Shown here one piece after another: positions 1-64,000 of a stretch of 64,000 nt of DNA. Position 1 is the first letter of the stretch; each line of letters begins with the position of its first letter. The notes beneath the pieces were generated by a model. That model ran no database searches. It had not been told where the DNA came from and saw nothing but the letters and a program-made list of their open reading frames with translations. The stretch lies in the NCBI GenBank assembly GCA_000155695.1, contig DS990592.1, positions 749,919 to 813,918 of the forward strand, in the 5' to 3' direction. Origin of the DNA: Verrucomicrobiia bacterium DG1235 (GTDB taxonomy: Bacteria; Verrucomicrobiota; Verrucomicrobiia; Opitutales; Opitutaceae). Both the position numbers and the translations under genes were made by a program.

Positions 1-180
1 AATTTAAGCTCACAATTTAGCGAAGCCGAAAGCCTTGACGCTCTCGTAACGTCCTACGAGGCCGCTCTTTCCGCTGAACCTCAAATCGAGGGAGAGGGCA
101 CGGTAGCGATTTTCGCGAGCGAATCAGGTTCGGTGAGACTTTCAAAAATGGATAACGGGGCCTGGGGCTTACGTTTCTAG
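1..180 (+). CDS. C-terminal end of an unidentified protein (partial)
   Basis: Reading frame 1 is open from the first base to a TAG at 178-180 and gives 59 residues ending in GAWGLRF. The start lies outside the window. The fragment is acidic and soluble-looking, with no recognisable motif or membrane segment, so no function is proposed. It is followed 57 bases later by a strong terminator-like hairpin, which supports this being a real gene end. Confidence 0.6.
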   Translation, partial: NLSSQFSEAESLDALVTSYEAALSAEPQIEGEGTVAIFASESGSVRLSKMDNGAWGLRF

Positions 181-237
181 CGTAGAGCTCAAGGTCCCTA
201 CTTATGGGATATAACAGTTAGTTTGTTTGATCTGATC

Positions 238-270
238 AGCCCCCGGAGGTGGTAGCCCGGGGGCTTTTTT
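238..270 (+). terminator. Rho-independent terminator
   Basis: A perfect 9-bp GC-rich stem (AGCCCCCGG at 238-246 paired with CCGGGGGCT at 257-265) closes a 10-nt loop and runs into a T tract at 265-270. It lies downstream of the partial gene ending at 180 and reads on the plus strand. Confidence 0.9.
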
Positions 271-484
271 GTGCGAGCGCGGCTACAAGTGGATTGCCTA
301 GGGGGATGATACGCCAAGCAATTGATTAAATCTGAGACGCTCTTCCGCTTGTTTCCCATAAGGATACGACCCGTCACTAAACCTGAGGCCTTTTAGGAAT
401 CAAATATAGAATCCACCCCAGTTAGCTGTAAATTAAGCGTTAACTCGACTTGCTCCTGCGACCTGAGCTTCCGATTTCATTTAT

Positions 485-499
485 GGCGATCGGATCGCC
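485..499. promoter_or_regulatory. Small hairpin directly upstream of the receiver-gene start
   Basis: A 6-bp perfect inverted repeat (GGCGAT/ATCGCC) with a 3-nt loop ends 8 bases before the ATG at 508, where a ribosome-binding site would be. It could fold in the mRNA and affect initiation, or be a protein-binding dyad. It is short enough to be chance. Confidence 0.25.
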
Positions 500-507
500 G
501 CCACCGT

Positions 508-906
508 ATGAGCACGAAGACAAAACGTATTTTGGTTTTGGAGGATGATAAAACCACGTCGCATATCATTGCCTGGCCATTGATGCGCCTCGGCTATTCG
601 GTTGTGGAGGCTCACGAAGCCCACAAAGCTATTGAGTTTGTGGGCGAGGATAAGGTGGACTTGGTTGTTTGCGATATGATGCTTCCAGACATGAAGGGCA
701 CGGACGCTCTTCGGGAGATGGTGAAGGCTTCAGGCAATGTTTACCTGAAAGCAGTGTTTGTGACCTCCTTGCTCTCGAAATTGGCAAAAAAAGGTCACGA
801 GGCCAAAATCGAAGTCGATGGCCTGCACTATCCGGCTTTAGGAAAACCTGTTCGGCCAGAGGTAGTTAGGGCAATAGTGGAGCGATTGGTTGGCGGTCCG
901 AACTAG
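508..906 (+). CDS. Single-domain response regulator (CheY-like receiver)
   Basis: This 132-residue protein is a stand-alone receiver domain. It has the acidic pair D13/D14, the phospho-acceptor D56 in a VVCDMMLPD strand-loop, the switch threonine T86 and the conserved lysine K113 in LGKPV. There is no DNA-binding or enzymatic output domain, so it should act by phosphorelay or by docking to a partner. The hybrid kinase gene starts 127 bases downstream on the same strand with no obvious terminator between, so the two probably work together, although this is inferred from position. The start is the first ATG in frame. Confidence 0.88.
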   Translation: MSTKTKRILVLEDDKTTSHIIAWPLMRLGYSVVEAHEAHKAIEFVGEDKVDLVVCDMMLPDMKGTDALREMVKASGNVYLKAVFVTSLLSKLAKKGHEAKIEVDGLHYPALGKPVRPEVVRAIVERLVGGPN

Positions 907-1033
907 AGGTCCAATGCTCTAAGTTTCCCCATTTCTTGGAAGACGACGGACCGTGTTTAGGCGCTTTTCCTGAGGAATCTGAGAGCTAAATTGGATTGCT
1001 GAGCAAGAGAGCACCACTCATAAGAAGAAGGTA

Positions 1034-3208
1034 TTGCACCTCCCCGATAAGACACAGAAAACGCCTAGCTCACTTGTATTAGCCCTCGGATTTGTACTGG
1101 CGCTTGGCCTAAGCAGCTCGCTTGTACTAGTCCTCAGCATTCCGAGCCTACGGTTTGATTCAGCCGAACTGTGGCTGGCATCTTCGCTGATAGGCATAGT
1201 CGGGGGAGGAGGTGGAATTGTTTTGCTTCGACTCTTCGGAGCTTCTCTTGCAGGCAACAAGTCAGCTGAAGACTTAGGGCAAAGGCAGTATCGCTTGATT
1301 GCTGAGGCGACTGGGGACGCTGTTTGGATGGCTGAGGTGGATCCGGCGACTTTGGATCGAAACATTGTGTACGCAAATTCTGGATTCGAAGAAATCTGGG
1401 GTCGTTCGGTGGATGATTTGAAATCTCAGGGTTGCGTATACAACAGATGGATACATAAGGAAGATTATAATTGGGTTGGCGATGCTCTGACCGGTTTTCT
1501 GAAAGGTGAACACGGATGCGATATCGAGTTTCGGGTGATGCGTCCGGATGGGGCTGTTCGGTGGGTTTGGACGCGTGCGGATCGCTTTCTCGACGAGAGT
1601 GGACAAATCAAGTTCGTCGTTGGGTTTTCTCGCGACATAACTCAACTCAAGAGCTCGCGCCTCGCTCAGGAGGAGTCGGAACGCTACTATCGGTCTCTTT
1701 TTGATAACAGCAGTGACGCGATTCGGATTGTGGCGATGGACGGCTCCACAACCGATGTGAATCCAGCGTTTGAGCGACTGATAGGTCGCAAGCGAGAGGC
1801 GGTGCTCAGTCTAGGCTGTGAGGATCTTACGCCTCCGGAGTGGCTTCCGATGGAGAGGGAAATCATCGAGAAGCAAATCATGGTCCGTGGCTACTCAGAC
1901 GTTTACGAGAAGGAGTATTACACTGGAGAGGGTGGACGGGTGCAGGTGGCGATGCGTTCTTCGCTTATTCGTTCTGCAAATGGAGAGCCGACAGCGATCT
2001 GTGGCATCGCTCGCGACATAAGCGAACAAAAGTCCAGGCATGAGGAATTGATGAAGGCGAAGCTGGCCGCCGAGTCTGCCAATTCCGCAAAGGACAGGTT
2101 TTTAGCGATGGTCAGCCACGAGCTCAGGACGCCGTTGAATCCGATTGTTGGATATGCGGAGATTTTGGCGGCGAAAATCGAAGACCCAATGGCTCAGCGA
2201 TTTCTGAAGATCATAAAGGAATCTGCGAAAGGGATGGCGAGCTTAGTTAGCGACATACTTGATTACTCAATGATCGAGTCTGGCAGAATCGATATAGAAG
2301 TTGAGACGTTTCGAATGTCGGATTTGCTGAGCCTCGTGAGTCGCCAGATAGAGTCTGTCGCACTGGAAAGAGGCAATAAAATCCAAGTCGATTTAGATGG
2401 AGGCGATCCCTGGGTAGAGGCAGATAAGCGCAAGCTGAGCCAAGTTGTTAGCAATCTGGTGGCGAATGCGTGCAAGTTCACGCAGAACGGTAAGATCCTT
2501 ATTTCAAGCAGCGCGAGTCAAACTTCGAAAGAGGCTTATTCTGTGCGTATCGAAGTCTCCGATACGGGAATCGGTATTCCAGAGTCCGAGCTGGAGACGA
2601 TATTTGAGCCCTTCGAGCAATTGGGTTCTGTTCACAAGGCGGAAACGCGTGGTGTAGGACTTGGCTTGGCAATTTGCCGGCAGCTCGTCGGGGCCCTCGG
2701 AGGGACAATTTCGGTCAGCAGTCAGCTAGGGTCCGGAACGATCTTTACGGTTGACCTTGTCCTGCAGATGGCGACTCAGGGAGGAGCGGTTCTCGGCTCT
2801 GAAAGGGCTTCGTCGTTGGAGCCAGGATACAAGGTTTTGGCTGTTGAGGACGATGAATTGAACATGCAACTCATGTTGGACCGCTTGCGGGGATTCGGTT
2901 GTGTCGTCTCTTCAGCAAGCAACGGAAAGGAAGCCCTCGCAGTCCTAGATAGGAACGTTTTTGACCTCGTGCTCATGGATCTAAGCATGCCGGAGATGAA
3001 TGGGTTTGAGACGACTGCTGCGCTAAGAAGCAACAACAGATTGAATAGCGAAGTGCCGATCGTGGCGATAACCTCGCATGCTTCGGAGAAAGTAAGGCGA
3101 GACTGTCTCGCGAAAGGATTTAGCGACTTTCTGTCCAAGCCCTTGTCCTCCTGTGATCTTGAGAAAACGCTGAAAGCTTGGCTAGAGCCGGCGGGAAGCG
3201 AGAAATAG
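1034..3208 (+). CDS. Hybrid sensor histidine kinase (2 TM, PAS-PAS-HisKA-HATPase-REC)
   Basis: The 724-residue protein has two membrane helices (about 12-36 and 48-68) with almost no periplasmic domain between them. Two PAS/PAC sensor modules follow (about 84-205 and 218-332), then a HisKA domain with phospho-accepting H362 in VSHELRTPLNP. The ATP-binding domain has N-box N478, DTGIGIP at 510-516 and GVGLGLA at 540-546. The C-terminal receiver has D649 and K702. It should autophosphorylate and pass phosphate internally to D649, then on to an Hpt protein or possibly the neighbouring receiver protein. The signal is probably intracellular, read by the PAS domains. The start is a TTG: an in-frame TGA at 980 closes the frame upstream, no ATG or GTG fits, and a purine-rich AAGAAGAAGG lies just upstream. 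Confidence 0.9.
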   Translation: MHLPDKTQKTPSSLVLALGFVLALGLSSSLVLVLSIPSLRFDSAELWLASSLIGIVGGGGGIVLLRLFGASLAGNKSAEDLGQRQYRLIAEATGDAVWMAEVDPATLDRNIVYANSGFEEIWGRSVDDLKSQGCVYNRWIHKEDYNWVGDALTGFLKGEHGCDIEFRVMRPDGAVRWVWTRADRFLDESGQIKFVVGFSRDITQLKSSRLAQEESERYYRSLFDNSSDAIRIVAMDGSTTDVNPAFERLIGRKREAVLSLGCEDLTPPEWLPMEREIIEKQIMVRGYSDVYEKEYYTGEGGRVQVAMRSSLIRSANGEPTAICGIARDISEQKSRHEELMKAKLAAESANSAKDRFLAMVSHELRTPLNPIVGYAEILAAKIEDPMAQRFLKIIKESAKGMASLVSDILDYSMIESGRIDIEVETFRMSDLLSLVSRQIESVALERGNKIQVDLDGGDPWVEADKRKLSQVVSNLVANACKFTQNGKILISSSASQTSKEAYSVRIEVSDTGIGIPESELETIFEPFEQLGSVHKAETRGVGLGLAICRQLVGALGGTISVSSQLGSGTIFTVDLVLQMATQGGAVLGSERASSLEPGYKVLAVEDDELNMQLMLDRLRGFGCVVSSASNGKEALAVLDRNVFDLVLMDLSMPEMNGFETTAALRSNNRLNSEVPIVAITSHASEKVRRDCLAKGFSDFLSKPLSSCDLEKTLKAWLEPAGSEK

Positions 3209-3293
3209 TTTTCGAGGCCCTGCAAAACGGCTTGGAGTGATAAGGAGGCGTTGACTTTGTTCAGCGGTTTATTTGCCTCTGCGAGCCTCCCGA

Positions 3294-5639
3294 ATGAAAG
3301 TCGTCCTAGCCGAAAAGCCCTCTGTAGCCCGCGATATCGCAAAGCACCTGAAAGCAGGTCAACGACACGACGGGTACCTAGAAGGAAACGGCTGGGCGGT
3401 GACGTGGGCGTTTGGGCATTTGGTAGAGCTGAAGGAGCCAGAGGAGTACCGGCCCGAATGGAAATCGTGGAAGGTCAGCCTGTTGCCGATCGTGCCGGAT
3501 CAGTTCGAGTTGCGGGCCCGAGGAGATGACGGCGCGAAGAAGCAGCTTGAAACGGTGAAGAAGCTATTCGGTGAGGCGGAGGAGATCATCTGCGCTACGG
3601 ACGCCGGCCGTGAGGGTGAGCTGATCTTTCGCTACATCCTCGAGTGGTCGGGTTGCGAGGCTAAGCCGGTAAAGCGCCTCTGGATAAGCTCGCTTACGGG
3701 TGCGGCGATCAGCAAGGGATTCGCGAAGTTGCGCGAAGGAAAGGACTTCGACACCTTGCACTACGCAGCTCGCTGCCGGAGCGAAGCGGATTGGATCGTC
3801 GGGATGAACGCGACGCGGTACTTTACGGTGGAGTACGGGAAGCGGAATCTCCTGTTGAGCTTAGGGCGCGTACAGACGCCTATTTTGGCTATGATCGTCG
3901 GGCGCGACATGGAGATTGAGAATTTCAAGTCCGAAGATTTCTGGGAATTGCACACCGAGTGCCGCGATACGAAATTTCGCCATACTGGGGGAAAAATTCA
4001 AAAGGAGGAGGAGGCGAAGGCTCTTTTCGAAAAGGTCGACGGGCAGCCGCTCGTAGTGAGCGATGTTCAGCAAAAGAACGAGAACACGAACCCGCCTTTG
4101 CTGTTTGACCTCACGGAGCTTCAGCGAGAGATGAATCGCCGCTATGGGTTTACCGCGGACCAGACCCTACGCATTGCCCAAAACCTGTACGAGCAAAAGC
4201 GGATCACCTATCCGCGTACCGATAGCCGCTATCTTTCGACCGATTTGCAGCCGACGATCGGTCCGCTCCTAGAGCGGCTCAAGGCAATCAAGGAAAAAGA
4301 GATAGCGCCGCTCGAACTAGATAAGCTCTCTTTCGGCAAGCGCATCGTGGACGACAGCAAGGTCTCGGACCACCACGCGATTATCCCGACGGACGATTTG
4401 CCGCGAAATCTGAATGCTGATGAAGAGCGCGTATACGATGCGATCCTCGTGCGGCTCATTGCGGTATTCTATCCAGCTTGCGTGAAGGCGGTAACGACTG
4501 TTGAGGCTAAGGCTTCCGAGGAAACGTTTCGGGCGCGAGGTACAGTGTTGCTCGAGGCTGGATGGCAGGCTCTCTATCCGCAGCTTTTCGCGATCGCTTC
4601 GAAGAAGAAAGGGGCCAAGGGCAAGGCTGCTCCGGAACCCGCGGCTATGCCGCATTTTCAAGTTGGCGAGAGCAATCCGCATCGGCCCAGTATTGAGAAA
4701 TTCAAGACGAATCCGCCGAAGCGTTTTACGGAGGCGACGCTGCTTTCCCTCATGGAAACGGCCGGTAAGATTGTTGAGGACGAGGAGCTCAAGGAAGCCT
4801 TAAAGGACAAGGGAGTGGGCACGCCGGCCACGCGAGCGTCGATCATTGAAGTTCTCATTCAGCGCAAATACGTCGAGCGGAAGAAAAAGAACCTGATCAG
4901 TACGTATAGTGGACGGCATCTGATCTCGCTCATTCAGGACGAGCGCTTGAAATCGCCGGAGCTCACCGGCGACTGGGAGTTTCGTCTCAAAAAGGTCGAA
5001 CGAGGCGAGCAGGATCCCAAGGCATTCATGTCCGACGTTGTTGAATACACGAAGGAAATCCTGGCGAATGACGCGGAGAAGACCGTGGATTTGAAAAACC
5101 TCGGCCCCTGTCCCAAATGCAGTGCCCCTGTGATGCGCGGAAATACTGGATACGGGTGTACGCGTTGGCGAGAAGGGTGCAAATTTGTCGTAAAAGACGG
5201 GGTGTTTGGGATCACTTTCCAGCCGCCATTGATGCGAGAGCTGCTTTTCAACGGACGCTCGCTCGAACCGCAGCCCATCAGTGACAAAGGCAAGAAGCTG
5301 CTCGGATTTGTGGTGCTTGGAAAACAAGGCGCCTTGAAATACGAGCTTGTGGAGTCGAGCCAGGAAACGCATGGACAGGCCAAGTTTGGCGACTGTCCCT
5401 TATGCAAAAGCGCCATCGTCGAAGGGGAGAAGGGCTATGGCTGCTGCAATTGGAAAAACGGCTGCAAGTTTATCATCTGGAAGCAGGTGGCCCAGCGTCC
5501 TATCTCCGAGGAAGAGGCAAGGTTTCTGCTCGAAAAGGGCGAGACTTCGCAGTTGGAGGGCTTTAAGTCCAAAGCGGGCAAGGAGTTCAGCGCGAAGCTC
5601 AAAATCAAGGGCGACAAGGTGCAGTTTGAATTCAGCTAG
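3294..5639 (+). CDS. topB: Type IA DNA topoisomerase, topoisomerase III-like
   Basis: The protein (781 residues) opens with MKVVLAEKPSVARDIAKHL, the usual TopB start, with Toprim residues E7 and the ATDAGREGE motif at 101-109. The active-site tyrosine is Y306 in RITYPRTDSRYL. It should relax or decatenate negatively supercoiled DNA through a 5'-phosphotyrosine intermediate. Beyond the usual core, the C terminus carries two copies of a Cys-rich repeat with a CPxC plus GYGCxxWxxGCKF pattern (Cys 606/609/622/629 and 701/704/717/724), typical of topoisomerase C-terminal zinc-ribbon modules. The ATG at 3294 is chosen over an in-frame TTG at 3273 because it matches the family start. It is clearly topoisomerase III-like rather than TopA by its N terminus, though tail repeats like these are also seen in TopA. 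Confidence 0.93.
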   Translation: MKVVLAEKPSVARDIAKHLKAGQRHDGYLEGNGWAVTWAFGHLVELKEPEEYRPEWKSWKVSLLPIVPDQFELRARGDDGAKKQLETVKKLFGEAEEIICATDAGREGELIFRYILEWSGCEAKPVKRLWISSLTGAAISKGFAKLREGKDFDTLHYAARCRSEADWIVGMNATRYFTVEYGKRNLLLSLGRVQTPILAMIVGRDMEIENFKSEDFWELHTECRDTKFRHTGGKIQKEEEAKALFEKVDGQPLVVSDVQQKNENTNPPLLFDLTELQREMNRRYGFTADQTLRIAQNLYEQKRITYPRTDSRYLSTDLQPTIGPLLERLKAIKEKEIAPLELDKLSFGKRIVDDSKVSDHHAIIPTDDLPRNLNADEERVYDAILVRLIAVFYPACVKAVTTVEAKASEETFRARGTVLLEAGWQALYPQLFAIASKKKGAKGKAAPEPAAMPHFQVGESNPHRPSIEKFKTNPPKRFTEATLLSLMETAGKIVEDEELKEALKDKGVGTPATRASIIEVLIQRKYVERKKKNLISTYSGRHLISLIQDERLKSPELTGDWEFRLKKVERGEQDPKAFMSDVVEYTKEILANDAEKTVDLKNLGPCPKCSAPVMRGNTGYGCTRWREGCKFVVKDGVFGITFQPPLMRELLFNGRSLEPQPISDKGKKLLGFVVLGKQGALKYELVESSQETHGQAKFGDCPLCKSAIVEGEKGYGCCNWKNGCKFIIWKQVAQRPISEEEARFLLEKGETSQLEGFKSKAGKEFSAKLKIKGDKVQFEFS

Positions 5640-5717
5640 TCTCACTCTATAGCGTGAATGGCACGTTCGATCAATTTGGATTGGTCCTCACGGGGTGCCT
5701 TCCTACATATTGAGGCT

Positions 5718-7532
5718 ATGTCAAAAATCCCAAATCTACTTCGTCTAATGCTTCCGGCTCTGGTCTGTTTGATCAGCTCGGCTGTTTCGTTTGCCCAGCC
5801 TTCTGGCGGTCCCTATGGGCCAGTGCAGCTCAACTATGAACTGCCCGATGTCGAAGGCGTTGTTTACTATGTAGCTCCCGACGGAGACCTCAACGCGTCG
5901 GGCAAGGAATTGGATGCTCCGACTTCGATCGAGGCCGCTTTTGCGAAGGCGGTGACGGGAGACGCGATCGTGCTTCGTGGTGGAGAATACCGCACGGGCG
6001 ATCTCGTCTTCAATCAGGGTCTAGTCATTCAGCCTTATCGCGACGAGGCTCCGGTTTTGAAGGGAACTGCGGTTGCTAAGGAGTGGGAAGCGTTGCGCGA
6101 CGGACTTTGGCGTACCAAGTGGGAAACCCTTTTTCCAATGAAGCCTCAGGGATGGTGGAGACGTGAGCGTGAAGCTGCTCGCACGCCTATGTATCGATTT
6201 AATAACGACATGGTATTCGTAAATGGTCGTATGCTGCACAACGTCGGTTGGCCAGGCGAGTTGGACGAAGATTCCTACTACATCGATTACGAGCAAGGCT
6301 ACGTTTACACGAGTATCGATCCTGAGGGGAAGAGAATAGAAATCACAGCCTATGACAACGCTTTGACGCGATCAACGGTTGAGGTGCATGGAATGAAGCC
6401 GAGCACGGTAGGGCCTCAGGTTCGAGGAATTGTCTTTACGCAATATGCCTATCGGGCAATTGAAATCGAAGGCTACAATCCTGAAAAGGTGTCTCCAGAA
6501 TCTGAACACGGCAAGGATGTCGTGGGGTCGGTTTTCGAAAATTGCACCTTTAGCTATTGCTCTCGTGTGGGTGGATACTTTCGCGGAGATGGCCTAGTGA
6601 TCCGTAATTGTCTTGTCAGTAATACGAGCACGGAGGGGATTTTCGTGCTCAGTTCGAATGACGTGCTTCTCGAGCGAAACATCGTGACCCGCAATAACAT
6701 GGAAGGGATCACCGGTTATTTCGCGTCCGCGATTAAGATTTTCAACCAATGCTATCGCGTTACCTGTCGCGAAAACCTGATCATCGACAATCCCGGCTCA
6801 AGCGGGATTTGGTACGATGTCGGAAACGTCGACGGCCTTTTCGTGAATAATTGGATACAGACTACTGACAATGGCTTCTTCTTTGAAATCTCGAAAGGGG
6901 CGATCTGCGCGGGCAATGTGTTCGTAGACTGCAACAAGGGAATTCGCGTTCTGAACAGCGAGCGCGTTCGCGTGTATCAGAATACTCTGATTAACAGCAT
7001 GGCTTCTTTCGAGCGCACTGAACGCAGCGCGGTGGGCGATCACTTTGGGTGGCACCCCGCGACTGGTCCGGAGGTCGAGGAACGTCATAGCCACGTCTTT
7101 ACGGGAAATTTGCTTTATGCGGATGGAGACTTCGAGGGACCGCTTCTGAACTTCGAGCAGCGCGAGATTTTGCGTGAGCGCTTGAAGGACCCGCAGACGA
7201 AGGATATCGACTTCAACGTGTATGCACGGGCTGGATACGTAAGCAATGAGCCACTCATTGTCTGGAGTCCGTCCACGATCGAGGCGAACCTTATGGAGCT
7301 CGATTCTCCCAGCGCTCTGAATGACTTGCTCGGTCAGTTCGAGGCGAATTCTCAAGCCTTCGTCGACTATAATGGTCCGGTTTTCAAGGGCAAGGAACTG
7401 GAGCGTTTCGAACTGCTGCCTGAGTTCGCGGGATCGTCTTCAAAGGCGGAGCTTCCCAAAGAAGCCCTGGACGCTCTAGGCTGGAAGAAAAAAGACGTCG
7501 CCTATCCGGGCGCGTTTCCGGTGGCGAAGTAG
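5718..7532 (+). CDS. Secreted right-handed beta-helix protein, probable polysaccharide lyase/hydrolase
   Basis: The 604-residue protein begins with a signal peptide (MSKIPNLLRLMLPALVCLISSAVSFAQ). After it comes the typical opening of parallel beta-helix carbohydrate enzymes: a YYVAPDGD strand, then AFAKAVTGDAIVLRGGEYRTGD. The middle (about 270-460) has repeated short strands with asparagine turns (FENCTFSYCSRVGG, VIRNCLVSNTSTEGIFV, FVNNWIQTTDNGFFF), the beta-helix rungs. It probably acts on an acidic plant or algal polysaccharide outside the cytoplasm, but the exact substrate cannot be read from sequence. The ATG at 5718 has a TGAGG just upstream and yields the signal peptide; an in-frame ATG at 5658 would bury it. 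Confidence 0.8.
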   Translation: MSKIPNLLRLMLPALVCLISSAVSFAQPSGGPYGPVQLNYELPDVEGVVYYVAPDGDLNASGKELDAPTSIEAAFAKAVTGDAIVLRGGEYRTGDLVFNQGLVIQPYRDEAPVLKGTAVAKEWEALRDGLWRTKWETLFPMKPQGWWRREREAARTPMYRFNNDMVFVNGRMLHNVGWPGELDEDSYYIDYEQGYVYTSIDPEGKRIEITAYDNALTRSTVEVHGMKPSTVGPQVRGIVFTQYAYRAIEIEGYNPEKVSPESEHGKDVVGSVFENCTFSYCSRVGGYFRGDGLVIRNCLVSNTSTEGIFVLSSNDVLLERNIVTRNNMEGITGYFASAIKIFNQCYRVTCRENLIIDNPGSSGIWYDVGNVDGLFVNNWIQTTDNGFFFEISKGAICAGNVFVDCNKGIRVLNSERVRVYQNTLINSMASFERTERSAVGDHFGWHPATGPEVEERHSHVFTGNLLYADGDFEGPLLNFEQREILRERLKDPQTKDIDFNVYARAGYVSNEPLIVWSPSTIEANLMELDSPSALNDLLGQFEANSQAFVDYNGPVFKGKELERFELLPEFAGSSSKAELPKEALDALGWKKKDVAYPGAFPVAK

Positions 7533-7548
7533 GTGTATGATTTCGTAG

Positions 7549-7581
7549 TAGCGGTTGCCGTTTTGGTGGCCGTTACCGCTA
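7549..7581. terminator. Imperfect hairpin between convergent genes
   Basis: TAGCGGT at 7549-7555 pairs with ACCGCTA at 7575-7581, with an inner GCC/GGC pairing. It sits exactly between the convergent ends of the beta-helix gene and the GtrA gene. There is no T tract on either side, so a terminator role is only suggested. Confidence 0.35.
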
Positions 7582-7983
7582 TCATTCTTCGCACTCGCGC
7601 TTGCGAAAGACGAAGAACTTCTGGCCGATGAAGTTCCAGCAGGCCCATACGAAGGTGGCTGCGAGAAAGGCGGGAGTGGAGGCGCCGGGATGGGTGGACG
7701 CGTAGTCGTGCACGACGCTGTTTATTGCCCATCCGCTCAGATAGAGGAGCGCGAATCGCGCGGGCTCGGTGGCGCTAAAGCCTCGGTTCTTGAAGGTGAA
7801 GTACTTGTGTGCGAAGTAGCCCCAGAAGAAAATGCAGGCGAAGCTGATCCGTTTTGCCCAAGAGCTGTCCAGGGCGGTTAGTTCGCTGAGAAGGGCATAA
7901 ACTCCGTAGTCTATCGAGAGGGAGATTCCGCTTACGATGAGGAAGCGGGCGGCTTGTAGTGCAGTATTGCGGTTTTCGTCCAT
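7582..7983 (-). CDS. GtrA-family membrane protein
   Basis: This 133-residue protein has about four membrane helices and the GtrA pattern: a basic N terminus, then FLIVSGISLSIDYGVYALL, WGYFAHKYFTF near the middle and FIGQKFFVFRKRE at the end. GtrA proteins are thought to help move polyprenyl-phosphate-linked sugars across the inner membrane for envelope glycan modification. No glycosyltransferase partner lies next to it. The ATG at 7983 is preferred; an in-frame TTG at 8007 would add eight residues. Confidence 0.88.
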   Translation of the reverse strand: MDENRNTALQAARFLIVSGISLSIDYGVYALLSELTALDSSWAKRISFACIFFWGYFAHKYFTFKNRGFSATEPARFALLYLSGWAINSVVHDYASTHPGASTPAFLAATFVWACWNFIGQKFFVFRKRECEE

Positions 7984-8142
7984 TTGCTGGTTTGGGAGCG
8001 TCGGCAAAGGGCGGTACTAAGTGAGAGGGCGGGTGCGATGCAAACGATTTTTGCGAACTTGCAGGCTTGTAACTGGAGCGCGGACTTTGGTCACAGTTTG
8101 ACAATCGCTGGAGAGGCACCATCAAGTCGCAGGCTTAGCAAT

Positions 8143-9258
8143 ATGAAGACATTTAAGGAATTAGGGGTAGTAGCGGATTTGATCAGAGGGATTGAGGAAA
8201 AGGGGATCTTGGAGCCAACTGAAATCCAGGAGCTCGCTATTCCGCTCCTGTTGAAGAACGAGGGGGATTTCGTGGGCCAGGCTCAGACGGGGACCGGAAA
8301 AACGGCGGCCTTCGGCTTGCCGTTGCTGCAGAGGATCGATCCGACTCAGAAGCGGGTTCAGGCTCTGGTGCTCAGTCCGACGCGGGAATTGGCAAAGCAG
8401 ATTGCTAAGCAGCTATTCCACTACACGAAGTATACGGCCAAGATTTTCACGGAAGCAGTCGCTGGCGGCGAAAAGATCGAAGGGCAGATTGCGGCGCTTT
8501 CTCGTACTACACATATTGTAGTCGCAACTCCTGGGCGCCTGATCGATTTACTGAAAGTGAAAGCTGTCGACTTGTCGACGATCGATACGCTCGTGCTCGA
8601 CGAGGCGGACGAGATGCTAAGCATGGGCTTTCAGGACGAGCTGAACAAGATTCTCGAATTCACCCGTGGGGCGAAGAGGACTTGGCTGTTTTCCGCGACG
8701 ATGCCCAAAGGCGTTACGCGGATGATCGAGCGTTACCTATCTCCCGACGCGAAACACGTCACGGTCGATCGCAAGAACCCGGTTAATAAGAACATCGAGC
8801 ATTGGTACACGGTTTGCACGATTGAGGAGAAGCCGGACGAGATTGCCCGTTTCATCAAGGCCCAGAAAGGACGTCGCGGTGTGGTATTCTGTCGTTCTAA
8901 GGCTGGCGTGCAAAACATAGCCAACGAACTTACCGAGCGCGGGTTCGAGGTGGCGACCTTGCAGGGCGATCTTTCGCAGAAGGACAGGGACAAGGTGATG
9001 CGCGGCTTTCGGAAGGAGCGAAGCGAAGTTCTGGTTTCGACCGATGTTTCCGCTCGTGGTATTGACGTCGAAGGCCTTGCCTACGTGGTGCATCACCAGC
9101 TTCCCGATCAGATCGAATATTACACGCACCGAAGTGGACGTACGGCTCGGGCGGGCAGGAAGGGGATTTCGATGGCCTTCATCACCCGCGGGGATGTGAA
9201 GCGGATTCGCGAACTGCAAACTGAGCTGCACATCAAGTTTCGCGAGATCAAGGCCTGA
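8143..9258 (+). CDS. DEAD-box ATP-dependent RNA helicase
   Basis: The 371-residue protein has every core motif in order: Q motif (PTEIQELAIP, 25-34), AQTGTGKT (47-54), PTRELA (79-84), TPGR (129-132), DEAD (153-156), SAT (184-186), STDVSARGID (299-308) and HRSGRTARAG (329-338). It is a minimal two-RecA-domain helicase with no C-terminal extension, slightly shorter than RhlE or DeaD types. It probably remodels structured RNA during ribosome assembly or decay. The start MKTFKELGV at 8143 places the Q motif at the normal distance; frames open further upstream give an unrelated N terminus. Confidence 0.93.
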   Translation: MKTFKELGVVADLIRGIEEKGILEPTEIQELAIPLLLKNEGDFVGQAQTGTGKTAAFGLPLLQRIDPTQKRVQALVLSPTRELAKQIAKQLFHYTKYTAKIFTEAVAGGEKIEGQIAALSRTTHIVVATPGRLIDLLKVKAVDLSTIDTLVLDEADEMLSMGFQDELNKILEFTRGAKRTWLFSATMPKGVTRMIERYLSPDAKHVTVDRKNPVNKNIEHWYTVCTIEEKPDEIARFIKAQKGRRGVVFCRSKAGVQNIANELTERGFEVATLQGDLSQKDRDKVMRGFRKERSEVLVSTDVSARGIDVEGLAYVVHHQLPDQIEYYTHRSGRTARAGRKGISMAFITRGDVKRIRELQTELHIKFREIKA

Positions 9259-9434
9259 CCTGGTCACCAGCGGGAATATTCGCAAGGGAGGACTCTTTTT
9301 GCGCTTTTTCTTTTGGAAGAGAAAGGGTTTCGTTTTTTGTGGGCGGATATGACGCTAAGGTCGTTTTAGCTTCGGGCGCTTTCCAGCGCGGAAAACGAAC
9401 TCGCCCTCTGCCCCTAGTACCCTGTCTCCGCCCC

Positions 9435-10478
9435 ATGAATACAGCACCCCGTTTCTCTTTTATCCGTTGGCGCCTGTCCTGGCTGCTGTTGGGCCTTGCT
9501 CTTACGTGTTTAGCCACGGCGGGTATTCGTACTATCGAAACAAGCATGAGCGCTTTGGCGAACGCGTTTTTGGACTCCCTCGACGAGGGACAACTTGCAA
9601 AGGTTCAGCGTGAATTTGATTCGGAACGAAAGGACTGGCACTTCGTTCCGAAGAATCGGGACGGTTTGTCTCTGAAAGAAATGAGCGAGGAGCAAGTTGA
9701 CCTGGCCTACGGCTTAATGTCTCAGGGATTGAGCGAACAAGGGCTGGAGCTTGTCTCGGACATACGGAGTCTCGAATTGGTGCTTCAGGTGATGGAGGGT
9801 CCGGGGCGGGCTTTTCCACGAGATCCAGATCTGTATCATGTTTGGATTTTCGGCGAGCCCGGCGACGAAGAGTGGGCGTGGAGATTCGAGGGGCATCATG
9901 TTTCCTTGAATGCGACGATTGTGGCTGGAGAAGGCGTATCGATGACGCCGACGTTTCTTGGAACAAATCCAGCTAAAGTGCCTATTGTCGAACGGAAGGG
10001 ACATCGAGCTCTGGCGCAGGAAGAGGATCTCGCGTTCGCGTTTCTGGAGTCTTTGAGCGAAACTCAATTGTCGAAGGCGGTATTCAGAACCAAGGCGCCG
10101 AATGACATTTTTTCATTTGTGGATCGGGAGACGAAGCCGCTCCCGATCGAAGGGCTCGGGTTTGGCGATTTGAATGCGGAGCAACAGGACTCGTTGAAGA
10201 GTATTGTTGATCTTTTTCTGAAGAGAAACCGTTCTGAAATCCGATCGGCGGCTTTGGCGAAAATCGGTGCGGACGGCTGGGGCGAAGTGAGCTTTGGCTG
10301 GGCTGGCTCGCTTAAGCGAGGTGAGGGCAACTATTACTTCATCCAGGGTTCGAGCTTTCTAATTGAGTATGACAATACTCAAAACAACAACAATCACATC
10401 CACTGCGTGTGGCGAGAGTTCGAAGGGGATTTTGGCGAAGATCTTATTCGCCAACATCGACACGCCCACGTTCACTAG
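9435..10478 (+). CDS. Exported DUF3500-family protein
   Basis: The 347-residue protein has a long hydrophobic N-terminal segment (WLLLGLALTCLATAGI), read as a signal peptide or membrane anchor. The GHHVSLNATIV and TPTFLGTNPAKV strings, followed by a second half ending in NHIHCVWREFEGDFGEDLIRQHRHAHVH, match the DUF3500 family as I know it. The function is not established. The C terminus is rich in histidine, which with the GHH motif could bind a metal; this is inference. The ATG at 9435 gives the signal segment directly. Confidence 0.75.
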   Translation: MNTAPRFSFIRWRLSWLLLGLALTCLATAGIRTIETSMSALANAFLDSLDEGQLAKVQREFDSERKDWHFVPKNRDGLSLKEMSEEQVDLAYGLMSQGLSEQGLELVSDIRSLELVLQVMEGPGRAFPRDPDLYHVWIFGEPGDEEWAWRFEGHHVSLNATIVAGEGVSMTPTFLGTNPAKVPIVERKGHRALAQEEDLAFAFLESLSETQLSKAVFRTKAPNDIFSFVDRETKPLPIEGLGFGDLNAEQQDSLKSIVDLFLKRNRSEIRSAALAKIGADGWGEVSFGWAGSLKRGEGNYYFIQGSSFLIEYDNTQNNNNHIHCVWREFEGDFGEDLIRQHRHAHVH

Positions 10479-10511
10479 CTTGTAATTACTTTAACTAAAC
10501 TGAATGTATCC

Positions 10512-10943
10512 ATGATTAAACGACTCGCGCATGTTTGCTTTTTTACTGATAACGCTCCCGCGTTGCTTTCCTTCTACGAGAAGGCGCTAGGGTTTCCGCT
10601 CGTCTTCGATATGAAGCACGATGACGGGACTCCGTTCGGCTGGTATCTAGATTGCGGGAACGACACCTTTATCGAGGTCTTTGACCAGAGAGGAGCCGTC
10701 AAGCAGTGGGGAGGCGAGGTTGTGGCTCTGAGGGAAGAAGCGGGAAGTCGCTACAAGCACATTTGTTTCGAGGTGGATGACTTGGAGAAGCTTCGAGCAA
10801 GCCTGATTGGTAAAGGGCTGGAAGTGACTGAAATCATCAAGGGAATGGACAATTCCTATCAATGCTGGATCAAGGACGTGGACGGAAATGCGATCGAGCT
10901 GATGCAGTACACTTCGGAAAGCATGCAGTTCTCCAAGCGGTAG
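10512..10943 (+). CDS. VOC-superfamily (glyoxalase/dioxygenase fold) protein
   Basis: The 143-residue protein has two beta-alpha-beta-beta-beta modules. The first begins IKRLAHVCFFTDNAPALLSFYEKALGF; the second has HICFEVDDLEKLRASL and DVDGNAIELMQY. Likely metal ligands are the first-strand His (H7), E in FIEVFD, H in KHICFEV and E in AIELMQY, the usual VOC positions. The reaction is unknown: lyase, dioxygenase and resistance roles all occur in the family. It lies 28 bases before an aldo/keto reductase on the same strand, so the two may be co-transcribed. Confidence 0.85.
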   Translation: MIKRLAHVCFFTDNAPALLSFYEKALGFPLVFDMKHDDGTPFGWYLDCGNDTFIEVFDQRGAVKQWGGEVVALREEAGSRYKHICFEVDDLEKLRASLIGKGLEVTEIIKGMDNSYQCWIKDVDGNAIELMQYTSESMQFSKR

Positions 10944-10971
10944 GTATTGAAAATAAGACTACAGTTGAAAT

Positions 10972-11832
10972 ATGAATGTTAAAGGTACCTTTGCGACAAG
11001 GGAGCTCGGTCTCGCTCAGCGGGTTCGTTTGAACAATGGCGTCGGAATGCCGTGGTTAGGTCTCGGCGTTTTTCGGATGGAGAACGATGCGGAAACGGAA
11101 CGCGTCGCTTTGGAAGCGATTGCCAGTGGTTATCGCTCAATCGATACGGCGGCACTTTACGAGAACGAGAGAGGGGTCGGGGCCGCGGTAAGAAATAGCG
11201 GTGTGGCCCGTGAAGATCTGTTTGTTACTTCGAAGGTTTGGAATCCCGATATTCGAGCGGATCGTGTCGAAGCGGCTTTCGAGGAGAGCATGGAGCGACT
11301 CGGGCTCGACTATGTCGACCTCTACCTTCTGCACTGGCCTATTGAAGGGAAGATCGTGCAGTCGTGGAAGGCTTTGGAGAAGTTTTACCAAGACGGCCGC
11401 ATTCGGGCGATCGGGGTGAGCAATCACCTTGAGCGTCATATCGAGGAGATTCTGACAGCTTGCGAAATCCCACCTGCCGTAAATCAGATTGAATATCATC
11501 CGTATTTGCAGAGTCCCGTGCTAAAGGCGTTTTGCGAAGCCAAAGGAATTCGGCTCGAGGCCTGGAGTCCCTTCATGCACGGTGGGGCTATTTTGACAGA
11601 TCCAATTTTGACTGAAATCGGAGCTATGTACGGCAAGACGGCTGCACAGGTAATTGTTCGATGGATACTGCAGACCGGAGTGGCGACGATTCCCAAGTCG
11701 GTACGCAGCGAGCGCATTGTGGAGAATTCCGACGTGTTTGACTTCGAGCTGAGCGATCAGGACATGTCGAAAATCGCTTTACTTGAACGGAAAGAACGAT
11801 GGGGAGCGGATCCGGATAACTTCGATTTCTAG
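10972..11832 (+). CDS. Aldo/keto reductase (AKR5-like)
   Basis: The 286-residue protein is a TIM-barrel NADPH-dependent reductase. The catalytic tetrad is visible: D58 (SIDTAALY), Y63, K88 (TSKVWNPD) and H121 (LLHWPIEG). IPKSVRSERIVEN near the C terminus is the nucleotide-binding signature. The short form without long loops resembles bacterial 2,5-diketo-gluconate or methylglyoxal reductases. The substrate is not determined. It follows the VOC gene by 28 bases and ends before a bidirectional terminator. Confidence 0.93.
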   Translation: MNVKGTFATRELGLAQRVRLNNGVGMPWLGLGVFRMENDAETERVALEAIASGYRSIDTAALYENERGVGAAVRNSGVAREDLFVTSKVWNPDIRADRVEAAFEESMERLGLDYVDLYLLHWPIEGKIVQSWKALEKFYQDGRIRAIGVSNHLERHIEEILTACEIPPAVNQIEYHPYLQSPVLKAFCEAKGIRLEAWSPFMHGGAILTDPILTEIGAMYGKTAAQVIVRWILQTGVATIPKSVRSERIVENSDVFDFELSDQDMSKIALLERKERWGADPDNFDF

Positions 11833-11853
11833 CCCGTCTAGTGTTTTAGAAAG

Positions 11854-11888
11854 AAAAGAGCCGCATCCTTATCAGATGCGGCTCTTTT
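11854..11888. terminator. Bidirectional rho-independent terminator
   Basis: A perfect 14-bp inverted repeat (AAAAGAGCCGCATC at 11854-11867 and its complement at 11875-11888) with a 7-nt loop sits between the convergent aldo/keto reductase and redoxin genes. The A run on one arm and T run on the other make it usable from both strands. Confidence 0.92.
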
Positions 11889-11913
11889 GCTTAAAGGTGT
11901 TCTCGAGCTCCGA

Positions 11914-13047
11914 TTACCAAGGGTTGCGGGCGTTTAGCTCGTTGACGATCTTAAGCTTCAGCGCTGCCGGATCGATAGTGCCTATTTCAGAGTAGACGAT
12001 TTCGCCTTCTGGGTTGATGAGCACGGTGTAGGGGGCGACACCTTGCCAATCTGGGTCGAAGGCGTTGATGAGCGGGTCGCGTTTGGCGGATGCGAAAATG
12101 TAGTTTTGGCTGGAGGCCTGCTTTTTCTTAAGGAACGCGAGCACTCGTTTTTCCTCATCGGGGCGGTTGAGAGAGACGGAGATGAATTCGAATTCGCGGT
12201 GGCGATACATGCGGTTGATTTTCACGAACTCGTCGAATTCGGCGACACAGGGGGCGCACCAAGTGGCCCAGAAGTTAACGAGGCGCAGTTTTGCTGGCTC
12301 TTCCTCGGTGCCTTTGTTGGCGCGGAGAGCCTTGAGCACAGCTTCGTCGGCCGGTTCGATGGATACGGGCTCGGCGGCGAGTTTCTTCATGTAGTCGTCA
12401 ACGAGGTGCGACTTGCCGGCCCATTTGACCGAACAGCCTACAATTTTCGTCTGAGCGACTTCTGGCTGCTTTCCTTCGAGTAGAGCGTCGATGGCATCCC
12501 GAAGATAGTGTGTAGTGACATGCTGGGGACGTTCGGAGTCGTCGATGGCTCCCACGTAGCGAAGTTTGCGATCGGCGTCGAACAGGAAGGCATGAGGCGT
12601 GACGAGAGGACCGTATTGCTTGGAGACTTCTTCATTTTCGCCATCGTAGAGGTAGGGGAAATTGAAGCCGCGCTCGACGGCGTGCTCCTTCATTTCCTCG
12701 AATGAGTCGGCACGTACCGCCCAGCCTAATTCGTCGAGGCGCACGGAAGCGGGGTCGTTTGGGCTAATGGCGACGGTTGCTACGCCTTTGCCTTCGTAGT
12801 CGGTGACGAGCTGCTTGATGCGTTCCTCGTAGTACTGGGCGGTTGGGCAGTGATTGCAGGTGAACATCACCAGCAAGAGTTCCGAATCCGAAAAGTCGGA
12901 TAGCGACCAATCTCTTCCGTCCACGCCAGGCAGCGTGAAATCAGGAGCTTGGGACCCGAGCGCGAGTGGTTGCGGGTATTCGTCCGCGGCGTTCAGGGAA
13001 GTTGTGATTAGGGTAGCGGCAACAAGAAGGAGCTTCGTTAGCTTCAT
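11914..13047 (-). CDS. Exported two-module protein: redoxin domain plus TlpA-like thioredoxin domain
   Basis: The 377-residue protein starts with a signal peptide (MKLTKLLLVAATLITTSLNAAD). Residues about 30-190 form an AhpC/TSA-like redoxin domain (GSQAPDFTLPGVDG) whose active site is CNHC (C64, C67). Residues about 235-377 form a second thioredoxin fold with WCAPC (C264, C267) and a cis-proline region VAPYTVL. Carrying two CxxC sites in one exported chain suggests it reduces or shuffles disulfides, or passes electrons, in the periplasm. No cytochrome-biogenesis genes are adjacent, so the client is unknown. The ATG at 13047 is natural for the signal peptide. Confidence 0.85.
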   Translation of the reverse strand: MKLTKLLLVAATLITTSLNAADEYPQPLALGSQAPDFTLPGVDGRDWSLSDFSDSELLLVMFTCNHCPTAQYYEERIKQLVTDYEGKGVATVAISPNDPASVRLDELGWAVRADSFEEMKEHAVERGFNFPYLYDGENEEVSKQYGPLVTPHAFLFDADRKLRYVGAIDDSERPQHVTTHYLRDAIDALLEGKQPEVAQTKIVGCSVKWAGKSHLVDDYMKKLAAEPVSIEPADEAVLKALRANKGTEEEPAKLRLVNFWATWCAPCVAEFDEFVKINRMYRHREFEFISVSLNRPDEEKRVLAFLKKKQASSQNYIFASAKRDPLINAFDPDWQGVAPYTVLINPEGEIVYSEIGTIDPAALKLKIVNELNARNPW

Positions 13048-13221
13048 AGCGTTAGGGTTATGGGGTAAGGATTTACGACGGCAAGATGCAAGAATCGCAG
13101 GAGAGGGTTGTTGCTTGCTCGCTCATAAGAATCGTTTGAATAGCATTGGACAGAGTGGGCTTTGTTTGAAGGAATCGAGATCCAGCTTATATTGCCTTTT
13201 CAACCAACAAACGAATCTGAC

Positions 13222-14472
13222 ATGAAAACAATCAACACTATTGGAGCAATCGCGAGCTTCACGTTTACGGCCATTTTAGGCCATGCCCAAAAGAGTGACG
13301 CAGGAATCACTCTTCCGCAAGGATTTGAAATCAGCGTATTCGCCGACGGGCTTGACGGGATTCGCGGTCTGGCCGTTTCCCCGGATGGCACTGTCTACGG
13401 TCGAGTACGCGGTCGAGGAGTTGTGGCGATGCGAGATTCCGACGGAGACGGATCGGCGGAAGTCGTTAACACTGTGCCCGGTTCCACCGGCGAGGGAAGT
13501 GGTATCGGCTATCACGATGGGTATCTCTACTACACGACAAACAGCGCATTGCTCCGTTATGCTCTGACGGACGGAAATCTGCTCCCGCAGGGTTCGCCCG
13601 AAACGGTTGTCTCTAAACTTGCGAGTCGTGGCCAACATGACGCGAAAATGTTTACCTTCGACGAGAGCGGAAACATTTACGTAGAGGTAGGCTCGCCTTC
13701 AAATTCCTTGGGCGACCCTGACAGAGCTCCGGGAGCGAAGGGCTTGAGCGATGCGGAAGTAGAGAAGTTCTTGGCTCAATACGGAGGAATCTGGAGATTT
13801 GACGCAAACAGGCTCGGGCAGACGCAGGAGGATGGGCATCGGTATTCTACTGGGCACCGTCATATTCTGAGCTTGGCCTGGGCGCCAGAAGCCGACGCGA
13901 TCTTCGCGGTTCAGAATGGGCGGGACGTGATCGATGTTGTGAGTCCGATTTTCAGCGTGGAGTACAATGCCGAGCGGGTAGCGGAGGAGATGCACGTCAT
14001 TCGCGACGGAGCCAATCTCGGCTGGCCGTACACCTACTATGATCCGATTGACAAGGTTCGACTCTTTTCGCCTGAGTACGGCGGCGATGGCGCAAAGCAG
14101 CCTGCAGAGGGCCGCTTCAAGGATCCGGACCTAGCGTTTCCGGCGCATTGGGCTCCGATGCAGATGGCTTACTACGATGCCGAGCAGTTTCCCGAGCATT
14201 ACCGCAAGGGCGCCTTCGTCGCTTTTCATGGTTCATGGAACCGTTCGCCCGAGCAAAAGGGCTATAACGTGTGCTTCATCCCTGTAAGTGAAAACGGACT
14301 ACCGACGGGCGAATACGAGATATTTGCTGACGGATTTATCGGCAAGGACAGTATCGTAAGTCCCGGCGAGGCGAATTTTCGTCCGATGGGCTTAGCGGTC
14401 GGTCCGGACGGGTCGCTTTACATAGGAGCTGACCATGGCGGTCGGGTTTGGAAGGTGAGCTACGCTCGCTAG
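13222..14472 (+). CDS. Secreted beta-propeller sugar dehydrogenase-like protein (sorbosone/glucose dehydrogenase family)
   Basis: The 416-residue protein has a signal peptide (to about GHAQ, residue 23) and then a six-bladed propeller pattern. It shows LPQGFEISVFADGLDGIRGLAVSPDGTVY, a GIGYHDGYLYYTTNS blade, a GHRHILSLAWAP blade, GANLGWPYTYYDP and GLAVGPDGSLYIGADHGGRVWKV. Family members use PQQ to oxidise sugars, but I cannot confirm the PQQ-binding residues here, and many Verrucomicrobial relatives are uncharacterised. The ATG at 13222 is chosen because it begins the signal peptide. The next gene, an aldo/keto reductase, starts 15 bases downstream. Confidence 0.78.
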   Translation: MKTINTIGAIASFTFTAILGHAQKSDAGITLPQGFEISVFADGLDGIRGLAVSPDGTVYGRVRGRGVVAMRDSDGDGSAEVVNTVPGSTGEGSGIGYHDGYLYYTTNSALLRYALTDGNLLPQGSPETVVSKLASRGQHDAKMFTFDESGNIYVEVGSPSNSLGDPDRAPGAKGLSDAEVEKFLAQYGGIWRFDANRLGQTQEDGHRYSTGHRHILSLAWAPEADAIFAVQNGRDVIDVVSPIFSVEYNAERVAEEMHVIRDGANLGWPYTYYDPIDKVRLFSPEYGGDGAKQPAEGRFKDPDLAFPAHWAPMQMAYYDAEQFPEHYRKGAFVAFHGSWNRSPEQKGYNVCFIPVSENGLPTGEYEIFADGFIGKDSIVSPGEANFRPMGLAVGPDGSLYIGADHGGRVWKVSYAR

Positions 14473-14487
14473 AAGCCAGTAAATTTT

Positions 14488-15471
14488 ATGGATAAACTAT
14501 CGATTTCAGGAGTTAGCCCGAGTTTCAACCGCTTGGGAATGGGATGCTGGGCTATTGGCGGCCCTATGTACTTTGGCGCCGACGCGGTCGGTTGGGGCCC
14601 GACGGATGACGACGAGTCAATCAGAGCGCTTCACGCGGCTTTCGAAGATGGCATCCAGTTTTTCGATACAGCTGACATGTATGGCGGCGGACACAGTGAG
14701 AAGCTTGTTGGCGAAGCTTTTGCTGACAGGCGTGACGAGGTGGTGATCGCTACGAAGTTTGGCAACCGTTTCGAATCGGAAACGCGAAAGATGCTTCCCG
14801 AGCCAGGCGTATCGCCGGATTACATACGAAGCGCGTGCGAGGCGTCGCTGAAGCGTCTGGGCACGGATCACATCGATCTCTACCAATTTCACGTCAACGA
14901 TCATCCGGCTGACCAGATCGACGACATTATTGAAACTTTGGACGGGCTGGTGGAAGCCGGAAAAATCAAGGCTTACGGTTGGAGCACGGATTTTCCGGAT
15001 CGAGCGACGGCATTTCTGAAGGCGCGTTCCTGCGCTAGTTTTCAATACCAGTTCAATGTCTTCGACCCGAATCCAGCGATGGTCGAAATATGCGAGAAAA
15101 ACGGGATGATCGGCATCAACCGTGGACCGCTTGCCATGGGCTTGCTAACTGGCAAGTACAAGCCAAACACGGCGCTTCACAAGGACGACGTTCGCGGGCA
15201 AAACGCTCCGACCTGGCTACAGTACTTCCGGGATGGCGCGCCGAATTCCGAGTTTCTGAAACGCCTCGAATCGATTCGCGAAATCCTTACAAGCGGCGGT
15301 CGCACTTTGACTCAAGGAGCGTTGGCTTGGAACTGGGGCAAGAGTTGCGTGAATCTGCCAATTCCCGGTGTTCGCACAGTCGCTCAGGCCAAGGAGAACG
15401 CGGGAGCGCTTTCCTTTGGACCGCTCAGCGCGGATCAGGTCGCGGAAGTGGATCGCTTGCTGGATCGATAG
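14488..15471 (+). CDS. Aldo/keto reductase (oxidoreductase of the YghZ/Tas-like group)
   Basis: The 327-residue TIM-barrel reductase has tetrad residues D60 (FFDTADMYG), Y65, K90 (IATKFG) and H135 (YQFHVND). GGRTLTQGALAWNW and NLPIPGVRTVAQAKENAGAL near the end are the typical NADPH-binding helices. It belongs to a different AKR branch from the enzyme at 10972. It follows the sugar-dehydrogenase-like gene by 15 bases, so the two are probably co-transcribed and may handle the same sugar-derived compound; this is inference. Confidence 0.92.
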   Translation: MDKLSISGVSPSFNRLGMGCWAIGGPMYFGADAVGWGPTDDDESIRALHAAFEDGIQFFDTADMYGGGHSEKLVGEAFADRRDEVVIATKFGNRFESETRKMLPEPGVSPDYIRSACEASLKRLGTDHIDLYQFHVNDHPADQIDDIIETLDGLVEAGKIKAYGWSTDFPDRATAFLKARSCASFQYQFNVFDPNPAMVEICEKNGMIGINRGPLAMGLLTGKYKPNTALHKDDVRGQNAPTWLQYFRDGAPNSEFLKRLESIREILTSGGRTLTQGALAWNWGKSCVNLPIPGVRTVAQAKENAGALSFGPLSADQVAEVDRLLDR

Positions 15472-15560
15472 GGCTAGGTCTTGGCTGCATGGGGCAGGTC
15501 GACTTGGGCTTGCCACTGTGTAGCGCTAAAGTCAGAGCTTGTGGTGTAACCCAATCGATT

Positions 15561-16517
15561 ATGGTACCCGCACGCTCTTTTTCTCGTCCGTTCGTTATTC
15601 TATTTGCCGCAGCGGTTCTGCAAGCGTCCGCATTTTCCGGATACAAGACGGAGTATACGGTAGCGGCAGATGGAAGCGGCGACTTTAGTCGCATCCAAGC
15701 TGCGATTGACGACTGCAAGTCGTTTCCGGATTTGCCGATTACGATTCGGGTCAAGGAAGGGCGTTACCGCGAAAAAGTCACGGTGCACGCCTGGAATACG
15801 AATCTGACGATTCTTGGGTTGGGTGAAGTGATCATCGCCTATAATTCTCATTTCAAGGAAGTGAATCGCGGGCGAAACAGCACATTTTTCACGGGTACTG
15901 TCGAGGTGTTGGCGAACGATTTTTCCGCTCGCAATTTGACGATTGAAAATACGGCGGGACCTGTCGGTCAGGCTATCGCTTTGAGGGTGGAAGGGGATCG
16001 CTGCTCATTTTTCGATTGTCGACTGATCGGAAACCAGGACACGCTCTACCTCGCGGGCGAGGGGCACCGACAGTACTTCGAGAACTGCTACATCGAGGGC
16101 ACGACCGACTACATTTTCGGGGGAGCGACAGCGTTTTTCCAGAACTGCATCTTAATGAGCAAGGCAGATTCCTACATTAGCGCCGCCTCGACTCCAAAGA
16201 GTAGTTCTTTCGGTTTCGTATTCAATAAGTGTCGACTAGATGCAGCCAAGGGAATCACTGAAGTTTATCTCGGGCGACCTTGGCGGAAGCACGCGAAGAC
16301 CGTGTATCTTGGTTGCGACTACGGAGACTTTATCGCGCAGGCAGGCTGGGACGATTGGGGCCTCGAGGATCCGGGAGCTTCTGTCTTTTACGCGGAATAC
16401 ATCCCGAAGGGATCTAAGAAGACGGGTAAGCGACGTATCGCCTGGAGCTGTCAGCTTTCGAAATCCGACTTGAGCGACTATTCCAGGGAGAAGGTGCTGA
16501 GAGGCTGGACTCCCTAG
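15561..16517 (+). CDS. Secreted pectinesterase (carbohydrate esterase family 8)
   Basis: The 318-residue protein has a signal peptide (MVPARSFSRPFVILFAAAVLQASA) and all family signatures: VAADGSGDFSRIQAAID at the start of the helix, QAIAL with Q137, GNQDTLY with D160, DYIFGG with D183 and LGRPWR with R239/W241. D160 and D183 should be the acid/base and nucleophile that remove methyl esters from pectin. The ATG at 15561 is chosen because it gives the signal peptide; the frame is open far upstream but overlaps the reductase gene. It ends 4 bp into the convergent xylanase gene. Confidence 0.93.
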   Translation: MVPARSFSRPFVILFAAAVLQASAFSGYKTEYTVAADGSGDFSRIQAAIDDCKSFPDLPITIRVKEGRYREKVTVHAWNTNLTILGLGEVIIAYNSHFKEVNRGRNSTFFTGTVEVLANDFSARNLTIENTAGPVGQAIALRVEGDRCSFFDCRLIGNQDTLYLAGEGHRQYFENCYIEGTTDYIFGGATAFFQNCILMSKADSYISAASTPKSSSFGFVFNKCRLDAAKGITEVYLGRPWRKHAKTVYLGCDYGDFIAQAGWDDWGLEDPGASVFYAEYIPKGSKKTGKRRIAWSCQLSKSDLSDYSREKVLRGWTP

Positions 16518-17647
16518 TGTTTTTTTGCCGTTTCGACGACTCGGTGAAAGGCGGGCTTGGGCTCGTTTTCGCGATTGAAGAGCAGGGCGAAATTAGTTCT
16601 CCCGCGAACTGGGAAGAAATTTAGCCAGGAATCCTGGTCTGTGACGCCCCAAAAAGTGACGCGCTCAATTGTGTCCGAGTGTTTAAGAAGCGTATCGAAA
16701 ATCTCCGCGTACCGGGTAGCGAAGCGTTCTTCCTCCTCTGGTGGCAGCTTTCCGTCCGGGAAGGGATTGTTCTCTTCTGTTACTTCGATTTTTCGGATAT
16801 CGACGTTCGCTCCGAAAAAGCGGTCTCGCCCGAGCAGATCTATGTCGAGCTCTGTAATATGCACCTTGAGTCCAGTGGAGGCGTAGGCTTCGAAACTAGC
16901 GGCGATATCCTTCGTATCCGGGAAGTCCATACCCCAGTGCCCTTGCATGCCAATACCGTCTATTTTGATTCCTTTGGCTTGAAAGTCTTTCGCCATGGCT
17001 ACGACGGCGTCTCGGCGCCCCTCGTCTGTCATGCTGTAGTCGTTGTACAGGAAGACGCAGTCGGAGGGGAGTTCCTCCATGGCGATCCGGAACGCCTGTT
17101 CGGTAAAGTCGTCCCCGATGATCTGCTGGAATTTCGACTTACGCCAGGAGCCGTCGCTCTCGATTGACTCATTGACCACGTCCCACGTTTTGACGCGATC
17201 AGCATAGCGAGCCGCCATCATGCGAGCTCGCTCGCGCATGCGTTCGAGCAGGGCTTCCCTAGTTAGAGGATTTCCCTCTTCGTCCTCGAAGACCCAATCA
17301 GGAGTTTGACTGTGCCAGAATAGGGTGTGCCCGATCATGTCGAGTCCTTGAGCGGCTCCATAAGCGGCAAACGTGTCAGCTGGCTCTAGTTCGTATTCGT
17401 CCAAACTTGGGTTCATTGGTCCCCACTTCATTGCGTTGGCGGGCGAGACACTGTTGAAATGTGTTTCGATGAGCTCGTAAGCCGGATGGTCCGCATCGCT
17501 TAGCATCCAGCCATTGAGCGTGGCACCGACGAGGAACTTGCCATCGAAGGCATCTTTAAGAGGAGTGACTGAACTGGAATCGTCGGCCAGCATGGCTGTG
17601 GTCGAGACGATCAGCGCAGTGGCGAGAGCTAAGGGGGTTACTGTCAT
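16514..17647 (-). CDS. Endo-1,4-beta-xylanase, glycoside hydrolase family 10
   Basis: The 377-residue secreted enzyme has a signal peptide (MTVTPLALATALIVSTTAMLA) and one GH10 barrel with no carbohydrate-binding module. The acid/base is E160 in TWDVVNE and the nucleophile is E266 in HITELDI. H107/W111 in GHTLFWHSQTPDW and WGVTDQDSW near the end shape the substrate cleft. It cleaves xylan backbones with retention of configuration, supplying xylo-oligosaccharides for the xylose pathway encoded at 24.9-27.8 kb. Its stop overlaps that of the pectinesterase gene by 4 bp. Confidence 0.95.
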   Translation of the reverse strand: MTVTPLALATALIVSTTAMLADDSSSVTPLKDAFDGKFLVGATLNGWMLSDADHPAYELIETHFNSVSPANAMKWGPMNPSLDEYELEPADTFAAYGAAQGLDMIGHTLFWHSQTPDWVFEDEEGNPLTREALLERMRERARMMAARYADRVKTWDVVNESIESDGSWRKSKFQQIIGDDFTEQAFRIAMEELPSDCVFLYNDYSMTDEGRRDAVVAMAKDFQAKGIKIDGIGMQGHWGMDFPDTKDIAASFEAYASTGLKVHITELDIDLLGRDRFFGANVDIRKIEVTEENNPFPDGKLPPEEEERFATRYAEIFDTLLKHSDTIERVTFWGVTDQDSWLNFFPVRGRTNFALLFNRENEPKPAFHRVVETAKKH

Positions 17648-17716
17648 TGTTATGCGATTGTGTGCAGGCTTACGAATCGGTCAACTGGGTGAATTCAATA
17701 TAGGAGTTGATACTAT

Positions 17717-17733
17717 AGAATTGATACAATTCT
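17717..17733. promoter_or_regulatory. Candidate operator dyad in a divergent promoter region
   Basis: AGAATTG-ATA-CAATTCT is a perfect 7-bp inverted repeat with a 3-nt spacer. It lies in the AT-rich 177-bp gap between the divergent xylanase and ABC transporter genes, 70 bp from the former and 92 bp from the latter. It could bind a dimeric regulator of either gene. Confidence 0.3.
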
Positions 17734-17824
17734 TACGGAAAGGGCTTCGGTTGCAGTTTTTTGAAAAAACTGTAACTTGGGTTGAGTTCCACGGGTACTT
17801 CGGCGAGAACCTCCCTAAATCTCT

Positions 17825-18760
17825 ATGCCTGAAACAATTGTAATTGAGACGCGTGGCCTGCTAAAGCGCTACGGCGCTCAAACTGTACTCGACTCAGTGG
17901 ACCTGTCGCTACCGTCTGGGGCGATCGGTTTGCTCGGTCCCAACGGAGCGGGCAAGTCGACCTTCATCAAGTGCTTGCTCCAGCTGGAAGAAAAGAACGG
18001 CGGTACCGCGAGCCTGTTGGGCAAGGACATCGATACGCATGGTCGCGAGACGCGGCGGCGCATTGGCTACGCCCCTGAGCAGGATTGCCACATTCCTGGA
18101 ATGGTCGGTTGCGAGTATGTGACTTATTGCGGGGAGCTAAGCGGAATGCCCTTCGAAGCGGCCCGCCAACGCGCTCACGAAATGCTCGATTTCGTCGGGA
18201 TGGGGCAGGAGCGCTACCGGAAAGTGGATACGTATTCCACGGGTATGAAACAGCGCATAAAGATTGCTCAGGCGCTCGTGCATGATCCGGATCTGGTCTT
18301 CTTGGACGAGCCGACGAACGGGCTTGATCCGAAAGGGCAGGCATTGATTCTCGAGCTGATTGAGCGGATCTGGAAAGAGTCGGGCATCAGCGTCGTGCTG
18401 TCTTCGCACCTGCTGCACGACGTGGACAGGATTTGCGATCGCATCGTTATCATTTCACAGGGCTGTATCGTTGCTCATGACACATTGGCTGCCTTGAAGG
18501 AAAAGAGACGGCCAGAAGCGGAGGTCGTCGTGGCGAACAACAGGGAGTCGCTTATCGCCCTTCTAAGAGACAAGGGCTGGACCTGCTCCGTGCTAAACAA
18601 TGGTAACGTCAAGGTGGTGCACGGTGAGCGTTCGATCAATCCCTTGATTGAAGTCATGAGAGTGGAGGGAATCGCTCCACTCGAGGTGAAGGAAAGTCCG
18701 AACGCCTTAAGCGAGCTCTTTTTGCAGGCGCTTGAATCTGGAAAGGCGGCTCGCGTATGA
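17825..18760 (+). CDS. ABC transporter ATP-binding protein
   Basis: The 311-residue ATPase has Walker A GPNGAGKS (38-45), the signature YSTGMKQRIKIAQAL (STGMK replaces LSGGQ), Walker B LVFLDEP and the switch histidine in VVLSSHLL. The STGMKQR form is typical of ABC-2 exporters. It is the first gene of a four-gene operon, and its TGA overlaps the ATG of the next gene (ATGA at 18757-18760). It should energise export with the permease encoded next. The C-terminal 90 residues form a poorly conserved regulatory tail. Confidence 0.95.
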   Translation: MPETIVIETRGLLKRYGAQTVLDSVDLSLPSGAIGLLGPNGAGKSTFIKCLLQLEEKNGGTASLLGKDIDTHGRETRRRIGYAPEQDCHIPGMVGCEYVTYCGELSGMPFEAARQRAHEMLDFVGMGQERYRKVDTYSTGMKQRIKIAQALVHDPDLVFLDEPTNGLDPKGQALILELIERIWKESGISVVLSSHLLHDVDRICDRIVIISQGCIVAHDTLAALKEKRRPEAEVVVANNRESLIALLRDKGWTCSVLNNGNVKVVHGERSINPLIEVMRVEGIAPLEVKESPNALSELFLQALESGKAARV

Positions 18761-19767
18761 AGCATGCATGGAACGCTCAATACCGTCGTTGGGAAGGCGA
18801 GAGCGTCGGCGTTTGGCAGCGGCGCCTGTCGATCGCTCGCTACGGGCTGCGGCTTTGTCTGGCCGGTCGAATCATCAAGATCTTCCTCGTTTTGTCGCTT
18901 GCCCAAACCTTGGTGTTGGCTGGTGTCTTTTTCTTGTTTGGCCAGCTAGTGGCGCCGGATAGCGCATTGCTCGGTTGGCTTGAGGCCTTGGGTGGGCGTC
19001 AAGTAAGCACGATGGTCAGCGCCCTCACGTCCTGGGCGCTCTTGTATCCAGAAATTTGTGTCGATGGCATCTACCGGATCATGTTCTTTTTTCTGAAGTT
19101 CACCAATCCGACCTTTTCGGTGATAATCGTCACGCTTTTCGTGCACCGATTGATAGCAAACGATTTGGCGAGCAACGCGATCGTCATCTACAACAGTAAA
19201 GCCTTGACGCGTTGGGACTATCTTATCGGAAAGTTTCTCGTGGTATCGACGATTCTCTCGGTTGTCTGGATTCTGCCCGTAGTCGCTTCCTGGTTTTTAG
19301 GGAATGTGCTCTCGCCTGACTGGTCGTTTTTCTACCACTCCTTTCCTTCGCTTTTAAGGGGGCTGACGCTTGGAGTTGTCGCGGTGGTTTCCATCAGTTG
19401 TCTAGCGCTGCTCGTTTCTTCATTGGCGAAAAAGACGGGGGCTGCGGTCGCGTACTGGATGCTTGGGTGGCTTTCGTTAAGCGTCGTGGCCAAGGTGGCG
19501 AGTCTAGCGCATCCAGTTTTGAACTACATCAGTCCGCTGAAGGCCATCTACGCTTTTGGCTCGGGTGTTTTTCGTATCGCGGATTTGGCGGTCGATGCTC
19601 AGGCGATGCTGCCGTTTTTCGGCGGTTTTCTGTCGAGAGTGAGCCCTGTGGAGGAGGCTTCCGAAATACCAATTAGCAATGGCGAGATCCTTATGCCGCT
19701 GCTCGCTTTAGCTCTGTACTGTGGTGTTTCCATAGTCGTGGTAAGCAGAAGGGTGCGTGCCTCATGA
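18757..19767 (+). CDS. ABC-2 type permease
   Basis: The 336-residue protein has about six hydrophobic spans, for example FLVLSLAQTLVLAGVFFLF, LVVSTILSVVWILPVVASWFL, LTLGVVAVVSISCLALLVSSL and the C-terminal LALYCGVSIVVV. The loop with ANDLASNAIVIYNSKALTRWDYLIGKF matches ABC-2 permeases, in which this coupling region contacts the ATPase. Translational overlap on both sides ties it to its ATPases. The substrate is unknown. Confidence 0.88.
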   Translation: MKHAWNAQYRRWEGESVGVWQRRLSIARYGLRLCLAGRIIKIFLVLSLAQTLVLAGVFFLFGQLVAPDSALLGWLEALGGRQVSTMVSALTSWALLYPEICVDGIYRIMFFFLKFTNPTFSVIIVTLFVHRLIANDLASNAIVIYNSKALTRWDYLIGKFLVVSTILSVVWILPVVASWFLGNVLSPDWSFFYHSFPSLLRGLTLGVVAVVSISCLALLVSSLAKKTGAAVAYWMLGWLSLSVVAKVASLAHPVLNYISPLKAIYAFGSGVFRIADLAVDAQAMLPFFGGFLSRVSPVEEASEIPISNGEILMPLLALALYCGVSIVVVSRRVRAS

Positions 19768-20684
19768 ACTCGATTATCCAAGCGGAAGAGCTGAGTTGCT
19801 TTTACGGCATCGTGCTCGGCCTGAACAATGTAAGCTTTGAGGTGCCGGCGGGCATAACTGGGCTCGTCGGCCCAAATGGGGCTGGCAAAAGCACGCTGAT
19901 AAAGCTGGTCACCGGTCAGCTTGCTCCTTCTTCCGGGAGCCTTTCGGTCTTTGGACAGCGTCCTCGCAACAATCCGGATCTGCTTTCTCGAATCGGCTAT
20001 TGTCCGGAGCGCGAGCAATTGCCCAAGGACTTGCGACCGGTCGATTGGCTGCGAGCCTTGGCATCGATTTCCGGAACGCACTGGAAGGGCACCAAAGCCG
20101 AGGCCGAGAAGGCCTTGGAGCGTTCTCGCCTCGACAAGGTTCATTGGAAGAAGCGGATCGGAACGTATTCGAAGGGCATGAAGCAGCGGGTGAAGCTCGC
20201 TCAAGCGATCATGCATGATCCGGATTTGGTTATCCTCGACGAGCCGATGAACGGGCTCGATCCGATGGGACGTTCGGAGTTCGGAGAAATTCTTAAGGAA
20301 CTCAATGAGCACGGGAAAAGCATCCTTGTATCCAGCCATATCCTACACGAGCTCGAGTTTCTGTGTAGCGGGTTCGTGATGCTCAACTGGGGACGAGTGC
20401 TCGCGGCTGGCAGTCAGATCGATATTCGAAAAACGGTAGTCGAGTGGTCGGACGAGATATCGATTCGCTGCTCGGATCCGAATGGTCTTGCGTCTCACTT
20501 GCAGGGACAAGGGATGCTCCGCGGCTTCCTGGCTGAGGGCGACGAGCTGACAATTTGGGTAAACGAGCCCGAATCGTTTCTCGCGATCTGGCCGAAGATC
20601 TTCGCCGGTTGCGAAGTAGAGATCTACGAGATGCGCAACAAGAACCAGGCGCTTTCGAGCATATTTGAAAGGATGACACGATGA
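19764..20684 (+). CDS. ABC transporter ATP-binding protein (second of operon)
   Basis: The 306-residue ATPase has Walker A GPNGAGKS (36-43), the signature YSKGMKQRVKLAQAI, Walker B LVILDEPMNGLDP and switch H in LVSSHIL. It is a diverged paralogue of the ATPase encoded at 17825; both have the xxGMKQR signature. Its start and stop each overlap a neighbour by 4 bp. It most likely pairs with the 250-residue permease that follows, although a mixed heteromeric exporter is also possible. Confidence 0.95.
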   Translation: MNSIIQAEELSCFYGIVLGLNNVSFEVPAGITGLVGPNGAGKSTLIKLVTGQLAPSSGSLSVFGQRPRNNPDLLSRIGYCPEREQLPKDLRPVDWLRALASISGTHWKGTKAEAEKALERSRLDKVHWKKRIGTYSKGMKQRVKLAQAIMHDPDLVILDEPMNGLDPMGRSEFGEILKELNEHGKSILVSSHILHELEFLCSGFVMLNWGRVLAAGSQIDIRKTVVEWSDEISIRCSDPNGLASHLQGQGMLRGFLAEGDELTIWVNEPESFLAIWPKIFAGCEVEIYEMRNKNQALSSIFERMTR

Positions 20685-21433
20685 CGGGGAAGCGAGGCGC
20701 GCTGGGCGCGATAAAGGGACTGCTCTACATGCGTGTTCAGGAGCTTATGACGGGACCGGCTCTCTTTCGGGCAGCGGCCGTATTCGCGGCGAGTTTTGGC
20801 TTGCTGCTTCTGCTTCGCCTGGATCCGGACGATGCAGCGGAACAGTTTCAAGGTTTGGTGGGCTCGACCTTCGCTTTGGTCTTCCTGCCGATTTATTGCC
20901 TCACCAAAGGCGGGGAAACGCTCCGGGCCGAGCTGAAGGATGGTACGATCGAGTACCTCTGGGTGCGGCCTGTTAGCAAGGTTGAGCTCTACGTTGGTTT
21001 TTTTCTGAGCGGTTTGCTCGGAACGCTCGCCATAGTCGGACCCAGTTTGCTGGGCATCAGCTTGGCTGGGATGGTTCTTGGGATCGTGGACTTTACCGGT
21101 CTCGCTACGCTTTGGCTGACGGCAATTGCGGTGGTCTTCAGTTTTTCGGCAGTCTCGGGTTTATTCGGTTCCTTGTCGTCCAAGTTCGTCGTGCTCGGGA
21201 TTCTCTACTATGCGTTCATAGAGCTTGGGCTGGAGCAGATCCCCAATGGAGTTCAGAGGGTGGCAATTACCTTCCATGCTGAGGAACTGCTTGCTGGTCT
21301 GACGGATTCGAGCGGCGCGGCAAGCTTCAGTTCCTACCTGTGGATTTGCGGAGCCGGACTGGTGGCCCTTGGGCTAGGCGCAGCGATTTTTAGCCAGTCT
21401 CGCTACGTCGCAGGCAGCGAAAAAGAATCCTAG
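20681..21433 (+). CDS. ABC-2 type permease (fourth gene of operon)
   Basis: The 250-residue protein has about six membrane spans and the ABC-2 pattern in its first loop (GGETLRAELKDGTIEYLWVRPVSKVELYVGFFLSG). Similar short permeases usually form homodimers with one ATPase. It overlaps the preceding ATPase gene by 4 bp and ends the operon. No terminator hairpin follows; 70 AT-rich bases separate it from the next gene. Confidence 0.87.
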   Translation: MTGKRGALGAIKGLLYMRVQELMTGPALFRAAAVFAASFGLLLLLRLDPDDAAEQFQGLVGSTFALVFLPIYCLTKGGETLRAELKDGTIEYLWVRPVSKVELYVGFFLSGLLGTLAIVGPSLLGISLAGMVLGIVDFTGLATLWLTAIAVVFSFSAVSGLFGSLSSKFVVLGILYYAFIELGLEQIPNGVQRVAITFHAEELLAGLTDSSGAASFSSYLWICGAGLVALGLGAAIFSQSRYVAGSEKES

Positions 21434-21503
21434 TGAGTTAACGTAATATTTTTCGTAACCAAATCGCTACCACGGTGAATATTCAGGCAACAAAGCATTT
21501 AAC

Positions 21504-22568
21504 ATGATGATCAAGAAACAATTTTGCATCCTACTCGCCGGAACCTTAGCAGTGGCAAGCTGCCTGTCCGCGGGACCCCTCGAACAATCCGAAATAGCAA
21601 AGGACGCTAAGTGGTTGGCCCATATCGACATGGAGGGGCTGATGGAGTCGTCCTTCAGTGATTTGGGAGTGAGCAAGCTAAAAGAGGTGATCGAGGAGTC
21701 CAACGAGTCGGCAATATCGGTCGATATCGATCTCGTGCTCAAGGAAATCAAATCGATCACTGCCTACGGGGTCAGTTTGAACGAAGCCGCCGCAAACGAG
21801 AGCGTTTTGATACTAAAAACCGGCGATCGTTTGCAGGCCATTTTTGACGGTTTTCTCGCCCATCACGAAATCAACTCCGAAGAGGAAATGCCTCTCAAGC
21901 GAATAGAGGACATGAAATATGAGACCTTCCTCATTGGTGATGAGCTTTACCTCGCGTTTCCGCATCAGCAATATGCGATTGCTAGCAAGAGCTACGAACG
22001 AATCGAGCAGGCTTACGCGGTAATCGACGGTAGGTCCGACAGTCTCAAGGACACGAAGGATAAGCTCGTGCTGAACTCGGACTCAGGGTTTTTCATGATG
22101 GTGACGGCTTCAGGTATCAATAATCTCAAAAACGTGCCGCCCCAGGCCCGCATGCTCCAAAAGACGAAAGGCGGACAGCTGTCGATAGGCGAAAGTGAAG
22201 GAATGTTCCGGGCAAACGTCATCCTGACTACCGCCAATCGCGAAACGTCGCTGCAGCTCTTCCGCATCGTACAGGGCATGCTTGCCCTCGCATCCTTCAC
22301 TCAGGTCGAAAACCAGAGCATGATGGAAATCGTAGACAGCGTGAATGTGCAGCAAGGCGACGATTTTGTATCCTTGGATTTCCAATATCCGATCGAGCGC
22401 CTCATGGGATTGCTCAATACGGTTGTGGGAGAGATGGCCGAGGAGAGCCACAACGGAGAGCACAGCACCAACAATGCTGATTGGCAGGAAAGGAGCGAAA
22501 TGCTAGCTCATCACGTCCCTGAGGGGATGGTGCGAGATCTGGTAGTCGCGCATTGCAACTATGAATAG
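21504..22568 (+). CDS. Exported protein of unknown function upstream of an ECF sigma gene
   Basis: The 354-residue protein has a signal peptide whose end (LAVASC, with C20) could be a lipobox, so it may be a lipoprotein. The mature part opens EIAKDAKWLAHIDMEGLMESSF and continues as an acidic globular domain. I recognise a similar layout from uncharacterised Planctomycete and Verrucomicrobial proteins but not a named family. It overlaps the ECF sigma gene by 8 bp, which indicates translational coupling and suggests it belongs to the same sensing system or is its target. Confidence 0.75.
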   Translation: MMIKKQFCILLAGTLAVASCLSAGPLEQSEIAKDAKWLAHIDMEGLMESSFSDLGVSKLKEVIEESNESAISVDIDLVLKEIKSITAYGVSLNEAAANESVLILKTGDRLQAIFDGFLAHHEINSEEEMPLKRIEDMKYETFLIGDELYLAFPHQQYAIASKSYERIEQAYAVIDGRSDSLKDTKDKLVLNSDSGFFMMVTASGINNLKNVPPQARMLQKTKGGQLSIGESEGMFRANVILTTANRETSLQLFRIVQGMLALASFTQVENQSMMEIVDSVNVQQGDDFVSLDFQYPIERLMGLLNTVVGEMAEESHNGEHSTNNADWQERSEMLAHHVPEGMVRDLVVAHCNYE

Positions 22569-23160
22569 TTCATCTACCTTCTCCATAGCAATTCGATCGG
22601 TGACGGGCTCGGCCACAGAAATAGATACCTCGCAATCCCTCGCAGGAGGGAACGGGATAGACCGTGCCGGCTTCGCCGCCCTTGTCGAAGAACATCAGGA
22701 TAAGCTTCGCAACTTTCTCTTTCGCTATACGCGGAATCGCCAGGATGCTGAAGATCTTACCCAGGATACTTTCGTTAAGGCCTACCGAAACATCCACCGC
22801 TACGACAGCAAGTACAGTTTTTCCACTTGGCTCTACACCATTGCTCGCCGTACCGCCTACAATCATTTCCGAGACAGCAAGCCTACCGAGTCGCTCGAAT
22901 ACGACATTGCTTCCTCTTCCGACACGCCGGACGTGGAAGCGTCGCGCGAAGACGAGAAGAACTGGGTTTGGGAGGCTGCCAAAAATTTAAAGCCAGACTT
23001 TCGCGAGGCGCTCAGTCTCAAGTATGTCGACGATCTTTCGATCGAAGAAATATCGAGAGTAATGGGCAAGTCGCAGACGAACGTTAAAATCATCCTTTTC
23101 CGCGCTCGCAATCATTTGAAGAAGTTGCGGAAAATCGAGAACCCGAGGATAGAAGAATGA
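22561..23160 (+). CDS. ECF-type RNA polymerase sigma factor
   Basis: The 199-residue protein has a sigma region 2 (about 41-105, with RNRQDAEDLTQDTFVKAYRN and FSTWLYTIARRTAYNHFRD) and a region 4 helix-turn-helix (about 140-190, with FREALSLKYVDDLSIEEIS and SQTNVKIILFRARNHLKK). A 30-residue N-terminal extension precedes region 2, so the true start could be further in. It overlaps the upstream exported-protein gene by 8 bp and the downstream membrane-protein gene by 4 bp. It should direct transcription when released from an anti-sigma factor, probably the next gene product. Confidence 0.93.
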   Translation: MNSSSTFSIAIRSVTGSATEIDTSQSLAGGNGIDRAGFAALVEEHQDKLRNFLFRYTRNRQDAEDLTQDTFVKAYRNIHRYDSKYSFSTWLYTIARRTAYNHFRDSKPTESLEYDIASSSDTPDVEASREDEKNWVWEAAKNLKPDFREALSLKYVDDLSIEEISRVMGKSQTNVKIILFRARNHLKKLRKIENPRIEE

Positions 23161-23729
23161 AAAAGCCACTCTACAAGATTTTGATCAATTGGTACCAGGC
23201 CTCGGATAAACCTTTACCGAAATGGTTGGAGCAGGCCTGTCAAAAGGACGAGACGCTTGCCAATGAGCGCGACTTCGGAGACGAGCTTACTCTAGTGCTC
23301 AAGAAACGCCCAAACGACAGCATGTCTATCGCAGAAGATAGCATGGCATCGCGCGTTTTGCGGCAGATCACCGAAGAGGACTACCTTGCGGAGCAAGAGC
23401 GGACCAATGGAGTTTCGGTCTGGGCAGGCTGGATACGTTCAGCCGGGATGGCGGCGGCAGCCTTAGCGCTAACGGTGGTTGCCTACCAGTTTTTGAATAC
23501 GGATCGTGAATTGCCGAACGAGGAAAACGCGATCACTGTTGTTGCGAATGGCCAGGCAACCGATGGCATAGCCGATGACTTGCTGACAGTGAGCGAAGAC
23601 TGGAAAAATCCCTTGGATCAGGAAATTGAATACATCGTTTCCGATGCCAAAGGTGCACTTGGCTTTCTCGCCACGAATTTTGTGCCGAGCAGTTACTTGA
23701 AGAAGTCCAACGGGGAAAACGGCGCTTAA
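23157..23729 (+). CDS. Single-pass membrane protein, probable anti-sigma factor
   Basis: The 190-residue protein has a basic, then mixed-charge cytoplasmic N half (1-90), one membrane helix (about 94-113, GMAAAALALTVVAYQFL) and an acidic C-terminal tail outside. There is no classical HxxxCxxC zinc anti-sigma motif. The topology and the 4-bp overlap with the ECF sigma gene make it the likely anti-sigma factor; this is inference from position. The family is not recognised. Confidence 0.72.
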   Translation: MKKPLYKILINWYQASDKPLPKWLEQACQKDETLANERDFGDELTLVLKKRPNDSMSIAEDSMASRVLRQITEEDYLAEQERTNGVSVWAGWIRSAGMAAAALALTVVAYQFLNTDRELPNEENAITVVANGQATDGIADDLLTVSEDWKNPLDQEIEYIVSDAKGALGFLATNFVPSSYLKKSNGENGA

Positions 23730-23759
23730 ACTAAGCCCGCTTTCGAGACAGCTCCTCTA

Positions 23760-24710
23760 TCAGGCTCCCATTCTGAATCCAGTATGGGTCCGCCGGTACG
23801 CTAGCGGGCTGATTCCTTGTGATGCCTTAAATTGTCGCGTGTAGTAGTTGCTGTCGTTGAAGCCCACTTCGAAGGCAATCTCGGAAATGGACAGCTTCGT
23901 ACTCGTGAGCAGCGTCATTGATTTTTGGATGCGTAGCTGCAGAAGGTAGTTAATCGGCGTTTCGCCAGTAGCGGTTCGGAAGACGCGCATGAAATTCGCT
24001 CGCGACATGTGAGCCATGGCGGCGAAGTCCTCGACCTTCCAGGGCTTTGTGAATTCGTCTTCGATCGAGCCTATCACTTTAGCCACGCGAAGAAGAGCCT
24101 CGGCGTTTGTAGATTCGGTCTCCTGGTAAAGTCGGGACAGATAGACGACCAGCTCGACGAATTTTGCGAACATCGCGGCCTCGTATCCTTCCATTTTTCC
24201 GCGGACTTCGTTGTCGAGCTCGACCGCTATACGCTCCGAGTGGGCAAGGGTGCTGCGGCTTAAGTGCAGATGGCTCGTGAAGCGGTGTTGCTTGCGGAAG
24301 AGGGGCTCTAAAAGGAAGAGCGCTCGATAGCCGGGAATCTTGCGAAGACGGGTCTCGGGGAGATTGAGCTGCTCGGGGTCGAACATGATGTTAATCATCT
24401 CGAGCTTTTGCAGATCATAGTAGTAGTGGCTCTGCTGGCCTTGCAGCACAAATACGTCTCCGGCTGTGATCGGAAATTCCGCGCCTTCCAGCCAGTGCAT
24501 GGCGCTCCCGCGCGTGATCAAGGCAAGCTCGCAAAAATCATGCGTGTGGCGCACTTCCGTCAGATCGTGCTCGTGCGTGATTTCGCTATCAGAGCCCGCT
24601 TTGACGCGGCGGACAGTCAAAGGGTGATAAGGATTGTCAAAATAGTTTATTCCCTCTGCGACAACGCCTTGCCCGCTTTCTTTGTTTGGATTCTTAATGC
24701 TTGTGGACAT
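23760..24710 (-). CDS. AraC-family transcriptional regulator, probable xylose regulator
   Basis: The 316-residue protein has an N-terminal cupin sensor domain (about 40-130, with HTHDFCELALITRGSAMHWLEG and GDVFVLQGQQSHYY). Its C-terminal pair of helix-turn-helix motifs includes VEDFAAMAHMSRANFMRVFR and ISEIAFEVGFNDSNYYTRQFK. It is transcribed divergently from xylB-xylA across a 209-bp gap, so it most likely senses a pentose and controls that operon. The substrate is inferred from position only; the cupin-type sensor differs from the periplasmic-binding-like domain of E. coli XylR. Confidence 0.88.
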   Translation of the reverse strand: MSTSIKNPNKESGQGVVAEGINYFDNPYHPLTVRRVKAGSDSEITHEHDLTEVRHTHDFCELALITRGSAMHWLEGAEFPITAGDVFVLQGQQSHYYYDLQKLEMINIMFDPEQLNLPETRLRKIPGYRALFLLEPLFRKQHRFTSHLHLSRSTLAHSERIAVELDNEVRGKMEGYEAAMFAKFVELVVYLSRLYQETESTNAEALLRVAKVIGSIEDEFTKPWKVEDFAAMAHMSRANFMRVFRTATGETPINYLLQLRIQKSMTLLTSTKLSISEIAFEVGFNDSNYYTRQFKASQGISPLAYRRTHTGFRMGA

Positions 24711-24919
24711 CTTTAGTAATCGTTGATCAGACGTGCTATCACTTATTCTAATCTCTTTTGACGTTTCTGTAACGTTCTGAAGTTTAATGTTTTATTGGAG
24801 ATTTTGCAGGCATTTTTACAGTGTGAGACGATAATGCTAATGATTGAGAAAATGTTAAAGGCAGAATTTTGCAAAAAGTGCGATACTTGACTCACTGACC
24901 CGGAAACCCCCGAAAGCAG
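24711..24919. promoter_or_regulatory. Divergent control region between the AraC regulator and xylB
   Basis: This AT-rich 209-bp gap must hold promoters for both directions. The octamer ATTTTGCA occurs twice on the plus strand, at 24801-24808 and 24866-24873, 65 bp apart (about six helical turns), a spacing that would suit an AraC-type dimer. No promoter hexamers are clear enough to name. Confidence 0.4.
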
Positions 24920-26395
24920 ATGGCATATTTAATTGGAATTGATGTAGGAAGCTCCTCCGTAAAGGCGTCCGTTTTGGATGCGAACACTGGGGCATGCGTG
25001 GGCACGGCCTTCGCTCCCAAGGAAGAACAGCGTATCAATTCGCCTCAAGCCGGCTACGCCGAGCAAGATCCGCAAATGTGGTACGACAATGCTCGGATTG
25101 CAGTGCGCGAGGCGATGACTGCGGCGCGAATCACAGGCGAGGCGATCAAGGCAATTGGCATTTCCTACCAGATGCACGGATTGGTTTGCGTGGACAAGGA
25201 CCAGAAGGTGCTCCGCCCAGCCATTATCTGGTGCGACAGCCGAGCGGTAAGTTACGGCGAAGCAGCATTCGATGCGATTGGTGGGGACAAGTGCCTTAGC
25301 CATTTGTTGAATTCTCCCGGAAACTTCACCGCGATGAAGCTCTCTTGGGTAAAGGAAAACGAGCCGGAGCTCTATGCAAAGATCGATAAGATCATGCTTC
25401 CCGGCGATTGGCTTTCCATGAAGCTTACCGGCGAGGCCCAGACCACCGCATCCGGCTTGTCCGAAGGCATGTTTTGGGATTTCAAGAACGACCGCGTTTG
25501 CGACTTCCTCCTCGAGCACTCTGGCTTTTCTCCCGATCTTATTCCGGACATCGTACCCACTTTTTCAGTACAGTCGGTTTTGACAAAAGCAGCAGCGGAT
25601 GATTTTGGCCTCGCGGCAGGAACGCCCGTATCTTACCGAGCAGGCGACCAGCCGAACAACGCGCTTTCGCTCAACGTCCTCAATCCAGGCGAGATTGCGG
25701 CCACTGCCGGCACATCGGGCGTCGTCTACGGCGTAACGGATCAGGTCAGCTACGATCCGCAATCCCGCGTAAACACTTTCGCTCACGTCAATCACACCAC
25801 CGAAGCTCCACGCCTAGGCATTCTGCTCTGCATTAACGGAACAGGATGTTTCAATTCATGGATGAAGCGCACGATCGGCGTCAGTAGCTACGAAGAGATG
25901 AACGCGCTTGCGGAGTCCGCCCCGATTGGATCGGACGGATTGTCCGCTTTGCCATTTGGCAATGGAGCCGAACGCGTGCTTTGTAACCAAAATTTGGGCG
26001 CGTCATTCTCCGGGCTCGATTTCAATCGCCACAGTCAAGCTCACCTCTGTCGCGCTTTGCAGGAAGGCATTGTATTCTCTTTTCAATACGGCATCGAACT
26101 GATGAAGCCGCTCGGACTCGACATTTCGAAGATCCGTGCAGGCAAGGCGAACATGTTCCTCAGTGACATCTTCTGCCAAACTCTTTCCGGCGTCAGCGGA
26201 GCAGGCATCGATCTCTACGAGACGGACGGCTCTCTTGGCGCGGCCCGTGGAGCAGGCGTAGGAGCAGGCATCTACGGATCTTTGTCCGAGGCGTTTGCAT
26301 CGCTAACGAAAGTGGCGAATGTTGCGCCAAAGGACGGCCCGTATCAGGAAGCCTATGCGCGCTGGAAAGAGGCGCTGCAGCAAAAGCTTTCATAA
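24920..26395 (+). CDS. xylB: Xylulokinase
   Basis: The 491-residue FGGY kinase starts with IGIDVGSSSVKASVLD (phosphate-binding loop) and contains GISYQMHGLVCVD, WCDSRA, the catalytic-base region YRAGDQPNNALSL and GTSGVVYGVT. It phosphorylates D-xylulose to xylulose 5-phosphate for the pentose phosphate pathway. It is followed 45 bases later by xylA on the same strand and preceded by the divergent AraC regulator, which makes the pathway assignment firm. The start is an ATG at 24920. Confidence 0.95.
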   Translation: MAYLIGIDVGSSSVKASVLDANTGACVGTAFAPKEEQRINSPQAGYAEQDPQMWYDNARIAVREAMTAARITGEAIKAIGISYQMHGLVCVDKDQKVLRPAIIWCDSRAVSYGEAAFDAIGGDKCLSHLLNSPGNFTAMKLSWVKENEPELYAKIDKIMLPGDWLSMKLTGEAQTTASGLSEGMFWDFKNDRVCDFLLEHSGFSPDLIPDIVPTFSVQSVLTKAAADDFGLAAGTPVSYRAGDQPNNALSLNVLNPGEIAATAGTSGVVYGVTDQVSYDPQSRVNTFAHVNHTTEAPRLGILLCINGTGCFNSWMKRTIGVSSYEEMNALAESAPIGSDGLSALPFGNGAERVLCNQNLGASFSGLDFNRHSQAHLCRALQEGIVFSFQYGIELMKPLGLDISKIRAGKANMFLSDIFCQTLSGVSGAGIDLYETDGSLGAARGAGVGAGIYGSLSEAFASLTKVANVAPKDGPYQEAYARWKEALQQKLS

Positions 26396-26440
26396 CTCAA
26401 ACCCCTAGAAAAATACCGTTTTAATTAATCAATCCGTATC

Positions 26441-27772
26441 ATGAGCATCATTACAGGAGATAAAGAGTACTTCCCAGGCATTGGGGAAATTAAGTTCGAA
26501 GGCCGCGACAGCGACAATCCGCTTGCATTCAAGTGGTACAATCCGGACCAGGAAATTGGCGGAAAGTCTATGAAGGAGCTGTTCCGCTTTGCTATCGCTT
26601 ACTGGCACACGTTCTGCGGTGTTGGTGGAGATCCATTCGGTCCCGGTACCAAGGTTTTCCCATGGGCGGAAGGTGCGGATGCAGTAAGCCGCGCGAAGGC
26701 GAAGGCAGACGCGGCGTTCGAGTTCATCACTAAGATTGGCGCTCCTTTCTATTGCTTCCACGACTTCGACCTCGTTGAGGAGGGCGCGAGCTTCAAGGAG
26801 TCCGAGGCCAATCTTGCGGCCACGGTCGACTACCTCAAGGGCAAGCAAGCCGACTCCGGCGTAAAGCTCCTCTGGGGCACGGCGAACCTCTTCAGCAATC
26901 CTCGCTACATGAACGGCGCTTCGACTAATCCAGATTTCAGCACGGTTGCCTACGCGGGCGCTCAGCTGAAAAACGCGATCGACGCGACCATCGCGCTCGG
27001 CGGCGAGAACTACGTTTTCTGGGGTGGCCGCGAAGGCTACATGTCGCTTCTCAACACGGACATGAAGCGCGAGAAGGAGCACTTCGCTCGCATGCTTACG
27101 CTTGCTCGCGACTACGCTCGCAAGAACGGATTCAAGGGTCAGTTCTTCATCGAGCCAAAGCCAGCCGAGCCATCGAAGCACCAGTACGACTTCGATTCGG
27201 AAACAGTAATCGGCTTCCTCCGTGAGCACAATTTGCTCGACGACTTCAAGATCAACATCGAAGTCAACCACGCAACGCTTGCTGGCCACACCTTCCAGCA
27301 CGAGCTGCAGGTAGCCGCAGATGCCGGCATGCTCGGCAGCATCGACGCGAATCGCGGCGACTACCAGAATGGCTGGGATACCGACCAATTCGCGATGAAC
27401 ATCAACGAGCTTGTCGAGGCGATGCTCGTCTTCCTCAAGGCCGGCGGTCTCCAGGGCGGCGGCGTAAACTTCGACGCTAAGACTCGTCGCAACAGCACGG
27501 ACCTGGAGGACATCTTTATTGCTCATATCGCGGGTATGGATGCCTTTGCACGCGCCGCGCTCATCGCCGACAAGATTCTAAACAAGTCAAAGCTGCCTGG
27601 CCTCCTCACGGAGCGCTACTCGAGCTTCGACGCTGGAAAGGGAGCTGCCTTCGAAAAGGGAGAACTTTCCCTCGAGGACGTTTACGCCATCGGTTCGCAA
27701 GGCGGAGAGCCGAAGCAGATCAGCGGCAAGCAGGAGCGTTACGAGCAGATCATCAACGATTTCCTTTATTAG
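26441..27772 (+). CDS. xylA: Xylose isomerase
   Basis: The 443-residue TIM-barrel enzyme has all active-site groups: H107/D110 in [11 protein letters not shown]238/K240 in [19 protein letters not shown]274 in [13 protein letters not shown] and the metal-binding [18 protein letters not shown] (D302, D307, D313, D315). It converts D-xylose to D-xylulose with two divalent metal ions. The length is normal for the long class II form. It is the second gene of the xylBA operon and is followed by a strong terminator. Confidence 0.97.
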
Positions 27773-27817
27773 AATTTGATTCGTTAAATTGGGTTTAACA
27801 AATCACGAGTAGTTAGG

Positions 27818-27848
27818 CAGGCGCGGCTTCGGTCGCGCCTGTTTTTTT
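27818..27848 (+). terminator. Rho-independent terminator of xylBA
   Basis: CAGGCGCG (27818-27825) pairs with CGCGCCTG (27834-27841) around a GCTTCGGT loop and is followed by seven T residues (27842-27848). Confidence 0.95.
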
Positions 27849-27889
27849 GTGTGTCAACGAAAGGTTCGCCAACAGGTGTTGGATTTGGC

Positions 27890-28660
27890 ATGCATGTTGA
27901 GATGCCGTTCCTCAAGCTCTTCATTTTCAGCATCGTCGGACTGCTCCTCTGTTCCTGCGAATCAACTAAGGTCACTCCGCTGGCGTCTACGAAGATCGTT
28001 CTCATCGGCGATTCGACGATGGCGGAAAAGCTGGAAAGTAAGCGTCCAGAAACGGGCTGGGGAGAAGCCTTGTCGCCACTTTTTGATGACACCGTCGCTA
28101 TTTCAAACCATGCGGTAAACGGACGCAGCACGAAGAGTTTCATCGACGAAGGCCGTTGGGATGCCGCGCTCGCGGAGCTTATGGCAGGGGATATCTTAGT
28201 CGTCGAGTTCGGGCACAACGATCAGAAGAGTCGCGATGCCAAGCGTTTCGCCGCTCCATGGGAAGGCTACAGCGAGAATCTGCGTCGGTTTACTGGGGAA
28301 GCTCAAGCGAAGGGAGCGGATGTTATCCTCCTTAGCTCGATTTGCCGTAGAAAATTCGAGGAAAACGGAACGCTTCTCGATACTCATGGGGAATATCCGG
28401 CGGCCGTGAAGGCGGTCGCGTTGGAGTTCGGCGTCGCGTTTGTGGATATGGAAGCCCTGTCGCGAGAGCTGTTGGTTGAACTTGGACCGGAGCGATCCGC
28501 GGCGCTCTTTCTGCACCTAGCGCCGGGCGAGAATGCGAACTATCCTGAAGGGAAATCGGATGACACACACCTCAAACCCGAAGGGGCCAGACTTCACGCG
28601 GAGCTTTTCGTGGAAGAACTGCGAAGAATCAGACATCCGCTGTCGAAGCTCCTGAGATAA
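27890..28660 (+). CDS. SGNH-hydrolase acetylesterase, rhamnogalacturonan acetylesterase-like (CE12)
   Basis: The 256-residue protein has an N-terminal hydrophobic segment ending LLLCSC, a possible lipobox with C23. The SGNH blocks follow: GDST at 40-43 with nucleophile S42, NGRS at 77-80 and GHND at 108-111, and the Asp/His pair is in a C-terminal DDTHLKPEG. This order matches CE12 rhamnogalacturonan acetylesterases, which deacetylate pectin side regions; acetylxylan is a possible alternative substrate. Start choice is uncertain: ATG at 27890 or 27902, or a GTG at 27851 right after the terminator. Confidence 0.87.
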   Translation: MHVEMPFLKLFIFSIVGLLLCSCESTKVTPLASTKIVLIGDSTMAEKLESKRPETGWGEALSPLFDDTVAISNHAVNGRSTKSFIDEGRWDAALAELMAGDILVVEFGHNDQKSRDAKRFAAPWEGYSENLRRFTGEAQAKGADVILLSSICRRKFEENGTLLDTHGEYPAAVKAVALEFGVAFVDMEALSRELLVELGPERSAALFLHLAPGENANYPEGKSDDTHLKPEGARLHAELFVEELRRIRHPLSKLLR

Positions 28661-28672
28661 GGTAGAACGGCA

Positions 28673-29356
28673 CTAGCGAAGCGCCGATGTATCGAACGTT
28701 TTCTCGAGGAACGGTTTCGCGTGCTCGAGTGACTCAAACTGCTCTTGCACGCGGCTTAACGAGTCGGCGTCGTGCGGGCACATGTCGGGAATGAGGATGG
28801 TGTACATGCCGGCATCGTGAGCAGAGCGGATCCCGTTAACTGAATCCTCGAAGGCGATACAGTGTTGAGGGTCGATTTCAAGCCGTTGAGCGGCAAGTAG
28901 ATAAGGTTCCGGGTGGGGCTTGCCATTGGTCACTTGGTCGCCGGTCACGATTTTGTCGAAGTGCTCCAGTAGGCCGTGGTGGATGAGCTTTCGCGAGGCG
29001 TATCGATAGGAGGAGGAGGTAGCGAGGGCCTGCTGGACTCCTAGCTCGACGAGCAGCCCCAGGCACTCCCTCGCACCCGGCTTTAGCGGCGGACCCTTTT
29101 TCAAGAGTTTGTCATACTCTAAACTGGCAACTCTCGTTAGTTCGGCGACATCGGTGTTCGCTCCGAGCACGTCGAGCAGTCGGGCCTGGATGGCCTTTGA
29201 ATTCATGCCGATGAGCGATTGAAAAAAAGGAAGGTCGATTTCAAGACCCACCGCTTCGGCTCCAGCTTTCCAAGCTACGAATGAGAGACGTTCGGTATCG
29301 AAAATGAGACCGTCCATGTCCCAAACGACTGCTTTAAATTGTCGTTTTGTACCCAC
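28673..29356 (-). CDS. HAD-superfamily sugar phosphatase/beta-phosphoglucomutase-like protein
   Basis: The 227-residue protein has motif I VVWDMDGLIFDTE (nucleophile D13, acid D15), an alpha-helical cap (about 25-90), motif II LATSSS, motif III lysine in GKPHPEPYL and motif IV IAFEDSVNGIRSA. It belongs to the DhaL/YcjU-like group that acts on small sugar phosphates by hydrolysis or mutase chemistry. Which one is not clear from sequence. It converges on the SGNH esterase gene with a 12-bp gap. Confidence 0.9.
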   Translation of the reverse strand: MGTKRQFKAVVWDMDGLIFDTERLSFVAWKAGAEAVGLEIDLPFFQSLIGMNSKAIQARLLDVLGANTDVAELTRVASLEYDKLLKKGPPLKPGARECLGLLVELGVQQALATSSSYRYASRKLIHHGLLEHFDKIVTGDQVTNGKPHPEPYLLAAQRLEIDPQHCIAFEDSVNGIRSAHDAGMYTILIPDMCPHDADSLSRVQEQFESLEHAKPFLEKTFDTSALR

Positions 29357-29450
29357 GAGCCACAGGAAGGGAAAAGGTGGATCGGTACAACTCCAATTCT
29401 TGCGTTCTTATCTAAGCAGGCGTAGCTATCGCTGACTTAACGCGGTTATT

Positions 29451-32400
29451 ATGTCTGACAAATCGAGCTCTCGGAATCCTTGGCGCAAACGAATCCTGAT
29501 ATCCGGATTGGTCCTTTTCACCCTCTACTTGTGTTTCGGCATTTGGGGTGTTCCGGCGATTCTCGTTTCGCAGGCCCAGAAGCATGGAAGCGAGGCGTTG
29601 GGTCGGGAAGTGACAATAGGCAGGGCAAGCTTCAACCCCTTCTCTTTTGAGACGAAGATCTATAATCTCGTGATCGCGGAAGCAGACGGGAAATCGGGAA
29701 GCCTTCTAAAAGTCGGCAAACTGTCGGCAAATGTGCAGCTCTCCAGTGTTTTTGGGACGATTCTTCTCAAGTCCGTGGAAATTGAAGACAGCGATATTTG
29801 GATAACTAAGGACGCAGCTGGAAGGCTTAGTTTTCAGGATGTGCTGGACGGCTTCAATGCGGAGGCCACGCCAGATGAAGAGGAACCGTCGAGCGAGATC
29901 ACGGCTCAAATCATGAAAACTTCGGTGGATAATTTCAATCTGCATTTCACCGACTCCAGCCTCCCGAGCGACTATGAGGAAACCCTTACGATCGAATCCT
30001 TCAACGGTCGAGACATTGGCACAGTTGAAAAAGTCAGTATCAAATCTTCGGATACGGGTGGACCTGCTTACCATTGGGACTTCGGTGGAGTGGTTAAGAC
30101 AGCTAGCGGCGCAAACCTCGCTATAGACGGGGGAGCCACCGGTCAACTACCATGGAGTTTCGAGTTGAACGCTTCTTTGGCTGATTTTCCCTTAGCGAGC
30201 TTGCAAGCGTACATCGACGAATCGGTGATCGCCCAAGTCGAAGGAGCTCTCGGTTTCGACTTCAATGCTCAGATCGTATTGGCAGAGGAAGGAGCTGAGA
30301 TCGTCGTCGCTGGAGATTTGGGCCTAAACGGTTTTTCCATCTCGGACCCTGAGCAGGAATTTGTCGCTCTCGAATCGCTGACTTTTTCAGGCTTGAGAGC
30401 GGACGCTGTCACCATGGATATCTCAATTGCAGATGTATCCATGGCATCTCCTGCCTTTTCTGCGATTCTCCTTGAAGACGGAAGCCTGCGCCTGCCTGCG
30501 TTCAGGGAATCGACCTCAAGCGTAGCGAGCGCTGCAGAAGAGGAGAATGCTCCGTTCGTTTTCACCGCTGCTATCGAAGGGGTAAGCCTTTCGAAGGGCA
30601 GTTTCGCTTTTGAGGATCGAAGCCTCGCGACTCCTTTCTCGACAATCGTCGAAAACATAGAACTTGCTTTGAGCGATCTCAAAGCGACCCAAACAGTGGA
30701 GGCCTACGATGCTTCCGGGGGAATGAGCCTAGGCATGACGCTTCTTGGCGGAAGTCTTCAATTGGACTCGAAGCTCGAGGCTCTAAGAGGTTTAGCGACA
30801 GCAACGCTTGCGATTGATGAGCTTCAACTGTCTGAACTGCAGTCCTACGTGAGCGAGTATGCGAACGTGGAGTTGCAGGAAGGCGCGTTCTCCGCGGAGC
30901 TCAGCGCGAAACTCGAGAGTATGGCGAATCCCTCAGCGACTGGATCGCTTAAACTGTCAGGTCTGAAACTCAACGAACTCGGCAACGAGCGTGAAATGCT
31001 GGCGCTTCAGCGGCTCTCACTTGAAGGAATAGAATTCCTTGGAGATTCCGTTTCCTTTAAAAGCGTACAAATCGTAGAACCGCTGCTGACGGTTTGGCAA
31101 AATGAAGAGGGCGCGAATCTGAGCCGTATCGCTAAGATCGAGGAAAAGGCGGAAGAGGTTGTTTCAGAAGTTGAGGCTGAAACCGGATTGGCGGTTAATA
31201 TCGAAACCTTTGAGTTGCTTTCAGGTGGTGTTGATTTTGTGGATACAACACCGCTTTCGACGCACAAGAGCCGCATCAGCGGATTTGACGTGAAGATAGA
31301 ATCAATTTCTGCGAATCCGGAAAGTCTGGCGTCTTTTGAGTTTAGAGGTACGATCGATGGTAGCGCTCGCCTCCAAGGGGAGGGCAAGTTAAACGTCATG
31401 GATCCGAAACAGTATTTGGATTTGGATATGAGCTTTCGGGGGTACGACCTGACCGCAACGAGTCCCTATTGGGAGACTTATCTCGGTCGGGCTTTGGCGA
31501 AAGGTCAATTTGAGATTACCTCGAAATATTCAGTCAGAGACAATCAGCTCGACGGTACGAACAACTTCAGAATTGATCAGCTAACGCTTGGCGAAAAGGT
31601 CGAAAGCGATCAGGCGATGAGCCTACCTTTGGGTTTTGCGATTAAGCTGATGAGTGACCCGAGTGGTGTTATTTCATACGATGGGCTTCCTGTTCAGGGC
31701 GACTTGTCAGATCCGCAAGTGAAACCATGGGGACTTGTTGGCAGAGCCATTCGAAACCTTATTCTTAATGCGGTGGCATCCCCGTTTAAGTTCTTAGCTG
31801 GCATGGTGGGAGGTCGCGACGACTTGGATACAATCCAGTTTGAAATGGGCTCCGTGGAAATCAGTCCAGAGGGGCTTGAGAAAGTTGCTGCCTTGCAGCA
31901 GATTATGAAGCTCCGCCCGGGACTTACCATTGATGTCGCTTATAAGATGGATGAAAAGGAGGCGTCGTATCTTTTGTCTCAATACGAGAAGCGTCGCTTA
32001 CTGAATCCTGCTTTCGAAGCGGTAAGTGGACTCGATCTGCTCCAACCGATTGATGGCCTCGCGTTGAGAGCGGTCGTTACTGAGGAGTATACGAAGAGTG
32101 AAGAGCTCGGATCAGAATCCGTAGCTGCTATGTCGTCTGGAGATGCCTCTCCTCCTGCCGAAGAAGCTACGCCGGGAAAAACTGGGGTCGTTAAACGATT
32201 GGTAGGCGTGTTCAAGCGAAAGAAAGAGGAGGTCGATTCCGCTCAGGACTTGGAAGAAAACTCGCCTGAAGTAGCGCCTATTGCCGAGGAGGCTAGCGAG
32301 GTTCGAGAACTTAGCTTTGAAGAAAAACTTACTGTCGTACTGTCGAAACAGCCATCGCTTACTATCGATGATAACTGGCTGGCGGATCTAGCGAGCGAGC

Positions 32401-32531
32401 GTATCCAAAACTTCAAACTCGCTTTATTAGCAGACGAGGCAATCGATAATAGCCGCGTTTTCGCAACAGAATTGCCTGAAAGCGATACGAACAAGCCGGT
32501 TGGTTCGCTGCTAATCAAGGTTATAGATTAA
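29451..32531 (+). CDS. Large DUF748/AsmA-like envelope protein
   Basis: The 1026-residue protein has one N-terminal membrane helix (about 13-33, ILISGLVLFTLYLCFGIWGVP). A long beta-rich periplasmic region follows, starting with ALGREVTIGRASFNPFSFETKIYNLVI, the DUF748 opening. A second block around 590-760 (VNIETFELLSGGVDFVDTT, GRALAKGQFEITSKYSVRDNQLDG) repeats the fold. Near the C terminus there is a charged low-complexity stretch (about 895-970). Proteins of this AsmA-like class bridge inner and outer membranes and move lipids or help outer-membrane assembly; its exact role is inferred from that class. The gene is monocistronic. Confidence 0.82.
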   Translation: MSDKSSSRNPWRKRILISGLVLFTLYLCFGIWGVPAILVSQAQKHGSEALGREVTIGRASFNPFSFETKIYNLVIAEADGKSGSLLKVGKLSANVQLSSVFGTILLKSVEIEDSDIWITKDAAGRLSFQDVLDGFNAEATPDEEEPSSEITAQIMKTSVDNFNLHFTDSSLPSDYEETLTIESFNGRDIGTVEKVSIKSSDTGGPAYHWDFGGVVKTASGANLAIDGGATGQLPWSFELNASLADFPLASLQAYIDESVIAQVEGALGFDFNAQIVLAEEGAEIVVAGDLGLNGFSISDPEQEFVALESLTFSGLRADAVTMDISIADVSMASPAFSAILLEDGSLRLPAFRESTSSVASAAEEENAPFVFTAAIEGVSLSKGSFAFEDRSLATPFSTIVENIELALSDLKATQTVEAYDASGGMSLGMTLLGGSLQLDSKLEALRGLATATLAIDELQLSELQSYVSEYANVELQEGAFSAELSAKLESMANPSATGSLKLSGLKLNELGNEREMLALQRLSLEGIEFLGDSVSFKSVQIVEPLLTVWQNEEGANLSRIAKIEEKAEEVVSEVEAETGLAVNIETFELLSGGVDFVDTTPLSTHKSRISGFDVKIESISANPESLASFEFRGTIDGSARLQGEGKLNVMDPKQYLDLDMSFRGYDLTATSPYWETYLGRALAKGQFEITSKYSVRDNQLDGTNNFRIDQLTLGEKVESDQAMSLPLGFAIKLMSDPSGVISYDGLPVQGDLSDPQVKPWGLVGRAIRNLILNAVASPFKFLAGMVGGRDDLDTIQFEMGSVEISPEGLEKVAALQQIMKLRPGLTIDVAYKMDEKEASYLLSQYEKRRLLNPAFEAVSGLDLLQPIDGLALRAVVTEEYTKSEELGSESVAAMSSGDASPPAEEATPGKTGVVKRLVGVFKRKKEEVDSAQDLEENSPEVAPIAEEASEVRELSFEEKLTVVLSKQPSLTIDDNWLADLASERIQNFKLALLADEAIDNSRVFATELPESDTNKPVGSLLIKVID

Positions 32532-32543
32532 CATCTTGAATTT

Positions 32544-33155
32544 CTAGCTGCCAAACTCGCGATCGATTCGACGCGTTGCGAGTAGACTTCTAACGCGCTC
32601 GGAGAGCGTGTCTTTGTTCACAATCCCGGTATGCCGGAATTGGATACGCCCTTCTTGGTCTACGATGAGGAGCGTTGGAATGGCTTCCGCTTGGCCAAAT
32701 GCTTCCACGACAGAAGGAGTCACGCGAGCGATCCGGTAGTTGATGCCAACCGCTTCGGCGTAGGCCTTAAGGTCCTTGTGCTTCTCGTCCACCGAGAGGC
32801 CGATGATCTCGACTTCGTCAGGCGAAAACTCTTCACGGAGCGCGACCAGATCGGGAATCTCCTTTTTGCAGCCGCCACACCATGTTGCCCAATAGACGAA
32901 GACACCAACTTTGCCCTCGAGATCAGTGCTAGAAATCAAGTTGCCCTGTATGTCGACCGCAGTCCAATTGGCCTCTTTCACCGATGGCAATTCGGGCTTT
33001 CTCGCTGTCTGGTCTTCATTGGCGCCGAAAGCGCTCTCTGCCATGTTCACAACGACACAGCTCGGGCAGTCCTTGGTCCCGAGACTGATCCCGATCCAGA
33101 AAGCAGCGATCGTGATCAGAAAGATGGTAGAAAAGTGGTGTTTGATAAATTCCAT
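32544..33155 (-). CDS. Membrane-anchored TlpA/ResA-like thioredoxin
   Basis: The 203-residue protein has one N-terminal membrane helix (about 9-26) and a periplasmic thioredoxin fold with WATWCGGC (C93, C96). Downstream are the EVEIIGLSVDEKHKDLKAYA strand-helix and the cis-proline region AIPTLLIVDQEG. A second CPSC pair at 30-33 directly after the helix is unusual and might exchange electrons with the catalytic site. It should reduce disulfides on the periplasmic side. It converges with the DUF748 gene (12-bp gap). Confidence 0.88.
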   Translation of the reverse strand: MEFIKHHFSTIFLITIAAFWIGISLGTKDCPSCVVVNMAESAFGANEDQTARKPELPSVKEANWTAVDIQGNLISSTDLEGKVGVFVYWATWCGGCKKEIPDLVALREEFSPDEVEIIGLSVDEKHKDLKAYAEAVGINYRIARVTPSVVEAFGQAEAIPTLLIVDQEGRIQFRHTGIVNKDTLSERVRSLLATRRIDREFGS

Positions 33156-33273
33156 TTAGCTATGAACTATGCCAGAGGAACGGCTCTGAGAGGTCTGTGA
33201 TTTCGCGTATTTTCCACGAGGTTATACCCTAGGTACTACTTTGGGTAAAATTCAAGAAAAGCCCGTGACGCTC

Positions 33274-35856
33274 TTATATTTGAGTGAGCTCACCGTAGAG
33301 AGGCAGTAGGCTCTCCCGGCGCACCCAGCCACTTTCACCGTTGGGAAGACTGATTTTCATCCAACCGAGAAAGGATTTCTCAAATCTCGCAACGGACCCT
33401 TCGCTTACGGAGGAGCTAACTTGATCTGGCTGCAGGTCGGTGGGGATTGAGAGCAAGGCAGATTCTTGTATGACAAGGAGGGTATTGGGATCGCCTAGCG
33501 CTTCATACTTCATATGCGCCCAAATCGAAAAATAAGCTAACACTCCCGCGAGCAGACCTAAGATGAAAAGCGGGCTCGCCAGCTTCCGGGCGGGACGCAA
33601 GTAGAGGGCAAGTATCGAAAGCGAAAGGAGAGCCCCTAGCGCCCAGAGTGAGTGAACCGAAAGGCTTTGCCAAGCAGCTGGAGAACGTAACTTCACAAGT
33701 GCGTAAAGCCCCTCGCTTTCCAGCAGCGACTGCAGCACCGGATCGTAGGCGGATGTATTCTGATGAGCGATACGGAGGTTCCATGCTACCTCCTCATTGC
33801 TGGGATCGAGGCAAAAAGAGCCGGTCCAAAGTCCCCATGCACGCGACCAATCGCCGAGCTGAGCTGCGGCGAGTCCAGCATTGTATCGGTATTCGAATAC
33901 CTCGGGAGATTCGTTGATGGCCTCGACCCATTTTGCGGAAGCAGCCTTAAACTTGCCTTGATTGTAGAGACTGTTTACTTCGGCGCTTTCGGATTGCGCA
34001 GACAGGTTTTGCACGGCCAAAGTCAGTAGAGCGAGGATCGCGAAAGTTGGCACCCAGCTTTTGTATTTAAAAACCTGAGACGGGTTGAAGGACTTGCTGG
34101 GACAGGCACTGCAAGCGAGGCGTTGCAGGCGTAGCCACTCTTCGTGATCGTAATCCGCAACGCCGAAAAGAGCTTGGTCGGAGAGTTGCCAAGCGTTTCT
34201 CCAGTTCGCCGCGAACTCCTCGCCGCGAAGCTGAAGGGCGGCAGTCGCGACTTCGTCAGGAGTTGGTTCGATAGCGGAAAGGGCGAAATAGCGGGCTGCC
34301 GCGTCCCGCCATTTCAGGTGAAGCTTCTTACGCGCTTCTGGATCGTCGGGGAATTTTGAGCGGGAGATTTTGCGAAGTTCGGACAGCGCTTTTCGCTCCG
34401 ATTTTCGAGGATCGTTTGCAAAGCCTTTGGCGAATGCGAGCAAGAACCAAAATGCTAGCGGGCAGGCGAGGGCGACTAAGGTTGGCTTGTAGATCGTTTT
34501 CGCAATCGTCGGTATCGCGAAGGAGCTTGCGCCGCTCAAGGGATCCTTGAGCAGTTCCGGCGGCTTGAGGAACACGTTTTGTCCGTTCGGATCAAGGGTG
34601 TAGGTTTCCTGATTCGCAGGACCTGAACCGGAGACGATTTCCGGCGCGTCGCCCTCCAGAGCAGAACTGAGGCTCGGGTTCGTGGGTGCGGCTGGAACGA
34701 TCGTTACGGTCTTGGCCGGGATTTCTATGGTTTTGTAAGATTCGCTGACCGGGTCGAAGTAAGTGTACTGGACCGGGCCGAACTCGAAACTTCCTACCTC
34801 GGTCGGAATGAGAACGATGTCCTCTGTCTGTCGGCCAGTGAAAAGGTCGTCGTCTTCAAACTCGTTTTTGATTTCTGGCTGTATCGCCTTGAATCGACTC
34901 GAGACTGAGCGGGGAGGAACGCCGATGCCGGCCGGCCAATTTCCCGAGCCGCTGAGTTCCAAGGTCCAGGTTATCGGCTCGCCGATTTGTACCTCTTCTG
35001 GAACGACACGCGATTCAAGAGCGAAAGATCCAACGGCTCCTCGAAACGAAGCCGGAGCTCCGTTCGGGAGTGGCAGCACTTCGACCGAGAACGGATCCGA
35101 CTCGATAGTAAACGCGTCATAGACAGGCTCCTGGAAAAGGAAGTCGCGTCTCCGTCCGATCACTACAGTCGCTTCCTGACGAGCTCCCTCGACTTCCAGG
35201 AAACCGCTCTGTGTGGCCATGGCCTTCGCGGTGTAAACTTTGACGACGTATTGAGAGCCATCGTAGTTGACGCCTGTTACTTGTCCGTCGACCAGACCGC
35301 CGGTGACGAGGGTTGAAGGGTTCCAAGTGGGTACTGACAAATCGGCGAGCTGGTAGTCTTGCTTGGCCCCGGCGATGTATTCGAGCTCGAAGACTTCACC
35401 TTCGTAAATGGAGGGGTCTCTGGTTTGAAACAGAGACATGAACACCTCGTCAGGACTGATGCCGGTGTTTCCAACGGTCGCTTCTACCACTTCAAAGCGG
35501 GCGGGTGATACGGTGAGCTCGCCTTCGGAAGTTTTAACGCGAAAGGCTGGAATCGTAAGTGTACCTTGGCTCGAGGGAATAGCTTGGTAATTGAAAATCG
35601 TTTTCGCGCTCAAGCGACCGTTGATGATGGTGCGGGAGTTTGAGCGACCTCGAAAACTGAGCTGAAGCCCCGGCGCGTTTGGTAAGCTAGGGTCTCCGTC
35701 CGGCTCGCAGGAGTCGTAGAACAGATCGATGGCATTCGACTTGCCTTGCTGCATTGTTCCGCTGCTAGGAGACCAGTAGACGGACTGACTCCAAGAGATG
35801 GATACACAGCTAAGAGTGAGGAGACTTAGAATGAATTTTAACTTGAGGAAACGCAT
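33274..35856 (-). CDS. batD: BatD-like protein fused to a BatE-like TPR/SH3 part
   Basis: The 860-residue protein has a signal peptide and a BatD extracytoplasmic region (about 25-390, with GLQLSFRGRSNSRTIING and GTLTIPAFRV). After that come a membrane helix (about 458-478), a charged cytoplasmic-like segment, a second helix (603-620), a tetratricopeptide part (627-700, NSLYNQGKFKAASAKWVEAI then YNAGLAAAQLGDW), two more helices (735-753, 760-780) and a small SH3-like end (785-860) finishing GWMKISLPNGESGWVRRESLLPL. In other phyla BatD and BatE are usually separate, so this looks like a natural fusion. It is the last gene of the moxR-bat operon. The ATG at 35856, two bases after the previous stop, is preferred to a TTG at 35865. 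Confidence 0.85.
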   Translation of the reverse strand: MRFLKLKFILSLLTLSCVSISWSQSVYWSPSSGTMQQGKSNAIDLFYDSCEPDGDPSLPNAPGLQLSFRGRSNSRTIINGRLSAKTIFNYQAIPSSQGTLTIPAFRVKTSEGELTVSPARFEVVEATVGNTGISPDEVFMSLFQTRDPSIYEGEVFELEYIAGAKQDYQLADLSVPTWNPSTLVTGGLVDGQVTGVNYDGSQYVVKVYTAKAMATQSGFLEVEGARQEATVVIGRRRDFLFQEPVYDAFTIESDPFSVEVLPLPNGAPASFRGAVGSFALESRVVPEEVQIGEPITWTLELSGSGNWPAGIGVPPRSVSSRFKAIQPEIKNEFEDDDLFTGRQTEDIVLIPTEVGSFEFGPVQYTYFDPVSESYKTIEIPAKTVTIVPAAPTNPSLSSALEGDAPEIVSGSGPANQETYTLDPNGQNVFLKPPELLKDPLSGASSFAIPTIAKTIYKPTLVALACPLAFWFLLAFAKGFANDPRKSERKALSELRKISRSKFPDDPEARKKLHLKWRDAAARYFALSAIEPTPDEVATAALQLRGEEFAANWRNAWQLSDQALFGVADYDHEEWLRLQRLACSACPSKSFNPSQVFKYKSWVPTFAILALLTLAVQNLSAQSESAEVNSLYNQGKFKAASAKWVEAINESPEVFEYRYNAGLAAAQLGDWSRAWGLWTGSFCLDPSNEEVAWNLRIAHQNTSAYDPVLQSLLESEGLYALVKLRSPAAWQSLSVHSLWALGALLSLSILALYLRPARKLASPLFILGLLAGVLAYFSIWAHMKYEALGDPNTLLVIQESALLSIPTDLQPDQVSSSVSEGSVARFEKSFLGWMKISLPNGESGWVRRESLLPLYGELTQI

Positions 35857-35858
35857 AG

Positions 35859-36731
35859 CTACCAATCTTTGGCATCGGGTTGCGACTTCTGCTTTTCGCC
35901 CGATTGGGCTTCTTGTAGAATCTTGTAAAGTTTTCCAGGCTCGTCCTGCTGCTTCAGCTGTTCGAGCATTTGCATCAATGCCGCTCTTTCTGCCGCGATT
36001 GGCTCGCCGGTCGTTTGCTGGCCGCCCAGCTGCTGCATTTGTTCAGGAGGAGACTGTTGTTGCTCTTGGTTTTGATCGAGCTGGATGTCTTGGGGTTGCT
36101 GATCTTGCTCCAGATCTCCCATCTGAGCCCCGTCTTGAGCTTTGGGCATTTCGGTAGTCTCGTCCTGGCCGCCTTGCTCGCCGGATTGTTCTCCTTCTCC
36201 CTGTGGCTGCTCCTGTTCTTGCTGTTCGCCGTTTTGGCCCTGCTGGGATTCGCTTTGCTGCTGTTCGCTTTGCTCTCCGTCTTGGTTCTGTTGGGATTCG
36301 CTTTGTTCGGATTTATCGCCTGACTGCTGTTGGTCTTGCTCTCCCTGTTCGCCTTCCTGGGAGTCTGAATCTTGGTTTTGCTCCTGCTGCTGCTCGGGAG
36401 GAGGTTCAAGAAGCTTGAGTAACTGCTCTTCCAACGCGTCCCATTCCGGACGCTCCGGTGCGACAGTTCGCCCAGCGGCTACGGCATCGAGAGCGTCGTG
36501 CAATGAAGAATCAGGGAGCTTTTGACCCTGTTGCATCATAGTCTGGGCGACTTGTAGGGTGCCACCGGCCATATTGAGATATTCTTCAGCTCCGATTTCA
36601 TCGAGCTCCGCAATTTGAGAGATGTAGTCCGGCAGCGTCATGCCTTCTTCTTGAGGCTCCGACTCCTGTCCATTGAGATTCCAAAAGGAGAAAGCTAGTA
36701 GAAATGTCGCTAGAAAATGGATACGTTTCAC
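35859..36731 (-). CDS. batC: BatC-like protein with long Gln/Glu-rich region
   Basis: The 290-residue protein has a signal peptide (MKRIHFLATFLLAFSFWNLNG), a short helical domain (30-110) and an extreme low-complexity stretch (about 112-240) made almost only of Q, E, S, G, D and N. A conserved helical end follows (AALMQMLEQLKQQDEPGKLYKIL). The end resembles the BatC/aerotolerance C terminus seen between BatB and BatD genes. Its start overlaps the batB stop by 4 bp. The function is unknown; a scaffold role for the VWA proteins is often proposed for this locus. Confidence 0.72.
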   Translation of the reverse strand: MKRIHFLATFLLAFSFWNLNGQESEPQEEGMTLPDYISQIAELDEIGAEEYLNMAGGTLQVAQTMMQQGQKLPDSSLHDALDAVAAGRTVAPERPEWDALEEQLLKLLEPPPEQQQEQNQDSDSQEGEQGEQDQQQSGDKSEQSESQQNQDGEQSEQQQSESQQGQNGEQQEQEQPQGEGEQSGEQGGQDETTEMPKAQDGAQMGDLEQDQQPQDIQLDQNQEQQQSPPEQMQQLGGQQTTGEPIAAERAALMQMLEQLKQQDEPGKLYKILQEAQSGEKQKSQPDAKDW

Positions 36732-37762
36732 GCTGCTACCTTTCGCTTGATGTTTCTGGCTTTTGGCAAGGCGGGGAACTCCCAGTAAATTGAAAGGAGG
36801 AGTAGGGCGAGTCCCGGCGCCAGGAAATAATGGTAGCGTTCGATTTCGGCTTCTTCGCGTTCTCGTTCAGTGAGGTTTGCTTGACCCTTCTTTACGGTAT
36901 CTTCCACGAGCTGCGGCAAGTCGATCCAGACGCTGGCTTCTCTGTATTCGCCCTCAGTGATTCTCGCGATTTGGCTGAGCGTATTCGGTTCTAGCTTACT
37001 CAAGACGACCGCTCCATTGGGATCTTTGAGATAACCGCCTGCGCCATCGGGGATGAAGCTCCCTTCTTTCGTGCCGAAGCCGAGACAGATCGCTCTAACA
37101 TTCTGCTCCTTCAGCTCTTCGGCTTTCGCCTTCCAATTTGAGTCGAGGCTTTCGCCGTCGCTGATAATGATGAGAAATCGATCCGCCATGCCATCCGACT
37201 GCTCGAATGAGTCGAGAGCGGTCGTCAGCATCGCTTCGTAGTTGGTGCCGCCTTGCGGAATAAAGCTTGGATTGATTTCCTTTAGGAAGCCTCGAAGGAT
37301 TTGGTAGTCGGGGCTCATCGGACTCTGCAGAAAGGCAGTGCCGGCGAATACGACGAGTCCGACACTTTCGCCCTCAAGCGTATCAAGCATGCTTTCGACC
37401 ACGAGTTTGGCCCGATCGAGTCGACTTGGCTTCATGTCGTCTGCTAGCATGCTTTTAGAGAGGTCCATCGCTATGATGACTTCGCGGCTTCGTTCGAAGG
37501 TGATGCGTTTCTCCGTGCCCCAACGTGGTTGTGCGATGGATACGACAAGCAAGGCCAAGGCAGAGCAGAGGAGGGCTTTCGGTGGGCGTACTTTCGAGCG
37601 TGGAGCAGGCTTGATTCCGCCGAATCCGGCGGTTGCCCATTGAGCTTGGCGTCCGCGACTGCGCGCGGAGGCCCGACTTCGGTGAAAGAGATTCCATGCG
37701 AAAAACAGAGCAGGGAAGGCGAGTGCCCAAAGCCATTCTTCATTTCCCCAGCTTACATTCAT
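36728..37762 (-). CDS. batB: BatB-like VWA-domain membrane protein
   Basis: The 344-residue protein has N-terminal helices (about 9-26 and 62-78), a von Willebrand A domain with the metal-ion site D100-x-S102-x-S104 (AMDLSKSM), then threonine T in GGTNYEA and D in IIISDGES, and a C-terminal helix (about 310-330). VWA domains bind protein partners through a divalent metal. The helix-VWA-helix layout is that of BatA/BatB aerotolerance proteins. It overlaps both neighbours by 4 bp in the moxR-bat operon. Confidence 0.9.
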   Translation of the reverse strand: MNVSWGNEEWLWALAFPALFFAWNLFHRSRASARSRGRQAQWATAGFGGIKPAPRSKVRPPKALLCSALALLVVSIAQPRWGTEKRITFERSREVIIAMDLSKSMLADDMKPSRLDRAKLVVESMLDTLEGESVGLVVFAGTAFLQSPMSPDYQILRGFLKEINPSFIPQGGTNYEAMLTTALDSFEQSDGMADRFLIIISDGESLDSNWKAKAEELKEQNVRAICLGFGTKEGSFIPDGAGGYLKDPNGAVVLSKLEPNTLSQIARITEGEYREASVWIDLPQLVEDTVKKGQANLTEREREEAEIERYHYFLAPGLALLLLSIYWEFPALPKARNIKRKVAA

Positions 37763-38790
37763 ACTAAGGCCTCCCTCATTTTGCTGCCAGTGGAGAGGAC
37801 TCCGAGTACGGAGAGAACACCAGCGGCGTAGAGGGCGTATTTGAACAATTCGGTGATTGTCGAATATTGCTGAACCTCGAATTCGATGGTGCTGCTGGCG
37901 TCGATTTTTTCGAAGGCTTGATCGATTGTATCCGAATTCTCAGCGCGGAAAAATTCTCCGTTCGTTTCGTTGGCGATTTTCATCAGCGTTTCTGTGTCTA
38001 CGCGAAGGAACTCCTGAGTGGTGCCGATTCGTTCGCCTCGTTCGTTGCGACGAGGGAAAGGGACGTATCCATTTTTTCCGGCAGCGATCGTGTAAACGCG
38101 AATCCCTGCGTCTTTGGCAAGGGTCGCGCCTTCCATAGGATCCATCATGCCGGCGGTGTTTTCACCATCGGTAAGGAGTACGATAAAGGCGCCTTCTCGT
38201 TCTCCGGCGCGCTCTTTCGCGCCTTCGAGGAGTCGGGATGTGGCGACAGCCAGCGAGTCGCCAATTGCGGTACCATCCTCGATCAGGCCGATCTGCAGGC
38301 GCTCGGTCTGGCGAGCCAGCCACTTGTGGTCAAAGGTGAGCGGGGCGACCGTATAGGCGCGGCCGGCGAAAGCGATTAGTCCGATGCGGTCGTTTTCGCG
38401 TCGATTGATAAAGGCGCTGAGAACGGGCTTGACCGCTTGCAGTCGGTTTGAGCGTTTTCTATCGACGAAATAGTCTTCCGCTTCCATCGAGCGGGACAAG
38501 TCAACCGCGAGCACGATGTCGTAGCCGCGGCTTTTCGAATGCCGCTCGGTGGTGACCGCTTGTGGGCGGGCGAGGGCGATGATAATGAAAACCGCTGAGA
38601 GAAACGCCAAGGTTGTGGCGAGCTTCGTGCCACCGACAATATTTGGACGTCGCCAAGCGCCGGAAAAGGGTAGTATCATGGCGGATACGGAGCGACGCCC
38701 GCGGAGCCAAGCCACGATCGGTAAGGCGATGAGGGCGAACAGCCAATACGGGCTCGCGAGTTGAATTTTCGTATCCAAAAGTTCGATCAT
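37759..38790 (-). CDS. batA: BatA-like VWA-domain membrane protein
   Basis: The 343-residue protein has N-terminal helices (about 15-30 and 57-75), a VWA domain with D97-x-S99-x-S101 (AVDLSRSM), T in EDGTAIGDSL and D in LLTDGENTAG, and a C-terminal helix. It is a close structural counterpart of the downstream BatB. The ATG at 38790 overlaps the DUF58 stop as ATGA; a longer frame reading upstream to 39177 is simply an overlap with that gene. It should work with BatB and the MoxR ATPase in envelope maintenance. Confidence 0.9.
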   Translation of the reverse strand: MIELLDTKIQLASPYWLFALIALPIVAWLRGRRSVSAMILPFSGAWRRPNIVGGTKLATTLAFLSAVFIIIALARPQAVTTERHSKSRGYDIVLAVDLSRSMEAEDYFVDRKRSNRLQAVKPVLSAFINRRENDRIGLIAFAGRAYTVAPLTFDHKWLARQTERLQIGLIEDGTAIGDSLAVATSRLLEGAKERAGEREGAFIVLLTDGENTAGMMDPMEGATLAKDAGIRVYTIAAGKNGYVPFPRRNERGERIGTTQEFLRVDTETLMKIANETNGEFFRAENSDTIDQAFEKIDASSTIEFEVQQYSTITELFKYALYAAGVLSVLGVLSTGSKMREALV

Positions 38791-39707
38791 ACGCGGGCGA
38801 AACGTTTCATGCGTTGATGGAAAAATTCGGTGACGGCTTCGATCGTATCGTCGCCAGCCGTGAGATTCAGACGATCGCTTTGCTGCGGGAAAAGGGATTT
38901 GAACGATGCGTCTCGCTGCTCCTTCCAGGTCCTGTGAGCGGAGCGTTGAGCTGAGGAACTGCCGTTGAGCGTAAAGAGTTCGCCGCTGGTCGGATCGTAG
39001 ACGGGCTGGCTGCCTCGCTTTGGAAGTTCGATTTCCCAAGGGTCGGAAACGCGGAAGCCGACCGGTTGGTAGCGGCGGCGAAGAACGGGCCAAACGTCCG
39101 GCTGCGAGCCCCCGGGAAAGTCTCCCAGCCATATGAAGATGCTGTGGCGTGGAGCTGCCTTGAGCACGTAGCGCCATGGGATTTTGGCTTCCTGTTCGCC
39201 TAAAATGGGAGGAGCGGGATAGCCAAGCAGGTTGGCTGCGGTGTGCATGATGCGACCTCGGCCCGTGGAGTCCTTGTTGAGGGTGTAGCCCTGCGGAGAG
39301 GCGTGCAGGAGCGAGATACGGTCGCCATTCATGGCGGATAGCAGCATGAGGAGGCTGGCAAGCTCGAGGAGAGCGGCTCGCTTGGTAACGCCGCCGGAGC
39401 CGAATTGCAGAGAAGGCGTGTCTTCGAAAAGCAGCAGCAAGGTGATTTCGCGCTCTTCGATGTACTTCTTGCGGTAGGCTTCGCCGAGGCGGGCGGTCAC
39501 GTTCCAGTCAATGTCGCGCACGTCGTCGCCAAACTCGTACTTTACGACTTGGTCGAACTCCATGCCCTTTCCGCGAAAGGAGGACTTGTACTCGCCGCCG
39601 AGATTGCTTTGCACGACGTGCCGAGCTCTCCACTGCAAGCGTCGCAGCATGGCTACGGTTGCGGAGAGGTTGGACAAAGCTCCTGACTGTTCGGGCTGGG
39701 ATGACAT
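38787..39707 (-). CDS. DUF58-domain protein of the moxR-bat operon
   Basis: The 306-residue soluble protein carries the DUF58 core: HVVQSNLGGEYKSSFRGKGMEFDQVVKYEFGDDVRDIDWNVTAR is its landmark (here split: GEYKSSFRGKGMEF and DDVRDIDWNVTAR). The rest looks like a VWA-related fold. DUF58 proteins nearly always sit between MoxR ATPases and VWA proteins. It lies 67 bases downstream of moxR and overlaps batA by 4 bp. The biochemical role is not known. Confidence 0.9.
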   Translation of the reverse strand: MSSQPEQSGALSNLSATVAMLRRLQWRARHVVQSNLGGEYKSSFRGKGMEFDQVVKYEFGDDVRDIDWNVTARLGEAYRKKYIEEREITLLLLFEDTPSLQFGSGGVTKRAALLELASLLMLLSAMNGDRISLLHASPQGYTLNKDSTGRGRIMHTAANLLGYPAPPILGEQEAKIPWRYVLKAAPRHSIFIWLGDFPGGSQPDVWPVLRRRYQPVGFRVSDPWEIELPKRGSQPVYDPTSGELFTLNGSSSAQRSAHRTWKEQRDASFKSLFPQQSDRLNLTAGDDTIEAVTEFFHQRMKRFARV

Positions 39708-39774
39708 GAGCGTAGGCGCGTTTTCTTAAGCGAGCGCTCGCGATTCAAAGGCGATCGGCAAGCGAGGGCGATAG

Positions 39775-40740
39775 TTAGACAGCGGTGGCTCTGCTTGGAA
39801 GCGCGGTTGTATCCAGAATTCTCTGCAAAACTTGATCTGCGGAAATTTCCTCGGCTTCGGCTTCGTAGCTAAGACCGACTCGATGGCGCATGGCGTCTAG
39901 GAAAATGTCTTTGATAATGGCTGGAGACACGTGGTCCATGCCGCGCAGCCAGGCGAGGGCGCGGCTCGCTTGGTAGAGGCTTAGCGATGCGCGAGGCGAA
40001 GCACCGTAGGACAGGAGACGGTCTTCCGGCTTCTCGGATCCAGCCATGGCTCGAGTCGCGCGAACAAGCTCAAGGATATAGGCCTGAATGTCTTCTGAAA
40101 CGTGGACCTGGTCGACATCCGCGCGCAGGGCTAGCAGCTCCTCGCCGGTGGCGACTGGATGAAGCTCTGGCTTTTCGGTGACTTGGCCCCAGCGGCGCAT
40201 CATCTCGAATTCGTCCGTTTGGCTCGGGTAGTCGACGAGCAGCTTGAAGAGGAAGCGGTCGCGCTGTGCTTCCGGCAAAGGATAGGTGCCCTCCTGCTCG
40301 ACTGGATTCTGAGTTGCCATAACGAAGAACGGCTTGGGCAGCTGGTGCGAGGTCGGGCCGAGCGTGACTTGTTTTTCCTGCATGGCTTCGAGCAGGGCGC
40401 TCTGGACCTTAGCGGGAGCGCGATTGATCTCGTCGGCGAGAACGAGGTTGGCGAAAATCGGACCCTTGTGCGGCTCGAATTGTCCGGACTGGGCTTGATA
40501 GATCATGGTGCCGATGACGTCGCTGGGGAGAAGGTCCGGGGTGAACTGGATGCGCTCGAACTGCAGGCCGAGAGCGGTGCCAAGGCTTTTGATCAAAAGG
40601 GTTTTGGCGAGACCCGGCATGCCTTCCAGAAGCACATGCCCATCTGCGAGGAGGGCGACTAGCATGCGTTCGACGACTATCTCTTGTCCGAGGATCGCTT
40701 TTCCAACTTCGTTTCTGACTCGTTCAGACCAGCTGCTCAT
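39775..40740 (-). CDS. moxR: MoxR-family AAA+ ATPase
   Basis: The 321-residue ATPase has Walker A GMPGLAKT (40-47), Walker B LVLADEINRAPAK, sensor I in VMATQNPVEQEGTYPLPEAQ and arginine finger/sensor II DRF and SPRASLSL. MoxR proteins are thought to act as chaperones that load or remodel VWA-domain partners, here BatA and BatB. It is the first gene of the minus-strand operon moxR, DUF58, batA, batB, batC, batD. Confidence 0.95.
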   Translation of the reverse strand: MSSWSERVRNEVGKAILGQEIVVERMLVALLADGHVLLEGMPGLAKTLLIKSLGTALGLQFERIQFTPDLLPSDVIGTMIYQAQSGQFEPHKGPIFANLVLADEINRAPAKVQSALLEAMQEKQVTLGPTSHQLPKPFFVMATQNPVEQEGTYPLPEAQRDRFLFKLLVDYPSQTDEFEMMRRWGQVTEKPELHPVATGEELLALRADVDQVHVSEDIQAYILELVRATRAMAGSEKPEDRLLSYGASPRASLSLYQASRALAWLRGMDHVSPAIIKDIFLDAMRHRVGLSYEAEAEEISADQVLQRILDTTALPSRATAV

Positions 40741-40903
40741 ATGGTATCTTGATAATTCTATGGGGATTCAGGCAATAGAGGGGGCTTCCCTCAAGCGCTG
40801 AGAAGGACACCGCCGAATGACCTCCTAATCAAGACTATGTTTCAGAGCTTGGAGATGAACTTTTCTACTGAGGAAAAATTTTTAAGATTCGACCGGTTGT
40901 ACA

Positions 40904-40938
40904 CGAAAAACGGCACCGACTTAAAGTACGGTGCCGTT
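40904..40938 (-). terminator. Rho-independent terminator of the VPDSG-CTERM gene
   Basis: AACGGCACCG (40909-40918) pairs with CGGTGCCGTT (40929-40938) around a 10-nt loop. On the minus strand the stem is followed by TTTTT, so it ends the transcript of the gene that stops at 40966. Confidence 0.88.
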
Positions 40939-40965
40939 GGAAAAATTTGTCTCTTAGAATTTTTT

Positions 40966-41838
40966 TTATCGCCGACTTGAGATGCGGCGAAATCCGATTA
41001 GAGCGGTCAAGGAGAACATCAGTAAGCCTATCATCGATCCGCTGTCAGGTACTGCAGCAGTTTCGAAATCGTAGGTCTTATTTATAGAACCAGTGTCGAT
41101 TCTGATATCGTCGACGTAACCAAGCTGCCCTTGATTGTAAGTTCCTACGCCAACGGCTAGGCCGACTACGTGCGCATTGGCGAAATCCGTTCCATCTGAA
41201 CTAGCGAAGGCGTCAGCCCACTCGGAGAGGGATCTGTAAGGATTACCGCCGCTACTACTCAAGATTTCGAAACCGCCTGTCCACCACCAGCCGGCTGTAG
41301 TATCGACTCCGGAGCCGGTATTCTCGTCGATTACGACGTTCGTCCACACATCGGGAGTGGGGGGATTCGTGCCGTTGAGGTAAGGCTCGAATACAAGCTG
41401 GCCCCAATTGTCACCCGTGCCACCGGCCGCATAAATGGTCAACTTTAGGGCTGGAGCCGCAAAGACATTTCCACCCGCTACTGTTGCCTTGTAGAAGCTG
41501 TAGGCAAGGTCGACAGATTTAAGCAGGTCAGAAGCCAAGCCGAAATCGAGCACTGTGCCGATTTCCGCCCGATCTGGATCCGCTAAACCTGTGGTGAGTT
41601 TTGCTGCTCCCGTTGAAAGGGGTTGGTTGTTTTCAAGGTCTCCGCCGAGACCAGTAAGGTCGACGATCGAAGCGGTGCCTCCGCCTGCGATCGCGGTTAT
41701 TGCCCAGTCGTCTTCCAAATTGCTTGGAACCGTTAGGATCTCATCGACGACAACGGCGCTTGCAGTACTCAGTGTAGTGAGACCTGCAGCGAATACAGCC
41801 GAGGCTACACATATTTTCTTTAGGGATAGGGTATACAT
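40966..41838 (-). CDS. Secreted protein with VPDSG-CTERM sorting signal
   Basis: The 290-residue protein has a signal peptide (MYTLSLKKICVASAVFAAGLTTLSTASA) and ends with a sorting tail: VPDSGS at 263-268, a hydrophobic helix (IGLLMFSLTALIGF) and a basic end RRISSRR. This is the VPDSG variant of PEP-CTERM, recognised by an exosortase and typical of Verrucomicrobia. The middle is a beta-rich domain with no catalytic motif seen, likely a surface or exopolysaccharide-associated protein. No exosortase gene is in the window. It is monocistronic with its own terminator. Confidence 0.87.
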   Translation of the reverse strand: MYTLSLKKICVASAVFAAGLTTLSTASAVVVDEILTVPSNLEDDWAITAIAGGGTASIVDLTGLGGDLENNQPLSTGAAKLTTGLADPDRAEIGTVLDFGLASDLLKSVDLAYSFYKATVAGGNVFAAPALKLTIYAAGGTGDNWGQLVFEPYLNGTNPPTPDVWTNVVIDENTGSGVDTTAGWWWTGGFEILSSSGGNPYRSLSEWADAFASSDGTDFANAHVVGLAVGVGTYNQGQLGYVDDIRIDTGSINKTYDFETAAVPDSGSMIGLLMFSLTALIGFRRISSRR

Positions 41839-42091
41839 GCCCGCTCAACAGCATTATGCGTGCGAAAGATTGAAGATTTTAAGGGGCAATATTTAAGTTT
41901 CTTAGGGTTAGCAACTTAGGGGTGCTAAAAAAACGAAAGATTTTTTCTTTCAAATAGTAAGTAGTAAAAAGAGTTTACCAACTTACAGAATCCTACTGAG
42001 GTTCGGGCAAGTTGAGACCGGACTCAGACTGCTGTCTGCACGTCCCGGACCAGTCTTTCCAAGCCTCGCAAGGAATCCTCGTTTTCCCTAT

Positions 42092-44389
42092 TTAGAAATT
42101 GAGAAGCGCGGTGGCCGGGTCTTTTAGGGCAAGGGTGTAGAAGGACTCCCGGTGCTGGAGTTTTCGCGCGTGGGCAGCGTAGGCATAGCCGTCTTCTCCG
42201 AGCGAGTGGGCGTAGGCGCTAAGCAGCAGGTGCATCATCTCGAAATTGGCAGAGGTGTGAACGGCTTCCGCGACGCTTGGCTGGATCTTGCCTGCTAGCC
42301 ATTGAGCCCATTTCTGCTCGTCCATGCTCTGCTGCGACAGGGCTTGAACCGCCTTTTCCCTGTGTTCGCTAGCGAGGGCTTCGTTGCCTGACTTGTCGAG
42401 CAAGATGTAGAGGAGAAGCTGATCGGTGGCATCGAAGTCAGCGGGAGCGGCGTTGATGGTGAAGCTCGCCGTTTCAAGCTTTCCGTCGAGCACTTGACTC
42501 TGAAATTTTTCGTTCGCGGAGGATCCTCGCCTTGCGACATCGGCATAGCCGGTGCGGTTGCCGTGAGCGAGCATCAAGGCTTGGTCGAAGTAGCGCCTGA
42601 ACTCGTCCGTGTTCAGGGAGCTTGCTCCATTTGTCGCCTGCCATGCGGCAAGTTCGTCATCGAGACGCTTAATCGCCTTATCCGACTCACCTAGCTTGGA
42701 CATGGCGTAAAGATAGTCGTAGAGGGCGATGGCATTGAAACCAAACTCTAGCTTCTCATCGCACTCCTCGGCGATTGATTCGTGCAGGCCGAGGCCAAAC
42801 TGGGAGATGCGGCGGGTGTATTCAGGACCTTGAGACGCATCCATCCACTTGAGCGATTTTTCGGAATAGTGGAGGGCCAGCTCAAAATCGCCTTCCATCA
42901 TATAGAAATAAGAGAGTCCGTAGTTCGCGTATCCGCTCGGCTGGGACGAGTTGGCGGCCTTGAGCATAAGCTCTTCTGATCGCTTCGGGTCCGGCTCGAT
43001 ACGAGCGTAAAGGTAGGCGAGCTGATTGTTGTTGGGATCTGCTTCGTAGAGCTTCCGATAGTGGTCGACCAGCTTTGTTTCGTCATCGCTTTCTTGGGCG
43101 TTCTGGGTGTAGCGGTGCCATTCGACGTTTACGGGACGTTCATCGAGATGGGGCTGCGCGAGCTCAAAGAAATGCTCCTCGTCGAGCTGCTGACTGCCGG
43201 TCGCGATAAGAATGCGATCGTCTTTCTCGAATCGCAGGGCAGCGGCGAGGTAAGCCTGAAGCTCGGCTTCGAGTTCGTTGTTTAGGAGTGTGGAAACAAT
43301 ATCTTGCGATGACCAGCCAGTGAAGAAGTTTAGCCGCGTCTTGTAGACTCGACTCGACGAGGACGGCATTGAGACTTCTTCCGGAAAATCGGCGAAGGCG
43401 TAGTCGATCTTGTCGTAGCTGTGGAGCAGCTTGCCAGTGTGGATTTTGTATTTGAAGTCGTCGACAGGATTTACGGCGTAGACGGTGCGTTCCCAGCTGA
43501 GCAGGGCGGCTCGGTCTGGATTGATGACGAAAACGCTATCGTCAAACGCTCGGCTTAGGAAGCCGACCGAATCTACGCTAAAGGTACTCTGCTCGATCGG
43601 GAGGCTACCCGGCGCGGGCCGGATTGTGTTTTCCGCGTATTTGATGGCGCTTGTGGTTACGCGACTTTGAGGCGGCAGTCTGACAAGCTCGTCGTTGACG
43701 TAGACTTCGTAGGCTCTGTCGAGTCCGTTGACGAGGTAGACGTTTTCGGGCGTGCTGGAGGCCGCCTTCTGCAGGAAGTTTCCAAGAAAGAATAGCAAGA
43801 CGCCAGGCACGATGAATACCGGCAGGGATTGCAGGATCCGGTTTGGCGGTGTCGGTTTTTGGCCGCCCTTTTGTTTCATGTGCCGTTCGGCGCTGTTGGC
43901 GATGATCTCATCTTCGTCCGCATTGACAGCAAGGAGGTAATACTCGTCGGCTAGGTCATCGAGGCAAAGGTAGCTGCAGGCTTCGGCTAGTCCGCCGAGC
44001 AACTGACCATTTTTCGGGAAGGTCGCTGCGATCTGAGGCGCGAACTTTTTAAGTATGGACTTATCTTGAGCCCTGATCAGGGCCGAGATCAGCTTGTCCG
44101 CAGCCGCCTCGTCGGCGGGGTTCTCTTGATAGTCCTTGATCGTTTGCGGGTACTCTTTCTTGAGGAAACGCTTGTGATCACCAAGCGAGAGACCAAATGC
44201 GTTTTTGCAGTGCTGGCATTCTTGGAGGACGCGCTGGCTGCCGAGCGGGATTACGGGTATGAAGTAGAGCGTAAAGAAACGAGTGGAGGTGTAGCTCCGC
44301 TGGTAATCGCGCCTTCCGCAGGATTGGCAGTTGCAGCGCACAAGGCTATAGTCACGTCGGTTGAAGTTACCGGTGCCGTATATGATCAT
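42092..44389 (-). CDS. Zinc-ribbon, single-TM protein with TPR-like C half
   Basis: The 765-residue protein starts with a probable zinc ribbon (C21/C24 or C19/C21 and C58/C61, CQSC...CQHC) that contains a hydrophobic stretch FFTLYFIPVIPLG. A membrane helix follows (about 186-207). The large C-terminal part has helical repeats resembling TPRs (about 445-560, with YRKLYEADPNNNQLAYLYARI and SYFYMMEGDFELALHYSEKSLKWM). Between them is a beta-rich segment (VNGLDRAYEVYVNDELVRLPPQ). I do not recognise the family. It is monocistronic, and its start is clear at an ATG. Confidence 0.7.
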   Translation of the reverse strand: MIIYGTGNFNRRDYSLVRCNCQSCGRRDYQRSYTSTRFFTLYFIPVIPLGSQRVLQECQHCKNAFGLSLGDHKRFLKKEYPQTIKDYQENPADEAAADKLISALIRAQDKSILKKFAPQIAATFPKNGQLLGGLAEACSYLCLDDLADEYYLLAVNADEDEIIANSAERHMKQKGGQKPTPPNRILQSLPVFIVPGVLLFFLGNFLQKAASSTPENVYLVNGLDRAYEVYVNDELVRLPPQSRVTTSAIKYAENTIRPAPGSLPIEQSTFSVDSVGFLSRAFDDSVFVINPDRAALLSWERTVYAVNPVDDFKYKIHTGKLLHSYDKIDYAFADFPEEVSMPSSSSRVYKTRLNFFTGWSSQDIVSTLLNNELEAELQAYLAAALRFEKDDRILIATGSQQLDEEHFFELAQPHLDERPVNVEWHRYTQNAQESDDETKLVDHYRKLYEADPNNNQLAYLYARIEPDPKRSEELMLKAANSSQPSGYANYGLSYFYMMEGDFELALHYSEKSLKWMDASQGPEYTRRISQFGLGLHESIAEECDEKLEFGFNAIALYDYLYAMSKLGESDKAIKRLDDELAAWQATNGASSLNTDEFRRYFDQALMLAHGNRTGYADVARRGSSANEKFQSQVLDGKLETASFTINAAPADFDATDQLLLYILLDKSGNEALASEHREKAVQALSQQSMDEQKWAQWLAGKIQPSVAEAVHTSANFEMMHLLLSAYAHSLGEDGYAYAAHARKLQHRESFYTLALKDPATALLNF

Positions 44390-44573
44390 GTGGGTATGGG
44401 TTGAGGATCGAAGGAGGGAACGAGGCGTGTTGGGGAGGCGCGATCTCTTGCTACGTAAAGTTACGGTTCAAGGCAATCGTAAGTTTTGATGGTCTAGCAA
44501 AATTTCGTCTGCCAGCTTTTGGGGAGTTTCAAAAACGCTTGAGCCGAAGAGGTATCGCTAGCAGCTCTTTACT

Positions 44574-45080
44574 ATGGCGAAGAACTATTGGCTGATTAAG
44601 AGCGAACCGGATGTGTTTGGCTTCGATGACCTTGCGAAGTGCAAGGGCCAGACCGAGCACTGGGACGGCATCCGCAACTACCAAGCCCGCAATTTCATGC
44701 GAGATTCGATGCAGAAGGGCGATATCGCGATCTTCTATCACTCCAATGCAGGACCGAAAGTCGGAGCGGTGGGGCTGGCAAGCGTCGCGAGCGAGAAGGC
44801 CTATCCGGACCACACGCAATTTGATCCAAAATCCAACTACTACGATGCCAAGTCATCAAAGGACAATCCGCGCTGGCTGATGGTAAGTTTTAAGTGGAAG
44901 GCAGCCTTCAAGCGCCTCGTCACGCTGAAGGAGCTCAAGGAGACAGCAGAGCTCGAGGATATGCTTGTGGTGCAACGCGGGCAAAGGCTTTCCATTCAGC
45001 CCGTGGAGAAGAGGCACTTCACCTACGTGTGCAAGATGGGCGGGCTGACCGCAAAGGAGCTGAAGGCCCTGGAGGTTTAG
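44574..45080 (+). CDS. EVE-domain protein
   Basis: The 168-residue protein is almost wholly an EVE (PUA-like) domain: YWLIKSEPDVFGFDDL at the start, WDGIRNYQARNFMRDSMQKGDIAIFYHSN in the middle and GLASVASEKAYPD. EVE domains bind modified bases in DNA or RNA, and this stand-alone form resembles thymocyte nuclear protein 1. The ligand in this organism is unknown. It converges on dxs with a 42-bp gap. Confidence 0.92.
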   Translation: MAKNYWLIKSEPDVFGFDDLAKCKGQTEHWDGIRNYQARNFMRDSMQKGDIAIFYHSNAGPKVGAVGLASVASEKAYPDHTQFDPKSNYYDAKSSKDNPRWLMVSFKWKAAFKRLVTLKELKETAELEDMLVVQRGQRLSIQPVEKRHFTYVCKMGGLTAKELKALEV

Positions 45081-45122
45081 AGAAACTGAGCCGGTGTTGT
45101 AATTCTTTTGCGTGATGCTTTC

Positions 45123-47051
45123 CTATGCGTGCGCTGCCTTAAGCTTGGCTCGGACATCGGCGAGCATCTGATCTGGGGAGAGTCCGTGGCGTGCCCGTAG
45201 GTCGGATACGCTGTTGCCATGGGCTACGAATTCGTCGGGCCAACCGATGCGTACAAGCGGAGTCACTACGCTGGCATCAGAGAGGGTTTCTGAAACAAGG
45301 CTGCCGAATCCGCCCGTTCTGACGCCATCCTCCATGGTGACCACAAGCTTGGCTTGCTTAGCTTGGGAGAGAAGAAGTTCTGTATCCAAAGGTTTGATAT
45401 AGCGCGCGTTGACGATCGCTACGGTCTGTCCGTCTTCGGCTTCAAGTTTCTCTTTTAGGGCGAATGCGTCCTTGATCATGGGTCCGAGAGCCCAGATGAC
45501 GATATCACTTCCATCGGAGAGGATTTGGGCTTTGCCGACAGGGAGCGCCCTAGGCTCCTTCTTGATGCTCACACCCTCGCCAGCTCCACGCGGGTAGCGT
45601 ATGAAGGCGGGAAGCTCTTGCTCGAAGGCGGTCTGCATCATATCGACTAGCTCGTCTTCGTCCTTCGGTTGCATGGCGATGAGATTCGGCACCATGCGGA
45701 GGTAGGCGATGTCGAAAAGTCCGTGGTGAGTGGCTCCGTCGTTTGGCGAAAGGCCGGCTCGGTCCATGCAGAATACGACGGGGAGCTTTTGCAGGCAGAC
45801 GTCGTGGATGATCTGGTCGAAGGCGCGCTGGAGAAAAGTGCTGTAGATGCCGCAAACGGGCCGCAAGCCCCGGGTTGCCATGCCGGCAGCGAAGAGAACC
45901 GCATGCTCTTCCGCGATACCGACGTCGTAGAATTGCTCGGGCACCTCGTTGCTGAGATGGATCAGGCCAGTTCCTGAGGGCATGGCTCCTGTGATGCCGA
46001 CGATCTTCGGGTTCGCTTTAGCGAACTTGACCATGGCCTTGCCGAAGACGTCCTGATAGTTTGGCGGCGTTGGCTTGGAAGAGCCGTTGGTCTTGCCGGA
46101 ATTGATGGCGAAGGGGCTAGTGCCGTGGAAGCGCTCGGGGTGATCGATAGCGGGCTTGTAGCCCTTTCCCTTTTTTGTGACGACGTGAACGATGACGGGT
46201 TCTTGCGAGTCGCGAGCGAACTCGAGGTAGCGGGTGACGAGCGGCAGATCGTGTCCGTCGATCGGTCCGAGGTAGCGCACTCCGTACTTTTCGAAGAGGG
46301 AGGAGGGAACCATCATGCTCTTCCATCCTTTTTCGGCGGTCTTTCCTAGCTTCAGAAGCTGGTCTCCTCCGGGAACGTTTTTGAGGAGAGAGCCGACATC
46401 GTGGTGAAGGCGGTTGTAGATGGGATTGGTGATGAGCTCGTTCAGGTACTTCGAGATGGCTCCGACGTTTTTGGCGATGGACCACTCATTGTCGTTGAGA
46501 ACGATAATGAGTCGCTTGGTCGATTCGGCGACATTGTTGAGGGCCTCCATCGTGATGCCACAGGTGAACGCCGCATCGCCGCAAACCGCAACGACATGAT
46601 CCTTGGATTTGAGGGCGTCACGCGCGGCGGCCATCCCGAGAGCGGCCGAAAGGGCGGTGCCAGCGTGGCCTGCTCCGAAGGCGTCGTGCTCTGACTCGTC
46701 GCGGGAGAGGAAGCCGCTTAGGCCCGCCGAACTGCGAATGCCTTCGAACTCCGGACCGTTTCGGCCGGTGAGCAGCTTGTGTACGTAGCCTTGGTGGGAG
46801 GTGTCGAAAACGAATTGGTCCTTGGGCGTGTCGAATACGAGATGGAGAGCGATGCTCAGCTCTACGACACCGAGATTCGGCCCTAGGTGGCCACCGTTTA
46901 CGGAAGTGACGTTGATGAGGCGGTCCCGAATTTCCTGGGCCAGCGAGACGAGTTCCTCGGGGCTGAGTTGGCGCAAATCCGCGGCGCCCTTTATCTTGCT
47001 AAGAAGAGGGTAGGCTTCGCCCGGAGCGGTTTTCTGTGTGTCGTCGTTCAA
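45123..47051 (-). CDS. dxs: 1-deoxy-D-xylulose-5-phosphate synthase
   Basis: The 642-residue thiamine-diphosphate enzyme condenses pyruvate and glyceraldehyde 3-phosphate in the first step of the non-mevalonate isoprenoid pathway. It shows GGHLGPNLGVVELSIALH, the TPP motif starting GDA (158-160) and ending LNDNEWSI, and the transketolase-type C half with AEEHAV and DRAGLSPNDGATHHGLFD. The TPP motif reads GDA rather than the usual GDG, a small departure. It lies 73 bp downstream of xseB on the same strand, a common neighbour order. Confidence 0.96.
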   Translation of the reverse strand: MNDDTQKTAPGEAYPLLSKIKGAADLRQLSPEELVSLAQEIRDRLINVTSVNGGHLGPNLGVVELSIALHLVFDTPKDQFVFDTSHQGYVHKLLTGRNGPEFEGIRSSAGLSGFLSRDESEHDAFGAGHAGTALSAALGMAAARDALKSKDHVVAVCGDAAFTCGITMEALNNVAESTKRLIIVLNDNEWSIAKNVGAISKYLNELITNPIYNRLHHDVGSLLKNVPGGDQLLKLGKTAEKGWKSMMVPSSLFEKYGVRYLGPIDGHDLPLVTRYLEFARDSQEPVIVHVVTKKGKGYKPAIDHPERFHGTSPFAINSGKTNGSSKPTPPNYQDVFGKAMVKFAKANPKIVGITGAMPSGTGLIHLSNEVPEQFYDVGIAEEHAVLFAAGMATRGLRPVCGIYSTFLQRAFDQIIHDVCLQKLPVVFCMDRAGLSPNDGATHHGLFDIAYLRMVPNLIAMQPKDEDELVDMMQTAFEQELPAFIRYPRGAGEGVSIKKEPRALPVGKAQILSDGSDIVIWALGPMIKDAFALKEKLEAEDGQTVAIVNARYIKPLDTELLLSQAKQAKLVVTMEDGVRTGGFGSLVSETLSDASVVTPLVRIGWPDEFVAHGNSVSDLRARHGLSPDQMLADVRAKLKAAHA

Positions 47052-47124
47052 AATGGCGTTGGGAAAAGGGGCGTAAATGAAGCGAATCAGACTGGCTTGT
47101 CCAACACTTTGAGCCTGAGCGGTC

Positions 47125-47370
47125 CTATTGCTCGGTTTCGAGTTCCTCGAATTGAGGGCCCGCTTCCGTTTTTGCCTTGAGAATCTCGATCTTCTTTTCC
47201 GCCTCTTTTAGCTTCACGTCGCATTGGGCGAGCAGGTCGTTTCCCTTTTCGTAGTGGGTGATAAGGCTCTCCAGCGGGAGTTTGCCGTCCTCCATTTCGC
47301 GCACGATGGTCTCGAGCTTATCGAGCCCTTCCTCGAAGGTGGCGATCATGTCCTTTTTCTTGGTGGTCAC
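47125..47370 (-). CDS. xseB: Exodeoxyribonuclease VII small subunit
   Basis: The 81-residue protein has the XseB hairpin of two helices: TFEEGLDKLETIVREMEDGKLPLESLITHYEKGNDLL split by the LPLE turn (FEEGLDKLETIVREMEDG, then LPLESLITHYEKG). It binds the large subunit XseA to degrade single-stranded DNA. xseA is not in the window. It precedes dxs, as it does in many bacteria (often with ispA between, missing here). Confidence 0.93.
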   Translation of the reverse strand: MTTKKKDMIATFEEGLDKLETIVREMEDGKLPLESLITHYEKGNDLLAQCDVKLKEAEKKIEILKAKTEAGPQFEELETEQ

Positions 47371-47498
47371 TTTGGGGACTATGGGGCGAAGCTGTTGCGA
47401 TTCAAGGAAATGAAAGCAGCAATTCCACCCGAATCGAAGAATGTCGCGTCACAACTCCGCGCTCGACAGGAAGGGCATGAGCGGAAAGTTTCGAGTCC

Positions 47499-48743
47499 AT
47501 GACTACCCTTGAAACGGTTTTTATCGTGGCGCTCGCCGCCAAACTCATAGCGGAACTTGTTCTCGACGCTCTAAATAGATCGCAAGTCGCGAAAAACGCC
47601 AGGGAGCTGCCTGCGGAGTTGGAGGGAATCATGAGTGGGGACAAGTTCGTGCAGGCGAACAAGTACACTCTGGCGAAGAGCAAGTTTGGCACGATTTCAC
47701 TGCTTCTGGACGCGGCGATTCTGGCGCTTGTCCTTTTGAGCGGCGTTTTGCCGTATGCGCATCAGCTTTGGATCGAGGCGTTTGGCGAGGCGGCATGGAG
47801 CAGTTCGCTGTTTCTCGTGATTGTCATGATCGCCCTAAGTTTGCCCGGCTTGCCGCTGGAATATTGGGAGCAGTTCAATATTGAGGAACGATTCGGCTTC
47901 AATCGCAGTACGAGGGGCTTGTGGATTGCGGATAAGCTCAAGGGCACGGCGGTTGGTCTGGTGATCGGATTTCCATTGCTCTGGCTCCTGATCAGTCTGG
48001 TGGGCTGGATCGGCGATTATTGGTGGGTCTACGGGTTCGGGATTATGTTTGGCTTCCAGCTCGTGATGATGGTGCTGTACCCGATGCTTATCATTCCGAT
48101 CTTTAATAAGCTTACTCCGCTTGAAGATGGCGAGCTGAAGCGTCGCCTCATGGCGATGTCGGACAAGGCAGGCTTTAAGTGCAATGCTATCCAGGTAATC
48201 GACGGTAGCAAGCGGTCCGCCCACTCGAACGCGTACTTTACGGGCTTCGGGAAATTCCGCCGTATCGTACTTTATGATACATTGATCGAGCAGCTCGGAG
48301 AAGATGAGATCGAGGCGGTGCTGGCGCACGAGATCGGGCACTACAAGCGGGGCCACATCCCGAAGATGATCGCGAGTTCGGCAGCGATGATGTTCGCCGG
48401 ATTTTGGATTGTTGGTTATCTTGCAGGCAACGAGGCGTTTTTCGCGGGCTTCGGTTTCTCGAGCCCAAGCATTGGGATCGCGTTTCTGCTGTTTGGGCTC
48501 ATTGGCGGGCTTTTTACCTTTTGGATGAGCCCGTTGTTTAACATTATGTCACGAAAACATGAATACGAGGCCGACGCATTCGCTCGCGACGTGGTAGGGG
48601 ACTGGAGGCCGCTGAGCAGCGCTCTTCGGAACTTGAGCGAGAAAAATCTCAGCAACTTGCTGCCGCACCCCGCCTATAGTGGATTTCACTATTCCCACCC
48701 GACGTTGCTTGAGCGCGAGGCCGCAATGAGCTCCTGCGCTTAG
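47499..48743 (+). CDS. M48-family membrane metallopeptidase (Ste24-like)
   Basis: The 414-residue protein has several membrane helices (about 64-83, 103-120, 151-171, 178-200, 291-308, 320-345) and the zinc site HEIGH (H277, E278, H281) with a second glutamate in HEYEADAFA. The N-terminal half includes the CAAX-protease signature FNIEERFGFNRST. In bacteria such enzymes take part in membrane-protein quality control; prenylated substrates are unlikely. The gene lies divergent from xseB across 128 bp. Confidence 0.9.
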   Translation: MTTLETVFIVALAAKLIAELVLDALNRSQVAKNARELPAELEGIMSGDKFVQANKYTLAKSKFGTISLLLDAAILALVLLSGVLPYAHQLWIEAFGEAAWSSSLFLVIVMIALSLPGLPLEYWEQFNIEERFGFNRSTRGLWIADKLKGTAVGLVIGFPLLWLLISLVGWIGDYWWVYGFGIMFGFQLVMMVLYPMLIIPIFNKLTPLEDGELKRRLMAMSDKAGFKCNAIQVIDGSKRSAHSNAYFTGFGKFRRIVLYDTLIEQLGEDEIEAVLAHEIGHYKRGHIPKMIASSAAMMFAGFWIVGYLAGNEAFFAGFGFSSPSIGIAFLLFGLIGGLFTFWMSPLFNIMSRKHEYEADAFARDVVGDWRPLSSALRNLSEKNLSNLLPHPAYSGFHYSHPTLLEREAAMSSCA

Positions 48744-48768
48744 CGGGCTTTTTGGCTACCCACCTTTC

Positions 48769-49692
48769 ATGCTCCATCTCTCGATTCGCGTCTTGGCGGT
48801 AAGCGTAACTTGGCTGCTAGCGTCAGTTACTTGCTTGTCGCAGGAATCGATCGAGACCCTGCGGGTGGCAACCTATAATCTCCGAAACTACCTCGCGATG
48901 GATCGTATCGTAGAGGGTGACTTTCGTGTGAACTACCCGAAGCCCGAATCGGAGAAAACCGTAGTGAGAGAATCGATACTCGCTGTCGAGCCCGACCTTT
49001 TGGCGATTCAAGAAATAGGCTCCGAAGAGCTGTTGCTCGAACTCAGAGACGATCTGGCAAACGAAGGGCTCGTCTACGAGGGGTATTTTCTGCTCGAGGC
49101 CGATGACCAGACGCGAAAGATTGGAGCTCTCTGGAATGGCGCTTTGAAAGTGAGGCCGATCGCGCATACCGATATGAGTTTTCCTTTTTTCGGCGATCGA
49201 AAGAAGATCAAGCGGGGGCTGCTCGAGCTGCAGTTGGACGATTTCGGAGGAGAGCCGTTAAGCTTATTCGTTGTCCATCTCAAGAGCAGATACACGAGCG
49301 ACAAAAGAGATCCGAAGTCGGCGAGACGAAGAACAAGCGAAGCTGAAGCGGCGAGGGATCGAATCCTTGAGCGCTTCCCGGATCCGAGCGTTTCTCGGTT
49401 TATCATCATGGGCGACTTGAACGACTACCGCCATACCAGCTCAGTAAGACGTTTTCTCGAGCGAGGAGACGTTCGAATTTCGGTTATTCAAGAAGCTCGT
49501 GACGAGAGCGGCTTGATTTGGACTCACTTTTACAAGAAAGGCGGTGAGTATTCGTTAATCGACTACATTCTCTGTTCCCCGGGGCTCGAAGATGCTAGCG
49601 AGATGAAATCTGCGATCTACGATTCGGAAAACTATTACCAGGGAAGCGATCACCGGCTCGTCTGGACCGAATTAACAACGGTTCAAGATTGA
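48769..49692 (+). CDS. Exported endonuclease/exonuclease/phosphatase-family hydrolase
   Basis: The 307-residue protein has a signal peptide (to about LSQE, residue 25) and the EEP fold: RVATYNLRNY (metal-binding N), LLAIQEIG (metal-binding E), LFVVHLKSR, IIMGDLNDYR (catalytic D and N) and GSDHRLVW at the end (catalytic D/H). These enzymes cut phosphodiester bonds in nucleic acids or phospholipid head groups. Export suggests nutrient scavenging, for example of DNA. It starts 26 bp after the metallopeptidase gene and converges with a Nudix gene. Confidence 0.88.
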   Translation: MLHLSIRVLAVSVTWLLASVTCLSQESIETLRVATYNLRNYLAMDRIVEGDFRVNYPKPESEKTVVRESILAVEPDLLAIQEIGSEELLLELRDDLANEGLVYEGYFLLEADDQTRKIGALWNGALKVRPIAHTDMSFPFFGDRKKIKRGLLELQLDDFGGEPLSLFVVHLKSRYTSDKRDPKSARRRTSEAEAARDRILERFPDPSVSRFIIMGDLNDYRHTSSVRRFLERGDVRISVIQEARDESGLIWTHFYKKGGEYSLIDYILCSPGLEDASEMKSAIYDSENYYQGSDHRLVWTELTTVQD

Positions 49693-49696
49693 GAGC

Positions 49697-50227
49697 CTAT
49701 TGCTCGGAAAGAAGCAGCGCGATCGCTTGGCGGAGCGAATCGAAGGCCCATTGTTCCTGGGGCACGGTTTTGGGATCCACGAATTGAATGCCGGCGACTT
49801 CGCTTTCCTGCGGCGAGATAGCGTCAAACGACGCGACCTTCGCGAGAAAGTAGGTGTCGGTGACGGCGTAGGCCACGTTGCGATGTCGGTACGTATTCGG
49901 AAAGGAGGCGAAAAAGGTTACAGAGTCGAGGGCAAGATTCACCTCCTCTTTGGCCTCTCGAATGACGACCTCTTCGAGGCGCTCGCCAAGATCCGTAAAG
50001 CCGCCCGGAATGCCGTACTTGCCTTTGCTAGGGTCATTGGCGCGTTCAACTACGAGGAGACGGCCTGCATCGTCGAAGATCAGCGCCCCAGCGGAACAAG
50101 TTGGATTTGAGTAAAGAGTGAAGCTGCAGTCATCGCAGTGGACGCGGATTTCGCTATCTAGCGAAATCAGGTTAGAGCCGCAGCTAGGGCAAAAATTGAA
50201 ATGTTCGAGTACCGGCTTTTCGCTCAC
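49697..50227 (-). CDS. Nudix hydrolase with N-terminal zinc ribbon
   Basis: The 176-residue protein has a zinc ribbon (C13, C16, C31, C34 in FCPSC and CDDC) followed by a Nudix domain whose box is G76-x5-E82-x7-REAKEE (90-95) with all catalytic residues. The layout matches zinc-ribbon Nudix enzymes such as NudC, but the NudC SQPWPFPxS motif is not seen, so NADH specificity is not claimed. A GTG at 50227 is the preferred start; a TTG at 50263 would add 12 residues that do not fit the family. Confidence 0.88.
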   Translation of the reverse strand: MSEKPVLEHFNFCPSCGSNLISLDSEIRVHCDDCSFTLYSNPTCSAGALIFDDAGRLLVVERANDPSKGKYGIPGGFTDLGERLEEVVIREAKEEVNLALDSVTFFASFPNTYRHRNVAYAVTDTYFLAKVASFDAISPQESEVAGIQFVDPKTVPQEQWAFDSLRQAIALLLSEQ

Positions 50228-50357
50228 GAACGTCAAAAAGGGTACGAGATCAGCGCACTGCAAGACTCCAAATAGGAACCGGAGGAATCTTCGAAAAAAG
50301 AGCGCATTTTCATTGATTTCGAAAAGACGCCTCGTAACGTGCCTCCTTTCGACTGAC

Positions 50358-50431
50358 AGCCTCGTGGTGTAATGGTAGCACCAAGGTTTCTGGTTCCTTT
50401 AGTCGGGGTTCGAGTCCCTGCGAGGCTGCCA
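50358..50431 (+). tRNA. tRNA-Gln (anticodon CTG)
   Basis: The 74-nt cloverleaf folds with acceptor stem AGCCTCG/CGAGGCT, D arm GTG...CAC with AATGGTA loop, anticodon stem AAGG/CCTT with loop TTCTGGT (anticodon CTG), T arm CGGGG/CCCTG with loop TTCGAGT, discriminator G and an encoded CCA (50429-50431). The GTGGTGTAATGGTAGCAC start and discriminator G fit glutamine tRNAs. Its last 19 nt are the first bases of the first 171-bp repeat unit downstream. Confidence 0.93.
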
Positions 50432-50946
50432 CTTTGATTTCAAGTGGCTACTGTCAGTTCACTCGGGATTGGAAGGTATCGAACCCTAGGAGATGCAGGG
50501 CGAGAAACCCGAAGGGGTTTGACGAAGCGCAGCGGAGATGGGCGATGCGAAGCATCGGGACGAAGTCCTGAGCGCAGCGAATCAGTCCCTGCGAGGCTGC
50601 CACTTTGGTTTCAAGTGGCTACTGTCAGTTCACTCGGGATTGGAAGGTATCGAACCCTAGGAGATGCAGGGCGAGAAACCCGAAGGGGTTTGACGAAGCG
50701 CAGCGGAGATGGGCGATGCGAAGCATCGGGACGAAGTCCTGAGCGCAGCGAATCAGTCCCTGCGAGGCTGCCACTTTGATTTCAAGTGGCTACTGTCAGT
50801 TCGCTCGGGATTGGAAGGTACCGAACCCTAGGAGATGCAGGGCGAGAAACCCGAAGGGGTTTGACGAAGCGCAGCGGAGATGGGCGATGAGGAGCATCGG
50901 GACGAAGTCCTGAGCGCAGCGAATCAGTCCCTGCGAAGATTTCAAC
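50413..50946 (+). repeat. Three 171-bp tandem repeats, each beginning with the 3' end of tRNA-Gln
   Basis: Units are 50413-50583, 50584-50754 and 50755-50925, followed by a truncated fourth (50926 to about 50946). Each begins AGTCCCTGCGAGGCTGCCA, identical to the last 19 nt of the tRNA, so unit 1 overlaps the tRNA gene. Units 1 and 2 differ at one base (50437 A, 50608 G); unit 3 has four other changes. Each unit holds inverted repeats: GCCACTT/AAGTGGC (the first arm uses the CCA), AAACCC-GAAG-GGGTTT, GATGC-GAA-GCATC and GGAC-GAA-GTCC. The period is a multiple of three, so one frame stays open. The likely product is a structured RNA processed from the tRNA transcript; the role is unknown. Confidence 0.93.
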
Positions 50947-50956
50947 TCTTACTCGC

Positions 50957-50991
50957 CACCCGCTGACAGAAGGTTTTCTGAAGTAGCGGTG
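50957..50991 (+). terminator. Hairpin after the tRNA repeat array
   Basis: An interrupted stem pairs CAC(C)CGCT (50957-50964) with AGCGGTG (50985-50991) and CAGAA (50967-50971) with TTCTG (50976-50980). It lacks a T tract, so it could end or protect the transcript only with help from Rho or RNases. Confidence 0.3.
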
Positions 50992-51085
50992 AGCGCATAG
51001 GTTATTTCCCGTACGTCATCAGTCGGTAGTGACTGTGAGGCGCAATCTTAGTCCTCATCGACTCTTTTAGTGGCCGGCGAAGCGT

Positions 51086-53056
51086 TTACGGCTTTTTGGC
51101 GGCTTTTTTCGCGGGTGCTCGACGTTTCTTTTTGTACTGAATATCTAGATACGTCTTCTTTTGGAGAGCGTCTTCGTAAAGCTCCATGAAGCGCACGCCG
51201 TCGCGGGGCTTCACGATGTCCGCCTTGGTTGCCTTGTCGATTTGACGTTTAAGCTTTTGGCAAAGTCCCTCCGCAGAATATTGGACGCCTTCGAGCACGT
51301 CTTTCATTCGAAATCCTTGAATGGTGTCTTCTATATAGAATCCATCGTCTTCGTCTTCCTCTAGGAAAACATGAACTTCGTTCACTCGTCCGAAAAGATT
51401 GTGATTGTCGCCCATGATGTCCTGGTAGGCTCCCACGAGGAAGATCCCTAGGAAGTACGGCTCGCTTTTCTTGAGCGGGTGGAGCGGCAAGTACTGCTTT
51501 TCGTCTTCAAGGTCTATGAACTTGGAAACCTTGCCGTCGCTGTCGCAGGTGATGTCGACGAGGATTGCGTTTACGGAAGGTCGCTCGTTGAGCCTAGATA
51601 TCGGCGTGATGGGGAAGAGTTGATTTAGAGCCCAATGGTCTAGCAATGACTGGAATACGGAAAAGTTGCAGACGTATTGATCCGACAACAGCTCTGACAA
51701 CTCGATCAGCTCCTCGGGCAGATAACCGCGGGCCTTGGACATCTTCTTTTCGAGACGCGTGCAAATTTGCCAAAAGAGTGATTCAGCTTGAGCTCGCCCT
51801 TCCAAATCGAGGTAGCCGTGCGAGAAAAGTGAATACGCCTCGTTTTTCTTCTGCTGGGCGTCGTGATAGATTTCGAGATTTCCGTAGCGAACGCGGCCGT
51901 TTAGCATTTCGTGAAGATCGGCAACGACTTGATCCTTGATGTCGTCCTTGCGCACCGTCAGCAGCGACTCGTTCTTGGAGATCCTGCCAGACACCTCGGT
52001 AATGAGCACGCTGTGGGGAGCCACTATGGCGCGCCCGCTTTCCGTGATCAGGTCGGGGCAGGGCACCTTCATCTTCACGCAAATCTGCTTCACGTTGTAG
52101 ACGACGTCGCGGGCATATTCCTCGAGGGTATAGTTGGTAGAGCTTTCGTAGTTGGATCGAGAGCCGTCGTAGTCGATCGCCAGGCCGCCGCCAACGTCGA
52201 GAAACCCCATCGGAAACCCCATTTTCTGCAATTGGCAGTAGTAGCGGGTCGCTTCTACGACGGCGGTTTTCAAGGTAATGATGTTCGGAACCTGAGAGCC
52301 GATGTGGAAGTGCAGGAGTCGGAGGCTGCCGGACAGCTCCGCCTTTTCGAGCATACGGGCCGCCTCGAGCATCTCCATGGCGGAGAGGCCAAACTTCGCG
52401 TTGTCGCCGGTGGACATCGCCCATTTTCCTTCTCCACGCGTCCCTAGCTTGGCTCGTAGTCCGACAAGCGGGTCTACCTCTAACTCGCGCGACATCTCGA
52501 TTATCAGCTCAACCTCACTCAGTTGCTCCGCTACGATGATGATCTTCTTGCCTATTTTGCGATAATTCAGGGCGAGGCGGATGTAGTCCTCGTCCTTGTA
52601 GCCATTGCACACCAGCAGCGAATTCGAATTCTGATGCATCGCCATGGCGATGAGCAGTTCGGGTTTGCTTCCGGCCTCCAGACCGTAGCTGTGGTTTTCT
52701 CCGGCGTCTTGGATCTCCTCGATGACTTCGCGGAGTTGATTGACCTTGATGGGAAAAACTCCGCGGTAGTTGGCTGGGTACTCCTCCTCTTTAATGGATT
52801 CAGCGAATGCTTTGTTGAGCCTTTCGACGCGGTGGCGCAACAAGTCCTGGAAGCGTATGACCATAGGGGCCTTGATGCCTTTGGTGGCCGCCTCCTTGAT
52901 CACGTCGTCCACCCGAACGACTCGTTCGTCGGCTGACGGGTGGGCGCAGACGAATCCCTCCTTGTCTACGGAAAAGTAGGGGCTTCCCCAACGGTTGAAG
53001 CCGTAGAGACGCTCTGCTTCAGATGTCGTCCAACGCGTTTTAGAACTAGTGCTCAA
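51086..53056 (-). CDS. speA: Biosynthetic arginine decarboxylase
   Basis: The 656-residue enzyme is a fold-III PLP decarboxylase: PLP lysine K104 in GVFPIKVNQ, HFHIGSQ, LDVGGGLAIDYDGS and the catalytic cysteine region DITCDSDG. It makes agmatine from arginine for polyamine synthesis. The length and order match SpeA. The long low-pH AdiA type is unrelated in fold. The start is a TTG at 53056 (MSTSSKTRWTTSEAERLYGFNRWG), since no ATG lies near the conserved N terminus. Its 3' end faces the tRNA-Gln repeat array. Confidence 0.95.
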   Translation of the reverse strand: MSTSSKTRWTTSEAERLYGFNRWGSPYFSVDKEGFVCAHPSADERVVRVDDVIKEAATKGIKAPMVIRFQDLLRHRVERLNKAFAESIKEEEYPANYRGVFPIKVNQLREVIEEIQDAGENHSYGLEAGSKPELLIAMAMHQNSNSLLVCNGYKDEDYIRLALNYRKIGKKIIIVAEQLSEVELIIEMSRELEVDPLVGLRAKLGTRGEGKWAMSTGDNAKFGLSAMEMLEAARMLEKAELSGSLRLLHFHIGSQVPNIITLKTAVVEATRYYCQLQKMGFPMGFLDVGGGLAIDYDGSRSNYESSTNYTLEEYARDVVYNVKQICVKMKVPCPDLITESGRAIVAPHSVLITEVSGRISKNESLLTVRKDDIKDQVVADLHEMLNGRVRYGNLEIYHDAQQKKNEAYSLFSHGYLDLEGRAQAESLFWQICTRLEKKMSKARGYLPEELIELSELLSDQYVCNFSVFQSLLDHWALNQLFPITPISRLNERPSVNAILVDITCDSDGKVSKFIDLEDEKQYLPLHPLKKSEPYFLGIFLVGAYQDIMGDNHNLFGRVNEVHVFLEEDEDDGFYIEDTIQGFRMKDVLEGVQYSAEGLCQKLKRQIDKATKADIVKPRDGVRFMELYEDALQKKTYLDIQYKKKRRAPAKKAAKKP

Positions 53057-53163
53057 GGGTTGTGGTAGCGTTTAGGTTATGGCTTGCTTTTTGAAAAGCC
53101 GCTAGCTTGAGTACGCGCCTTTCAATTTCAAGAACCCTTTAGAGTAAAAAGCACCCGTTTGTA

Positions 53164-53466
53164 ATGGATATTTCATTAAGCCTTTTGGCCCAAGCAGAAC
53201 AGCCTGGCTGGCAGTCATTTCTCCCATTTATCGTCATTTTCGCGGCGATGTATTTCCTCATCATCGCTCCGCAGCGCAAGAAGCAGAAGCAGCATCAGAA
53301 GATGATCACCGAGCTCAAAAGCGGCACGGAAGTCATGACCAGCGGCGGCATCTACGGCACCATTACCAATGTGAAGGAAGATCGATTCGTACTGAAAATC
53401 GCGGAAAACACCAAAATCGAGATTTCGAAGGCTTCCGTTTCGGCAGTCATCAACGCAGCCGAATAG
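53164..53466 (+). CDS. yajC: Preprotein translocase accessory subunit YajC
   Basis: The 100-residue protein has one membrane helix (about 18-36, WQSFLPFIVIFAAMYFLII) followed by APQRKKQKQHQKMITELKSG and a small beta-barrel with GTEVMTSGGIYGTITNVKEDRFVLKI. YajC associates with SecDF near the SecYEG translocon. It is 99 bp upstream of secDF, the usual order. Confidence 0.95.
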   Translation: MDISLSLLAQAEQPGWQSFLPFIVIFAAMYFLIIAPQRKKQKQHQKMITELKSGTEVMTSGGIYGTITNVKEDRFVLKIAENTKIEISKASVSAVINAAE

Positions 53467-53500
53467 AGCGGCGAAAGCTCGGACAGTTTCAAAAACAAGA

Positions 53501-53522
53501 GCCACGCCCCGACCGGCGTGGC
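53501..53522. promoter_or_regulatory. GC-rich hairpin between yajC and secDF
   Basis: GCCACGCC (53501-53508) pairs perfectly with GGCGTGGC (53515-53522) around a 6-nt loop. The following bases (GTCTCTATTATTATT) are T-rich but not a clean T tract, so it may attenuate rather than fully end transcription from yajC into secDF. Confidence 0.5.
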
Positions 53523-53565
53523 GTCTCTATTATTATTAGTTAGTCTCGAACCCAAAAGTATCCCG

Positions 53566-56124
53566 ATGTCCGGAAAGTATATTTGGAAACTGGCAATCAC
53601 CGCGATCATCGTCGCGTTTTGCCTCTCTTACTTAATTCCCATGTCCGATCAGGACTTCGCCGAGCACGTGCGAGCTCGGTCAGACAGCCCGGAGTTCTCC
53701 GCTCTGCTTGACCGCGCCATCGCCGCGTCCGAAAGCAGCGAGACTCCGCTCAGCGTGTACATGGCGCTCAAGGGGATCGCCAACGAGGAACGCATCGACG
53801 TAAGCCAGTACTTTTCAGAGCTTAAGCTGGAATCGAGCCTCACCAACATCGAGAAGCGAAACAATATCCTGCTTCCGACCCTGCTTGAAGACTCCAAGTC
53901 GAACTTGAAGAAGGGCCTCGACATCCAGGGCGGTATCTCGGTGACCTTCGAGGTAGACCCCTTGGCGCTTGCCGAGGTGCCCGAAGCGGAGCGTAACGAA
54001 AAACTCTCCGACGCAATCAACATCATCGAGCGTCGCGTCAACACCTATGGCGTAAGCGAGCCGATCGTACGTCCGGTCGGCGAGAACCGGATCGAGCTCC
54101 AGCTAGCCGGCGTCAACACCAAGGACAACCCGGATTTGATCGACACGATCAAAGCCCCGGCCCGACTCGAGTTTCGAGAGGTGCACCCAACCGCTAGCCC
54201 GCTGACGGACCCCCGTCCGACGGGCTACGAGAAGATGACGATGATCCAGGAGTCAGGCGGCACCGAGCGCGAGGTCAGTCTCTACGTGAAGCGAATCCCC
54301 GCTTTGACGGGCAAGTACGTTGCTGACGCCTTCCCGCGAACAAACGAAATGGGTGGCATCGAGGTTATTCTCAAGCTTACTAACGACGGGTCGGACCTCT
54401 TCGCTGATGTTACCGCCAAGCTTGCAAGCGAAGGCAGCAATACCGGACAGCTAGGCCGACTCGCAATCGTACTGGATAAGCAACTACAGTCCGCTCCCAC
54501 CGTGCGCGAGCGTATCAGCGGCGGCACCGCTAGCATCACCGGACGCTACACTCAACGCGAGGCCATCGATCTTGCCAACACTCTCAACAACCCACTCGAA
54601 CTTCCTTTGGAAGTTGTAGAAATGTACGAAGTCGGACCTTCGATGGCGAAGGACTCCATCGAGTCAGGCGTTAAGGCATCTCTTATCGGCATTTCCGCCG
54701 TCGCCGCGTTCATGATCGCGTATTTCATGATTGGCGGTGTCGTCGCTCTCGCCTCGGTGGTGTTAAATATCGTCATCGTGCTTGGCGTACTGGCTAGCTT
54801 CAAAGCAACACTTACTCTGCCGGGTATCGCCGGTATCGTTCTCACCGTCGGCATGGCGGTGGATGCGAACATCCTTATCTTTGAGCGCATCAGGGAAGAG
54901 CTCCGCTCAGGCAAGAACATCAAGTCCGCCCTCGAAGGTGGCTTCAACAAGGTGTTCTCCACCATATTCGACGCGAACGTCACAACATTGCTCGTATCCT
55001 TCGTTATGCTGGGGCTAGGCACCGGACCGGTTAAAGGCTTCGGTCTCACGCTAGCGATCGGCGTCATGACCACCATGTTCTGCGCCCTTATCATCACCCG
55101 AGTTCTTTTGGAGCTTCTCTTCGAAACGGGAGCGTTGAAGAAATTCACCACGCTCTCGCTCCTCACGAATTCCAAGATCGATTTCCTCAAGTACCGCAAA
55201 CCTGCCTTTATCGCATCGTGGACTTTGGTCGCCATCGGCCTTACCGTTCTTGTCTCCAAAAAGGACTCCATTTACGGCATCGACTTCACTGGCGGTGACG
55301 AAGTTGTCCTAAGCTTCACTGAAAAGCTAGACGAAGCAGAAATCCGTGACGCCCTCGCGGCCGCCGAAATTGGCGAGGTAAATCCGCTCTACCAGTCTCA
55401 GCTTGGAACCACTGACGAGCTTCTTAGAATCCAGACAGGATTCGCCAAGGGCGACGCAGCCATCGAGGCTCTGCAAAACGCTTTCCCTTCTGCAGAATAC
55501 GACGTGATTGGGAAAAACGAGATTGGCCCTTCGGTCGGAGCGGAAATCCAGAAGAACGCTTTCATAGCTATCGGATTGTCACTGGGACTTATCCTCCTCT
55601 ACATAGCATTCCGCTTTGAGATTGGATATGGGGTAGGGGCAATCGTAGCGACGATTCACGACATTCTACTCACCATTGGCGTATTCGTTCTCGTGCCCGG
55701 CCACCAGTTTACGGCCCCCATGGTGGCGGCTATCCTCCTCATTGTGGGTTACTCGCTCAACGATACGATCGTCGTCTTCGACCGCATTCGCGAAGAGCTA
55801 ACCTTGCGTCCCACCAGCAAATTGCGCGAAGTGCTCAATATTGCCATGAACGCGGTCATCACGCGTTCCTTGCTCACCAGTTTCACCACCTTGCTCGCGT
55901 CGGTTTCACTCATGGTTTTCGGCAAAGGCGTCATCAACGACATCGCCTTTACCTTCACGATCGGTATCATTACCGGCACCTTCTCTTCGATCTTCATCGC
56001 TAGCCCCGTGTTCTACTTCTGGCACAAGGGCGACCGTCGCAGCGTCGAATCCAGCCACGACATCGCTCCAGAGTATGACTGGCAGGTAACGACTAAGGCG
56101 GCTGGCTCGTCCAAAAGCGAATAA
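53566..56124 (+). CDS. secDF: SecD-SecF fusion protein
   Basis: The 852-residue protein joins SecD and SecF. The first half has helix 1 (about 7-25), the GLDIQGG motif (117-123), the periplasmic P1 region and six-helix membrane domain with SIESGVKASLIGI and GMAVDANILIFERIREE. The second half has GIDFTGG (571-577) and SLNDTIVVFDRIREE. It uses the proton gradient to pull exported proteins across the inner membrane. The start ATG at 53566 gives MSGKYIWKLAIT and is preferred to a longer frame from 53518. recJ follows after 8 bp. Confidence 0.96.
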   Translation: MSGKYIWKLAITAIIVAFCLSYLIPMSDQDFAEHVRARSDSPEFSALLDRAIAASESSETPLSVYMALKGIANEERIDVSQYFSELKLESSLTNIEKRNNILLPTLLEDSKSNLKKGLDIQGGISVTFEVDPLALAEVPEAERNEKLSDAINIIERRVNTYGVSEPIVRPVGENRIELQLAGVNTKDNPDLIDTIKAPARLEFREVHPTASPLTDPRPTGYEKMTMIQESGGTEREVSLYVKRIPALTGKYVADAFPRTNEMGGIEVILKLTNDGSDLFADVTAKLASEGSNTGQLGRLAIVLDKQLQSAPTVRERISGGTASITGRYTQREAIDLANTLNNPLELPLEVVEMYEVGPSMAKDSIESGVKASLIGISAVAAFMIAYFMIGGVVALASVVLNIVIVLGVLASFKATLTLPGIAGIVLTVGMAVDANILIFERIREELRSGKNIKSALEGGFNKVFSTIFDANVTTLLVSFVMLGLGTGPVKGFGLTLAIGVMTTMFCALIITRVLLELLFETGALKKFTTLSLLTNSKIDFLKYRKPAFIASWTLVAIGLTVLVSKKDSIYGIDFTGGDEVVLSFTEKLDEAEIRDALAAAEIGEVNPLYQSQLGTTDELLRIQTGFAKGDAAIEALQNAFPSAEYDVIGKNEIGPSVGAEIQKNAFIAIGLSLGLILLYIAFRFEIGYGVGAIVATIHDILLTIGVFVLVPGHQFTAPMVAAILLIVGYSLNDTIVVFDRIREELTLRPTSKLREVLNIAMNAVITRSLLTSFTTLLASVSLMVFGKGVINDIAFTFTIGIITGTFSSIFIASPVFYFWHKGDRRSVESSHDIAPEYDWQVTTKAAGSSKSE

Positions 56125-56132
56125 TCGAAGAC

Positions 56133-57848
56133 TTGGCTCATTGGAACTACAGTCCACCCTCGACCGACCTATCTAACCAATACCTCAAGGCCCTGAAGGT
56201 CGGTCCGACGGTTGCCGAGCTTCTCGCTCGTCTCGACTTTGCGGATACGGAGGAAGCAAGCCGCTTCCTCAATCCGCGGCTTGGCGAGATCGATTGCCCC
56301 TTTGGCATTTCCAACCTCGAAAGCGCCGCCAGGCGCATATCACAAGCGATCGAAAATCGGCAGCGCATCGTCATCTGCGGCGACTACGATGTGGATGGAG
56401 TCACCAGCACCGCGCTGCTTGTCGCGATCCTGCAAAAGTTCGAAACCTATCCCGCCTACATCGTTCCCTTGCGGCTTGAGGAGGGCTACGGTCTTTCCCA
56501 GAAGGCAGTCGAGCGCGCCCTGGACAAGGCCAATCAGCCGGACCTGTTCATCGCCCTCGACTGTGGTACCAACTCGATCGATGAGGTTCAGCACATTCTC
56601 GATGCTGGATGCGATGTTGTAGTCGTCGACCATCACCAGTCGAAAGAGGGGCTTCCGGAGGGAGCGATTCTCGTCAACCCGCATGTCAATGATCGAGACA
56701 GCGCCAACCATTGCCAATTCTGCACGGTCGGCCTGGTGTTCAAGCTCGCTCACGGGCTCTTGAAGATTCGTCGCGAGAAAGATGATCCAAGAGCTTTTGA
56801 AATTAAGCTGCGGAACTTTCTCGATCTTGTATCGATGGGAACAGTGGCGGACATGGTTCCGCTCAACAAAGAAAACCGCACCTTCGCCAGAATTGGACTT
56901 CAGGTCCTCAGCCGCACCGAGCGCATCGGCCTGCAAAACCTCATGAAGGTTTCCGGCGTAGCCGCGAAGCACGGAGTGAATCCTATAGACGTATCTTTCC
57001 GGCTCGGTCCGCGTATCAATGCCAGCGGCCGTCTTGCCGACGCGTCTGTAGCCGTAGAGCTGATACTAAGCGACGATCCCTCCTTCTGCCTTGAGACCTC
57101 GCTAAAACTCGACTCCTTCAATCGCGAACGACAGGAAATCGAGCGAGCGATGACCGAGAACGCGCTCGAGCAGATCAAGAATTCGGATACGGAAAGAAAC
57201 GGGCTCGTTGTTTATGGCGATGATTGGCATCCGGGCGTCGTCGGAATCGTAGCGAGTCGCGTATCCAGATCCTTCAATCGTCCCGCCATTGTGCTCGGAC
57301 GAGAAGGGGACCTCGCCAAGGGTTCCGGTCGCAGTATTGATGGAATAGATCTCGTCGAAGTACTGGCTCCGTTTTCCGAGAAGCTCGAGAGCTGGGGCGG
57401 CCACCCGATGGCGGTTGGCGTTTCCATGAAGGTCGAGCGCGTCGAGGAGTTTACCGAATTTTTCGACAAGGCAATTGGCGAATACCTTGCCAGCCATCAA
57501 GTCGAGCGAACCTTGGAGATAGCTTCATGGCTGCGTCTCGAAGATATCGATACAAAGCTCATGAAGGATCTTTCGATGCTAGAGCCCTTTGGCCAGGCGA
57601 ATCCCGAGCCTATCTTAGCCGCCCGTCGCATTCTCTTTGGTACGAAGCTCACCGTCTTCAAAGACCTCCATTTCCGCTTCACCTTAACGACACGTCGAAA
57701 GCACGTCATATCGGGAGTGGCCTGGAAAATGGCGGAGCGTATCCCGCCCGCCAATACGCCAGTAGACATCGCGTTCCGCCTTGTATGGAACACCTTTGGA
57801 AACAAAAAGGCCCTGCAACTCGAGCTAGTCGATTGGCGCGAAAGCTAA
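56133..57848 (+). CDS. recJ: Single-stranded-DNA-specific exonuclease RecJ
   Basis: The 571-residue DHH-family nuclease has DYDVDG (84-89), DCGTNS (143-148), DHH (166-168), the SMGTVADMVPL region and GLRINASGR-like GPRINASGRL, with a C-terminal DHHA1 domain around 390-430 (SGRSIDGIDLVEVL, WGGHPMAVG). It degrades single-stranded DNA 5' to 3' in repair and recombination. The start is a TTG at 56133, 8 bp after the secDF stop, so it is probably translated from the same message. Confidence 0.95.
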   Translation: MAHWNYSPPSTDLSNQYLKALKVGPTVAELLARLDFADTEEASRFLNPRLGEIDCPFGISNLESAARRISQAIENRQRIVICGDYDVDGVTSTALLVAILQKFETYPAYIVPLRLEEGYGLSQKAVERALDKANQPDLFIALDCGTNSIDEVQHILDAGCDVVVVDHHQSKEGLPEGAILVNPHVNDRDSANHCQFCTVGLVFKLAHGLLKIRREKDDPRAFEIKLRNFLDLVSMGTVADMVPLNKENRTFARIGLQVLSRTERIGLQNLMKVSGVAAKHGVNPIDVSFRLGPRINASGRLADASVAVELILSDDPSFCLETSLKLDSFNRERQEIERAMTENALEQIKNSDTERNGLVVYGDDWHPGVVGIVASRVSRSFNRPAIVLGREGDLAKGSGRSIDGIDLVEVLAPFSEKLESWGGHPMAVGVSMKVERVEEFTEFFDKAIGEYLASHQVERTLEIASWLRLEDIDTKLMKDLSMLEPFGQANPEPILAARRILFGTKLTVFKDLHFRFTLTTRRKHVISGVAWKMAERIPPANTPVDIAFRLVWNTFGNKKALQLELVDWRES

Positions 57849-58178
57849 GCGTTCGAAGCCACGCGCAGAACCGCTCACACGGAACCATAGCCATCCCTCT
57901 CAAAGGTAGCCCCTGAGCTTTTGCGCAATCCAATGTCTAACGTTAGACATTGGATTGCGCAAAAAGCATGGGGTCAACAAGAGCTTGGAGGGGGTGTTTT
58001 TTGGGAATTGGGACGTTTGTTTGAGAGGTGGGCGTTTTGAGCTTCTACTTGTTGGGTAAAGGGAGAGTCTTCTCTGTTTCGGACCAAGAGTGGAGAACTT
58101 TCAGAGAGTTTTGAAGGTAGGCCAAAATGCTTCCACGTGTAGATGCTCAGGGCTCGGATTTAGCTTTGGCGACGAGCC
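57849..58178. other. Gene-free region after recJ
   Basis: Apart from the long palindrome at 57919-57964, no coding frame, RNA gene or promoter could be supported in these 330 bases. The next terminator (58179-58206) belongs to the minus-strand gene beyond. Confidence 0.5.
57919..57964. repeat. 46-bp perfect loop-free palindrome
   Basis: Each arm is 23 nt, the centre is AAC|GTT at 57941/57942 and there is no mismatch. Left arm starts TTTTGCGCAATCCAATG; the right arm is its complement, ending CAAAA. It lies 70 bp after the recJ stop. It has no T tract in either orientation, so it is not a standard terminator; it could form a cruciform or be a protein-binding or mobile-element remnant. Confidence 0.95.
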
Positions 58179-58206
58179 AAAAAAGGCGCGTCGCTAAGGA
58201 CGCGCC
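58179..58206 (-). terminator. Rho-independent terminator of the HEAT-repeat gene
   Basis: GGCGCGTC (58185-58192) pairs with GACGCGCC (58199-58206) around GCTAAG. On the minus strand the stem is followed by six T residues (complement of 58179-58184). Confidence 0.93.
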
Positions 58207-58243
58207 CGGAAAGGTATTCGAAAGACTATGCGACGTTTACGGC

Positions 58244-59941
58244 TTAGTTGATCGCGTATTCTAGCACCGCATCTCGAAGCTCTGGATCTACGTCGTTATA
58301 AGTCACATGAACACGTTCGCGCCATGTGGAATAACGGAAACCTGTGATGACCGCCTTACGCTCCTCTGGAGTCCTTGCCTTCTTGAGAGCGACTCCGCTA
58401 AGTTCGAATTTTCCTTCGATTGGGAAGGTCGCATCGCTTCCAAGTATGAGTTTACCGACGCCTTTGAAGCATTGTTCGCGAAGCTTGGCTTCATCTCCCG
58501 CCATATCGGAAAGGTCGAGCAGGGCAAAGCCTCCTTGCCAGTTTCTCCAGGTAGGAAGAACGCGAAGCACCATTTTCTGGATACGCGCGTCGCCGCCGTT
58601 CCAAGCTTCTTTCAGAAATTCGATCGCTTCTTCGGTAGGAGCCGAGTCGCTAACCAGCATCAGTGCGAGCTGAGTATCGACATCCGAAGCGCTTGCTTTG
58701 AACCCAGCGTCGAAGGCCGCCCATGCCGCATCTGGATCAGCGATACGTAGCGTCATGCGCTTCAAGGTTCTTTGAGCGTCCCGCCTTAGTCCAGATTCCG
58801 CTTCATCGATCACAATTTTCACTAGGATGGGAAGACTCTCGACATTGCCGACCAGTTCCATGGCGGCGATGGCCTCTTCGCGTAGGTCCGGGTCGAGGCT
58901 TGTATCCGCCGCTAGGGAATTTACTAACTCGCTCACGCCGGAACTTGCTCGAATGCTGAGAGCCTCCAAGGCTTTGACTCGGTCTTCCAGGTCGCCGTTT
59001 CGCGTGTCTCGCTTGAGTTGTCTATCAATGCGCGGGTCGTCGATTCTAGCCAAGGCATCCGAGGCCGCCTCGCGCAAGTCACGATCTTTTGCGGAAATCC
59101 TAGGAAGTAGGGCTTCCAAGCTTTTGGAGGAGCCGACCCTTCCCAGGGCGTCGACGATCTGGATCTCTAAGCTCGTGTTTTCGGTTGGCAATAGGCGGAG
59201 CAGCATCTTCTCAATTTTTGAGGAAGGTCCGGATTTCAAGGCCCCGATTATTGCAACTTGATTTGATGCATCCGACTCCAGGAGGGACTCGAGGGTAGTC
59301 TTGTAGAGTCGAGCGCTAGACGACTTCATCGCTATTCGAATAAAATCTGGAGCGGAACGATTGTCCTCTGACGAGAGCGCTTGGATCAACAAGTCTGCCG
59401 CAATCTTCGGATTCTTTGTCGCAAGCTTCGAGAACGCGGCGCTTCGAACAGACCGATTTGGATCGTTTTTGGCAAGTTTCTCTAGCTGACGCGGATCGTC
59501 GCTCAATTCAGTAGCCATTTGGCTTTCGAATCCCTGCGAGTCTGGATTTCGCTCCGTCGCCATGCGAGCCGCATCCGCAAGGATCGCATTTTCGGATTGC
59601 TGTAACTTCTCGAGGGTTGCCAGAGACGCGCTGGAGCCGATGGAGCTCAATTGCCGCAGCAGCCAAAGCTTCGTGGTGAGCAGTTCCTCGCTGTCCAAGC
59701 GTTCGAGGAGTTGCGCTTCGACGATCGACTGCTGCGCGTCGTTGCCAGGCTCTGTCGCCTTAGACACGTGATCTTGCAGGTCCATCCTAGCCGCGTAGCG
59801 AGCGTCGAAGTCATCGCCGTTCAGGCGGCTAAAGATTGACTCGAGGTCATCCTCGGGAATCTGGCTAAAGCCAAGCGGCACAATGCCAAGGGCCAAGACT
59901 GCTGTAATTGATTTTAGAGATAGTTTCGAAAGAAAATTCAT
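58244..59941 (-). CDS. Exported HEAT-repeat protein
   Basis: The 565-residue protein has a signal peptide (to about LGFSQ, residue 27) and about ten HEAT-type helical repeats of 30-40 residues each, for example NDPNRSVRSAAFSKLATKN, ALGRVGSSKSLEALLPRI and DRDLREAASDALARIDDP. Such solenoids bind other proteins or polysaccharide chains. The fold is clear but the function is not. It lies 36 bp downstream of the Gfo/Idh/MocA gene on the same strand, so both may be one transcript ending at the terminator 58179-58206. Confidence 0.85.
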   Translation of the reverse strand: MNFLSKLSLKSITAVLALGIVPLGFSQIPEDDLESIFSRLNGDDFDARYAARMDLQDHVSKATEPGNDAQQSIVEAQLLERLDSEELLTTKLWLLRQLSSIGSSASLATLEKLQQSENAILADAARMATERNPDSQGFESQMATELSDDPRQLEKLAKNDPNRSVRSAAFSKLATKNPKIAADLLIQALSSEDNRSAPDFIRIAMKSSSARLYKTTLESLLESDASNQVAIIGALKSGPSSKIEKMLLRLLPTENTSLEIQIVDALGRVGSSKSLEALLPRISAKDRDLREAASDALARIDDPRIDRQLKRDTRNGDLEDRVKALEALSIRASSGVSELVNSLAADTSLDPDLREEAIAAMELVGNVESLPILVKIVIDEAESGLRRDAQRTLKRMTLRIADPDAAWAAFDAGFKASASDVDTQLALMLVSDSAPTEEAIEFLKEAWNGGDARIQKMVLRVLPTWRNWQGGFALLDLSDMAGDEAKLREQCFKGVGKLILGSDATFPIEGKFELSGVALKKARTPEERKAVITGFRYSTWRERVHVTYNDVDPELRDAVLEYAIN

Positions 59942-59977
59942 TTTGGATCGTTCCTCTGTATTCAGTTTTCCTGACGA

Positions 59978-61264
59978 TTAGGCGGGGAGTTCGTAGCCAG
60001 CTCGGCGGGGACGATCCTGCCAAAGGGCTGCTCTCGAGTCGTCGAGTATCTGTTGCTTGACGGGATCCCATTTGATGGGACGGTTCAAGCGCTCCGCTAT
60101 ACCAGCGAGCTGGCAGACCGTTGCTGTACGATGCCCTACTGTCGCCGGGCAAATGGGAGCCTTGCGCGTGTAGATGCTTTCAACCCAATTCGCTCGGTGA
60201 TCTGTGCTCTTGTAGAGTCGCTTGTCTGATGGAGCGAGAGGCTTGCCTGCATAGGAAACGGGCAGGGTGTCGAGGCGATTGTCGCGGCTGACCATGACTT
60301 CGCCTTCCTCGCCCACGAAACGAATCATGTGGCCTTTACGTTCTCCCCAGTCGCGAATGACGCGTACGCCGTCGTCATATTCAAAATACTGATACGGCTG
60401 ATCGTAGTCGACTGGCGCAAAGAACACGGGACCACTGTTATCCCGATTCAGAGCCCATTGCGTTATGTCGTAGTGGTGGGCTCCCCAGTCGCCGTTTTTG
60501 CGCGAACCGTATTCCCAGAAATTTCTCCACCCGCCGCTGTAGGAGCTCATCACGCGCTGCTCGTTATAGGGTTCCCAAGGTGCTGGCCCGAGCCATTTGT
60601 CGTAGTTGAATCCTTCTGGAACGGGCTGTTGAGGGTAGTCGCTTGGAGGATCGAAGGCGCCGAGCCCGCAATAAACCTCTTTGACCCTGCCGATCCAGCC
60701 ATTGCGAACGATCTCCGCCGCTTTCCTAAACGCCGATTCAGAACGCTGCTGCGAGCCCACCTGAAGAATACGTCCGTAGCGCTTTTCAGCAGCCACCATG
60801 GCTTTGCCTTCCTCGATCGTAAGGGTCATTGGCTTTTCGACGTAGACGTCTTTGCCAGCTTTCATCGCTGCGATCGAAAGAGCAGCGTGCCAGTGGTCGG
60901 GAGTCCCTATCACAACTGCATCGATGTCGCTGCGTTCGAGAATCTCCTCGTAGTCAAGGTAGCCCTGGCAAGCGTCGTTTTCTTGACGGCACTCAGCTAA
61001 AGCTGATTCCATCCGGTCTTGGTAGACGTCGCACACAGCTGTTACAACTGTATGGTTACGAGCGCGATAGTACTCGCGATGCCCGCCCATAATCAGGCCG
61101 TTTCCAATCAGTCCAATGTTGATTCGGCTGTTAGGGCCAGGTTGGCCGCGGCCAAGAGTGGCGGCGCTGAGGAACATCGGAGCGGCAAAGGTAGAAGCCG
61201 CAGCGATCGCTCCCTTCTTTAGGAAGGTACGACGTGAGGGGGTTGATGACATGTTAAGGGGCAT
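59978..61264 (-). CDS. Tat-exported Gfo/Idh/MocA-family oxidoreductase
   Basis: The 428-residue protein has a twin-arginine signal (SRRTFLK at 10-16, then [17 protein letters not shown]), a Rossmann domain ([15 protein letters not shown], then VTAVCDVY and [11 protein letters not shown]) and the EKP motif in [10 protein letters not shown], typical of NAD(P)-dependent sugar or inositol dehydrogenases. The C-terminal domain has a [10 protein letters not shown] histidine pair near the active site. Periplasmic use of a nucleotide cofactor is a known puzzle for this group. Two in-frame ATGs (61264, 61252) both keep the Tat motif; neither has a clear ribosome site. Confidence 0.88.
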
Positions 61265-61443
61265 CTAGGTTTAAGGTTAAATCTTTCTCGGGGATACAAA
61301 GTACTAAGTGGAGTTTGAGCAAGCTTTGAGGCAAGACAATCTGGCGTATAAGTCACTCTGACGATAGAACTCCTCAAGTCTTCTACAACTCCAGTTTAAC
61401 GGGTTCGCCATCATTGCTGTAATTGCGAAGCCGAAGGGGCTGT

Positions 61444-64000
61444 CTATTGCGCGAATTCAAATTCGAGAGAATCGCCGACTAGCGACAGAGCGTCGTGTGC
61501 GCTGTTTTGGAAGGCATCAAAACGGTCCGGGGCTCCTTCGCGGGCGAGCAGCTGAATGCTGTTGTTCACGGTAATCCTCTTCAAGGACTCGTCCGCTACG
61601 CGACTATGACTGTAGACGTGATAGCCGGTGTCCTCTTTCACGTCAATGATTGCGCTATGCGAGAGGCGAGTGCCCGGAGGCGTGACCATGGTGACCCTCG
61701 AGTCGAATCGGAGAGGCGTACGAATTTCGAAGGGTGTTTTGCGATCGCGAACGAATGGGACCTCGAGATAGTAGTGTTCCCAGATGGACGGCAGAGCGGA
61801 AAGGGTGAATCCGCGCGATGTCTGCTTGATTGCCCTCGGTATATTGTAGCGCATGACAATTCTTAATGGCTTGTCCGCGAGCTCCGTGTCTTGCGTTTCA
61901 ACATTCTCGAGACGCAGGTTCAGATTGGTACGCGAAGACATCAGGGCCTGGAACGTGTCCAGCGTTTGGCTCTCTTGAATTCCGCTGAGGTAAGACCTGA
62001 AAAAAGCTGCCGGCAGTCCGGTCAATCGGAGTGTTTCCTCCACGCGAAGCTCTTCGTCCACTAGCTCGACTACGCGTTCAGCGTTGATCGTATTCTCTTC
62101 GAGCACTTGTGCCTTCGATTCGACAAATCTTGGATCGTCCCAGTCGAGAATTAGGATTTGTCGTTCGTCTAGTCCAAGCGGCGTCGAGAGCTCAAGCGAG
62201 ACATGCTGACTGGTGCAGTCGATGAAATGCCCGCCTTCGTGTTTCGGCAGGTAGAGTATCATGTGATCAAACTGATCGAGGGAGGGCAGCTCGGTCTTAA
62301 TCCGTGCCCCCGTATTGACGAGGGCGAGGTAGGACTGGATCCCGGCTGCGTCAAGTAGCCGATTTGCTAGGAGGGCCAAGTCCTTACAGTCGCCGTACTT
62401 GTCAGACACGACCTGGTCCGCCGTATTGGGAATCTGGGCGCGCGGCCCAAAGGCTAAGGCTTTATAGGTGAACTCCTTTTGAATGTATCCATAAATTGCT
62501 GCCACCTTATCCTTCTCCGACTCCGCGCCCGCAAGTAGGGAGGAGGACAGCTCTGCAATCTTGTCACTCGTCACAAGCCGGTCCGCGATCTCGTCGAAGT
62601 ACTCATCGACTTCGGATTTCCAGTTCTTGCTATTCTCTGCTAGGACAAGATGCGGAGCGAATGTCTCCAAGTCCGCTTGATAGTATTCCACCTTGTAGTT
62701 CGGAACGTCTTGAGCGTACCAGATGAGAGCTGATTCATCCTCGAGAATACTCACGCCATCCGATGCATAGGAAGCGACCGATCCTGTCTCGCCTGCGACC
62801 GATACTCCGCAAAGCAGACTTTTCTGAAAGTAGGTGAAGCTCTCCCACCGCAGGGGAAATTCGTCTATTAAACCCGTCGTATTGTAGGTGACAGTGTATT
62901 CGAGGGTACTGTCTTTGGTCAGTCCTGACACGGGTGCATAGAGCGCTCTATCCTGCGAGATAATTTCCTCAGTACTGTCATCTAATATGTAGAAGTCTTC
63001 GCGTGACTCGCGACCGATGACGTCTCCATTCGCGTTTCGCACGATGATTTCATTAACGTATACTTCCTCGAAAAAGGGATCGAAGGAGAAGCTCAATGTG
63101 CTATAGGCGTCGAGTCCTGCGTCATCGCGAATCGCGACTTTAGTTCGGCGGGTTTGCTTGCTGAGTTTTTCCTTTTCGTAGTGAATGGATAAAAGCGTAT
63201 AGAGAATCTCCGACTCTTTGCTTTCAGAGGCTTTATCCTCCATCTCGTAGCCAATAGCCATCAAGGCATCCGGACAAGCAACTGGCGCAATAGGAGTATT
63301 ATTCACATCGGTATCGCCTTTTCCAAGCGCAAGCGTCGCGTACTCGAGCATCGTTTTCGCCTCCTCGTCGACTGGGTTCAGCTCGACCGCCTTTTGATAG
63401 GATTCCTTGGCTTTGACGTAAGACTTAAGGCCGAAAAGAGCATTTCCCTGTAGCGTGTAGAGCATCGGATAGGAGTCTATTTCTTCCCCAAGAGACTCGA
63501 TATAGTCCAAGGTTTTTGAATACTTCTCTTGGCTTAGGTAGGTATTCCCAATGTCATAGTCAATCGAGAGGTCGAAAGGCATTTCGTCCTTTAGCTCGTC
63601 TAGAATAGCGAGAGACTTCTCATACTCTTCGATCTCGATGCAGAATGATGCGGTCCACTGTCGAGAGAGTTGAGAGCCAGTAAGATCGGAGAAGTCTTCA
63701 GCTATGGCCACGCCGTCCGCCCACCGTTCTTGAAGGGCGAGCATTTCCATGTAAGCGTATAGTCCCGCTTCGCTCATGTTTCCCGTATCAAAGACCTCTA
63801 GATAGACTTTCTCTGCATCCTCCGTCTGGTTACTGCGGTAGAGGGCGAGGGCGTAGTACTCTAGAAACTGGACGTTTTCGGCAAAATCATCCGGAGCGGC
63901 CTTGAACAAATCTATGATAGATTGAAAATCGCCTTGATCGTTTGCTACAGCCGCAAAATTCGTGGCGATGGCTGGATCGCTTGTGTCGAATTCGAGAGCT
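61444..64000 (-). CDS. TPR / DUF3857 / transglutaminase-like protein (5' end outside window)
   Basis: The frame continues past the last base of the window. The available 852 residues hold N-terminal TPR-like helices (AVANDQGDFQSIIDLFKAA, then YLSQEKYSKTLDYIESLGE and NALFGLKSYVKAKESYQKAV), a DUF3857-type beta domain, and a transglutaminase-like core with catalytic cysteine codon at 62386-62388 (YGDCKDLALLANRLL), H in FDHMILYLPKHEGGHFID and D following. DUF3857/transglutaminase proteins of this phylum are periplasmic or outer-membrane proteins of unknown role. The C terminus is intact at a stop at 61444. Confidence 0.83.
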   Translation of the reverse strand, partial: ALEFDTSDPAIATNFAAVANDQGDFQSIIDLFKAAPDDFAENVQFLEYYALALYRSNQTEDAEKVYLEVFDTGNMSEAGLYAYMEMLALQERWADGVAIAEDFSDLTGSQLSRQWTASFCIEIEEYEKSLAILDELKDEMPFDLSIDYDIGNTYLSQEKYSKTLDYIESLGEEIDSYPMLYTLQGNALFGLKSYVKAKESYQKAVELNPVDEEAKTMLEYATLALGKGDTDVNNTPIAPVACPDALMAIGYEMEDKASESKESEILYTLLSIHYEKEKLSKQTRRTKVAIRDDAGLDAYSTLSFSFDPFFEEVYVNEIIVRNANGDVIGRESREDFYILDDSTEEIISQDRALYAPVSGLTKDSTLEYTVTYNTTGLIDEFPLRWESFTYFQKSLLCGVSVAGETGSVASYASDGVSILEDESALIWYAQDVPNYKVEYYQADLETFAPHLVLAENSKNWKSEVDEYFDEIADRLVTSDKIAELSSSLLAGAESEKDKVAAIYGYIQKEFTYKALAFGPRAQIPNTADQVVSDKYGDCKDLALLANRLLDAAGIQSYLALVNTGARIKTELPSLDQFDHMILYLPKHEGGHFIDCTSQHVSLELSTPLGLDERQILILDWDDPRFVESKAQVLEENTINAERVVELVDEELRVEETLRLTGLPAAFFRSYLSGIQESQTLDTFQALMSSRTNLNLRLENVETQDTELADKPLRIVMRYNIPRAIKQTSRGFTLSALPSIWEHYYLEVPFVRDRKTPFEIRTPLRFDSRVTMVTPPGTRLSHSAIIDVKEDTGYHVYSHSRVADESLKRITVNNSIQLLAREGAPDRFDAFQNSAHDALSLVGDSLEFEFAQ

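Follow-up and report, generated by a model that had tools for sequence, protein, structure and literature searches.

We analysed a window of 64,000 nucleotides from the marine Verrucomicrobiia bacterium DG1235 (contig DS990592.1, positions 749,919 to 813,918), in which a tRNA-Gln(CTG) gene occupies positions 50358–50431 of the plus strand (ARAGORN; Rfam tRNA model, 54.3 bits). The last 19 nt of this gene (50413–50431) form the first copy of a repeated tail. TRF reported a period of 171 with 3.1 copies, 98% matches and no indels over 50413–50936, a separate repeat search of the tRNA-Gln array gave spacings of 171 and 171, and full-length 19-nt tails start at 50413 (within the tRNA), 50584 and 50755, while the fourth, beginning at 50926, agrees over 11 nt only. 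The preliminary description had proposed exact 171-bp repeats carrying the last 19 nt of the tRNA, with a truncated fourth copy, and the tRNA call, TRF, repeat spacing and tail positions all bear this out. The genes on either side of the array, for a NUDIX protein and for an arginine decarboxylase, lie on the minus strand, and neither is a recombinase. Elsewhere in the window, TRF detected two 48-bp tandem copies at 36208–36305.

Two complete units follow the tRNA, and after them comes a third whose tail is broken and whose P4 hairpin is altered; all three are on the plus strand. Unit 1 (50432–50602, 171 bp) comprises a 54-nt leader, an RtT-like fold and its own tRNA tail with CCA; it is matched over 50486–50602, with 102.4 bits, by R1, a covariance model made from 24 Verrucomicrobial units and no sequence from E. 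coli. Unit 2 (50603–50773, 171 bp) is near-identical to it (R1 match at 50657–50773, 102.4 bits), and unit 3 (50774–50944), with its 11-nt tail match and altered P4 loop, scores 92.6 bits over 50827–50945. Tail comparison places the second copy at 50584–50602 (end of unit 1), the third at 50755–50773 (end of unit 2) and the cut fourth copy at 50926–50936. The leader hairpin, GCCACTT-TGATTTC-AAGTGGC (50428–50448), includes the CCA end and has no T-run after it.

Within unit 1, strand X (segment 1, GCAGGG; 50495–50500) pairs with tail positions 50587–50592 to form helix P1, as indicated by covariation and own-tail pairing. The P2 hairpin AAACCC-GAAG-GGGTTT (50505–50520) is defined by covariation and T-stem matching, and its 3′ strand, taken together with TTTGA, reproduces the T-stem 5′ strand and the T loop in split form (segment 3). 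Covariation also delineates P4 (CGATGC-GAA-GCATCG, 50543–50557), and P5 (GGAC-GAA-GTCC, 50558–50568) is drawn from covariation in alignment A2. Tandem G.A pairs and a GCA triloop occur in both P3 (50519–50538; alignments A1 and A2, covariation) and P6 (50569–50581; A2 covariation).

Kinship with RtT and the fold of the family

The Rfam model of RtT, RF00391, matched units 1 and 2 at full length (positions 1–130 of 130) with 27.9 bits and an E-value of 0.0028 in 601 bases. The window units thus stay below the Rfam gathering cut-off of 45 bits (27.9, 27.9 and 17.3 bits) and fall outside the narrow Rfam definition of RtT. The best RF00391 score in the DG1235 genome, 43.1 bits (E = 1.1e-6), belongs to tRNA-Tyr units, none of 19 relatives scored over 45 bits and, among 14 named control genomes, E. 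coli alone matched. We infer that this cut-off owes its height to a seed made up of close relatives. In the opposite direction, R1 matched all four E. coli K-12 tyrT units at full length, with E-values from 2.5e-12 to 7.2e-11 in 3 kb, which is an independent reverse test of kinship.

The expected features of RtT are present as well: units that end in the ~19-nt tail of the upstream tRNA (window units 1 and 2; broken in unit 3), a closing helix in which the tail pairs with an upstream strand, and a tandem-GA hairpin (UCGAC/GGAGA in A1), tandem GA being named as an RtT feature in earlier work (PMC7657543). In our judgement, the window repeats and the E. coli tyrT/RtT repeats are, in the wide sense, one structured-RNA family beyond doubt. 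The likeness to tyrT that had been drawn from the window alone holds more strongly than claimed, because motifs and structure are common to E. coli RtT and the models match both ways. The accompanying view that the repeat sequence was apparently unrelated is wrong, given the full-length RF00391 match and the four R1 matches, and the two explanations offered with it, a tail-duplicating mechanism only or an independent RNA family, both miss that this is a single family. Units unrelated to RtT that had converged on GCGNAGC hairpins would fit the scores below the Rfam cut-off; the E-values of the independent model and the common motif order (GATGAGAA, GGUUCGA, tandem GA, tail) make such convergence barely conceivable, and we rejected the unrelated-repeat reading on the RF00391 and R1 matches.

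The fold was examined in two alignments. A1 was aligned by sequence alone and excludes L039, L043, L044, L066, L067, E. coli and further units of L031, L050, L062 and L071; A2, with 111 units of which 105 are distinct, was fitted to the model, and its counts are therefore biased toward the structure. In A1, standard pairs made up 86.1% of pair cells compared with 75.7% after shuffling and double-change cells numbered 83 compared with 29.2, neither value being reached in 500 shuffles, while the number of further pair types was unexceptional (94/500 shuffles). The model-fitted A2 gave 92.3% versus 72.7% standard pairs and 580 versus 180.9 double-change cells (0/500). When the structures were slid by 1–3 columns, only 33–47% (A1) and 40–53% (A2) of cells paired. 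Covariation is present in every helix of the model, and the compensatory hairpin changes for which the preliminary description had proposed a covariance check were found among relatives, at 0/500 shuffles in each alignment. In our judgement, the fold of the family is beyond doubt.

GNA triloops end P3, P4, P5 and P6 in 52, 54, 73 and 61 of 105 units, respectively. In P2–P6, G.T outnumbers A.C by 49 to 20, which points to the tRNA-sense strand. P1 taken alone shows no G.T excess (20 to 26) and does not support a strand reading. Opposite-strand folding was rejected on the P2–P6 counts.

The tyrT precedent had also brought up the Tpr peptide. In favour of a Tpr-like small basic peptide as the selected product, Tpr takes its start from the ATG within GATGAGAA, and 81 of 105 units have ATG as the aligned codon. 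However, the frame is open in 61 of the 105 units compared with 58 and 12 for the neighbouring frames, and unit length modulo 3 is spread 32/41/32. With its conservation unsupported by these frame counts and length phases, and no conserved tpr frame found, Tpr-like coding was rejected and is highly improbable as the selected product.

Distribution across phyla and turnover

With the model R2 at E up to 0.001 per genome, elements were found in 47/240 sampled Verrucomicrobiota, 54/397 Pseudomonadota, 16/247 Bacteroidota, 4/63 Chlamydiota and 4/198 Actinomycetota, counts that include centre genomes, which were selected for a pattern match, and from which stricter filters lose weak matches. The Pseudomonadota figure is an upper one, as it includes genomes with weak matches (G165, G270, G455 and G489, each with many weak scattered R2 matches) and two loci, L269 (from G489) and L271 (from G499), in which no tRNA was found. 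Dispersed weak matches such as those of L269 and these four genomes are perhaps REP-like elements with common hairpins. In three genomes of 1.7–1.8 Mb filed under Actinomycetota (L341, L342 and L343), RtT-like units whose tail copies are exact stand behind tRNA-Ser, tRNA-Met and tRNA-Asp; the remaining one, the centre genome, has no tail copy and is probably a chance match. Units behind tRNA genes are thus on record for Verrucomicrobiota, Chlamydiota, Bacteroidota, Pseudomonadota and these three Actinomycetota genomes, most of them ending in a copy of the adjoining tRNA tail.

In 62/76 and 21/29 fetched loci, the 13 nt that precede the CCA of the tRNA are found again in the next 1.5 kb with no more than one mismatch, although these counts include loci fetched twice and some recurrences that are a second tRNA copy. 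By a stricter count, a tail copy lies 70–320 nt downstream, with no tRNA between, at 183 of 304 distinct tRNA or tmRNA genes; as the 304 genes come from loci fetched for the element, this is not a prevalence. The core motif lies between tRNA and tail copy in 154 of the 183, and some genes outside the 183 have broken copies (L318 and L322). Units occur with 11 amino-acid kinds of tRNA in the fetched loci, and the stricter count comprises 61 genes for Ser, 49 for Pro, 19 for Tyr, 15 for Gln, 10 for Met, 8 for Leu, 7 for Glu, 6 for Lys, 4 for Val, 3 for Arg and 1 for Asp, the single Asp gene being an R2 match in which the core motif was missed. At L180 and L157 (Nitrosospira and Nitrosovibrio), the upstream gene is tmRNA and the tail copy is worn, none lying within 2 of 13 mismatches. 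Good tmRNA-tail copies end units in L117 and L147, where no tmRNA adjoins.

A pattern scan gave at least 120 stretches. Among those listed, 73 lie no more than 400 nt behind a tRNA or tmRNA and have a tail copy that differs at 0 or 1 of 13 positions, 5 have tail copies with 2 mismatches, 19 have a tRNA or tmRNA without such a copy, and 23 have neither gene in that range. Of the 23, which were read except for L188, L194, L196, L206 and L208, eight (L107, L118, L144, L164, L189, L197, L199 and L202) look like chance matches and others follow displaced tails or contig ends.

Several loci showed further arrangements. On the Nitrosospira sp. Nsp14 contig (L147, L117 and L106), several tmRNA-tail units are separated by a few kb and by intervening genes, as though one tail copy after another had received an island. 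An AbiEi/AbiEii toxin-antitoxin pair (Pfam) at L034 231–1759 precedes a tRNA-Val tail with terminator and RtT unit that are severed from their tRNA, as if an island had inserted at the T loop. At about 1916–2150 of L032, a tRNA-Ser tail, a terminator and an RtT unit stand without a tRNA, and unrelated DNA joins at TTCGAATCC. In leaders or flanks of L035, L039, L044, L071 and L178, a second common motif (loosely, TCCNTCGC..GAAGCTTCGGATGGCACGCC) follows several Opitutae tails.

The turnover of the element was followed in 23 Pelagicoccus loci, each with one unit. Cores behind the same tRNA in other species had a mean p-distance of 0.17 (14 pairs) compared with 0.27 for different tRNAs in the same genome (34 pairs), and cores grouped by tRNA (2/5000 shuffles as low) rather than by genome (4315/5000). 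Recent spread within a genome was rejected on this grouping. The recent amplification or gene conversion suggested earlier fits the near-identity within the window array, but the elements at these 23 loci go with the tRNA from species to species.

Among 5,426 E. coli genomes, at megablast sensitivity, tyrT-type units occur in 4,680, at 1 to 9 places each, and proK-type units in 2,661 (2,650 with at least 80% of the query). Comparing the MG1655 and DH5a records, one 168-bp proK unit is lost in DH5a, with 1 mismatch in the next 654 bases. The E. coli proK unit is therefore dispensable, being carried at that query coverage by about half of the genomes and lost once in DH5a. An element-free site at E. 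coli proK was not found: the four shorter alleles read all keep the start of a unit, and so show unit loss rather than an empty site. In Salmonella, a 175-bp VNTR has been described at rtT (PMC2658671). RefSeq labels the E. coli proK element (L302 1207–1340, L305 and L310) 'RtT sRNA, processed from tyrT transcript' despite the tRNA-Pro upstream; the label is a carried-over note.

A T-arm copy, probably self-masked, and its possible role

Unit ends were compared with the tRNA for the 98 of 111 A2 units that have one upstream (13 do not), mismatches being counted on the 89 that differ at no more than 8 of 21 positions. Mismatches amounted to 70% in the final T-stem 5′ base together with UUCGA, 6% in the last two loop bases, 1.1% in the T-stem 3′ strand and 3.5% in the acceptor 3′ strand; an exact CCA was absent in 10 of the 89. 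From this profile, the tail copy starts at the T-stem 3′ strand or 1–2 bases earlier.

Segments inside the unit are also matched to the adjoining tRNA (89 rows in the segment test, 63 unique). The outer four positions of segment 1 pair with the unit's own tail in 74% of cases compared with 46% for swapped tails (0/10000 shuffles, 71 pairs). Segment 3, the five bases before UUCGA, is identical to its own T-stem 5′ strand at 2.02 of 3 positions compared with 1.13 by chance (0/10000, 63 cases), and the match is kept after collapse to 32 cases (0/10000); the 'GGUUCGA' box of the units thus repeats the T-stem 5′ strand of that tRNA. Segment 1 likewise matches this strand of the adjoining tRNA (0/10000, 61 cases). 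Because segments 1 and 3 both resemble the T-stem 5′ strand, two alternative folds can be drawn, one joining 2:3 and 1:4, the other joining 1:2 and 3:4. The former, masked fold has the lower energy in 61 of 74 units and the higher in 9 (74 of the 98 being parseable).

These locus-matched segments, together with covariation in every model helix, speak against the view that slippage duplicated the tRNA 3′ end in tandem and left inert copies devoid of function. That account draws on variable copy number (1–9 places per unit-bearing E. coli genome), on broken units that end several arrays and, among the at least 120 pattern-scan loci, on the 19 of the 120 listed that have a core by a tRNA or tmRNA and no tail copy within 2 mismatches; it is already disfavoured and we regard it as quite improbable. 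A more specific proposal, which we put forward tentatively and at slightly less than even chances, is that RtT is one branch of a cross-phylum family on tRNA and tmRNA 3′ ends with a split, self-masked T-arm copy, in which the 5′-strand-like segments 1 and 3 and the 3′-strand-like segments 2 and 4 are re-tuned for each tRNA. The element might thereby neutralise its own tRNA-derived sequence, or switch between 1:2/3:4 and 2:3/1:4.

Several published observations bear on transcription. Northern signals have been reported for RtT RNAs in Actinobacillus pleuropneumoniae (PMC4986893), an RtT sRNA is up at low temperature in Thioalkalivibrio (PMC8092127), and a role of E. coli rtT in amino-acid limitation is cited in PMC4986893. 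The annotated E. coli rttR (NC_000913) ends at the CCA of the tail copy. Several observations count against reading the units as RNA: in our scan, an intrinsic-terminator-like site lies between tRNA and unit in 21 of 74 first units; the two A. pleuropneumoniae RtT RNAs are described as lying upstream of tRNA genes with their own predicted promoters (PMC4986893); unit 1, folded by itself, has an energy no better than its shuffles (z = −0.70); and P1 lacks a G.T excess, GNA triloops are frequent, the E. coli proK unit is dispensable and the window units score below the Rfam cut-off. A second terminator-like site follows the unit in 17 of those 21, and 48 of the 74, the window array included, have neither site.

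The paired terminators also fit an element acting as DNA, in which a single-stranded hairpin module of the same strand would spread or recombine at tRNA and tmRNA 3′ ends, with tail plus terminator as att-like direct repeats and transcription incidental. GNA triloops, the commonest loops of the family, are also used by stable DNA hairpins. The unit lost between the MG1655 and DH5a records, with so few changes beyond it, fits such a module, as do the unit-bearing tails parted from their tRNA by unrelated DNA in L032, L034 and apparently Nitrosospira. Against it stand the cores, which track the tRNA across species and not the genome, and the RNA products reported from two gammaproteobacterial genera besides E. 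coli (PMC4986893; PMC8092127). We consider the DNA-level reading unlikely, at roughly one chance in five.

The reading that we favour, and hold to be probable, is that the units, a run of RtT-type elements, are transcribed into a structured RNA that is freed at the CCA and hides its T-arm copy by internal pairing. Each unit consists of a leader and a fold of ~118 nt, closed by a helix between segment 1 and segment 4 (its own tail copy), with the pairing of segments 2 and 3 covering the copy of the T-stem 5′ strand with UUCGA. The unit thus carries the T arm of its tRNA, split by four small hairpins and with both halves masked by partners inside the unit. As to processing and function, we infer that units would be transcribed after the tRNA, by read-through where a terminator intervenes, and that the transcript would be cut behind both CCA ends, that of the tRNA and that of the tail copy, in line with the coordinates of E. 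coli rttR; masking may then stop the copied T arm from competing with tRNA folding.

E. coli rtT, a curiosity since 1991, is here seen as part of a broad family tied to tRNA and tmRNA tails. The natural covariation, driven by the sequence of each tRNA, makes the structure testable by simple K-12 mutations, and the breadth of the family makes a broader Rfam model and improved gene annotation desirable. It also raises the question of how a short RNA or DNA element acquires the tail of the gene ahead of it.

RtT beside other tRNAs has already been published for gammaproteobacteria: the A. pleuropneumoniae RtT sRNAs Arrc20 and Arrc21 (PMC4986893) and, by its annotation, that of E. coli proK belong to the same family on other tRNA genes, and the available passages on them mention neither a locus-matched T-arm copy nor other phyla. 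Among the matches listed in our literature search, in which subscription papers were thinly covered, there was no RtT paper outside gammaproteobacteria; the spread over phyla, the association with tmRNA and a T-arm copy matched to each locus were not met in the literature passages searched and are new to this extent. Like E. coli tyrT/rttR, the window has tail-ended units of ~170–180 bp 3′ of a tRNA, the GATGAGAA motif (GCGAGAA in the window), P2 with GGUUCGA, the tandem-GA hairpin, P4–P6 and a closing helix with the tail; it differs in tRNA, phylum, a score below the gathering cut-off and the lack of a conserved Tpr frame. With REP/BIME elements, among which rtT-like elements have been placed (PMC2965389), the units share short GC-rich hairpins between genes. 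Unlike REP/BIME, they are mostly tied to tRNA or tmRNA 3′ ends with tail copies. Where integrases use the 3′ end of a tRNA gene as their att site, the tRNA tail is likewise directly repeated, whereas the unit repeated here is a structured element of ~170 bp that is also matched, inside, to each tRNA.
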